Origin: Granulicella sp.
GTDB taxonomy: Bacteria > Acidobacteriota > Terriglobia > Terriglobales > Acidobacteriaceae
DNA length: 41,674 nt
Assembly (NCBI GenBank): GCA_003142215.1
Contig: PLOT01000246.1
Coordinates: 1-41,674 of the forward strand
Direction of reading: 5' to 3'
Numbering within the stretch: position 1 is the stretch's first letter; each line of letters opens with the position of its first letter. Position numbers and translations under genes: made by a program. The notes beneath the pieces are model-generated. The model ran no database searches. It was not told where the DNA came from and worked only from the letters and a program-made list of their open reading frames with translations. Shown here piece by piece: positions 1 through 41,674 of the stretch.

Positions 1-274
1 AAAACGTTGATTCGGTGCGGCTTATTCAGTTGAGAAAGAACGGTGCGAGCGGGCGGCGGGAGTTTATTTCCGCACGGTCAACGCTGCCCTCGATGGATTT
101 GATCCATATATTAATTGTATCAAGCGGAGCATAACTACTATGCCAACTATTTTTCTGATTTAAGTCGTTTGTTTGGTGTAGTTTAGTTTGATTTTTGGGT
201 GTCGAGGGGCTTGACAAGCCGATTTGCTGGGGTTTTTGCGGAAAGAAAATTGCGGTGGCGGGACGGGGCTGGAA

Positions 275-302
275 GCCACATCTCAAAAGCGAGACATGTG
301 GC
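275..302. repeat. Small intergenic hairpin (GCCACATCTC-AAAAGC-GAGACATGTGGC)
   Basis: 7-bp arms GCCACAT/ATGTGGC plus CTC/GAG inner stem with a 2-nt bulge; lies in a non-coding leader region. Confidence 0.5.
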
Positions 303-321
303 ACCCGGTTTACCGGCGGTC

Positions 322-951
322 CTAAGCTGGGCCGCCTGCCGACCTGCTCCAAGAAGGTTGAAACTCTGTTAATTTCTGCCGACAGCGGTAGAGACTAGGC
401 GAGTGTAACTCCGCTTCGTTCGGCTTCCATACCGTCGTGACAAATTCGCATAAGCACCCGTTGTAATCGCGCCCCTGCTTTGCCGTGGATTTCGGTCTCG
501 GTACAATTCGCGATTTAATCAGACTTCGCGGCGATTTAGATGCCAATCTGATCAGCGTGGCTTTGGGATCAGGCAATTCGTCTGGCTGCTGTGGAAGTCG
601 TGTTTTGGATACTCCGAGAAAGCTTGAAAAACTTGTCCGGTCAGCCAATATCCAGGATTCTACCTCCCGCACCGCAACCCTAAAGATGAGATTGTGCTGA
701 ATGGTATCAGGGAGCCATGAAGACGTCAGGGCTGACGGACAAACAACAGCATCCAAATCTGTCAAAAGGAAAAATGGAATGCCTTTTGCTGCATTATTCC
801 AACCCGGAACATTTTTTCTCAGGTATCCATTTCCGCCGTGATTGTATACAGCGCCGATCGAGAAACTCCTCCCAGAATCGACAAGTAGCCGTTTGGCCAC
901 AGCCTCGCTAAGCAAGTCTTCGACTGCGATGTTGATTGGGATTGGTGTCAT
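322..951 (-). CDS. TOPRIM-like (DUF4276/OLD-type) putative nuclease, partner of the upstream ATPase
   Basis: Start MTPIPINIAVEDLLSEAV; Glu in the first motif, DxD in FFLLTDLDA, and a VREVESWILAD motif; ATGA overlap (948-951) with the ATPase gene. Confidence 0.6.
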   Translation of the reverse strand: MTPIPINIAVEDLLSEAVAKRLLVDSGRSFSIGAVYNHGGNGYLRKNVPGWNNAAKGIPFFLLTDLDAVVCPSALTSSWLPDTIQHNLIFRVAVREVESWILADRTSFSSFLGVSKTRLPQQPDELPDPKATLIRLASKSPRSLIKSRIVPRPKSTAKQGRDYNGCLCEFVTTVWKPNEAELHSPSLYRCRQKLTEFQPSWSRSAGGPA

Positions 952-2096
952 TGGAACAAGTTGAACTGTTCTAGTGTCGGAGGGGCAGTGAACGGAAGCG
1001 CAGCTTCGGCGATGCTCAAGCCATTCTCCAGCATGGCGCGAACTTCTTTCCGTTCCGATGAGACCTGAGCTTTCGTCCCCTCCAGCGATGGAGTGAGTAG
1101 AATCACCTCCTCGGCACCAATACCGAGATCCGAAAGCAGTTCCCACGAATGAGTAGTCACAAATACCTGGCCGCTACGTCCCTTCTGCTGCTTCTGTAGC
1201 CGATAAAAGAGCGATGGGAGGCGTTTCACAATCGCTGAGTTCAGAGACAACTCCGGCTCTTCGAGTAGCAGCGGGGAATCTCCGTCGAGAAGAGACCAAA
1301 AGAGCCCGATCAGCCGAAGCGTCCCATCTGAAAACTGATCCTCTCTTTGGCGGCCAGCATTGGGACGCCAGTGTTCGTATAGAACTTCGAGATGTGGAAC
1401 TCCAGCATCATCCTTCGTATCGTTCAGGTCTTTCATCTGCGGGACTGCTGATTTTAGAGCTGCCTCAATTTTGCGTAGACGCGCCTTTCGCGTCTTCTCC
1501 GGTGTCCGCGCAATAGCCTCCAAAAAGCCTCTTCCAAACGGATCGTCAACTGCGGCACCTTGGCCTTCAGGTTTCCGCAACAGTTGAGGCACAAGGTGCA
1601 GGTAGCGAATCGATTCGAGCAATTTCGCTATATCGCGAAACTTTGAATTGGCACTGATTTGCTCAAGATGCGTTTGAGTCAGTAGAACTCTGTCACTCTG
1701 ATCGTGCGTGTCCGGCCGATTGAGCACCTGCTCATCACCATGCCAAGCACGCTCATACCTGATAACAGGCAGACGCAATCCGCCAGCCTGGTGAGTCAGA
1801 CCGATGGCGTATCGCCAGTCAGCGCTATCTTCGTTCTCGGAAAGTGAGATTTCTAGCTCTACATCCGGGTCTTTACGGGCCGATAGACAGCGAACCTTTG
1901 AAAGTCCGCCTCTATGCACAAGGCTGCTTTGCAGGCCTCCTCCAGGCTTGGCGATATCACGCAGAAATCGCAATGCGTCCAGGAAGTTAGACTTTCCAGA
2001 CGCATTGGCTCCGACAATGAATACTCTGTCCGAAAGGGCAACATCAATTGATCGGAAATTTCGCCAGTTTTTTAGAACCAACCGGGAGATCAGCAT
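948..2096 (-). CDS. AAA/ABC-type ATPase (RecF/OLD-like, AAA_21)
   Basis: Walker A GANASGKSN, signature-like FSDGTLRLIGL, Walker B LLLEEPEL, followed by VTTHSWELL. Confidence 0.85.
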   Translation of the reverse strand: MLISRLVLKNWRNFRSIDVALSDRVFIVGANASGKSNFLDALRFLRDIAKPGGGLQSSLVHRGGLSKVRCLSARKDPDVELEISLSENEDSADWRYAIGLTHQAGGLRLPVIRYERAWHGDEQVLNRPDTHDQSDRVLLTQTHLEQISANSKFRDIAKLLESIRYLHLVPQLLRKPEGQGAAVDDPFGRGFLEAIARTPEKTRKARLRKIEAALKSAVPQMKDLNDTKDDAGVPHLEVLYEHWRPNAGRQREDQFSDGTLRLIGLFWSLLDGDSPLLLEEPELSLNSAIVKRLPSLFYRLQKQQKGRSGQVFVTTHSWELLSDLGIGAEEVILLTPSLEGTKAQVSSERKEVRAMLENGLSIAEAALPFTAPPTLEQFNLFQ

Positions 2097-2268
2097 GCAA
2101 GCATTCTAGCCGACTAGCATCAATATTGACTCTGTATTTGCACTTTTTCAGTATTGAGTCGAAAAACCGTTCTTTTGGGTTCCGCGCATCGCCCCCACTG
2201 CGGCTTTGCCTCCGGTCGGGATGACGGAGTGGGTTGATGCGGCGCGGATAGCAACCGCAGGTTCCTTC

Positions 2269-2323
2269 GACAGGCACAGGACAGGCACAGGGCACGTGCA
2301 GGACAGGCACAGGGAAGGTTCAG
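2269..2323. repeat. Degenerate 11-bp tandem repeat (GACAGGCACAG), 5 units
   Basis: Units gacaggcacag, gacaggcacag, ggcacgtgcag, gacaggcacag, ggaaggttcag. Confidence 0.75.
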
Positions 2324-2400
2324 GGGCACCCGGCGCAGGGGAATTGACGCGCTGTTCATTTTCTTCTTCTTGTTGGTGCGGTAGTCTCATAGTGCCGTAT

Positions 2401-4701
2401 ATGTCTGAGAAGAAACCACCCACCGCGAAGTCCCGCCGTGCCGGCAAGACGGCCACGCGCGAAGCAGCGACGAAGTCCGGCCGTGCCGGCAAGACGGTTG
2501 CAGGCGAGCCCTCCGCGCTGAAGCCCTCCGAGCGTGAATCGGCCGCAAAGAAGCCCGCCGCAAAGAGATCGCCCGTGAAGAGGGCGGCTAAATCGTCTGC
2601 GAAGAAGGTCGCCGCGTCCGCGCCGGAGGAGCGCTTCTTCGACCGCGACGAGAGCTGGATGCTCTTCAACCAGCGTGTTCTGGAAGAGGCCGAGGACGCC
2701 ACCAATCCGCTGCTGGAGCGGGTGAAGTTTCTTGCCATTACGGCCAACAATCTGGACGAGTTCGTGGAGATCCGCGTGGCCAGCCTGTTGCAGCGCATCG
2801 AGGACGGCTTCGACCAGCCGCAGCGCGCTGACGAGGGCGGACAGACGCTCCAGCGGCGGCTCGACCAGTTCAGCGTAGTATTGCACGAGTTTGTCGACGC
2901 GCAGTACGCCTGCTGGAACCATATGCTGCGCCCAGCGCTGGCCGCCGAAAAGATCCGCATCCTCGACTGGAAACACCTGGACAAGCACGCGCGCGCCTAC
3001 GCGCTCAATTTCTACGAGACCGAGGTCGATCCGCTGCTGACTCCGGTCACCATCGACCCATCGCATCCCTTCCCGCGCGTGCTGAACAAGGCGCTGTGCA
3101 TCGCGCTCCTATTGCGCTCCAAGCGCGGGGCAAAGGCCGTGCCCAAGCATTGGGCCGCGCTGGGCGTGGTCACGGTGCCGCGCGCCCTGCCGCGCATGGT
3201 TGCGCTTCCCGGCAAAGAGGGATGCTACGACTTCATCCTGCTGCATAAGCTGATCGAATCGCAGGTGGAGCGCATGTTCCGCGGCTACCGGGTGCTGTCG
3301 CGCGCGGCCTTCCGCGTCACCCGCAACAGCAACCTCTACCTGCAGGAGGAGGAGTCGCGCTCGATGCTGGAGAGCGTCCGCGAGGAGCTGTACAACCGGC
3401 GCAAGGGCGACGCGGTGCGCATGGAGATCGAGTCCTCCGCCACGCCGGAGATCGTGGAACGGCTGCGCACCAACTTCGAGCTCGACACCTGGCAGGTCTT
3501 CCGCACCGATGCGCCGGTGAACCTTGCACGGTTGATGACTCTTCCCGGCCTGGTCGCGCGGCCCGGCTTGAAGTACCCCGACTTCCATGGCCGCCACACC
3601 CACCTGGCACCCAAGTCGGCGAACCTGTTCGACGAACTGCGCACGCGCGACATCCTGCTGCACCACCCGTTCGACTCCTACGCCACGGTGGAGGAGTTCA
3701 TCGAGTCGGCGGCCAAGGACCCCGCCGTCGTCAGCATGAAGCAGACGCTCTACCGCACCAGCGCCGACTCGCCGCTGTTCAAGGCACTGACCGAGGCCGC
3801 GCAGTCCAAGGAGGTGACGGTGGTCATCGAGTTGATGGCGCGCTTCGACGAGGCCTCCAACATCCGTTGGGCGCGCGAGATGGAGGACGCAGGCGTGGGC
3901 GTCTTCCTCGGCATCCTGGGCCTGAAGACGCACTGCAAGCTGGCCCTGATGGTTCGCCGCGACCCGGACGGCGCGATCCGGCGCTACGCGCAACTGGGTA
4001 CGGGAAATTACAACTCGGTGACCGCGCGGCTGTACACCGACATCAGCCTGCTGACGGCGCGGCCGGAGATAACCTCCGCCGTGCAGAACGTCTTCCGCTA
4101 CTTGACGGCGGAGTCCGACGCAGAAAGCTACGCGCCGCTGTTGGTCGCCCCGCTCACGCTGGCGCCCGCACTGCTGCAACTGATTGCGCGCGAGACGGCG
4201 CACGCGAAGGCTGGCCGTCCCGCCGCCATTGTTGCCAAGATGAACGCGCTGCTCGACCGTGCAACCATCGAGGCGCTGTACGAGGCGTCGAGCGCGGGCG
4301 TGGAGATCGACCTGATTGTGCGCGGGATGTGTTCGCTGCGCCCAGGCGTCGCGGGACTCAGCGAGCGAATCCGCGTGCGGTCGATTGTGGGAAGATTTCT
4401 GGAGCACAGCCGCATCTTCAGCTTCAGTAACGGCGGGCAGCCGGAGGTCTTCTGCGGCAGCGCGGACTGGATGCCGCGCAACCTCTTCGAGCGCTCCGAG
4501 GCCGTCTTCCCGGTGGACGATCCCGCGCTCGCGGCGCGCCTGCGCGACGAAATCCTGGCGGCGTATCTGGCCGACAACACCAAGGCGCGACTGCTGCAGC
4601 CCGATGGCAGCTACACGCGCGCGCCGCAGATTGGCCCCGCCTTCAACGCGCAAGAACACCTGATGACGATCTCCAAGGCCGAGCGCGGCGGATCGCAGTA
4701 G
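2401..4701 (+). CDS. ppk1: Polyphosphate kinase 1 with Lys/Ala-rich N-terminal extension
   Basis: NNLDEFVEIRVASL, GLKTHCKLALMVRR, YTDISLLTARPEI, VRGMCSLRPGVAGLSERIRVRSIVGRFLEHSRI; start MSEKKPPTAKS chosen over the upstream ORF start in repeat DNA. Confidence 0.95.
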   Translation: MSEKKPPTAKSRRAGKTATREAATKSGRAGKTVAGEPSALKPSERESAAKKPAAKRSPVKRAAKSSAKKVAASAPEERFFDRDESWMLFNQRVLEEAEDATNPLLERVKFLAITANNLDEFVEIRVASLLQRIEDGFDQPQRADEGGQTLQRRLDQFSVVLHEFVDAQYACWNHMLRPALAAEKIRILDWKHLDKHARAYALNFYETEVDPLLTPVTIDPSHPFPRVLNKALCIALLLRSKRGAKAVPKHWAALGVVTVPRALPRMVALPGKEGCYDFILLHKLIESQVERMFRGYRVLSRAAFRVTRNSNLYLQEEESRSMLESVREELYNRRKGDAVRMEIESSATPEIVERLRTNFELDTWQVFRTDAPVNLARLMTLPGLVARPGLKYPDFHGRHTHLAPKSANLFDELRTRDILLHHPFDSYATVEEFIESAAKDPAVVSMKQTLYRTSADSPLFKALTEAAQSKEVTVVIELMARFDEASNIRWAREMEDAGVGVFLGILGLKTHCKLALMVRRDPDGAIRRYAQLGTGNYNSVTARLYTDISLLTARPEITSAVQNVFRYLTAESDAESYAPLLVAPLTLAPALLQLIARETAHAKAGRPAAIVAKMNALLDRATIEALYEASSAGVEIDLIVRGMCSLRPGVAGLSERIRVRSIVGRFLEHSRIFSFSNGGQPEVFCGSADWMPRNLFERSEAVFPVDDPALAARLRDEILAAYLADNTKARLLQPDGSYTRAPQIGPAFNAQEHLMTISKAERGGSQ

Positions 4702-4724
4702 CACAATTCGCGTCAGTAACCTCG

Positions 4725-5897
4725 TCAATCGGAAACCGAGGCCCACGGGTCGCGCAGAACGCCCGCCACGCATGCGTCCGCGCCGAAGTTTATGCGCGTG
4801 ATTCGCTTCAGCGACTGCTCCAGCACAGACGGCGATGCGAGTCCGGCGGCGAATGGAATTGCACCGTCGCCCAGCGCAGCCGGCGCATGGAAGAGCACAA
4901 CTTTGTCCACCAGATTCTGCGCGAGAAAGGTGCCGTTCAACTCGGAGCCGCATTCCAGCAGCAGACTCAGAACCTGCCGCGCGGCAAGTGCCGCAAGCAC
5001 TGCATTCAGATCGAGCCGTCCACCGTGCTGCGCGATGCGCTCGACCGCAACGCCCGCCGTTTGCAACGCGGAAGCGCGGTCAGCCACTGCCTCCGCGCCG
5101 CAGAAGATCAGCACGTCGTCGTGCTGCGCAGAGCGCACAAGCTGCGAATCGAGCGGAGTACGCAGCCGCGCGTCCAGAACCACGCGCAGCAGCGGCCGGC
5201 GACGAGGCAAACCGCTGCGGTCGGTGAGCAGCGGATCGTCGGCCAGAACCGTGCCAATGCCAGTCAGCACCGCGTCAGCGGCGTGGCGCCGGCGATGCAC
5301 CTCTGCGCGCGACTCCGCCCCGGTGAGCCAGTGCGGCTGGCGAGCGGTTCGCGCGGAGGCCAGCGGCGCGAGCATTCCATCCGCCGAGAGCGCGGCCTTC
5401 AGCGTAACCAGCGGCCTGTGCGACTGGATGAATCGCGTGAAGGCGTCGTTGATTGCACGCGCCTCGGGTTGCAACACGCCAACTGTAACGTCAACTTCCG
5501 CGGCACGCAGACGCGCGATTCCGCGGCCACTGACCTGGGGATTGGGATCGACGGTGGCGACGACTACGCGACTGACTCCTGCTGCAATCAGCGCGTCGGC
5601 GCATGGGCCGGTGCGCCCGTGATGGCTGCACGGCTCCAGAGTGACGTACGCGGTCGTTGCGGAGAGATCGGTGCCGCGTTCGCGCGCCTGCCGCAGCGCA
5701 ACAATCTCCGCGTGGTCGCGCTCATCGTAGATGTGCGCGCCCTCTCCGACGATCTCGCCCGCGCGCACCACGACGCAGCCCACCTGCGGATTGGGCGACG
5801 CGAGACCGGCTGTCGCACGCGCCAGCTCCAATGCACGCCGCATAAACCGCTCGTCGATCTGTTCGCGCGATTCCATTGAATCTCTCACGCTGACCAC
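4725..5897 (-). CDS. ribD: Bifunctional diaminohydroxyphosphoribosylaminopyrimidine deaminase / 5-amino-6-(5-phosphoribosylamino)uracil reductase
   Basis: HAEIVAL, TLEPCSHHGRTGPCADALI and VTLKAALSADGMLAP motifs. Confidence 0.93.
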   Translation of the reverse strand: MVSVRDSMESREQIDERFMRRALELARATAGLASPNPQVGCVVVRAGEIVGEGAHIYDERDHAEIVALRQARERGTDLSATTAYVTLEPCSHHGRTGPCADALIAAGVSRVVVATVDPNPQVSGRGIARLRAAEVDVTVGVLQPEARAINDAFTRFIQSHRPLVTLKAALSADGMLAPLASARTARQPHWLTGAESRAEVHRRRHAADAVLTGIGTVLADDPLLTDRSGLPRRRPLLRVVLDARLRTPLDSQLVRSAQHDDVLIFCGAEAVADRASALQTAGVAVERIAQHGGRLDLNAVLAALAARQVLSLLLECGSELNGTFLAQNLVDKVVLFHAPAALGDGAIPFAAGLASPSVLEQSLKRITRINFGADACVAGVLRDPWASVSD

Positions 5898-5908
5898 TAA
5901 CCACTGTC

Positions 5909-6922
5909 TTACTTCACCATTGAATCCACGAACGCGGCGCTGTCAAAGGGCAGCAGGTCTTCCATCTTTTCGCCGACGCCGACGAACTTCACCGGCAGGC
6001 CAAGCTCGGTGGCAATCGCCAGCACGATGCCGCCCTTGGCCGTACCGTCGAGTTTGGTCAGCACGATTCCGGTGACGCGCGCCGCCTCGGTGAAGAGCCG
6101 CGCCTGCTGCAGTCCGTTCTGGCCGGTGGTCGCGTCCATCACAAGCAGCGTCTGGTGCGGCGCGCCGGGGACAAGCCGCCCGGCGGTGCGGCGCATCTTG
6201 TCCAGCTCCTTCATCAGGTCGGTCTTGGTGTGCAGGCGGCCCGCTGTATCGACGATCAGCACACCGGTCGCGCGCGCCTTGGCCGCGGTGCAGGCGTCGT
6301 AGAGGGCAGCCGATGGATCGCCGCCCGTCTTCGTCTTGATCATCGGCACGCCGGACCGCGTGGCCCACACCTCAAGCTGTTCGATCGCCGCCGCGCGAAA
6401 CGTGTCTGCCGCGCACATCATCACCGAGCGGCCCTGCGCGGCGTAGTACGCGGCCAGCTTGCCTGTGGTGGTCGTCTTGCCGGTGCCGTTGACGCCCACC
6501 ATCATTACAACTTCGGGCGCGGTCGCGGGAACCACATCTTCCGTCGCTACTTCGTCGAGCACCTGCTTCAACTCGAGCTTCAGCAGCCGCTTCAGCTCGT
6601 CGCCGCCCTCGATTCCCTGGCGCAGGCCACGCTGGCGCAGGCTCTCGATAATCTCGCGCGCGGTGGCGGAACCGATGTCGGCGGCAAGCAGCACCGTCTC
6701 CAGCTCCGCCAGCGATGTCTCGTCCACCTCGCGCGTCAGCGCCAGCACCGACCCGATCGACTCGGAGAAGGAGTCGCGCGTGCGCGTCACTGCCTGCCTC
6801 ATGCGGTCGAAGAAGCCGCGTTTCTCCTCGACTCGAGGCGCGTCCCCATTCGCGTCGAAATTCTTGCGTTCCTCTGTTGTTTCAGAGTCAGACCCGCGCT
6901 TGCCAAAAAGTGAAAAAGCCAT
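5909..6922 (-). CDS. ftsY: Signal recognition particle receptor FtsY
   Basis: [73 protein letters not shown]. Confidence 0.97.
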
Positions 6923-6980
6923 GTGGAGTCTAGTTTAGCCGATGCCGTTGGATTAGCATGGTCTTGAGCGAGGTGTCACC

Positions 6981-7520
6981 ATGGCCACGTCAGCGCCCGT
7001 CTACGTTCCACGCGAAGAGTATCTCAACACTACCTACCGCCCCGACCGCGACTGGATCGACGGCGAAACCAAGGAGCACACCATGGGCGAGCAGCCACAC
7101 GCCAGCGTTCAGGGTTTCTTCATACAGCTATTCAGAAACAACACAACCGAATGGCAGGTTCGCGTCTTCCCCGAGCAGCGCGTGCAGACCTCCTCCACCA
7201 ACTACCGCATCCCCGATGTCTGCGTCGTTCGCCGCGCCACGCCGATGGAGCCCATCGTGCGCACTCCGCCCCTGCTCTGCATCGAAATCCTCTCCCGCGA
7301 AGACCGCATGAGCGACATCCAGGAGCGCGTCGAAGATTACCTCGCCATGGGTGTGCAGGCCGTGTGGGTGGTCGATCCGCAACGCCGCCGCGCCTACGAG
7401 ACGCTCCCCAGTGGCGCGCTCCAGCCCGTGCATGCCGAACTCACCCTCGCCGGAACCGGGATTTGCATCCCTCTCGCCGACGTCTTCGCCGAGCTGGACG
7501 AGATGGAAGCCAAGAGCTAG
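6981..7520 (+). CDS. Uma2 family (DUF820) putative endonuclease
   Basis: DRDWIDGE, YRIPDVCVVR, LLCIEILSREDR, YLAMGVQAVWVVDPQRR. Confidence 0.85.
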   Translation: MATSAPVYVPREEYLNTTYRPDRDWIDGETKEHTMGEQPHASVQGFFIQLFRNNTTEWQVRVFPEQRVQTSSTNYRIPDVCVVRRATPMEPIVRTPPLLCIEILSREDRMSDIQERVEDYLAMGVQAVWVVDPQRRRAYETLPSGALQPVHAELTLAGTGICIPLADVFAELDEMEAKS

Positions 7521-7532
7521 GCGGTTCCGCGG

Positions 7533-8522
7533 CTACTCGTCCTTGCCGGGACGCGTCATCAACTCGTGGATCGCCACTTTCGGACTCTTGCCGCGGTGCA
7601 GGATCGCGTCCATCTGCTCGGTGATGGGCATCTCGACACCGTAGCGCGCCGCCAGACCCAGCGCCGCCGCCGTGCTCAGCACGCCCTCCGCAACCTTTCC
7701 GTTCATCCCCTCCAGAATCTCGCCCAGCTTCCGGCCCTTGCCCAGCTCGATGCCCACCATGCGGTTGCGCGAGAGCGATCCCGTGCAGGTCAGCACCAGG
7801 TCGCCCATTCCCGACAAGCCGGCCAGTGTCTGCCTGCGTCCGCCGCAGGCCACGGCCAGCCGCGTGATCTCCGCGATGCCGCGCGTGATGAGCGCCGCCG
7901 CCGGGTTATACCCCAGGTCCAGCCCATGCACCACGCCAGCGGCCAGCGCGATCACATTCTTCAGCGCGCCGCCCAGCTCCACGCCGGTCACGTCCTCGTT
8001 GGTATAGATGCGCAGGGTGGGCGAGCTGAACGCCCGCTGGATTGCCTGCGAGACCGCCGGCGTTCCTGCCGCAACAATCGCCGTGGGAGTCCCAGCGGCG
8101 ACCTCGGCGGCAAACGATGGCCCGCTCAGCACTCCAAATGGGTTCGCCGTCACCGACGCAATCACCTGCGACATGCGCAGCAGGCTCGACTGCTCCAGCC
8201 CCTTGGCGGCGCTCACCACAATCTGGTTCGATGTCAGATGCGGCGCAATCTGGCCGACGACGCCGCGCAGATGCTCCGACGGAGTCACGCACAGCACAAT
8301 CTCCGCCGCCTTCACCGCCTCCGCCAGGTCCGCCGTCACCAGCACGTCCGCCGGCACAACGTATCCGGGCAGGAAGAGAGAGTTGACTCCCGTGTCCTTC
8401 ATCTCCGCGGCCAGCTCCGGCAGGAACGACCACAGTGCAAGCGAGTGCCCGCCACGTCGCGCCAGCGAGATGGCCAGCGCCGTTCCCCACGCGCCCGCAC
8501 CCAATACCGCAATCCGGCTCAT
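7533..8522 (-). CDS. gpsA: Glycerol-3-phosphate dehydrogenase [NAD(P)+]
   Basis: IAVLGAGAWGTALA, GPSFAAEVAAGTPTA, GALKNVIALAAGV, LSGMGDLVLTCTG; start MSRIAV is internal to the longer ORF. Confidence 0.96.
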   Translation of the reverse strand: MSRIAVLGAGAWGTALAISLARRGGHSLALWSFLPELAAEMKDTGVNSLFLPGYVVPADVLVTADLAEAVKAAEIVLCVTPSEHLRGVVGQIAPHLTSNQIVVSAAKGLEQSSLLRMSQVIASVTANPFGVLSGPSFAAEVAAGTPTAIVAAGTPAVSQAIQRAFSSPTLRIYTNEDVTGVELGGALKNVIALAAGVVHGLDLGYNPAAALITRGIAEITRLAVACGGRRQTLAGLSGMGDLVLTCTGSLSRNRMVGIELGKGRKLGEILEGMNGKVAEGVLSTAAALGLAARYGVEMPITEQMDAILHRGKSPKVAIHELMTRPGKDE

Positions 8523-9175
8523 GCCTCCGCCTCTCCCGTTCCCGATCCAGAGCCAACTCTGAAGCGGCTCTCCGTGCCATTCATCAGGCGCCGGATGTTT
8601 CCATGGTGCTTCAAAATAATTAACAGCGGAATAAAGAGAAATCCGAACTTGACCATGGGCGTGATCGGCGTGTGCTGCGCCACAAAGTAGAAGCCGAAGA
8701 GGGGAAACGTCGCCAAGCCCACGATCGACGCCAGCGAGACATACCGCGTCAGTGCGAAGACCACCACAAACACCAGCAATATCGCCACCGTCGATGGCCA
8801 GGTCAGCACCAGAAAGACGCCCAGCGCACTGGCCACGCCCTTGCCTCCGCGGAATCCCAGCCACACGGGATACACATGCCCCACAACAGCCGCCACCGCC
8901 GCGGCCACCTGCACGTCATACACGCCCGGCGCCAGATGCCGCGCAATCGCCACTGCCGCAAACGCCTTGCCAATATCGAGCAGAAGCGTCACCACGCCCA
9001 GCTTCGTTCCGCCCGACCGCGCCACATTGGTGGCTCCGATGTTCCCGCTTCCCTTCTCGCGCACGTCTTCGTTGCGGAAGAGGCGCACCAGCAGATAGCC
9101 AAAGGGGATCGACCCCAGCAGGTAAGCAATCGAAATGGAGACAACCCATGGATTCATCGTCAACGCGCGAACCAA
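8519..9175 (-). CDS. plsY: Glycerol-3-phosphate acyltransferase PlsY
   Basis: YLLGSIPFGYLLVR, GSGNIGATNVAR, GFRGGKGVASALG; ATGA overlap with gpsA. Confidence 0.95.
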   Translation of the reverse strand: MVRALTMNPWVVSISIAYLLGSIPFGYLLVRLFRNEDVREKGSGNIGATNVARSGGTKLGVVTLLLDIGKAFAAVAIARHLAPGVYDVQVAAAVAAVVGHVYPVWLGFRGGKGVASALGVFLVLTWPSTVAILLVFVVVFALTRYVSLASIVGLATFPLFGFYFVAQHTPITPMVKFGFLFIPLLIILKHHGNIRRLMNGTESRFRVGSGSGTGEAEA

Positions 9176-9243
9176 CTCATTCTTTCTCCATCAAGAGTCT
9201 ATCAAGCCACGGAAGAATACATTGCACATCGCGGCCGCATGAC

Positions 9244-10518
9244 TTACGTCCGCTCCATCAGGCTCTGCCGCACCAGATGCAGCGCGTGCTGGCTTGCGAA
9301 CCATCGAACCCGCTCGCGGTCTCCCGTTATATGCAGCTCCGTCACCGTGGTGCCACCGCCGAGACCGGCAAACGAGAGCGCGATATACACCAGGCCGATC
9401 GGTTTCCCGGCGTCCGGCCCCGGCGCGCCCGGCCCCGGCCCGGCGATGCCGGTAATCCCCACGCCCACCGACGCGCCTGTCCGGCGGCGAATTCCCTCGG
9501 CCATCGCGCGCGCAACCGGCTCGCTCACCGGACCCTCGGTGCGCACCGTCTCCTCGGGGACCTCGGCAAAGATGGTCTTGAGCCGGTCCGCGTAGACCAC
9601 CGCCCCGCCCAGAAAGTAGCGCGAGCTGCCCGCGACCGCCGTGAGCCGCTGGGCCAGCAGGCCGCCGGTGCAACTCTCCGCCGCAGCCAGCGTCATGTGG
9701 CGCAGGCCCAGCATCAGCAGCACCACCTCTTCCAGCGACTCGCCGTGCGAAGAAAAAACCTCCTCGCCCATCTCCTGTTCGATCTTCTCCGCCAACTCGT
9801 CCACGCGCGCCTGCGCCTCGGCCTCGGTCGGCTTGGAGCAGACGAAGTGCAGTTGAATCTCCGCCGCCCCAGCCAGAATCGTCGTCTCCACATCCTTGAA
9901 TGTTGTGTAGATGGGCGCGGTCCGCATATCCACCTCCGACTCCCGCGTGAGCGCCATGCGCAACATGCGCCGCGCCATGTGCCGCTCCGGCAGCGTCGCC
10001 GCCAGCCGCGGCCTGCACTCGGCCTGGTACATCGGCTCCAGCTCTTTGGGCGGCCCGGGCAGCAGGATCACGATCTTGCGGTGGCGGCCGACCACGGTGT
10101 CGATGTACTGCCCCGGCGCGCTGCCGTTGGGGTTTGGCATCACCTCCGCGCCCTCGATCACGTCGGCCTGGCGCGCGTTGTTCTCCGGCATCGACATGCG
10201 CCGCTCGGCGAAGCGCTTGTACATTGCGGTCACAATCTGCGCGTCGCGCCGCATCCCCACGCCGAGTGCCGCAGCCGCCGCCTCGCGCGTGCGGTCGTCC
10301 TGGGTGGGGCCGAGGCCGCCGGAGAAGATGACAATGTCCGCGCGCCCCAGCGCAACCCGCGCTGCGCCGGTCAGGTCTTCCAGATTGTCGCCAACGATGG
10401 TCTTGAACGCCACCGACACGCCAAGCTCGTTGAGCCGCGCCGTCAGATAGAGCGAGTTGGTGTCCTGCCGGAAGGGCGTCAACATCTCCGACCCGGCGGC
10501 AATAATCTCAGCAATCAT
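9244..10518 (-). CDS. cinA: CinA family competence/damage-inducible nicotinamide-nucleotide amidohydrolase
   Basis: FSGGLGPTQDDRTREA, ESCTGGLLAQRLT, GITGIAGPGP. Confidence 0.95.
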   Translation of the reverse strand: MIAEIIAAGSEMLTPFRQDTNSLYLTARLNELGVSVAFKTIVGDNLEDLTGAARVALGRADIVIFSGGLGPTQDDRTREAAAAALGVGMRRDAQIVTAMYKRFAERRMSMPENNARQADVIEGAEVMPNPNGSAPGQYIDTVVGRHRKIVILLPGPPKELEPMYQAECRPRLAATLPERHMARRMLRMALTRESEVDMRTAPIYTTFKDVETTILAGAAEIQLHFVCSKPTEAEAQARVDELAEKIEQEMGEEVFSSHGESLEEVVLLMLGLRHMTLAAAESCTGGLLAQRLTAVAGSSRYFLGGAVVYADRLKTIFAEVPEETVRTEGPVSEPVARAMAEGIRRRTGASVGVGITGIAGPGPGAPGPDAGKPIGLVYIALSFAGLGGGTTVTELHITGDRERVRWFASQHALHLVRQSLMERT

Positions 10519-10604
10519 TCCTTAGTTTTACGCCGTCAACCCCAACTTGCTCCACCCCTTCTTCCAATCCATCGTCAATTGCCCGCTGCTTTTTCAAGAA
10601 TTGA

Positions 10605-11195
10605 TCATTTACCTATTCTGCGGTTTTCGCTCACGCCCTTACCGGCCTCCAGCATCTTCGGCTTGGAGACCGCATTGGGGCGGAAGCCGATCTGCCGGAC
10701 GGGTTTCTCCGGCGGCATCGCGAGCTCATGGATCGCCTTGATGATCTCGACTATTTTGTGGTCGTGTGTTTCCAGCCGTTGCTCCAATTCGGCAAGTTTG
10801 GCGGCGAGCACCTTGTGGGTGGCGAGCGTCTCATGCAGGCGCAGGAAGGCGCGAACCACGAAGATGCTCATCTCCACAGCACGCGGGGAGTTGAGTACGC
10901 TGGCAGCCATGATGGCTCCGTGCTCGGTAAAGGCATAGGGCGCGTAGCGGCGGCCGCCACGGCTGCTCTTTGATGTCACAGTTTGTGATTTCAGTACCTC
11001 GTTCTCCTCCGCCGTCAGCTGAAAGACGAAATCCGGAGGGAAACGCTCCTTATTCCGCTTGACCGCCTGATTGAGCGCGCGGACTTCTACGCCATACAGC
11101 GCCGCCAGGTCGGCATCGAGAAGAACCTTCTGGCCGCGAACAAGAAAGATTTGGTTCTCAATCGGTTTCGCTGCGAGGACGCTTTTCCTGGTCAT
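10605..11195 (-). CDS. ORF6N domain-containing protein
   Basis: VRGQKVLLDADLAALYGVEVRALNQAVKRNKERFPPDFVFQLT and RRYAPYAFTEHGAIMAASVL; AGGAGG Shine-Dalgarno upstream. Confidence 0.9.
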   Translation of the reverse strand: MTRKSVLAAKPIENQIFLVRGQKVLLDADLAALYGVEVRALNQAVKRNKERFPPDFVFQLTAEENEVLKSQTVTSKSSRGGRRYAPYAFTEHGAIMAASVLNSPRAVEMSIFVVRAFLRLHETLATHKVLAAKLAELEQRLETHDHKIVEIIKAIHELAMPPEKPVRQIGFRPNAVSKPKMLEAGKGVSENRRIGK

Positions 11196-11205
11196 CCCGC
11201 CTCCT

Positions 11206-11236
11206 GGTTTGAGATCACAAACTGTGATCTCAAACC
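11206..11236. promoter_or_regulatory. 31-bp perfect inverted repeat GGTTTGAGATCACA-AAC-TGTGATCTCAAACC immediately upstream of the ORF6N gene
   Basis: 14-bp perfect arms with a 3-nt centre, 10 nt upstream of the ORF6N start codon. Confidence 0.8.
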
Positions 11237-11345
11237 GTGCATCGTTATCCGAACTCTGGCAACAGGGCAGTCGGCAAGTTCGCCCTCGCTGAAGTTAGCG
11301 TAAATATCACTTACGCTCAATTTGGGACCTCTGGCAACGGCAAGG

Positions 11346-11416
11346 TAGAGCGAATTGGTGTCCTGCCGGAACGGCGTCAGCATCTCCGGCCCGGCGGCAA
11401 TAATCTCAGCAATCAT
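11346..11416 (-). pseudogene. Truncated duplicate of the cinA 5' end (first ~24 codons)
   Basis: 71-bp match to 10448-10518 with 4 mismatches (read directly); both encode MIAEIIAAG(S/P)EMLTPFRQDTNSLYL. Confidence 0.85.
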
Positions 11417-11754
11417 GAGGACTCAGTCTCGGCCTCAACATAAATAAAATGTCGCTCGATAATACGCAAAATCAATGCGGCGAGTAGGAGCATAACCCCA
11501 AATATCGAACCCATCCGACCATGACGCACCGTCATCCAATCCGGCAAAGCTCCTTCAATCCGCGGAATGAATGGCATAAATGAGAAGATCAACGCCAAGT
11601 ACAGCAGGTGCACCACTATGATCGTTGAACGCGGTGTGACATTCTGCTTGGATAGAATTCTGGCTTCATCCTTGGTAAGCGAATACCAGAAGACAAAGAT
11701 GGTGTAGGCAATACCGACGAGTAAGTACTTCAGCCATACAAGATTTGTACTCAT
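11413..11754 (-). CDS. Small integral membrane protein, unknown function
   Basis: 113 aa with three hydrophobic stretches; stop codon overlaps the ATG of the cinA fragment (ATGA). Confidence 0.6.
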   Translation of the reverse strand: MSTNLVWLKYLLVGIAYTIFVFWYSLTKDEARILSKQNVTPRSTIIVVHLLYLALIFSFMPFIPRIEGALPDWMTVRHGRMGSIFGVMLLLAALILRIIERHFIYVEAETESS

Positions 11755-11828
11755 ACGTCTTCCCTGTTCCTTACCTGGTAACCCGCATTTCGATTCTGCG
11801 ATGTGGGTCTTCGGAGACTCATGCCACT

Positions 11829-12983
11829 CTACACCAGCCGCCGTCCCTCAATGTCCAGGGCAACATGGTAGAGCGCATCGCGGGTAGCGAGCGCGGCGCA
11901 GCCATCTTCAAGGAACGCCAGACCGACGAGATTATTTCCGGAGATGGCGAGCGATGCATCGCGTTGCGGCGTAATCCGCACGATGCCGCGCTGGCCGTGC
12001 AGTGACGCGGCGACGTAGAGGTTGCCGTCCACGTCGAAGGCGATGCCCTGCGCGCGTCCCAGTCCCTGATAGAAGACCGTGGTGCGACCGTCGCGGTCGA
12101 TGGCGTAGATCGCCTGATTGCTCGATGTCGTCGGCCCGGTTACAAAGAGCGTACCCTCGTCGTTGAACGCCAGGTGGTAGGCCGCCATGCTGGGCTCCAG
12201 CGTGGCGTAGACGAAGATCTCGCGGTCGCCGAGTTCCCCGCCGGTCTGCTCCGCGCCAGCCTGCCCTCCGCCGGCCAGCGTACTACTCGCCAACGTGCTA
12301 CTTGCCAGCGTCCCGCCCGTGCGTCCCTTCTCCGGCCCCACCTTGAAGATGGTGCCCGAGCGGTCGCCCACAAACAGGTTGCCATCGCGGTCGAACGCGA
12401 TGCCAGTGGCAATCCCCATGCCCTCGGCGTAGGTCGTCACCGCTCCGGCAGGCGAGATGCGATAGACCGTCCCCGCCGCGCGCGAACTGGCATAGAGATA
12501 GCCTTCCGCGTCGAAGGCCAGCCCCGTGGCGTTCAGGATTCCGCGCACAAACGGCCGCATCTCGAAGTCGCGCGCAATGGAGTAAATCGACACCGGAACG
12601 CTCTGCCCGCGGTCGCCGGAGAAGGTCGCATAGACGTTCCCCTCCGCATCCACCGCCGGGTTCGCCACGGGATGCAGCTCCGCCGCCATGGGCACGGCGA
12701 CGCGCAACTGCAGCGCATTGCTCGCGCTGCCGCCGCGCACCAATACCACCGCGCCCGAGGTTGTCCCCTCGGGAACCTGCAGCACAACACGCCCCGGCCT
12801 GCTCAGCGACAGCACCGCCTCGGCATCGTCCACCGTCACGCGCGGCAGCACAGCGCCCAGCAGCCCCGAACCGCGCAACTCCACCTCGCCGCCCGTCATC
12901 GCCGCCGGCGGGGCGAGCGACTCCAGATGCGGCGCATCGGTCTTCGGGCTACGAGTTACAGCACCACGCAACGAAGGACTCAT
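11829..12983 (-). CDS. IPT/TIG + NHL/SMP-30-like beta-propeller protein
   Basis: Repeated GxAFDxDGNLYVxx blades; N-terminal GGEVELRGSGLLGAVLPRVTVDD TIG-like segment. Confidence 0.7.
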   Translation of the reverse strand: MSPSLRGAVTRSPKTDAPHLESLAPPAAMTGGEVELRGSGLLGAVLPRVTVDDAEAVLSLSRPGRVVLQVPEGTTSGAVVLVRGGSASNALQLRVAVPMAAELHPVANPAVDAEGNVYATFSGDRGQSVPVSIYSIARDFEMRPFVRGILNATGLAFDAEGYLYASSRAAGTVYRISPAGAVTTYAEGMGIATGIAFDRDGNLFVGDRSGTIFKVGPEKGRTGGTLASSTLASSTLAGGGQAGAEQTGGELGDREIFVYATLEPSMAAYHLAFNDEGTLFVTGPTTSSNQAIYAIDRDGRTTVFYQGLGRAQGIAFDVDGNLYVAASLHGQRGIVRITPQRDASLAISGNNLVGLAFLEDGCAALATRDALYHVALDIEGRRLV

Positions 12984-13022
12984 CTCAACCCCAGCCTAGC
13001 CCGGTGCGCGCCACAGCGCAAA

Positions 13023-13550
13023 CTATACCCAGCGGGAGATCAGCAATCCCACGGCCAGCGCCAGCGCTCCCGCCGCCACATCGTCCATCATGATTCCGGT
13101 GCCCTCGGGCAGAGCCTCCAGCCGCCTGATCGGCCACGGCTTCCAGATGTCGAAGAGGCGAAAGAGCACGAGCGCCAGCGCCGCGTGCTGCCAGTCCGGA
13201 CGAATTGCGATCAGCGCGATCCACTGCCCGGCAACCTCGTCGATCACCACAAAGCCCGGGTCTTCGCGCCCCGACTCGCGGGCCACAATCGTCGAAGCCG
13301 GAATGCCAATCAGCGTCACGAGCAGCGCGGCCACTGCCGTTGCTATCGCCAGCGCCAGCCATCCCGGATGAAACAGATGCGCCGCGCCGTACCACAGCAG
13401 CACCGCAGCCAGCGAGCCATACGTCCCCGGCCCCGGCCGCATTCGCCCCGCGCCAAACCACGTCCCGAGCGCCCACGCCCAGCGCGTCTTTTTCTCGCAG
13501 ACCAGCCGCGCGCTCTCCAGCCCGGCGATTCCCTTCCCATGCGCCATCAC
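13023..13550 (-). CDS. pgpA: Phosphatidylglycerophosphatase A
   Basis: [61 protein letters not shown]. Confidence 0.92.
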
Positions 13551-13783
13551 TGCACGTCCCCGCTGCCGCTGAAGGAATCGGAGTGCTTGCGGTCGCGCAG
13601 TCCTTCCAGCTCGTCGATCAGCTCAGGGTCGTGTATCGGCGAACTGATGACATACCCGCCGCTCGCCCACTTGCCTAGATCGATCAGGCGGCAGCGGTCC
13701 GAGCAGAAGGGAAAGTCCTCGCTCCCGGCCAGCACAATTGTCCTGCACGTCGGACATCGCAGCGTCTTCAGCTTATAAGCCAT
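13547..13783 (-). CDS. yacG: YacG-like zinc-ribbon protein (DNA gyrase inhibitor family)
   Basis: CPTC...[19 protein letters not shown]. Confidence 0.88.
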
Positions 13784-13860
13784 AAATCCATTCTAAAAGC
13801 GTGGCTGCCACAAGCCAAACGCTTCACTTGTTCCCACTGCAAGCAGCCTTGACCCATCCC

Positions 13861-15132
13861 TCAATTGGTGAAGTTGACCGTCCGCCACTCACTCAACGCG
13901 ATCTGGCCATCCTTGCCGACGGCCCACACACGCCAGCGTTCCGGCACTCCTATGGCAAAGATCATGGTGCTGCTCACCACATCGCCAGACTGCGGCGGAT
14001 TGACAAATGTAAGCGATGGCTGGCCCCAATTCTCATCCTTGCCTCTGGGATTGGCGACTTGCCGCTCCACGATATACGCCGCCGGTGGTGGTTGGTTCTG
14101 GTGCCAGGAGATGTCGTACCAGGCGGGTGGGACGAGCTTCTGCGATGCGTCCTGCTGGGTAATCAAGGAGGGGACCGCTGGGGCACGCCCCTGCGTCTTC
14201 TCGTAGGGAAGGCTGGAGAAGCCTTTCACCAGACTCGCCGTCGAAATGTCCGGAATCCTCGGCATCAGATATAACACCTTCCATTCATTCATCCGCTTGC
14301 GCAGCACAAGGAAGGAATGCACCAGGCCGCTACAGATTACCTGCCCGCCCCGTGCGTTCTCTTCGTATGTAATCTCCATAATGGCGATCTTCTCATTCCC
14401 GAAGATGAATCGGACCGAATGGTTGACCATTGCAACGATGTTTCCGCAGCCTGTGCCTATGGATGGCAGATCGAAGAGCGCCGCATCCGGATCTATCGCT
14501 GGATTGGTTCTTATATCCTGGGCTAGATTTTTGAGCGCAATCAAGGCCGAGGCAGTGCTCTGTTCTCTGTCGATGGTTGACATTGCACTGGAAGAAAGCT
14601 GGGGGGCCGTCCAGTGCGGATCATCGTTCAACCAGTGCAGGAACGCAAGCGCCGTCGAGGGATGCGCTCCCTGCATCATCAAGAACCACGTGCCGCGCAG
14701 TGCAGGAAACCGGGATGGCCACAACAGTTCCACAACCGATTGCGACTCAATCAGTGGCGCACCCTGACCCCAGTTGTCGACGAAGACCACATCCGGCAGC
14801 GAGCCATGCGCTGCTGTCGATGTCAGCTCAAAAATAAAATCCTGCGCGGCCACCAGCCGAAAGTTGACCTGGAGTTGCGGGAAATCCGCCACCAGAGATC
14901 TCCCGGCTGCGGCCCAATTCGGCGCACGGGAACTGTCGGAGTACCACACCGTCAGGCTGCCCGTCCGCAAACTGGCAAACGGATCCGCCGAAGCAACCGG
15001 CTGTTGCCCCCAGGCAACCACACCAAGAGAAGAGCACATCAGGAAGCCGATGCAACACAACCGCGCGAGACTACGGACGAGACGCGAAAAATCACGCACA
15101 GAACACTCCGTTCCAACGGACGCACCCAGCAT
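13861..15132 (-). CDS. Secreted protein, possibly solute-binding-like; unknown function
   Basis: N-terminal hydrophobic signal (LCCIGFLMCSSLGVVAWGQ); weak resemblance to extracellular binding proteins in SLTVWYSDSS and LPDVVFVDNWGQ. Confidence 0.5.
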   Translation of the reverse strand: MLGASVGTECSVRDFSRLVRSLARLCCIGFLMCSSLGVVAWGQQPVASADPFASLRTGSLTVWYSDSSRAPNWAAAGRSLVADFPQLQVNFRLVAAQDFIFELTSTAAHGSLPDVVFVDNWGQGAPLIESQSVVELLWPSRFPALRGTWFLMMQGAHPSTALAFLHWLNDDPHWTAPQLSSSAMSTIDREQSTASALIALKNLAQDIRTNPAIDPDAALFDLPSIGTGCGNIVAMVNHSVRFIFGNEKIAIMEITYEENARGGQVICSGLVHSFLVLRKRMNEWKVLYLMPRIPDISTASLVKGFSSLPYEKTQGRAPAVPSLITQQDASQKLVPPAWYDISWHQNQPPPAAYIVERQVANPRGKDENWGQPSLTFVNPPQSGDVVSSTMIFAIGVPERWRVWAVGKDGQIALSEWRTVNFTN

Positions 15133-15162
15133 ACTCCGGGGGTCTGTTCGATGGCGGAGGAA

Positions 15163-16065
15163 TTACAGCCCGTAAACTTCAATCGCAGTTCCGCCAAATA
15201 TTGCGGCCTGCTCCGTCTCGCTGAAGCCGGCGAAGTAGCTGCGCAGCAGATCGAACCACTGCGCGTAACCGGTGGCCAGCAGGCAGACCGGCCAGTCCGA
15301 CCCCGCCATCAATCGCTTCGGGCCAAACGCCTCGACGGCCACATCGAGATACGGATTCAGCGTCGCAAGCGAGCTGGCGCGGGCCGGGTCCGTCCGCCAG
15401 TCCGCCTCCGTCACCATTCCCGAGAGCTTGCACCAGACGTTCTCGCGCCGGCCCAGCTCACGCATGAGAGTGGCCCATGGCTCGATCTGGCCCGCGGCGA
15501 TCAGCGGCTTGGCGATGTGGTCCAACACAAACGGCTGCCGCGGATGCGTGTCCACAAAGTGGATCGCGTCGGCCAAATGGCGCTCGAAGATCAGAATCTC
15601 GTAGACCAGCCCGCTGTCCACGAGCGTGCGGATGCCGGAGTTGAAGTCCTCGCGCAGGATGTAGTGCTCGTCCGGCTCGTCCTGGATCACGTGGCGCAGC
15701 CCTTTCAGCTTGAAGCGGCCGTCGAACTCCTCCATCACGCCGGGAAACTCCTCGCCCGCAATCGGCGCCCAGCCGACCACGCCCCGAATCGCGTCGGTTC
15801 CATCGGCCAGGTCGAGCAGCCAGCGCGTCTCGTCCAGCGTCTGCCGCGCCTGCACCGCAATCGTGCCGTCGATGCCCGCAGACGCCATCGCGGCCTTCAG
15901 GTCGGAGGGCAGAAAATCCCGCCGCAACGCGGTCATCTCTTCGTCGATCCAGCCATACTCCGTCGCCGAGTAGCGCCAAAAGTGCTGGTGCGCATCGATC
16001 CTCTCAACTTTCTCAATCACACTCACACTCTCCACTCGGCCGTCATCCAACTCAATTGTCGTCAT
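15163..16065 (-). CDS. Amidohydrolase_2 family (L-fuconolactonase-like) protein
   Basis: RIDAHQHFWRYSATEYGWID, FVLDHIAKP, KLSGMVTEADW, MAGSDWPVC; exact start uncertain. Confidence 0.85.
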   Translation of the reverse strand: MTTIELDDGRVESVSVIEKVERIDAHQHFWRYSATEYGWIDEEMTALRRDFLPSDLKAAMASAGIDGTIAVQARQTLDETRWLLDLADGTDAIRGVVGWAPIAGEEFPGVMEEFDGRFKLKGLRHVIQDEPDEHYILREDFNSGIRTLVDSGLVYEILIFERHLADAIHFVDTHPRQPFVLDHIAKPLIAAGQIEPWATLMRELGRRENVWCKLSGMVTEADWRTDPARASSLATLNPYLDVAVEAFGPKRLMAGSDWPVCLLATGYAQWFDLLRSYFAGFSETEQAAIFGGTAIEVYGL

Positions 16066-16082
16066 TCTGGCGAAGCCAGAAT
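16064..16082. repeat. Palindromic repeat ATTCTGGC-GAA-GCCAGAAT within a GTCATTCTGG-type element
   Basis: Perfect 8-bp arms; same architecture as 20670-20701. Confidence 0.75.
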
Positions 16083-16145
16083 CTCCGTATTTCGCATTTG
16101 CCGAGGGCCACGCATCTTGATTCCGGGAAGCGGACCCTCGCGCCG

Positions 16146-16367
16146 CTACTTTTTGCTGTACAGCAGGTCCTTGATCGCCTGCCGCCGCGCCGCATTCGCC
16201 TCGCGCACGCTCTTCAGCTCATCTGCGTCCATGTGCGCTTTGCTGCCCGCCTGCTCATCCGCCTCCGGCGCGCTGCACTTTGGGCAGCGGTTGGCGAATC
16301 CCGGCTTGTCCGGCCTCAACTCGAACTCCTCTTCACACACCACACAAGTTTTAATTGGAAATGACAT
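16146..16367 (-). CDS. Small zinc-ribbon protein
   Basis: 73 aa; CVVCEEEF...RCPKC. Confidence 0.65.
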   Translation of the reverse strand: MSFPIKTCVVCEEEFELRPDKPGFANRCPKCSAPEADEQAGSKAHMDADELKSVREANAARRQAIKDLLYSKK

Positions 16368-16511
16368 TGCCCCACCTACAACATTTTCCCCTATCATACG
16401 ACGCTCCGATTCGCAGGGAAACCCTCTGCGCGAGTGTCCACGCCAGCGTAACCGGACGCGCACGAATAGCGCACTGTACAAGTCCCGATTGATACAGTAC
16501 TATTGTTCCCG

Positions 16512-16533
16512 TACTACGATAGTTATCGTAGTA
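16512..16533. promoter_or_regulatory. BlaI/MecI-like operator TACTACGATA-GT-TATCGTAGTA upstream of the TIGR03435 gene
   Basis: Perfect 10-bp arms, 2-nt centre; TACTAC/GTAGTA ends match the BlaI/MecI half-site style. Confidence 0.65.
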
Positions 16534-16569
16534 ATAGCCCCTATTCTTGCCGGATTCAAAGGATATTCC

Positions 16570-17388
16570 ATGCGCATCAAAGACATCTTCCTCGCAATCC
16601 TCATCAGTATCTGTGCAACCTCGATCACTTCCGCGCAAACCGCCAGCACACCGGCGACCGTGAGCGCCCAGTCAACGCCGCCCGCCTACGATGTAATGAC
16701 GATCAAGCCAAACGTTACCGGCAACGGATCGACGGCGTTCTCTCTCGATACCAAGGGGGATCACTTCATCGCGCACCATGTCTCGTTGAAGCAAATTATG
16801 CAGTATGTCTACAACCTCAATGAAGATTCGATCGCAGGAGTGCCAGCCCAGTTTGACACTCTGCGATTCGACATCGAAGCGAAGGTCGTCGAGCCGGACC
16901 TCGACGCGCTGAAGAAGATGAACTCGGAGCAGCGGCGAGCGATGCTGCGGCCGTTGGTGACAGAGCGCTTCCAGTTGAAGACGCATACCGAATCCAGGAT
17001 TCTTCCCGTCTATGAACTCGTCGTCGCCAAAGGCGGACCGAAGTGCAAGCTGTCGGACGATCAGACGAAGCTCGGCTGGGGTGACATAGGCCTTTATTAC
17101 AACAGGAGCGACATCAAGCTCGAAGGGCGCGGACTGCCGATGGCGCATCTGGCAAAAACCCTGGCTGACCAAGTCCATCGCACCGTGATCGACAAGACCG
17201 GCCTTGCGGGCAACTACAACCTGACGCTGCAATGGACGCCCGACGACCGCCTCGCATCAACAGAAGCCGACTCCGCCCCCTCCTTCTACACCGCCGTGCA
17301 GGAGCAACTCGGCCTCAAGCTCCAACCCGCAAAGGCTCCAGTCGAGGTTCTGGTCGTCGATCACGCGGCAATGCCCTCCGACAACTAG
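16570..17388 (+). CDS. TIGR03435 family protein (secreted)
   Basis: Signal peptide; YDVMTIKPN, LKQIMQYVYNL, LRPLVTERFQLKTHTESRILPVYELVVAKGGPK, VIDKTGLAGNYNLTLQWTPD, LGLKLQPAKAPVEVLVVDHA. Confidence 0.9.
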   Translation: MRIKDIFLAILISICATSITSAQTASTPATVSAQSTPPAYDVMTIKPNVTGNGSTAFSLDTKGDHFIAHHVSLKQIMQYVYNLNEDSIAGVPAQFDTLRFDIEAKVVEPDLDALKKMNSEQRRAMLRPLVTERFQLKTHTESRILPVYELVVAKGGPKCKLSDDQTKLGWGDIGLYYNRSDIKLEGRGLPMAHLAKTLADQVHRTVIDKTGLAGNYNLTLQWTPDDRLASTEADSAPSFYTAVQEQLGLKLQPAKAPVEVLVVDHAAMPSDN

Positions 17389-17427
17389 GCAGTCCTCCAT
17401 CATAGATTTCAGTCGAATTCGTCGTTG

Positions 17428-18612
17428 CTAGCTCAACTCCACCAGCGCGGGCGCATCCACCGTCCGCTTCAACTGGCCGCAGGCGGCGTAGATGTCGCGG
17501 CCGCGGGGCTTCCGGGTAAACGTGGGAATTCCGCCGTCGATCAACATGCGGTGGAAGACGGCGACATCGGCCGGCGCAGGCTCGCGGAAGTCGACGCCCG
17601 GGCCGGGATTCCAAACGATGAGGTTCACCTTGGCCTTCATTCCGGCGAGCAGGGCGAGGACTTCGCGCGCGTGCTGCGGCTGGTCGTTGACGCCGCCCAA
17701 CAGGACATACTCAAACGTCACGTACTCGCGCTTGCCCAGCGGAATCGCGCGCAACGCATCCAGCAGCGCACTGATATTCCATTTGCGCGTCACCGGCATG
17801 ATGCGCTCCCGCACGGCGTCGTTCGACGCGTTGAGGCTGAGCGCCAGCTTGGGCCGGACGGGTTCCTCGGCGAAGCGGCGGATTGCGGGCTCGATGCCGC
17901 TGGTAGATACCGTCATGCGCGACTCGGGAATCCCCATCGCGCGCAGCAGGTGAACGCTTTGCATAAACGCGTCGTAGTTCAGGAACGGCTCGCCCATCCC
18001 CATGAAGACGAGGTTGATGCGCGACGGCATCTCGACGCCGCGCCCGCTGCCGATCCTCACGCGCTGGCGGTTGAGCACGGCGGCCACCTGCCCGGCGATC
18101 TCGCCCGCCGTCAGGTTGCGCCGCATCCCCAGCCGCGCCGTCAGACAGAACTGGCAGTTCACAGCGCAGCCCACCTGGCTCGAGATGCAGATGGTCGCAC
18201 GCTTGTACTGCTGTTCCTGTTCGCTGGCCTCTTCCTCGACCGCGGCCTCGCTTCCATCGCCGCGCTCGCCGCCGTCGCCATCGGGCATCCACACCGTCTC
18301 GACGGTTTCGCCGTCGGCCATGCGCATCAGATAGCGCTCGGTGCCGTCAATAGAGCGCGCCGCCTGCGCGATCCGCGGCAGACCCACCGAGTAGCCCTCG
18401 GCGGCGAGCCGCTGGCGCAGGTCTTCAGGAAGAGTGGTGATCTCGTCGAGCGACTGCAGCCGCTGCTTGTAGAGCGCCTCGGCCAACTGCACGGCGCGAT
18501 ACTTCGACTGCCCCAGCGCCACAACCACCGCGCGCAGCTCCTCCGGCGTCATTCCAAAGAGCGGCTTCGCCGCCGCCTGTCCATCCTCGATAGTGATTGA
18601 ATCCGTCGCCAT
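17428..18612 (-). CDS. rlmN: 23S rRNA/tRNA (adenine-C2)-methyltransferase RlmN, radical SAM
   Basis: SSQVGCAVNCQFCLTARLGMRRNLTAGEI, FMGMGEPFLNYD, LNASNDAVRERIMP, VTFEYVLLGGVND. Confidence 0.95.
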   Translation of the reverse strand: MATDSITIEDGQAAAKPLFGMTPEELRAVVVALGQSKYRAVQLAEALYKQRLQSLDEITTLPEDLRQRLAAEGYSVGLPRIAQAARSIDGTERYLMRMADGETVETVWMPDGDGGERGDGSEAAVEEEASEQEQQYKRATICISSQVGCAVNCQFCLTARLGMRRNLTAGEIAGQVAAVLNRQRVRIGSGRGVEMPSRINLVFMGMGEPFLNYDAFMQSVHLLRAMGIPESRMTVSTSGIEPAIRRFAEEPVRPKLALSLNASNDAVRERIMPVTRKWNISALLDALRAIPLGKREYVTFEYVLLGGVNDQPQHAREVLALLAGMKAKVNLIVWNPGPGVDFREPAPADVAVFHRMLIDGGIPTFTRKPRGRDIYAACGQLKRTVDAPALVELS

Positions 18613-18696
18613 CGCCAGAACTCAGTTTACCCGCCCCTCATGCTCGTCCGTCCAACATCCAATCCTCTGTGGCACAATAAAGCAGCAAGGAGACGC

Positions 18697-20010
18697 ATGT
18701 CCGCAATCTGCACCCCAGCCGCCGCAACTGAATCCCCCTCCCGCAACATCCGCCGGACTGTTCTCCCCAATGGCCTACTCGTCCTCACCGAGAGCATTCC
18801 CCACGTCCGCTCGGTCTGCATGGGCGTGTGGATCGCCTCCGGGTCGCGCGACGAGCCGCTGGAGCTGAACGGCATCTCGCACTTCGTCGAGCACATGGTC
18901 TTCAAGGGAACCACCACGCGCAACGCCCAGCAGTTCGCGCGCGAGGTGGACTCCATCGGCGGGAACCTGGACGCATTCACAAGCAAGGAGAATATCTGCT
19001 TCAATATCAAAGTTCTGGATGAAAATGTTGCTCCGGCACTTGAACTTCTCTCCGACCTCGTTCTCCATCCCACCTTCACTCCGGAAGACATCAGTCGCGA
19101 GCAGGGCGTGATTCTGGAGGAAATCAAGATGGATGAGGACAGCCCCGACTATCTCGTCCACGAGACCTTCACGCAAAAATTCTGGAAGGGCAACGGCCTC
19201 GGACGCCCTACCCTGGGCACGGTCAAAAGCGTCTCCAGCTTCACCCAGCCGACCGTCTTCGACTTCTACAACAGCCGGTTCACCCCGCGCAACATGGTCT
19301 TCTCCGCCGCAGGACACCTGGACCACGACCGCTTTGTGGCACAGGTCGCCGCCTGCTTCAGCAGGTTGGCCGCCAGCACCGGCACTCCGCCTGCCAAGCC
19401 ACCCGCGCCGGCGACCTTTGCCGAGATCACGCTGAAGCGCAAGAAGTCCCTGGAGCAGGTGCAACTTTGCCTCGGCGTTCCCGCTCCGCCCATCGATTCG
19501 TCCGACCGCTATGCCATCTACCTGCTGAACTCGATGCTGGGCGGCGGCATGAGTTCGCGCCTCTTCCAGACCATCCGCGAAGACCGTGGCCTGGCCTATT
19601 CCATCTACGCCGAGACCAGCCCCTTCCGCGACACCGGCGCTCTAAGCATCTACGCCGGCACCTCCGCCGCTAAAATCGCCGAGGTCTTGCGGCTTACTCT
19701 TGCCGAGCTGCGGCGTCTGAAAGAAGACACCGTTCCGGAGGCAGAGTTGAAGCGCGCCAAAGACCAGCTCAAGAGCAACATCGTCCTCGGCCTGGAGTCG
19801 TCGTCCAGCCGCATGTCAAATCTGGCTCGCCAGGAGATGTACTTCAAGCGTTTCTTCTCGGTCGACGAGATCGTCTCCGCGGTCGAAGCCGTCACCGCCG
19901 CCGACATCCTGTCGCTGGCCCGCCAACTCTTCCGCCCCGAGGCGATCGCGCTCACTGTCCTCGGCAACCTCGGCCCATTCACCGTCTCGCGCGAATCTCT
20001 CGCATGTTGA
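18697..20010 (+). CDS. M16 family zinc metallopeptidase
   Basis: HFVEH zinc motif in NGISHFVEHMVFKGTTTRNAQQFAREVDSIGGNLDAFTSKE; LLNSMLGGGMSSRLFQTIREDRGLAYSIYA. Confidence 0.95.
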   Translation: MSAICTPAAATESPSRNIRRTVLPNGLLVLTESIPHVRSVCMGVWIASGSRDEPLELNGISHFVEHMVFKGTTTRNAQQFAREVDSIGGNLDAFTSKENICFNIKVLDENVAPALELLSDLVLHPTFTPEDISREQGVILEEIKMDEDSPDYLVHETFTQKFWKGNGLGRPTLGTVKSVSSFTQPTVFDFYNSRFTPRNMVFSAAGHLDHDRFVAQVAACFSRLAASTGTPPAKPPAPATFAEITLKRKKSLEQVQLCLGVPAPPIDSSDRYAIYLLNSMLGGGMSSRLFQTIREDRGLAYSIYAETSPFRDTGALSIYAGTSAAKIAEVLRLTLAELRRLKEDTVPEAELKRAKDQLKSNIVLGLESSSSRMSNLARQEMYFKRFFSVDEIVSAVEAVTAADILSLARQLFRPEAIALTVLGNLGPFTVSRESLAC

Positions 20011-20069
20011 GCCGCACCCTGCTACAGTTTCAATCGAGATCGAAACGCTCATCTCGCCGCAGAGGAAAC

Positions 20070-20633
20070 ATGAAGACCACCGATCGCATCTCCCAATGTT
20101 TGTCATTCCGCAGCGAAGCGGAGGAATCTGCTTCTTCTTCACTGAGCAAAGAACTCGGCTTCACCCTCATCGAACTGCTCATCGTCATGTCCATCATGCT
20201 GATCCTGATGGCGCTCGCCGTGCCGAATATGATCAAGCTGAAGAAGCACGCCGACGAGACCTCCGCAGCGCAGACCATACGCACCATCGGCCAGGCCGAG
20301 ACGCTCTACAACTCCACATACAGTGGATACGCCTGCCCGCTGGCCTCCCTCGGCGGCGATCCCAAGTCCGGCGCGCCCTCCGCCACCTCCGCCCAGGTGC
20401 TCGACCCCGTGCTCGCCGCCGCGGGACAGAAGTCCGGCTACACCTTTACCATCACCTGCGGCTCCAAGGTCACTATCAACAATCAGGACGTTTACAACTC
20501 CTACGAGGTCACCGGCGTTCCTCAGGTCATCGGCAAAACCGGCGACAACGGCTACTGCTCCGACGAGAACAACATCGTCAAGGTCGATCCCGCCGGTGGC
20601 ACCACCTGCACCCAGCCCCTCCAGAGCAATTGA
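20070..20633 (+). CDS. Type IV pilin-like prepilin with an unusually long leader
   Basis: LSKELG^FTLIELLIVMSIMLILMALAVPN prepilin signature with Glu5; AGAGGAA Shine-Dalgarno before the ATG. Confidence 0.88.
   Translation: MKTTDRISQCLSFRSEAEESASSSLSKELGFTLIELLIVMSIMLILMALAVPNMIKLKKHADETSAAQTIRTIGQAETLYNSTYSGYACPLASLGGDPKSGAPSATSAQVLDPVLAAAGQKSGYTFTITCGSKVTINNQDVYNSYEVTGVPQVIGKTGDNGYCSDENNIVKVDPAGGTTCTQPLQSN
20100..20133. repeat. TTGTCATTCCGCAGCG(A/T)AGCGGAGGAATCTGCTT repeat, copy 1 (inside the prepilin leader)
   Basis: 33/34 identical to 21427-21460. Confidence 0.9.
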
Positions 20634-20669
20634 GCCTGTCATTCTGAACGAAGTGGTTTATGCGCCGTC

Positions 20670-20701
20670 ATTCTGGCCTGAGAGAAGTCGAAGGCCAGAA
20701 T
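20670..20701. repeat. Palindromic repeat ATTCTGGCC...GGCCAGAAT
   Basis: Perfect 9-bp arms within a GTCATTCTGG...CAGAATCTGCGTATTTG element; compare 16061-16090. Confidence 0.75.
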
Positions 20702-20745
20702 CTGCGTATTTGCCGTTGTCTGTCCTTGCTGTCATTCTGAACGAA

Positions 20746-21393
20746 GTGAAGAATCCCCGCATCTCGCTCGTACTCCCACTGCTGCTCGCGCTCTCGTGCA
20801 TTCCGCAAGCCGGCGCGCAGGATTCCGCCCTCATCCGCCGCGTGGACGACCACTACAACCACCTGCGAACCCTGCGCGCGCGCTACACCGAGCGCTACAC
20901 CGGCATGGGCATGGACCGCACCGAGAGCGGCACGCTCACCCTCAAGAAGCCCGGCCTCATGCGCTGGAGCTACGACGCGCCGCCCGGCAAGCTCTTCGTC
21001 CTGGACGGCCGCTTCGCCTGGTTCTACACCCCCGGCGACGCGCAGGTCTCGCGCGCACCCGCCAAGCAACTCGACGACCTGCGTTCCCCCCTGCGCCTTC
21101 TGCTCGGCCACACTCAGCTCAGCAAGGAACTCGACCAGATCGCCACCGCGCCCGACGGCGCGAACTTCCGCATCACAGGCGTCCCCAAGGGCATGGATCG
21201 ACGAGTCCACCTGCTCACCCTCATCGTGACTTCCACCGGTGCCATCGCGCGCCTGAAGCTGGAAGAGACGGACGGAGCCACCACCGAGTTCACCTTCACC
21301 AGCCTCGAAGAAGACATCCCGCTGCCCGCCTCCGACTTCATCTTCACCCCACCTCCCGGAATCCCCATCGTCTCCGCGCAGCCTCCCATTTAG
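20746..21393 (+). CDS. LolA-like outer membrane lipoprotein carrier protein
   Basis: GTG start followed by a signal peptide (VKNPRISLVLPLLLALSCIPQAGAQ); ARYTERYTG, LTLKKPGLMRWSYDAPPGKLFVLDGRFAWFYTPGD. Confidence 0.8.
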   Translation: MKNPRISLVLPLLLALSCIPQAGAQDSALIRRVDDHYNHLRTLRARYTERYTGMGMDRTESGTLTLKKPGLMRWSYDAPPGKLFVLDGRFAWFYTPGDAQVSRAPAKQLDDLRSPLRLLLGHTQLSKELDQIATAPDGANFRITGVPKGMDRRVHLLTLIVTSTGAIARLKLEETDGATTEFTFTSLEEDIPLPASDFIFTPPPGIPIVSAQPPI

Positions 21394-21394
21394 A

Positions 21395-21499
21395 GCGGTT
21401 CCCGAATTGGTGTAGATCAGCATCGCTTGTCATTCCGCAGCGTAGCGGAGGAATCTGCTTTTGTCGTTCGACGATGGCATACACCAATTCGGGAACCGC
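21395..21499. mobile_element. 105-bp MITE/REP-like element with 20-bp perfect terminal inverted repeats
   Basis: GCGGTTCCCGAATTGGTGTA at 21395-21414 and its exact reverse complement at 21480-21499, enclosing repeat copy 2 (21427-21460). Confidence 0.75.
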
Positions 21500-21541
21500 A
21501 ATATTTGTCTGGATTGCAATGTAGAATTGGAGATAATTCCA

Positions 21542-22309
21542 ATGATCGCGCGCATCGAGACGTGCAGAAGAGCAGCCCCTCAAGTGAGCCCCGCCGCAAA
21601 GCCACAAATTCTTACCACCGCCGAATTCCACGCCGCCGTCCACGCGCTTGCCCCCGCCACCGCCGTCTTCGACTGCGACGGGACCCTCTGGTCCGGCGAC
21701 GCCGGCATCGGCTTCATGCGCTGGACCGTCGATGGCGGCCTGCTCTCGCGCGAGGCCATCGACTGGCTGGACGACCGCTATCGCGCCTACCTGCGCGGAG
21801 ATGCCTCGGAGCTGGCCATCTGCGGCGAGATGGTGCAGATATACCAGGGCCTGCGCGAGAGCGAGATGCGCGCCGCCGCCGCCGAGTTCTTCGCCACACG
21901 CATCGAGCCAAACCTCTTCCCCGAGATGCTCACCCTGGTACGCCAGTTGCAGGCGCGCGGCACCCAGATCTGGGCCGTCAGCTCCACCTGCAACTGGGTC
22001 ATCGAGGAGGGCATGAGACGCTTCGAGATTCCCCCGGACCGCATCCTCGCCGCCCGCGTCGCCATCGATTCCGAAGCTGGCCTGGTCACCCCCACCCTCA
22101 TCGACGTCCCCACCGACGAGGCCAAGGTCGCATCGCTCGCCCGCGTCGGCATCCATGCGCCCGACGCCGTCTTCGGCAACTCCATCCACGACGCAGCAAT
22201 GCTGGCCATCGCCCGCCGCGCCTTCCCCATCGATCCCACCCCAGCCCTGCTTGCCCGCAGCATTCACGAGCGCTGGCCCCTCTACTACCCAGCCTCCGTC
22301 GTCCCGTAA
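21542..22309 (+). CDS. HAD-superfamily (phosphoserine phosphatase-like) hydrolase
   Basis: AVFDCDGTLWSGDAG, WAVSSTCNWVIEEGM, AVFGNSIHDAAML. Confidence 0.85.
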   Translation: MIARIETCRRAAPQVSPAAKPQILTTAEFHAAVHALAPATAVFDCDGTLWSGDAGIGFMRWTVDGGLLSREAIDWLDDRYRAYLRGDASELAICGEMVQIYQGLRESEMRAAAAEFFATRIEPNLFPEMLTLVRQLQARGTQIWAVSSTCNWVIEEGMRRFEIPPDRILAARVAIDSEAGLVTPTLIDVPTDEAKVASLARVGIHAPDAVFGNSIHDAAMLAIARRAFPIDPTPALLARSIHERWPLYYPASVVP

Positions 22310-22316
22310 CTACAAC

Positions 22317-22337
22317 TGTTCCCTGTTCCCTGTTCCC
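22317..22337. repeat. TGTTCCC x3 heptanucleotide tandem repeat
   Basis: tgttccctgttccctgttccc just upstream of the DapA-family start. Confidence 0.85.
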
Positions 22338-22344
22338 TGACTTT

Positions 22345-23409
22345 ATGCTGCTCGAAGGCCTCCACATCCCGCTGACCACCCCCTTCCACCCGGATGGCCG
22401 CCTCAACCTGCCCAAGCTCGCCGCCAACGTCGTGCGTTATTCAAAGTCTGCCGCCGCCGGGCTCCTCGTCCTCGGCCCCAGCGGCGAACCGGCCCTGCTG
22501 ACCGACGATGAGACTCGCGATGTCCTGCGCGCCGCAGCCCAGGCCGCCGCGCCCGAAAAGCTCCTCTTCGCCGGCATCTCTCGCGACAGCGTCCGCACCG
22601 CCCTCTCGTTGGCCGACCTCACCGCCGAGTTGCTCTACGACGCCGTCCTCATCGGCGTCCCCTCGATCCTCGCTACCGGAAGCCCGGACGCAGCAGCAGC
22701 GTGCCGCCGCGAACTCCTCCTCTACTTCCAGACCATCGCCGACCAATCCCCGCTTCCCATCGTTCTGTTCAGCAGCCGCGACCGCCGCATCCCTATCGAC
22801 GCGCTGGTCGATCTCGCCGCCCATCCACGCATCCTCGGCCTGCTCGACGACGTAGCCCTCCCCGCAGGCATTCAATCCATCCTTCACCGCATCGCGTCAA
22901 TCAAGCGCGAAGTCACCGTCACGCCAGTCTTCGCCGCCGTCACCGCGCGCATGAAAGCCGCCGCCACTCATGCGTCCGCATCGTTCGTCTCCGCGGATTC
23001 GCTCTTCGCGAGTCCGTCCACGACCGCAGTCGCCAACGCGCAGCCAACGCCGCCACTCCGAACGCGCACAAAATCCGTCGGCTTCCAGGTCCTCGCCGGC
23101 AACACGCACTCAATCCTCGAAGCCCTGCGCGGCGGGGCCGTCGGAGCCGCACCCGCTTTCGCCGCCGCCGCCCCACAGGCCTGCTACGAGGTTCTCGCCG
23201 CATGGAAGGACGACGACCAGCCACTGGCCGAGGAGAAGCAGACTCGCTTGGTCGAGGCCGCCCGCCTCGCCGAAGCGAGCCCCGGCAATCTAAAATTCGC
23301 CTGCGACCTGAACGGCTACTTCGGCGGCCTTCCGCGCCTGCCGCAGCTCCCGCCCACGGGCGAACAGCGCGCCGCCATCGAGCAGATCATGAAGCCAATT
23401 CGCAACTAA
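22345..23409 (+). CDS. DapA/NanA family (dihydrodipicolinate synthase-like) aldolase
   Basis: HIPLTTPFHPDGRLNLPKLAANVVRYSKSAAAGLLVLGPSGEPALLTDDE. Confidence 0.8.
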   Translation: MLLEGLHIPLTTPFHPDGRLNLPKLAANVVRYSKSAAAGLLVLGPSGEPALLTDDETRDVLRAAAQAAAPEKLLFAGISRDSVRTALSLADLTAELLYDAVLIGVPSILATGSPDAAAACRRELLLYFQTIADQSPLPIVLFSSRDRRIPIDALVDLAAHPRILGLLDDVALPAGIQSILHRIASIKREVTVTPVFAAVTARMKAAATHASASFVSADSLFASPSTTAVANAQPTPPLRTRTKSVGFQVLAGNTHSILEALRGGAVGAAPAFAAAAPQACYEVLAAWKDDDQPLAEEKQTRLVEAARLAEASPGNLKFACDLNGYFGGLPRLPQLPPTGEQRAAIEQIMKPIRN

Positions 23410-23493
23410 TCGGCGTGCCACATCGGAATTCCATTCAGAATTGGCGCAGGATCAAGCTCGCTTGCACCGGCCATTTGCAGAAGCCCATTTTCT

Positions 23494-23541
23494 TTGCACG
23501 CGCCGTGCACAACCGCTATAATGGTCATCTGGAGATGACCA
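23494..23541 (+). promoter_or_regulatory. Promoter/operator of the Phd-PIN module: TTGCAC-17 nt-TATAAT with palindrome TGGTCATCT-GG-AGATGACCA
   Basis: -35 at 23494-23499, -10 at 23517-23522; 9-bp perfect arms 23522-23530/23533-23541 covering the predicted start site and Shine-Dalgarno. Confidence 0.8.
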
Positions 23542-23542
23542 C

Positions 23543-23899
23543 ATGGCGACGCTTGCGAAATCTTTACCGCCCGCACCGGCACTCGGCAAGTCCAAGTCGA
23601 CCAGGATATTGAGCGCCCTGCCGCGCAAGACATCGCTCAGCCGTGTGGCCCAGCGCGAACCCATCGCCGCAGCCAAGGCCAAGACTCACTTCCTGCAACT
23701 GCTCGATCAGGTCGAGCAGGATCGCGTCCCAATCACAATCACGAAACGAGGCCGCGTTGTGGCCCAGCTAACACCGGTCGCAGTAGAAATTGGGAAGTCG
23801 TCTCTCGAAAACATGATAGGACGCCTGAGGGGCAGCATAAAAATTACCGGCGACATCGTCAGTCCAGATCATGATTTCTGGGGCCCGGATTGGCGATGA
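23543..23899 (+). CDS. Phd/YefM-type antitoxin
   Basis: AAKAKTHFLQLLDQVEQDRVPITITKRGRVVAQLTPV. Confidence 0.88.
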   Translation: MATLAKSLPPAPALGKSKSTRILSALPRKTSLSRVAQREPIAAAKAKTHFLQLLDQVEQDRVPITITKRGRVVAQLTPVAVEIGKSSLENMIGRLRGSIKITGDIVSPDHDFWGPDWR

Positions 23900-24336
23900 T
23901 CTCAGGCGTATTGCTGGACACACATTCCTGGGTTTGGCTCCAGAATGACCAACTGGACATGCGAGGCGCCGTAAGACAGACGCTGCAAGACGCACTCGAT
24001 CGAGACGCTCTCTTTGCCTGCTCGATCTCGATGCTGGAGATCGCCAACGCGGCTCGCAGAGGTCGAATGTCGTTCGATAGGAGCCTCGCTGACTGGTTCA
24101 AAATCAGTCAACGCAATCCCGGAGTGCGTCTCATCGACATTTCGCCAGAGATCGCACTGGATACGATGAAGCTGCCTTCAGCCTTCCATGGCGATCCGGG
24201 CGACCGTATCATTGCGGCTACGGCCCGCGTCAACGGCCTCACACTTTGCACCCATGATCGCGATCTCCTACGCTTCGGAAAACAGGGCTTGATGCGAACC
24301 TTGAAGGTGAACAAGAAGAGGGAACTCCATGCCTGA
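23896..24336 (+). CDS. PIN-domain (VapC-like) toxin
   Basis: LLDTHSWVWL, ISMLEIANAARRGR, GDPGDRIIAATARVNGLTLCTHDRDLL; ATGA overlap with the antitoxin. Confidence 0.9.
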   Translation: MISGVLLDTHSWVWLQNDQLDMRGAVRQTLQDALDRDALFACSISMLEIANAARRGRMSFDRSLADWFKISQRNPGVRLIDISPEIALDTMKLPSAFHGDPGDRIIAATARVNGLTLCTHDRDLLRFGKQGLMRTLKVNKKRELHA

Positions 24337-25375
24337 CCCAACCCGCGTTGCCCTCATCCAGATGGCCTGCGCGCCCTCCACCGCCGAGAACCTAGACCAC
24401 GCCGCCGATCTTGTCCGCCAGGCCGCACGCGACGGCGCGCAACTCATCTGCCTGCCCGAACTCTTCCGCTCCCAGTACTTCTGCCAGCGCGAGGACCACG
24501 CGCTCTTCGCCCTCGCCGAGCCGATCCCCGGCCCTTCGACTGCACGTCTTTCCGCAGTCGTACGAGAAGCCAAGATCACGCTGATCGCCAGCCTGTTCGA
24601 GCGCCGCGCACCCGGCCTCTACCACAACACCGTCGCCGTGCTGGACCACGACTCCGCCGAGCCGGACAACATCAGTGGCATCTACCGCAAGATGCACATC
24701 CCCGACGACCCGCTCTTTTACGAGAAGTTCTACTTCGCGCCCGGCGACCTCGGCTTCCGAGCTATTCCCACCAGCCATGGCCCCATCGGCGCGCTCATCT
24801 GCTGGGACCAGTGGTTCCCGGAGGCCGCCCGCCTCACCGCGCTCGCGGGCGCGCAGTCGATCTTCATCCCCACCGCCATCGGCTGGCACCCCAGCGAAAA
24901 GTCCGAGTTCGGCGCCGCACAGTACTCCGCCTGGAAGGCCATCCAGCGCTCCCACGCCATCGCCAACGGAGTCTTCGTCTGCGCCGTCAACCGCGTCGGC
25001 CACGAGCACGGCGACGTCATCCTCGAATCGCCTGAAGTTTTGAAAGAATCGGATGCTTTGAAAGGGACGGGCTTCAGCCCGTCCGCATCAACACTCAATA
25101 AGACCGGGACTTTAGCCCCCGAGGGAATCTCGATCCCTGGCCCCGGCGACCACAGCACCGCCAGCGGCTGCAACTCAGGAATCGACTTCTGGGGCGGCAG
25201 CTTCATCGCCGATCCCTTCGGACGCATCCTCGCCCAGGCCTCCCACAACCAGGAAGAGATCGTCACCGCGACGCTCGACCCCGCGCTGGTCGAAACCACC
25301 CGCCAGAACTGGCCCTTCCTGCGCGACCGCCGCATCGACGCCTACAGCAGCATCACAAATCGCTTCATTGATTAG
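24329..25375 (+). CDS. aguB: Carbon-nitrogen hydrolase, N-carbamoylputrescine amidase-like, with an in-frame insertion
   Basis: CLPELFRSQYFCQ, YRKMHIPDDPLFYEKFYFAPGD, GALICWDQWFPEAARL, SAWKAIQRSHAIANGVFVCAVNRVGHE...FWGGSFIADPFG. Confidence 0.9.
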   Translation: MPDPTRVALIQMACAPSTAENLDHAADLVRQAARDGAQLICLPELFRSQYFCQREDHALFALAEPIPGPSTARLSAVVREAKITLIASLFERRAPGLYHNTVAVLDHDSAEPDNISGIYRKMHIPDDPLFYEKFYFAPGDLGFRAIPTSHGPIGALICWDQWFPEAARLTALAGAQSIFIPTAIGWHPSEKSEFGAAQYSAWKAIQRSHAIANGVFVCAVNRVGHEHGDVILESPEVLKESDALKGTGFSPSASTLNKTGTLAPEGISIPGPGDHSTASGCNSGIDFWGGSFIADPFGRILAQASHNQEEIVTATLDPALVETTRQNWPFLRDRRIDAYSSITNRFID

Positions 25376-25731
25376 AAATGAACCGCGAACAAAATCAGAC
25401 ATAACACAACAATGGAACCGGCGATGCCGCTCCACTTTGCTCGACCACGCACGGGGATAGACGCAACGAGTGCTAGCATCGCCACCCCAAGACCCCACTG
25501 TGAAAGGGACGCAGCCTTTGACTGAATTCCATATAAAACGCAGTGGACGATACGAGGAACACAGGAGAGAGAAACTCCTAGACATGTGGCCGAGACTAGC
25601 AAAAGAGCGCCATCTCGCCACGCTGCACGACGAATGCGCAGAACTCCTAAAACAACGTTGGCAACCAACAGACAAGATGCCAGAAGAAATGCAGCGAGAA
25701 GAAGAGCGTCAATCAGCAATGCAAAAATCAT
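25372..25731 (-). CDS. Small integral membrane protein, unknown function
   Basis: 119 aa, several hydrophobic segments (IDALLLAAFLLASCLLVANVVLGVL, GIAGSIVVLCLILFAVHF). Confidence 0.55.
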   Translation of the reverse strand: MIFALLIDALLLAAFLLASCLLVANVVLGVLRIRRAAWRDGALLLVSATCLGVSLSCVPRIVHCVLYGIQSKAASLSQWGLGVAMLALVASIPVRGRAKWSGIAGSIVVLCLILFAVHF

Positions 25732-25738
25732 TGATCTC

Positions 25739-26074
25739 TTACCCCCGGCGAAACTCGCCGCACTCCACCACCTGAAACGACCCCGGCAAGACCCCGTCCA
25801 CAGCCGACGAAATCTCAGCCTGCTTCTCCTTGAGAGTCGGCCAGTCCTGTGCCGACAGCAGCACAATCCCAATCCGTCGCTCCTTCAGATTCTGCTGGTA
25901 CCGGAGCTTCTTGTCCCCGGTGACAAAGACCTCAAAGCCTGCCGTCTCCGCCGCCCTTAGCAGTGCCCCATTCTTCAGCCCATTCCACCCAATATAGGCG
26001 ACCGTGCTTGCATCATGATTCACTAAGCACAGCCGCAGCTTATGCGGCAGGTCCTCATCCAGAAGAACCTTCAT
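25739..26074 (-). CDS. DUF5615 PIN-like protein (putative toxin)
   Basis: MKVLLDEDLPHKLRLCL, GFEVFVTGDKKLRYQQNL. Confidence 0.85.
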   Translation of the reverse strand: MKVLLDEDLPHKLRLCLVNHDASTVAYIGWNGLKNGALLRAAETAGFEVFVTGDKKLRYQQNLKERRIGIVLLSAQDWPTLKEKQAEISSAVDGVLPGSFQVVECGEFRRG

Positions 26075-26295
26075 GCAATGCGCCGCATTTGCCGCGCTTG
26101 GGCGTAATTGAGAAGGCTATAGATTGTCGCCAGCGAGAGCGAGGGATAATTCTCCTCAATCTCCTCCACCGGCGAACCAGCCTCAAAGTTCTCTACAATC
26201 ACATCCGCGGGAATGCGCGTCCCCTTCACCAAGGGCCGACCCGACACCTTGCCCGCAATGACCTCAACCAGCTCGCACCCTGTCCAGTCCATAGA
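26071..26295 (-). CDS. DUF433 domain protein (putative antitoxin)
   Basis: KVSGRPLVKGTRIPADVIVENFEAGSPVEEIEENYPSLSLATIYSLLNYA; ATGA overlap with the DUF5615 gene. Confidence 0.87.
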   Translation of the reverse strand, partial: SMDWTGCELVEVIAGKVSGRPLVKGTRIPADVIVENFEAGSPVEEIEENYPSLSLATIYSLLNYAQARQMRRIA

Positions 26296-26332
26296 GCACC
26301 TCACACTCAAATTCTACCGCCATTTCTGCATC

Positions 26333-27349
26333 TCATCGCCACCAATCCGACCGCAGCTCTGCCCCACGCACCACCTCGGTCGGCAGCCCCGGCTCTGGCG
26401 ACCACAGCTTCAGATCCTCAACCTCCGCTATCTCCAGCAGGCGCTCCATCGGCTGACGCCAAGCGTGCAATGCCAGGTTGAATAGCCCCCAGTGGATCGG
26501 CATCAGCAAGCCCGCCCCACCCAGCGCGTGAAACGCCCGCACAGCTCCATCCGGCCCCATGTGGATCGACTGCCAAAGCTCGTTGTACGCACCAATCTCC
26601 AGCATCGTCACGTCGAATGGCCCAAACGCCGCGCCGATCTCGGCAAATCCCTCCCACCAACCCGAGTCCGCCCCGTAGTACACCGTATGCCCGGCCCCAC
26701 GCAGCACAAACGAAGCCCATAGCGTCTCGAAGCGGTTGAACGCGCCGCGCCCCGAGAAGTGTCGCGCAGGCAGTGCCGTAATCTCGCACCTTGCGCCAGC
26801 CGCGCCCGCAATCGAAACCGTCTCCGTCCAATCCATCTCTGCAATCCGCTCCGCCTGCACGCCAAGTCGCCGCAGAATCGCACCAACACCCAGCATTGTC
26901 ACCCAGCGCACCTGCGGTTGCAGAGCCACCAGCCGCCGCACCGTTCCAGCGCCCAGATGGTCGTAGTGGTCATGCGATACCAGCACTGCGTCGATCGGTG
27001 GCAGCTCTTCCAGCCGCAGCGTCGGCGCAAAGAAGCGCTTCGGCCCAGCCCACTGCACCGGCGCGGCGCGCTCATCCCACACCGGGTCCACCAGCACCCG
27101 TACTCCGTCGATCTCCATCAACATCGACGAGTGCCCCATCCATGTAATCCGCAACCCACTCACCGGCTCCGTCGCATAGGCCGCAACATTCGTGCGAAAC
27201 GGCCCCAGCGCCCGCCGCGGCACCCGCTCCTCACGATTGAGGAGGAACTGCGGCAACACCTTGAAGATCATTCCCGGTCCGCCCACCACCGTCGGGACCG
27301 GATTCAAAAACCTCCGCCCCACTTTCTCCGCTCGCTTCAACATGGTCAT
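26333..27349 (-). CDS. MBL-fold metallohydrolase (NAPE-PLD/UlaG-like)
   Basis: ITWMGHSSMLMEIDGVRVLVDPVW, VLVSHDHYDHL, YYGADSGWW, LLMPIHWGLFNLA. Confidence 0.9.
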   Translation of the reverse strand: MTMLKRAEKVGRRFLNPVPTVVGGPGMIFKVLPQFLLNREERVPRRALGPFRTNVAAYATEPVSGLRITWMGHSSMLMEIDGVRVLVDPVWDERAAPVQWAGPKRFFAPTLRLEELPPIDAVLVSHDHYDHLGAGTVRRLVALQPQVRWVTMLGVGAILRRLGVQAERIAEMDWTETVSIAGAAGARCEITALPARHFSGRGAFNRFETLWASFVLRGAGHTVYYGADSGWWEGFAEIGAAFGPFDVTMLEIGAYNELWQSIHMGPDGAVRAFHALGGAGLLMPIHWGLFNLALHAWRQPMERLLEIAEVEDLKLWSPEPGLPTEVVRGAELRSDWWR

Positions 27350-27413
27350 ATATCGGATTGGATGCGCGTCCCTGCCCGCGACGCACCGCCTATCTTAAAT
27401 CTCCCAATCTGCC

Positions 27414-29438
27414 TTACCGCGTCGCCGTTGCCTCGTCCGCGTAGAACTCCGCAATCTCCGCCGCGTACTGCTTCTCCACAACGCGCCGTTTCAGCTTCAT
27501 GCTGGGCGTCAGTTCATCCCCTTCCACGGTCCACTCATCGGCCACCACCGCCAGCCGCTTGATCGTCTCGAACGGCGCCAGCGTCGCATTCACATCATCG
27601 ACGATGCGCTGATACCGCGCCACCACCTGCGGAACCTGCACCAAAGCTTTGCGGTCGCCGGAAGGATAGACAACGCCCTTCACCCGTGCCCAGCTCTCCA
27701 GAATCGCAAAGTTCGGCGAGATCAGCACGCACGCAAACTTGTGCTTGTCGCCCACCAGCGCGGCGTTGCCCACCAACACATGCGCCTTCAGCTTGCCCTC
27801 GATCGGCTGCGGAGCAATCAGCTTCCCGCCGCTGGTCTTCAGCAACTCCTTCTTGCGGTCGGTAATCGTCAGGAACCCCTCTGCATCGATCTTCCCGATA
27901 TCTCCGGTGAGGAACCATCCATCCTCGGTGAACACCTCCGCCGTCTCGGTCGGCTTCTGCCAGTAGCCGTGGAAGACCGAAGGCCCGCGCACCTCCAGCT
28001 CGCCATCCGGAGCGAAGCGCACATCGACGCTCTCCAGCACCGCACCCACCGTGCCGATGCGATGCCGCTTCGGCGTATCCAGTGCAATCAGCGGCGATGT
28101 CTCGGTCAGCCCATAGCCCTCCAGGATAAGGATTCCCACGTCGGCGAACCAGCCCGCCGTGTCCATCCCCAGCGGCGCGCCGCCGGAGACGAAGACCTTG
28201 ACCCGACCGCCAAACGCCGCGCAAATCTTGGAGAAGACCAGCTTATCCGCCAGCTTCCAAGCAATCTCCCGGCGCATCTTAATGCTAATGAAAATCACAC
28301 CATAGATGGCCCAGAAGATTAATTGCTCGGCAAACTCCAGGCTCCAGTGTCGATGCGACCTTTCTGCTGTGCGATAGCTAGCCCAGATCAACGTTAAAAA
28401 AAATAGACAGACCGCCAATGTCAATGTCAGGGAAGACTCAGGCATTAGATTAATGCGTGGAATCTTTCCCGCCAGCGTCTCGGCGCGATGCTTCTTCCCC
28501 ACGCTCAGCGCCCAGTTCAGAATCGCCTTCTTCACCCCGTGCGACTTGCCTTCGACGGCCTGCCGAATCTTCTCGTACACGCGCGGCACGGCAACAATGA
28601 GCGTGGGCCTCACCTGCTTCATGGCCACTGAAATCCGGTCGAACTTCGGGCAATGGGCCAGCGTCACTTGCTCCAGCATCAGCACATAGTCCAGGTGCCG
28701 CGCCGTTACATGCGAGAGCGGGAGAAACGAGATGCAGGAGTCCGTCTCGTTGAATGCAAACTCACGCGACGAATAGCAGAGGTTGCTCGCTAGATTGCCA
28801 TGGGTCAGCATCACGCCCTTCGGCTCGCCGGTGGTCCCCGAGGTGTATATGATCGTCGCCAGGTCCTCCGGCTGCACCTCGCGCACCCGCGCGTCGAACT
28901 CCGCATCGCGCGATTGCATCGCCGCCGCACCCGCCAGCAACTCCGCAAATTCCGCGACACTGGGTGCCCCATCCATCGCAGTTTTATCGCGATGGGTGGG
29001 AGGAACTGCATCCATCACCACCACGCGCTCGAGCGCGGGCAGCTCGCCCGCCGCATGCACCTTCTCCGCCTGCTCCCACGAAGAGACCACCGCAACCTTC
29101 GCGCCGCAGTCGCGCAACATATACCCCAACTGCTCGGCGGTCAGCGTGGTATATAACGGAACGTCCACGGCCCCCAGAGCCAGCACGGCGAAGTCCGTCA
29201 CCGCCCACTCCCATCGGTTCTCGCTCAGCAGCGCCACGCGGTCGCCCTTGGCTACTCCCCACGCGGCGAGCCGTCCCGCCAGCGCGCGCACCCGCCCATA
29301 CGCCTCCGCCGAAGTAATCGGCTTCCACATCACCTCGGCCTCTGCGTCCACTGCCGCGTCACACCACAGCCAGAGTCTCTTCTCGCCGCGCCCACACACC
29401 TGCAGAAACGCATCGTTGATCGTCTTGACATCAACCAT
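27414..29438 (-). CDS. AMP-dependent long-chain fatty-acid-CoA ligase with an internal hydrophobic insertion
   Basis: IIYTSGTTGEPKGVMLTHGN, EGYGLTETSPLIAL, GWFLTGDIGKIDAEGFLTITDRKKELLKTSGGK. Confidence 0.93.
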   Translation of the reverse strand: MVDVKTINDAFLQVCGRGEKRLWLWCDAAVDAEAEVMWKPITSAEAYGRVRALAGRLAAWGVAKGDRVALLSENRWEWAVTDFAVLALGAVDVPLYTTLTAEQLGYMLRDCGAKVAVVSSWEQAEKVHAAGELPALERVVVMDAVPPTHRDKTAMDGAPSVAEFAELLAGAAAMQSRDAEFDARVREVQPEDLATIIYTSGTTGEPKGVMLTHGNLASNLCYSSREFAFNETDSCISFLPLSHVTARHLDYVLMLEQVTLAHCPKFDRISVAMKQVRPTLIVAVPRVYEKIRQAVEGKSHGVKKAILNWALSVGKKHRAETLAGKIPRINLMPESSLTLTLAVCLFFLTLIWASYRTAERSHRHWSLEFAEQLIFWAIYGVIFISIKMRREIAWKLADKLVFSKICAAFGGRVKVFVSGGAPLGMDTAGWFADVGILILEGYGLTETSPLIALDTPKRHRIGTVGAVLESVDVRFAPDGELEVRGPSVFHGYWQKPTETAEVFTEDGWFLTGDIGKIDAEGFLTITDRKKELLKTSGGKLIAPQPIEGKLKAHVLVGNAALVGDKHKFACVLISPNFAILESWARVKGVVYPSGDRKALVQVPQVVARYQRIVDDVNATLAPFETIKRLAVVADEWTVEGDELTPSMKLKRRVVEKQYAAEIAEFYADEATATR

Positions 29439-29506
29439 TCAAACCCCTCCAGCCTGTGCCGCCAGGAAATGACCTCATTCAGCCTACGCCGCTTGGCTGC
29501 AACGGG

Positions 29507-30964
29507 CTAGCAGCGAACGATCTTCTCCGACGCGATCCCTTTAGTCGCGTTGCGCGTGTCTACCACAATCCGCGACAGGTCCACGATCGCCGCATAGTCG
29601 TAGTCCGTGTGGTCGGTCATAATCAGCACGCAGTCGTACTGCTCCAGATTCTCCAGCGGCGTGGACCTCATATTCAGGTTGTAGTGCCGTCCACGCCCTA
29701 CCGCCGGGAAGTATGGATCGTTGTACAGCACCTCCGCGCCCTGCTCGCGCAGCAACTCGATCACGGTCAGCGAAGGCGATTCCCTCAGGTCGTCGATGTC
29801 CTTCTTGTACGCCATGCCCAGCATCAGGATCCGCGCCCCATTCATCGCCTTCTTCTGCGTGTTCAGCGCCTGTGCGACAGACTGCGCCACATGCGCGGGC
29901 ATCGCCTCGTTCACCTCGCCCGCAAGCTCGATGAAGCGCGTGTTGAAGTCGTACTCTTTGGCCTTCCAGCTCAGGTAGAACGGATCGATCGGGATGCAGT
30001 GCCCGCCGAGCCCCGGCCCCGGATAGAACGGCTGGAACCCGAACGGCTTGGTCGCAGCCGCGTCGATCACCTCCCAGATGTCCACCCCCATGCGCAGCGA
30101 CAGAATCTTCAGCTCATTGACCAGCGCGATGTTCACGCAGCGGTAGATGTTCTCCAGCAGCTTGGTCATCTCCGCCACGCGCGTCGACGATACCCTCACT
30201 GCCCGCGTAAAGATTCCCTCATACAACGTCGCCGCAAGCTCGGTCGCAATCGCCTCATGCCCGCCCACCACCTTGGGAATGTCGCGCCGTGCCACGGTGA
30301 CATTGCCCGGGTCCTCGCGCTCCGGCGAGAAGGCCACATAGAAGACGCCATGCTCCGCCGCCGCGCCCTTCGCCTGCGCCTTCAGCCCCTGCGTGTTGCC
30401 CGCCTCCAGCACGGGAATCAGCAGCTCCTCGGTCGTCCCCGGATAGGTCGTGCTCTCCAGCACCACCAACTGCCCCTCGCGAATCCACGGGGCCACCGCC
30501 TTCGCCGTGTTCTCCACAAAGCTCAGGTCCGGCTCGTGGTGCGCCGTCAGCGGCGTGGGAACGCACAAAATAATCGCGTCCTGGTCCGACAGGCGCGCAA
30601 ACTCGGTCGTCGCCGTAAATCCCTTCGCCCGCGCGGCCTTGATCTCCTTAGCCTCAATGCGAAAGATGTACGACCGTCCAGCCTCCAGGTCGTCCACTTT
30701 TTTTGCGTCGATGTCGAAGCCCGTCACTTTAAATCCCGCCTCCGCAAGCAGCAGCGACAGCGGCAACCCAACGTACCCCAGTCCGATCACGCCAATCCGC
30801 GCGGTGCGCGCCTCCAGGCGTGCAAGACGCTGCCGGGCAATCCGCGGCAGGTTGAGCTTGCCGGAGTTCGCTTGGATGGATTTAGCTTTGCTGGTCTTCG
30901 CTTTGCTGGTCTTCGTTTTGCTGGACTTTCCCTGGCTGGACTTTGCTTGACTGGGATTCGACAT
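29507..30964 (-). CDS. Nucleotide-sugar dehydrogenase (UDP-GlcNAc/ManNAc 6-dehydrogenase family)
   Basis: IGVIGLGYVGLPLSLLLAEAGF, ESTTYPGTTEE, FYPGPGLGGHCIPIDPFYLSWKA, GMAYKKDIDDLRESP. Confidence 0.93.
   Translation of the reverse strand: MSNPSQAKSSQGKSSKTKTSKAKTSKAKSIQANSGKLNLPRIARQRLARLEARTARIGVIGLGYVGLPLSLLLAEAGFKVTGFDIDAKKVDDLEAGRSYIFRIEAKEIKAARAKGFTATTEFARLSDQDAIILCVPTPLTAHHEPDLSFVENTAKAVAPWIREGQLVVLESTTYPGTTEELLIPVLEAGNTQGLKAQAKGAAAEHGVFYVAFSPEREDPGNVTVARRDIPKVVGGHEAIATELAATLYEGIFTRAVRVSSTRVAEMTKLLENIYRCVNIALVNELKILSLRMGVDIWEVIDAAATKPFGFQPFYPGPGLGGHCIPIDPFYLSWKAKEYDFNTRFIELAGEVNEAMPAHVAQSVAQALNTQKKAMNGARILMLGMAYKKDIDDLRESPSLTVIELLREQGAEVLYNDPYFPAVGRGRHYNLNMRSTPLENLEQYDCVLIMTDHTDYDYAAIVDLSRIVVDTRNATKGIASEKIVRC
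30885..30959. repeat. 15-bp coding tandem repeat, 5 units, encoding a Ser/Lys-rich N-terminal tail
   Basis: gctttgctggtcttc x2, gttttgctggacttt, ccctggctggacttt, gcttgactgggattc; protein SQAKSSQGKSSKTKTSKAKTSKAK. Confidence 0.85.
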
Positions 30965-31177
30965 GCTCCCGATTATCGCATTCAGCCCATTGGTTTTTTG
31001 CGATTTTCAGCAAGCCGTATCCAAAATAGGCACTCGAACGAAGTGGCCGCCTTAAAGCTTGTCCCATACAGCAACGGGCGGCTGCACCAACGAACATTCC
31101 CCTGCGCATTCTGGCCTTTGCACTGTGTACATAATGGTCTAATGGGAACGATCTCCTATCCTGTCCCATGAGAGCCC

Positions 31178-32788
31178 TTGCAGCGGTACTCCATGACCTC
31201 GTCAACCAATCTCGACGCATCGCCAACCAGCGCGGGAATACAACGTCTTGTCCGCGCTGGAATCCCATGGACCGCAATCGCCTTCCTCGGTCTCACCGCC
31301 GTCATTTCGCTCCTGTGGTCGCACTCCAGACTGATGTGGAACGACGAATTCCTCTCGCTCTGGACCGACAACGCGCCCAGCATCGGCCAGGTCATTCAAA
31401 TCCAGCGCAGTTGCCCGATCTCTCTCGATCCCCTCTTCTACCATGCGCTGGCGCACGCCGCCATTCGCCTCTTCGGCGGTGGCGCGCTGGCAATCAGGCT
31501 GCCGTCGCTGCTCGGCTATCTGCTGATGCAACTCTGTCTGTTTCTCTTTGTCCGCCGCGTTGCCAGCGAACGCGCGGCCGTCTTCGCGATGGCCTTTCCG
31601 GCGCTTACAACCTCGCTCTACTATTCGGTCGAAGGCCGTCCCTACGGCCTGATGCTCGGGCTCTTCGCCCTGACCATGGTGAGTTGGCAGAGCGCCACGC
31701 GCCGGGAGACGGCACGCACACTTGTGCTGGTTACCCTGGCTGTGTCGCTTGCTCTCACCCTCAACACCCACTACTACGGCATCCTGCTGCTCGCTCCGCT
31801 TTCGATTGCCGAGATCTTCCGTACAGCACGGCGCCGGCGTCTCGACCTGCCCGTGGTTGCATCCATCGGCCTGGGAACGGCTGGAATCCTCTTCACCGTT
31901 CCCTTCATGAAGGCCGCCGCGCTGTACCACAGCCACTACTACAACGTGGTCGCGGACAGCCCACGCACGATAGCGCAGGTCTATCCCGAACTGCTGTCCT
32001 CCTACTCTCGCATGCCCACTCAGCTTGATGGCGAGATAGGCAGGGCGCTCATCCTGTTGCTCGCATTCGTCACTCTGCTGGGTTGCATTCGACAGTGGCG
32101 CGCCGGGACCCTGCAACTGCCGCAAGCCGAGGCTGTGTTCCTCATCGCGCTGGCCGCACTGCCATTCTTCGGATTTCTGATGGCGCGCTTCGTCACCCAC
32201 GCCCTCGAGTTGCGCTTCGTGCTTGGAGCCATTCTTGGGATAACCGCGCTTGCGGCGATTGGCCTGTCGTCGTTCTTCAGCCGCAAACGCGCCGGCAATC
32301 TCGCTCTGATTGCGCTCTTCGCGGCGATTGCCCTCACCGGCATCGAGCATATATACGAGGAGCGGACCGCGACCCGCGAGACCATGTCCTCCATGGCGGT
32401 GTCTCCGGCACTCAAGGCCGCGCTGCTTGCCGGTTCCGATCGGCGGCTCTACTTTGAACAACTGAAGTTGTTCGCCGTCGCAAGTTACTACGAGCCAGAC
32501 CCCGAACTGCGCGCAGCCATGGCTCTGACTTTCTCCAGCGACCAGGAGATGAGTGCGGCCCACACGAACACCAACTCCCTCACCGCAATGAATATGCGCC
32601 ACTTCACGTCTTTCATCATCGTTCCCTATGACACGCTCGCCGCCCAACCCGGCGATACCGTCTTCGTGACCTTTCACCAGCGCTCGGACAACTGGATCCC
32701 ACGGACCACCGCGAACACATTTGCTCCCGCAAGACACATCGGGGCCGCATTCGGCGGCGATGCAGAATCGATTCGTTTTCTTCCGTGA
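31178..32788 (+). CDS. GT39-like multispanning glycosyltransferase
   Basis: LMWNDEFLSLW motif plus many TM segments; start may be the Met at 31193. Confidence 0.75.
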   Translation: MQRYSMTSSTNLDASPTSAGIQRLVRAGIPWTAIAFLGLTAVISLLWSHSRLMWNDEFLSLWTDNAPSIGQVIQIQRSCPISLDPLFYHALAHAAIRLFGGGALAIRLPSLLGYLLMQLCLFLFVRRVASERAAVFAMAFPALTTSLYYSVEGRPYGLMLGLFALTMVSWQSATRRETARTLVLVTLAVSLALTLNTHYYGILLLAPLSIAEIFRTARRRRLDLPVVASIGLGTAGILFTVPFMKAAALYHSHYYNVVADSPRTIAQVYPELLSSYSRMPTQLDGEIGRALILLLAFVTLLGCIRQWRAGTLQLPQAEAVFLIALAALPFFGFLMARFVTHALELRFVLGAILGITALAAIGLSSFFSRKRAGNLALIALFAAIALTGIEHIYEERTATRETMSSMAVSPALKAALLAGSDRRLYFEQLKLFAVASYYEPDPELRAAMALTFSSDQEMSAAHTNTNSLTAMNMRHFTSFIIVPYDTLAAQPGDTVFVTFHQRSDNWIPRTTANTFAPARHIGAAFGGDAESIRFLP

Positions 32789-32876
32789 CCCCCCCCCAGT
32801 TTTCCAGAAATACCACCAAATAATACTTCCATCGTATTTTCCTGACACTCAGCGATACACTCAAAGCGGAGGATCG

Positions 32877-33842
32877 ATGGCCCGTTACTTGATTACCGGA
32901 ATCGCAGGCTTTATCGGCTCAACCCTGGCCCACACGCTGGTCGAGCAGGGACACGACGTGCGCGGCATCGACAACCTCTCCACCGGCAGCCTCGACAACC
33001 TGGCCGGCATCCGCGACAAGATCGACTTCCAGCAGATGGGCCTGCAGGACGTAGCCGGAATGAAGTCCGCCTGCGAGGGCATCGACTTTATCCTCCACCA
33101 GGCAGCGCTCGCCAGTGTCCCCCGCTCCGTAAAAGATCCCCTCACCTCGCACCAGTCCAACATCGACGGCACGCTGAATCTGCTGCTCGCCGCGCGCGAC
33201 GCCAAGGTGCGGCGCATCGTCTACGCGGCCTCCTCCTCGGCCTACGGAGACCAGCCCATGCAGCCCAAGCAGGAAGACATGTCTCCGCTGCCGCTCTCGC
33301 CCTACGCCGTGCAGAAGCTGGCCTGCGAGTACTACATCCAGGCTTTCTACCGGACTTATGGGCTGGAAGGAATCTGCCTGCGCTACTTCAATATCTTTGG
33401 CCCGCGCCAGGCCGCCGACTCGCCTTACTCCGGCGTCATCGCCAAGTTCACAACCATGATGATGGCAGGCGAGACGCCCACCATATTCGGCGATGGCCTC
33501 ACCAGCCGCGACTTCAACTTCGTCGACAACGCGGTCAGCGCCAACCTGCTCGCCTGCCTCGCGCCCAGTTCGGTCGCCACTGGCCGCGTCTTCAACATCG
33601 GCACCGGAAGAAGCCACACGCTCAACGAGGTCTACGCCACCATCGCCGAGCAGCTCGGCTTCACTGCTGCGCCGTTCTACGGCCCCACACGCGCGGGTGA
33701 CATTCGCCACTCGCTGGCGGACATCCATCGCGCCAGCAAGGAGCTGGGGTACCATCCGAAGGCGCACTTCCACGAGGGCCTGCAAAAAACGGTCGCCTGG
33801 TACCTCGCCGAAAAAGAGAAGAAGGCCGCCTCGACGCTCTGA
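32877..33842 (+). CDS. NAD-dependent epimerase (UDP-GlcNAc 4-epimerase, WbpP/TviC-like)
   Basis: YLITGIAGFIGSTLAHTLVEQGHDVRGIDNLSTG, YAASSSAYGD, SPYAVQKLACEYY, RYFNIFGPRQ. Confidence 0.92.
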   Translation: MARYLITGIAGFIGSTLAHTLVEQGHDVRGIDNLSTGSLDNLAGIRDKIDFQQMGLQDVAGMKSACEGIDFILHQAALASVPRSVKDPLTSHQSNIDGTLNLLLAARDAKVRRIVYAASSSAYGDQPMQPKQEDMSPLPLSPYAVQKLACEYYIQAFYRTYGLEGICLRYFNIFGPRQAADSPYSGVIAKFTTMMMAGETPTIFGDGLTSRDFNFVDNAVSANLLACLAPSSVATGRVFNIGTGRSHTLNEVYATIAEQLGFTAAPFYGPTRAGDIRHSLADIHRASKELGYHPKAHFHEGLQKTVAWYLAEKEKKAASTL

Positions 33843-33863
33843 CTCAAGAGTGCCGCGCCGCCC

Positions 33864-36158
33864 TTACCCCAGCTTCGCCAGCTCCTCGTTTGCATCGCTC
33901 GACGTCTTGCTGTTGGGCGCAAGCGCCGCGGCCTTCTTCAGATGCAGTTGAGCGTTGGCATTGTCGTGCATCTTGCTGTAGGTCATTCCCAGGTGGAGAT
34001 GCATCGAAGCGTTGTCCGGGGTCGACCGCAGGGCTCCCTCCAGCAGGTCCCGCGCCGCATAGTAGTTTCCCTTGTAGTAGTAGACCCAGGCCAGTGTGTC
34101 GGCTGTACTCGGCGAGTCCGGCATGGCACGGCGCGCCGTCTGCGCCAACGTCAGCGCCACATCCACATTCTGCCCGTTCTCCACCATCAGGTACGCCAGG
34201 TTGTTGGACGCAACCGCGTTGTTCGGATCGATCTGCAGTGTCTTCTTGTACTCCGCCATCGCCGTCGAGACGTCGCCCTTCGCCTCCTGCAACGATCCCT
34301 GCATCTGCCACGCATGGGCGTCGTTCGGGTGCGAACTGACCCAACCCTGCCAGGTTGCAATCGCTGGATCGATGTCCTTCAGAGCAATCTCGGCCCGCGT
34401 ATAGATGTCGATCGCGTCGATGCTTCCCGGATTCAACTGCATCGCCTTCTGCGAACTCTCCAGCGCGCCTTTGAAGTCCTTGGTCTGCAATTGAACGGCG
34501 GCAAGCACCGAATAGAAGCTGCCATTCCCCGGCTGCTTTGCAATCTGCGCCTCGACCCGCGCCAGCGCCTTCGCCGGCTGCTTCTGCTTGAGGTCGTAGG
34601 ACACCAGCATTCCCAGCGCCCGGTCCGAGTTCGGGTCCTTGTCCAGCGCCTTTTGCAGCATCGCCTCGCCCTCGGGTACATGCCCCTGGGCTATAAGAAT
34701 CTGGCCCAGTTCCAGGTACGCCGGTGCATTGTCGGGATTTGCCTTCAATACCGCCTGGAAGTCTGCCTCCGCCTTGTCGTACTCCTTCCGGCTGGCCTCC
34801 GCGGTCCCCCGCCACAGATAAGCTGCAGCATAGTTTGGGTGCTGTTGGATCGTCTTGTCCGCCACCTCGGAGAGCATGCCTGCGTCGTTGCGCAGGACCG
34901 CGATCTGCGCCAGCCCGCTTGCGGCCTCCAGGTTCCCCGGATTCAGCTTCGCGGCCGCGTGCAGGCTCGCCTCGGAGGTCGCCAGGTCGCCCTTGTTTTC
35001 CGCCATCTGTGCCAGCAGCAGTTGTGTCTGCACGTCGTTCGGGTTGTCCTTCACCGCCTTCTTCAGCAGCGCGATTGCGTCGTCGGTCTTGCCCGTGTTC
35101 ACCAGCAACAGCGCATTTAGAATCTGCACCTGAGGATTGCCTGCATTGTTCTTGGTCAACTCCGAGGCCACCGACGCCGCCTTGGCATAGTTCTTCCTGT
35201 CGAACAGAACGCGCGCGTAGGTGATCTTGATCGCGAAGCTCTTGGGATACTTCGAGGTCAGGTCCGCAAACGCAGCCTCGGCGCGGTCCATCTGCTGCGC
35301 CTTCACGTAGTAGTCCCGCAGCAGCGTCGAGGCCTCCTCGCTCTCGGGAAGATCGACCACCGCCTGATGCAGTATCTGCTCTGCCTTGTCCTTGCTGCCC
35401 TCGCGGAAGTAGAGCCCGGCCAGTGCGGCACGCCCCTGCACGTTGCCCGGCGCAATCCCGACCGCCGCCGTGTACTGCTGCTCCGCGCCTTGCAGATCGC
35501 CCTTCTTCTCCATCAGCGCCGCCATTACAAGATGCGGCGTCGCGTCCTTGGCGTCCAGCGATGCCGCCTTGCCCAGCTCCTGTTCGACCGAAGCCTCATT
35601 CGCCGGGTCGGCAGTCAGCAACAGCGCCGCCGCGGTATGGAAGCTCGCACGGTTGGGTTCGAGTTGAAGGGCCCGCTGGATCTGCTTCAGTGCATCCGCG
35701 TTGTTGCCCCTCCGCTGTGCCACTCCAGCCAATAGAGCGTATGCATCCGCGTCGTTCGGGTCGATCGCCAACACCGCATTGGCCTGCTCTTCCGCCCGGT
35801 CGGTGGCACGTCCATCCAGAAGCAGGTTCCCCAGATCGATCCGTGCCTGCAGGTTCGCCGGGCTCACTTGCACCGTCTTCATCAGCTCCGAGTAGGCCAG
35901 CATCGGGCTGTTCATCTTCAGATAAGTCTTGGCCATCTCGTAGTGCGCATCGCCAAAGTTCTTGTCCACCTTCAGCGCATTGAGAAACTGCAGCGCGGCC
36001 TCTTTGTACTTGCCGCTCGCCTCATATCGCTTTCCACTCTCCAGGTACTTCTGCTTGCGCACGTTCGGGTCGCGGCTGCATCCGGCGGTGAAAATCAGCA
36101 CGAGCGATAACACAGCCGCTGAGATTCTGGCAACCTGCACTTTGCGTAGTTTGAACAT
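33864..36158 (-). CDS. TPR-repeat lipoprotein, PrsT-like (exosortase/EPS-associated)
   Basis: Lipobox LIFTAGCS; about 20 TPR-like repeats; adjacent to exosortase and EpsI genes. Confidence 0.85.
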   Translation of the reverse strand: MFKLRKVQVARISAAVLSLVLIFTAGCSRDPNVRKQKYLESGKRYEASGKYKEAALQFLNALKVDKNFGDAHYEMAKTYLKMNSPMLAYSELMKTVQVSPANLQARIDLGNLLLDGRATDRAEEQANAVLAIDPNDADAYALLAGVAQRRGNNADALKQIQRALQLEPNRASFHTAAALLLTADPANEASVEQELGKAASLDAKDATPHLVMAALMEKKGDLQGAEQQYTAAVGIAPGNVQGRAALAGLYFREGSKDKAEQILHQAVVDLPESEEASTLLRDYYVKAQQMDRAEAAFADLTSKYPKSFAIKITYARVLFDRKNYAKAASVASELTKNNAGNPQVQILNALLLVNTGKTDDAIALLKKAVKDNPNDVQTQLLLAQMAENKGDLATSEASLHAAAKLNPGNLEAASGLAQIAVLRNDAGMLSEVADKTIQQHPNYAAAYLWRGTAEASRKEYDKAEADFQAVLKANPDNAPAYLELGQILIAQGHVPEGEAMLQKALDKDPNSDRALGMLVSYDLKQKQPAKALARVEAQIAKQPGNGSFYSVLAAVQLQTKDFKGALESSQKAMQLNPGSIDAIDIYTRAEIALKDIDPAIATWQGWVSSHPNDAHAWQMQGSLQEAKGDVSTAMAEYKKTLQIDPNNAVASNNLAYLMVENGQNVDVALTLAQTARRAMPDSPSTADTLAWVYYYKGNYYAARDLLEGALRSTPDNASMHLHLGMTYSKMHDNANAQLHLKKAAALAPNSKTSSDANEELAKLG

Positions 36159-36256
36159 TGGCGGTATCCTCATCTCCTCTTGACGTTCCCTTCAATCTCT
36201 CTCTTCCATGCCGTCTCCTGCAAACCCTCTCTTCCAGCAACGGGGCCTCGCCCTGC

Positions 36257-36955
36257 TCAATCGGGAACATATGCCGGAAGCAGCGGCGCAATCTGCTCGG
36301 CAAACTTCATCACGCGCGCCCGCGCCTGCAGCCTGTCCTCTCCCGGCTCCACGGGCGTGATAATGCGGACCAGCGCAGCATCCGTGCGCCCGTAGCGGAT
36401 CGAGTCGGCCAGCGTAACCAACTTCGCCGCATAGTCGCCCGCAATCACATGCCCATGCATCTGGTACCAGTACAGGACCTCCTGCGTCGAAGTCCCATTT
36501 GAAATCAGAAACTCCTTCACCTGGTATTTTTTGCCCGCGGCGTTGGTCAACGACGTAATCCACGACGACTCGAAGTTCCATCCCGCGCCGGGCAGGCAGT
36601 TCTGCGGCGAGTGGATCGACTGCCCCGTCCGCTGCGTGGGGAAGTAACCGATAAAGAGCCCGATCGACGCCCGGTCGTCCATCCCTGCGTTCTCCGGCGA
36701 AGCGCTGTCCTCGACCGAGAGCTGAGGATGGTACACCCGGTTCAGGAACTCCCCCTTGCCCAGAGCCTGCACTACATCCTCAGGCATCACGATCTCGGTC
36801 GCCGTTCGCGTCCCAACCGTCATCGGAAACTCGTCCAGCGGACTGCTCGGCGGAACCCAGTCCACATCTCCGCGCAGATACAGCAGCAGCGCCGCCGACG
36901 CCATCAGCAGCGCCACGACCCAGAACCGTGAAGACCGGAGCCGCGCGCTCCTCAT
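36257..36955 (-). CDS. EpsI family exosortase-associated protein (DUF3485)
   Basis: SIGLFIGYFPTQRTGQSIHSPQNCLPGAGW; ATGA overlap with the exosortase gene. Confidence 0.88.
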   Translation of the reverse strand: MRSARLRSSRFWVVALLMASAALLLYLRGDVDWVPPSSPLDEFPMTVGTRTATEIVMPEDVVQALGKGEFLNRVYHPQLSVEDSASPENAGMDDRASIGLFIGYFPTQRTGQSIHSPQNCLPGAGWNFESSWITSLTNAAGKKYQVKEFLISNGTSTQEVLYWYQMHGHVIAGDYAAKLVTLADSIRYGRTDAALVRIITPVEPGEDRLQARARVMKFAEQIAPLLPAYVPD

Positions 36956-37836
36956 GCCGGTTGCCTGCCTTTCTCCGCCACCAACTCCATCGCTCGATGC
37001 ACCAGATAGAGACACCCCAGCGAGATCACGAACATCAGCCAGCCCGAGAACTCATGGAAGAACCCCATCGCCTTATCCGGGTCCCAGTACTGCACGCACA
37101 GCCCCGTTCCGAAGATGCGCGCCCCGTTGGCTGCCACTGCAATGGGAACGCTGGCCAGCGCCAGCACCACCCTCCGCCACGTCTTGCGCTCCAGAAAATA
37201 ACCGTAGATCACCGCCACCGTGAACAGGCTCATCAGCGAACGGATGCCGCTGCAAGCCTCGGCAACCTCCAACTGCATGGCCGGCAACTGGATCACATTG
37301 CCCTCGCGCAGCACCGGAACCTGGGCCACCTGAAGCAGCGTGGTGGCCAGCCGCGAAGCCAGCAACTGTAGCGGAAACGTAATTTGGTTGAACAGGATCG
37401 TCGGCAGAGGGATCGCCAGCAGAAGCACAAACAAAACAAACTTCACCCGGCCCAGCATGGCTCGGCCCAACAGAGTCCACACCAGCCCCGCCACCAGCAG
37501 CACAAACGAGGTCCGCTGCAGGAACAGGTCCGCGCCAAACACGCCCAGCAACAGCACAAACAGCCCCAGCACAACCAGCCACACACCCGCCCAGCTCGGC
37601 GCAATCGCCGTGTCCTGAAGCTCGCGCCGGTTGTCCCACAACAGATAAGCCGCAAAAAACGGAATTAGAAATCCATGGGAGAAGTCAGGCAGCTCATACC
37701 AGTCCGCCACCAGCTTCACCGCAATGCCGTGGTAGAGCACCGCCAGCAGCGCCACAACCAGCAGCGCCGGCCCGCTCCTGGAGAGAGCAGGCGGCAGGAA
37801 AGTCCCAGGGACCGTGTCGATTGAATTCGACTTCAC
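36952..37836 (-). CDS. xrt: Exosortase (XrtA/EpsH-type)
   Basis: VAEACSGIRSLMSLFTVAVIYGYF (Cys), NGARIFGTG (Arg), HEFSGWLMF (His); multispanning; GTG start. Confidence 0.93.
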   Translation of the reverse strand: MKSNSIDTVPGTFLPPALSRSGPALLVVALLAVLYHGIAVKLVADWYELPDFSHGFLIPFFAAYLLWDNRRELQDTAIAPSWAGVWLVVLGLFVLLLGVFGADLFLQRTSFVLLVAGLVWTLLGRAMLGRVKFVLFVLLLAIPLPTILFNQITFPLQLLASRLATTLLQVAQVPVLREGNVIQLPAMQLEVAEACSGIRSLMSLFTVAVIYGYFLERKTWRRVVLALASVPIAVAANGARIFGTGLCVQYWDPDKAMGFFHEFSGWLMFVISLGCLYLVHRAMELVAEKGRQPA

Positions 37837-37850
37837 GCGTACTCACCTAA

Positions 37851-37902
37851 GCAATTCGCAATTCTCAATTCGCAATTCAATTCGCAATTCTTCGCAATTC
37901 AT
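37851..37902. repeat. AATTCGC direct-repeat cluster in the divergent exosortase/export promoter region
   Basis: gcaattcgcaattctcaattcgcaattcaattcgcaattcttcgcaattcat. Confidence 0.75.
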
Positions 37903-38221
37903 AGACCCATCGGATTATCGCACGCAATAGGTACCTTTGCGGTCTACGTCTTTCGAGGTACACAAGTGTGCAAGACCGCAAAATGGCGCGCCGCGGGAGT
38001 GTAAAATCGCCACAGATGTGTTTCGTGGCTCTTGGTCCTTCAACAAGAGCCCGCGGGCTCGAAGCGGCCCAAACAGGCGGTTTTGCATGGATGTTCCGTT
38101 CCGCGGGATGGGTCGGGTGCGCACCGGAATCGACCAGGTGCGCGACCTTTGTACCGCGAAACGGGTCGCGAAACAGGTTCTGGACAGTTGCATCCACGAC
38201 GCGTACAAATCGGCAAATACT

Positions 38222-38905
38222 ATGACCTCTCTCCGCTGCACACTCCTTTCGATCGCTCTCCTTCCGGCTCTCGCCGCCGGCCTCGCCCAGCAGACGCCCG
38301 CCAGATCTGCGCCCGCCGCCAAGCCAGCCGCCGCACCCGCCATCAACCATCCCGCCACCTCGTCCTCCACCGCGCACCCCGCTGCCACGGCGCTCGTCGC
38401 CCACCCCGCCAACGTCGCCCCCGCCTACATCATTGGCCCGGATGACGCCCTCTCGGTGATGGTGTGGGACAATCCCAACTACTCCGCCGCCAACCTCCCC
38501 GTGCGCCCGGATGGGAAGATCACCCTGCCGATGATCGGAGATATTCAGGCCTCCGGGTTTACTCCGATGCAGCTCTCCGCGGACATCACAACGCGCCTCA
38601 AGCAGTTCATCATCGATCCGGCGACGGTCAACGTCAGCGTGCTCGCCGTCAACAGCAAGCGCGTCTACCTGATCGGTGAAGTCATGCATGTTGGCCCGCT
38701 TGCCATCACTCCGGGACTGACCATCCTGCAGGCCATCGCCACCGCCGGTGGGCTCACCCCGTACGCCAACAAGAAGCACATCTACATCCTGCGCGGCGAT
38801 CCCGGCAAGCAGCAAAATATTCCCTTCGACTACACCAAAGCCTTGAAGAAGGGCGACATGCAGGGCGTCACGCTCGCCCCCGGCGACACGATCGTGATTC
38901 AATAA
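38222..38905 (+). CDS. Polysaccharide biosynthesis/export protein (Wza/EpsA-like)
   Basis: Signal peptide, Ala/Pro linker, YIIGPDDALSVMVWDNPNYSAANLPVRPDGKITLPMIGDIQASGFTPMQL. Confidence 0.9.
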   Translation: MTSLRCTLLSIALLPALAAGLAQQTPARSAPAAKPAAAPAINHPATSSSTAHPAATALVAHPANVAPAYIIGPDDALSVMVWDNPNYSAANLPVRPDGKITLPMIGDIQASGFTPMQLSADITTRLKQFIIDPATVNVSVLAVNSKRVYLIGEVMHVGPLAITPGLTILQAIATAGGLTPYANKKHIYILRGDPGKQQNIPFDYTKALKKGDMQGVTLAPGDTIVIQ

Positions 38906-40236
38906 TGAAGACGCTCCCGCTCACCGCCCAATCCGTAGCCCTGCTTCTTCTCCTGCCCTTGCTGGCGATTCCCGCCACTTCCGGTGCTCAGGCCCTTCCA
39001 GCCGCTGTGGCCTCGCCCATCTCCACCGGCTTCAGTCTGCCCAGCTCCGCGGGCACGCTGCAATACGCCCTCAGCGCCTCCCAGAGCATCTCCAACAACT
39101 ACTTCGGCAACTCCGGCACTGACTACAACACCAACCTCAACGGCGATCTCGCCTTCATCTCCAGCAGCCCGCGCGACCCCTTCAACATGGTCTTCTCCGG
39201 GGGGCGTTCATGGAGCAGTTCCAGCCAGTCGTTCAACTTCCTCAACCTCGCCATCTCTCAGGTTGTCATTGCGGGCCGCTGGAACTTCATGCTCTCCGAT
39301 TCGGTCAGTTACCTGCCGCAAACCGCCTCCGCCGGACTCTCCGGCGTGGCTGGCGTGGGCGATCTCGGCCTCAGCCCCGTCCAGACTGGTGCAATCCCCG
39401 GCCAGGGAGTGCTCACCGGCTACTCCACCCGCGTCGCCAACTCGAGCTCCCTCAGCCTCGGACGCCAGATCACCGGCAAGACCTCGCTCAACGCCTCGGG
39501 CTCCTACTCCCTCACGCGCTTCCTCAGCAACTCCAGCAGCTCCACCGTCCCCAGTTCCCCCGGCCTTGACACCGACGGCGACTCCGTCAGCGCCAGCCTC
39601 AGCCATACCATCGACACGCGCAACAGCTTCGCAGGGAACTTCGCCTACTCGCGCAACACATACTCCGGCGCCAACTCCGGCATCCCTCAGCCCGGCTTCT
39701 CCAGCCAAACCGCCAGCCTGCAATACTCCCATCAGTTCACCCGCAAGTTCGGCATGAGCCTCGCCGCCGGCCCGCAATGGACCGGCATCGACAGCCCAGG
39801 CCTCACGCCCACCCTCAGCCTCTTCGCCAACCTCTCGGCCTCCTACGCCGGCAAGTTCTCCCACGCCACGATTGCCTATTCGCGCAGCAGCAACAGCGGC
39901 TTCGGCGTCGTCGGAGGCGCAATCTCCAACTCCGTCACCTTCTCCGCCAGCCGCACCTTCGACCGCGTCTGGGCCTGCGCCCTCACCTCGGCCTATACCC
40001 AGACAGCCAACCTGCCCTCGGCCACCAGCCTTCCCTTTACCTTCCACACCACTATCGCCGGCGTGCAGGTCTCGCGTGCCCTGGCCCGTTCTCTCTCCGC
40101 ATACGCCAGCTACTCGTTGCAGAATCAGTCCAACCAGGGAACGACCGCCGCCGTCGATCTCTTCAGCGGACTCTCCAATGTAGCCGGCTTCGGGATCACC
40201 TTCTCGCCCTCCGCCGTCCGTCTTGGGCACTCGTAA
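38905..40236 (+). CDS. Outer-membrane beta-barrel-like protein of the EPS locus
   Basis: Signal peptide, alternating Ser/Asn/aromatic strands; TAATG overlap with the export gene. Confidence 0.6.
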   Translation: MKTLPLTAQSVALLLLLPLLAIPATSGAQALPAAVASPISTGFSLPSSAGTLQYALSASQSISNNYFGNSGTDYNTNLNGDLAFISSSPRDPFNMVFSGGRSWSSSSQSFNFLNLAISQVVIAGRWNFMLSDSVSYLPQTASAGLSGVAGVGDLGLSPVQTGAIPGQGVLTGYSTRVANSSSLSLGRQITGKTSLNASGSYSLTRFLSNSSSSTVPSSPGLDTDGDSVSASLSHTIDTRNSFAGNFAYSRNTYSGANSGIPQPGFSSQTASLQYSHQFTRKFGMSLAAGPQWTGIDSPGLTPTLSLFANLSASYAGKFSHATIAYSRSSNSGFGVVGGAISNSVTFSASRTFDRVWACALTSAYTQTANLPSATSLPFTFHTTIAGVQVSRALARSLSAYASYSLQNQSNQGTTAAVDLFSGLSNVAGFGITFSPSAVRLGHS

Positions 40237-40247
40237 GGAGCATCGAA

Positions 40248-41674
40248 ATGCTTGGCCATCGCGCACTGATCGTCGAAGATTATATGGCAATCCTCAAGCG
40301 CCGCTGGTGGCTCATCGCCATCCCCACGTTCATTCTGCCGGTCCTCGCTGTCGTCGCCACCGTATACATCCCTCCGCAGTTCGTCTCGCTGGCCGGTATC
40401 CAGATCGACCAGCAGAAGGTATCCAACGATCTGGTCAAGTCCGTCGTCTCCGAGGACATCAACAGCCGCCTCGCCGCCATCGAGCAGCAGATCAAGAGCC
40501 GGTCCAGCATCCAGCCCATCGTGGAAAAGTTCAACCTGTACGCCGACCAGCGATTTACCATGGACGACCGCATCGTTCTGGCGCTCAAGAACATCGATAT
40601 CCAGGGCATGCCAACCGGCTTCGCCCGCTCCAATGGAGTCCCCGGATTTACCATCGCATTTACCGCCAGCGACGCGCACACCGCACAGCAGGTCTGCGCC
40701 GAGATCACATCGCTGTTCATCTCGGCCAACCTGCGCTCCCAGCAGGACTTCAGTGGGGGCACCACCGACTTCCTCAAGGAGCAACTGAACAACGCCAAGC
40801 ACACCCTCGACGACCAGGACGCAAAGAAGGCCGACTTCGAGCGCAAGTACTTCGGAATGCGGCCCGAGGATGAATCCAACAACGTCAACATTCTGAGCAG
40901 CCTGAACACCCAACTCGACGCATCCACCCAGGCCCTCAGCCGTATGGAGCAGGACAAGTCCTACATGGATACGATGCTCGCCCAGCAGTCCACGTCCTCT
41001 CCCGGCGCAGTCTCCCCGCAGACCGACGAGAAGCAGTTGCAGGATCTGCTGGCGCAGCAGGCCAATCTCACCCTCCATTACACCGCGCAAGACCCTGACG
41101 TCGTCTCCATCAACCGCAAGATCGCCGACCTGCGGCGCAAGATAGCGCAGTCGCCCGCCACCCCATCGTCCGTGGCTTCCAGCACCGCCGCAGGCCGCAA
41201 CGACTCCGCGGCCGTCCAGGATCTGCGCGCCCGCATCCGCGCCGCCGACATCGGTATCCAGGCCAAGCGTGCCGAACAAGTTCAGCTCAACAAGCAGATC
41301 CATGCCTACCAGGGGCGCATCCAGTCCACTCCGCAGGTCGAAGAGGAGTACGAGCAATTGACCCGCGACACCCAGATCTCGCAAGCCCAGTACGATAGCG
41401 ATCTGACCAAGCTGAACCAGGCCCAGATGGCCACCGACCTGCAAAACCGCCAGGAAGGAGAGACCTTCAGCGTGCTGGATGCAGCCAATTTGCCGGATAA
41501 CCCCACCTATCCCAAGCGCAGGATCTTCGCCTCCGGAGGTCTTGCCGCCGGCCTCTTCCTCGGCCTGCTCCTCAGCGCTCTGCTTGAATACCGCGACACC
41601 GCACTGCGCAGCGAGCGCGACGTCTGGGCCTTCACCAAACTGCCCACTCTGGCCGTCATCGCATGGTCGGGCGA
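40248..41674 (+). CDS. Wzz/GumC-like chain-length determinant, truncated by window end
   Basis: Own translation (not in the ORF track): MLGHRALIVEDYMAILKRRWWLIAIPTFILPVLAVVATVYIPPQF..., long coiled coil, LPDNPTYPKRRIFASGGLAAGLFLGLLLSALLEYRDTALRSERDV. Confidence 0.88.
   Translation, partial: MLGHRALIVEDYMAILKRRWWLIAIPTFILPVLAVVATVYIPPQFVSLAGIQIDQQKVSNDLVKSVVSEDINSRLAAIEQQIKSRSSIQPIVEKFNLYADQRFTMDDRIVLALKNIDIQGMPTGFARSNGVPGFTIAFTASDAHTAQQVCAEITSLFISANLRSQQDFSGGTTDFLKEQLNNAKHTLDDQDAKKADFERKYFGMRPEDESNNVNILSSLNTQLDASTQALSRMEQDKSYMDTMLAQQSTSSPGAVSPQTDEKQLQDLLAQQANLTLHYTAQDPDVVSINRKIADLRRKIAQSPATPSSVASSTAAGRNDSAAVQDLRARIRAADIGIQAKRAEQVQLNKQIHAYQGRIQSTPQVEEEYEQLTRDTQISQAQYDSDLTKLNQAQMATDLQNRQEGETFSVLDAANLPDNPTYPKRRIFASGGLAAGLFLGLLLSALLEYRDTALRSERDVWAFTKLPTLAVIAWSG

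Follow-up and report, generated by a model that had tools for sequence, protein, structure and literature searches.

A block of DNA within a carbamoylputrescine-amidase-like gene of a Granulicella-group soil acidobacterium very probably derives from a miniature palindromic element that is specific to the lineage and linked to genes for REP-associated tyrosine transposases (RAYT), a copy of which inserted into the coding region with the enzyme kept functional. The gene was examined in the window (the whole stretch of DNA analysed, 41,674 nucleotides), which belongs to contig 75 of the 3.64 Mb draft genome G000. In the proposed course of events, a stop-free copy of the element (a core of two hairpins in ~72 bp, with terminal inverted repeats at the outer ends of more complete copies) would have landed with a net length that is a multiple of three in the variable loop between NRVGHEHGD and FWGGSF. 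The enzyme would have stayed functional because there was no stop in frame, the net length was a multiple of three and the loop that was hit is variable; the element would then have been retained, lengthening a probably flexible loop by ~27 residues, and have drifted since. Most likely the inserted peptide is a tolerated loop with no separate function.

The host gene and the inserted block

Residues 6-326 of the amidase match CN_hydrolase (PF00795, E 5.7e-60) in a domain search, and the CN-hydrolase fold, the Glu-Lys-Cys triad and nearest solved structures of AguB type assign the host to the AguB-type enzymes, the best PDB folds for the model being 6mg6 and the plant N-carbamoylputrescine amidase MtCPA (5h8i). 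Against TIGR03381 (agmatine_aguB) the protein scores 266 bits, under the cut-off of 410, in two stretches split at the insert, the better of which covers residues 6-228 only, ahead of the insert; because this equivalog cut-off is not reached, specificity for carbamoylputrescine is regarded here as putative. A Phd/YefM-type antitoxin gene (PF02604) and a PIN-domain toxin-like gene (PF01850) occupy window positions 23543-24336, directly 5' of the amidase, and the PIN ORF shares 8 nt with the start of the amidase gene.

Table 1. Coordinates in the window of the host gene, the inserted segment and the elements within it
Feature	Position	Strand	Basis
AguB-type carbon-nitrogen hydrolase host gene, N-carbamoylputrescine-amidase-like	24329..25375	+	348 aa, ORF intact
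Catalytic Glu44 codon	24458..24460	+	Invariant in 61-sequence alignment
Catalytic Lys121 codon	24689..24691	+	Invariant in 61-sequence alignment
Catalytic Cys158 codon	24800..24802	+	Invariant in 61-sequence alignment
Inserted segment, approximate limits (residues ~235-267; net +27 aa vs G017)	25033..25128	+	Alignment with G017, G022 and other orthologs; tblastn break 236/268
TTTTGAAAG, added start of a possible second, truncated upstream repeat unit (interpretation)	25038..25046	+	Sequence
Core of the dispersed two-hairpin repeat, CTTTGAAAGGG-H1-spacer-H2-GAGGGAAT	25056..25128	+	cmsearch R1 78.7 bits, E 1.8e-18; family alignment
Hairpin 1, perfect stem GGACGGGC / GCCCGTCC, TTCA loop	25065..25084	+	Sequence; compensatory changes over 23 copies
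Hairpin 2, GGGAC-TTTA-GCCCC, one A.C mismatch in the amidase copy	25106..25119	+	Sequence, family alignment
GCNS, 4-codon host-lineage insertion, separate from the repeat, common to G038	25166..25177	+	Alignments

Strong AguB matches were found by tblastn in 60 of 62 genomes of the genus, and among the readable orthologs the block is carried by the window genome only. In these orthologs the alignment stops at residues 230-237 and restarts at ~264-268, and the spanning alignments of G033 and G013 lack 31 residues at the position of the block. The closest readable ortholog, that of G017, is 94% identical up to residue 236, with the tblastn alignment broken at 236/268, and has EHGDVIHSNPDGSTTEVRGPGDHSTASGIEFWGG where the window amidase reads EHGDVILESPEVLKESDALKGTGFSPSASTLNKTGTLAPEGISIPGPGDHSTASGCNSGIDFWGG. 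Alignment to homologs, which the earlier note had set beforehand as a test, thus showed the block not to be conserved, being absent from every readable genus ortholog examined and the site in the sister genome G038 being hidden by a gap. This gap (contig 28 near 23980, L041) consists of 15 N placed precisely at the insertion site, which is not readable there, and it is what a repeat-broken assembly would give if the repeat sits there.

The net gain over G017 is 27 aa (81 bp), with the 4 aa of GCNS counted apart, and loop residues such as GPGDHSTA are part of an ancestral, length-variable host loop. The size of 45-50 aa originally put forward for the block must therefore be reduced to ~27-33 aa, since the larger figure takes in ancestral loop. 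A near-identical empty AguB site is absent from the orthologs at hand and the exact ends of the insert are thus approximate; its borders are uncertain by ~10-15 nt because the host loop has itself diverged.

The ORF, the perfect hairpin and the second palindrome described in the earlier note were all recovered in place when the sequence was checked. The inner part of hairpin 1, GACGGGCT-TC-AGCCCGTC, occupies 25066-25083, one more G-C pair extending it to the limits in Table 1, and hairpin 2 begins 21 nt past hairpin 1. The only two matches of this 18-nt palindrome in the window (0.06 expected) are the two strands of one site, and a covariance-model search of the window returned a strong match at the amidase site only. 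The insert has a GC fraction of 0.56 against 0.66 for the gene, and the in-gene copy, folded alone as RNA, is of modest stability (z -1.5) and retains at most a degenerate outer inverted repeat. The doubled start of the repeat is present as well in a copy from G022 (L065).

An AF2 model of the amidase is that of a confident hydrolase (mean pLDDT 85.4, pTM 0.88), in which the insert falls between a strand ending at ~226 and a strand starting at 285, within a low-confidence stretch (residues 231-280, block pLDDT 56-76). The AlphaFold check that had been suggested for a surface loop thus placed the insert in a region of low confidence, which is not proof of a surface loop; judged from the model, the insert loop may be disordered in the actual protein.

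A dispersed two-hairpin repeat and associated RAYT genes

The earlier note had viewed the block as a palindromic repeat of intergenic type lying in frame, and it proved to belong to a dispersed family, nearly all examined copies of which are outside conserved proteins. The hairpin segment does occur elsewhere in the genome, as also anticipated there: the covariance model gave 47 matches in the window genome, ~15 of them strong and full-length, and dozens to more than 100 in relatives, with 128 in the sister G038 and 46-61 in G017. Dispersed partial copies were likewise obtained by BLAST with the insert as query. An exact-pattern search had yielded a single near match to the 18-nt hairpin, making it appear near-unique in the genome, a result overturned by the model search; exact searches undercount because compensatory changes alter the stem from copy to copy. 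The repeat is present in 28 of the 46 relatives searched, nearly all of the same genus, and no Rfam family matches it. One distant outlier, G074, of a different family in the same class, has 82 model matches, with the genomes searched from other families being nearly empty, which points to a related element there or to spread by horizontal transfer.

Twenty-three copies from the window and other genus genomes were aligned over 72-74 columns, with loops CTTYAG and CTTTAG and flanks TTGAARGG and GAGGG. Both helices covary across this alignment, in which 96.7% of cells are paired and the covariation score is 0.396 (0.106 in shuffles), and slid controls collapse in the same test. In 27 longer copies the consensus of the outer inverted repeat is CTA.G.AA.CTCTGAACAAGTC ... 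ACTTGTTCAGACCTTCCCTAG; RNAalifold, applied to a mixed alignment, did not place this repeat as a stem, and the terminal repeats are for that reason read from the consensus sequence alone.

A RAYT gene is flanked by a + and a - copy of the repeat, ~500 bp apart, in three genomes (G000 contig 111, G013 and G031), and since an inverted copy pair brackets RAYT in all three, the repeats are probably RAYT-mobilised miniature elements. A dispersed short palindrome, hairpins with compensatory changes and inverted copies flanking a RAYT (HUH/Y1) gene are together the marks of a REP/RAYT-type system. The RAYT ORF ends extend into the bracketing repeats (L069 in G031, L084 in G013, L185 on G000 contig 111), so that annotated RAYT termini in the genus probably hold repeat-derived peptide. 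The G000 RAYT protein scores above the cut-off of PF01797 and reaches 68 bits with NF047646 REP_Tyr_transpos (cut-off 80), RAYT matches under the NCBIfam equivalog cut-off having come from partial translations. In the window genome, a 1.1 kb stretch around the RAYT gene contains 3 of the 47 copies; near three clustered copies of G017:C2, RAYT was not found at the threshold used. On the basis of gene neighbourhood, RAYT, acting on hairpin single-stranded DNA, would be the mobilising enzyme.

In-frame copies in other proteins and the competing explanations

For 223 distinct copies the surrounding sequence was searched for reading frames that cross the element and encode protein to either side of it, each candidate then being inspected individually; counts of genic and intergenic copies refer to these sampled contexts, drawn mostly from top-scoring copies in a small number of genomes. 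The family was found in frame in three conserved proteins, namely the amidase and the methionyl-tRNA synthetase (MetG) of the window genome and the PEP carboxylase (PPC) of G045, and because such genic cases are ~1-2% of copies, most genic insertions were probably purged. Long ORFs over copies L262, L293, L297, L308, L321 and L396 were rejected as spurious GC-rich frames or genes starting 3' of the repeat.

In MetG (L004; G000 contig 283, 751-3249, minus strand), the linker that follows KMSKS, bounded by ETILDAFG and ADVLRYFLL, contains two hairpin pairs read in frame, and hairpin pairs of the same type are found in the same linker of MetG from G023 and G007. The MetG linker of G017, G009 and G006 has another kind of segment, reading GTCATCCTGAGCG or similar. 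A second repeat type, GTCATYCTGAGCGAAG-like and giving the peptide VILSAAKDP when translated in one frame, is likewise read in frame within the MetG linkers of G017, G009, G006 and G000, and two identical 20-mers related to it stand 93 bp apart in the window, at 20636-20655 and 20729-20748. In PEP carboxylase (L077; G045 contig 3, 693223-696285), the in-frame copy accounts for ~23 aa. Orthologs in G001 and G023, 84% identical, are without the ~23 residues that translate the element, the uninterrupted EYPESNPDSHPVAIS of G001 standing against EYPESAGES-SVKGTASALPEATTNKGALAPEG-HPRAIS in G045.

These comparisons bear on several other explanations of the block. A loop inherited from ancestors of this AguB subfamily or selected for function in it, with the palindrome there by coincidence, would agree with the variable length of the EHGDV-FWGG loop in the genus and with the longer loops, unrelated to the block, of G052 and G027, but is extremely improbable given that the peptide is missing from all other readable genus orthologs and that it is the DNA, rather than the peptide, that is found again at dozens of unrelated positions, its hairpins conserved. 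Contigs or strains might instead have been joined through the repeat during assembly of a draft genome of 329 contigs (83.7% complete, 5.6% contaminated), and the sister assembly breaks at the very same place; such an artefact is barely credible, however, as a chimeric join would not restore a matching C-terminal half in frame, both halves of the amidase are collinear with G017, and a like insertion is present in the PEP carboxylase of the independent, near-complete G045 assembly (~10 contigs). That the insertion killed the gene, leaving a recent pseudogene still open by chance, would fit its limitation to one genome and appears very unlikely on several grounds. The ORF is intact with its triad present, dN/dS against G017 is 0.167, a sign of purifying selection, over the span since the G017 split and not just since the insertion, and polarised amino-acid changes number 9 on the window branch against 8 on the G017 branch, with no excess of replacements. 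Agmatine deiminase (PF04371), the enzyme one step earlier in the pathway, is encoded elsewhere in the same genome, and the same element is tolerated by MetG, a gene that a cell would not be expected to lose. By these indications from sequence, the amidase carrying the block appears to be functional.

Another explanation holds that the in-frame peptide has been exapted, the reading frame of the element being tuned so that genic insertions code. All in-frame cases (AguB, MetG of three species, PPC) do use hairpin 2 in one frame and orientation, with a leucine TTA codon, giving (P/A/T)LA(P/A)-like peptides, but just 22 of 101 full copies have no stop in the AguB frame, stop-free copies being more numerous for three other frames, the peptide stretches between the hairpins vary, and the rarity of genic copies points to purging of most genic hits; exaptation is accordingly judged unlikely, and no selection for frame is claimed because the numbers are too small. 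A broader proposal, fairly unlikely at present, is that the element is a protein-insertion module, in which the sense frame of hairpin 2 (LAPEG-type peptide) would be selected to be stop-free and structurally harmless, certain linkers, above all the post-KMSKS linker of MetG, would be recurrent acceptors, and RAYT-driven repeats would steadily lengthen conserved proteins of the genus. Insertion of a RAYT-associated miniature element, tolerated in a variable loop, is the reading preferred for the amidase.

Relation to known palindromic elements

In the passages of Di Nocera et al. 2013 (PMC3733652) drawn on here, GTAG and CGTC REPs are described in frame in ORFs of several species, with REP dimers encoding 20-30 aa, tolerance in flexible loops proposed, and REP families associated with RAYT genes. 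The Granulicella element is like these intragenic repeats in being a short hairpin repeat, often dimeric, that can lie in frame, then contributes ~20-30 aa, and is RAYT-associated. It differs from them in that no invariant GTAG or CGTC columns are seen in the acidobacterial 23-copy alignment, where CGTC occurs only in the subset with a GACGGGC stem, and in being a direct pair of two unlike hairpins, with outer inverted repeats in fuller copies. The host is also different, as for Acidobacteriota those passages give a TIR-flanked RAYT family in Koribacter, with K. versatilis ORF1552 among the REPtrons/TIRtrons, and contain no intragenic cases. A Y1/HUH transposase gene between inverted repeats, together with a dispersed non-autonomous family, is shared with REPtrons/TIRtrons as presented in the same passages (PMC3733652), whereas the bracketing unit in Granulicella, compared by description with the Koribacter TIRtron, has two hairpins and continues into the ends of the RAYT ORF.

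Rickettsia palindromic elements (RPE) are described in these passages, which cite Ogata 2002 and Claverie and Ogata 2003, as dispersed palindromes in frame inside conserved proteins, and the CGTC type, including R. conorii RPE-4 and RPE-6, as being without a dedicated transposase (PMC3733652). Likened by description, the Granulicella repeat shares with RPE the in-frame presence of palindromes in conserved proteins, here AguB, MetG and PPC, and is set apart by copies that bracket RAYT genes and by the small proportion of copies that are genic. The resemblance to RPE proposed in the earlier note is therefore an apt analogy, although the phenomenon, from what these passages contain, is not unique to Rickettsia (PMC3733652). 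No report of in-frame palindromic insertions in Acidobacteriota was found in the open-access literature, most subscription papers being outside the scope of the search. The Granulicella repeat is a RAYT-linked acidobacterial variant of a phenomenon known in other phyla and in Rickettsia.

For annotators, odd insertions and assembly gaps in acidobacterial proteins (with peptides such as KGTGFSP, GLKPVPFK, LAPEG and VILSAAKDP) are probably repeat-derived. The system is a rare case in which uninterrupted sites and a probable mobilising enzyme are both at hand for mobile DNA turned protein, and the neutrality of the insert, the survival rate of genic insertions and the use by RAYT of hairpin sites in coding DNA are testable here. 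In the Granulicella group, non-coding mobile DNA would thus have become protein sequence in at least two further proteins besides the amidase, and central enzymes have been entered, including a tRNA synthetase at a linker that took in repeats in several species.
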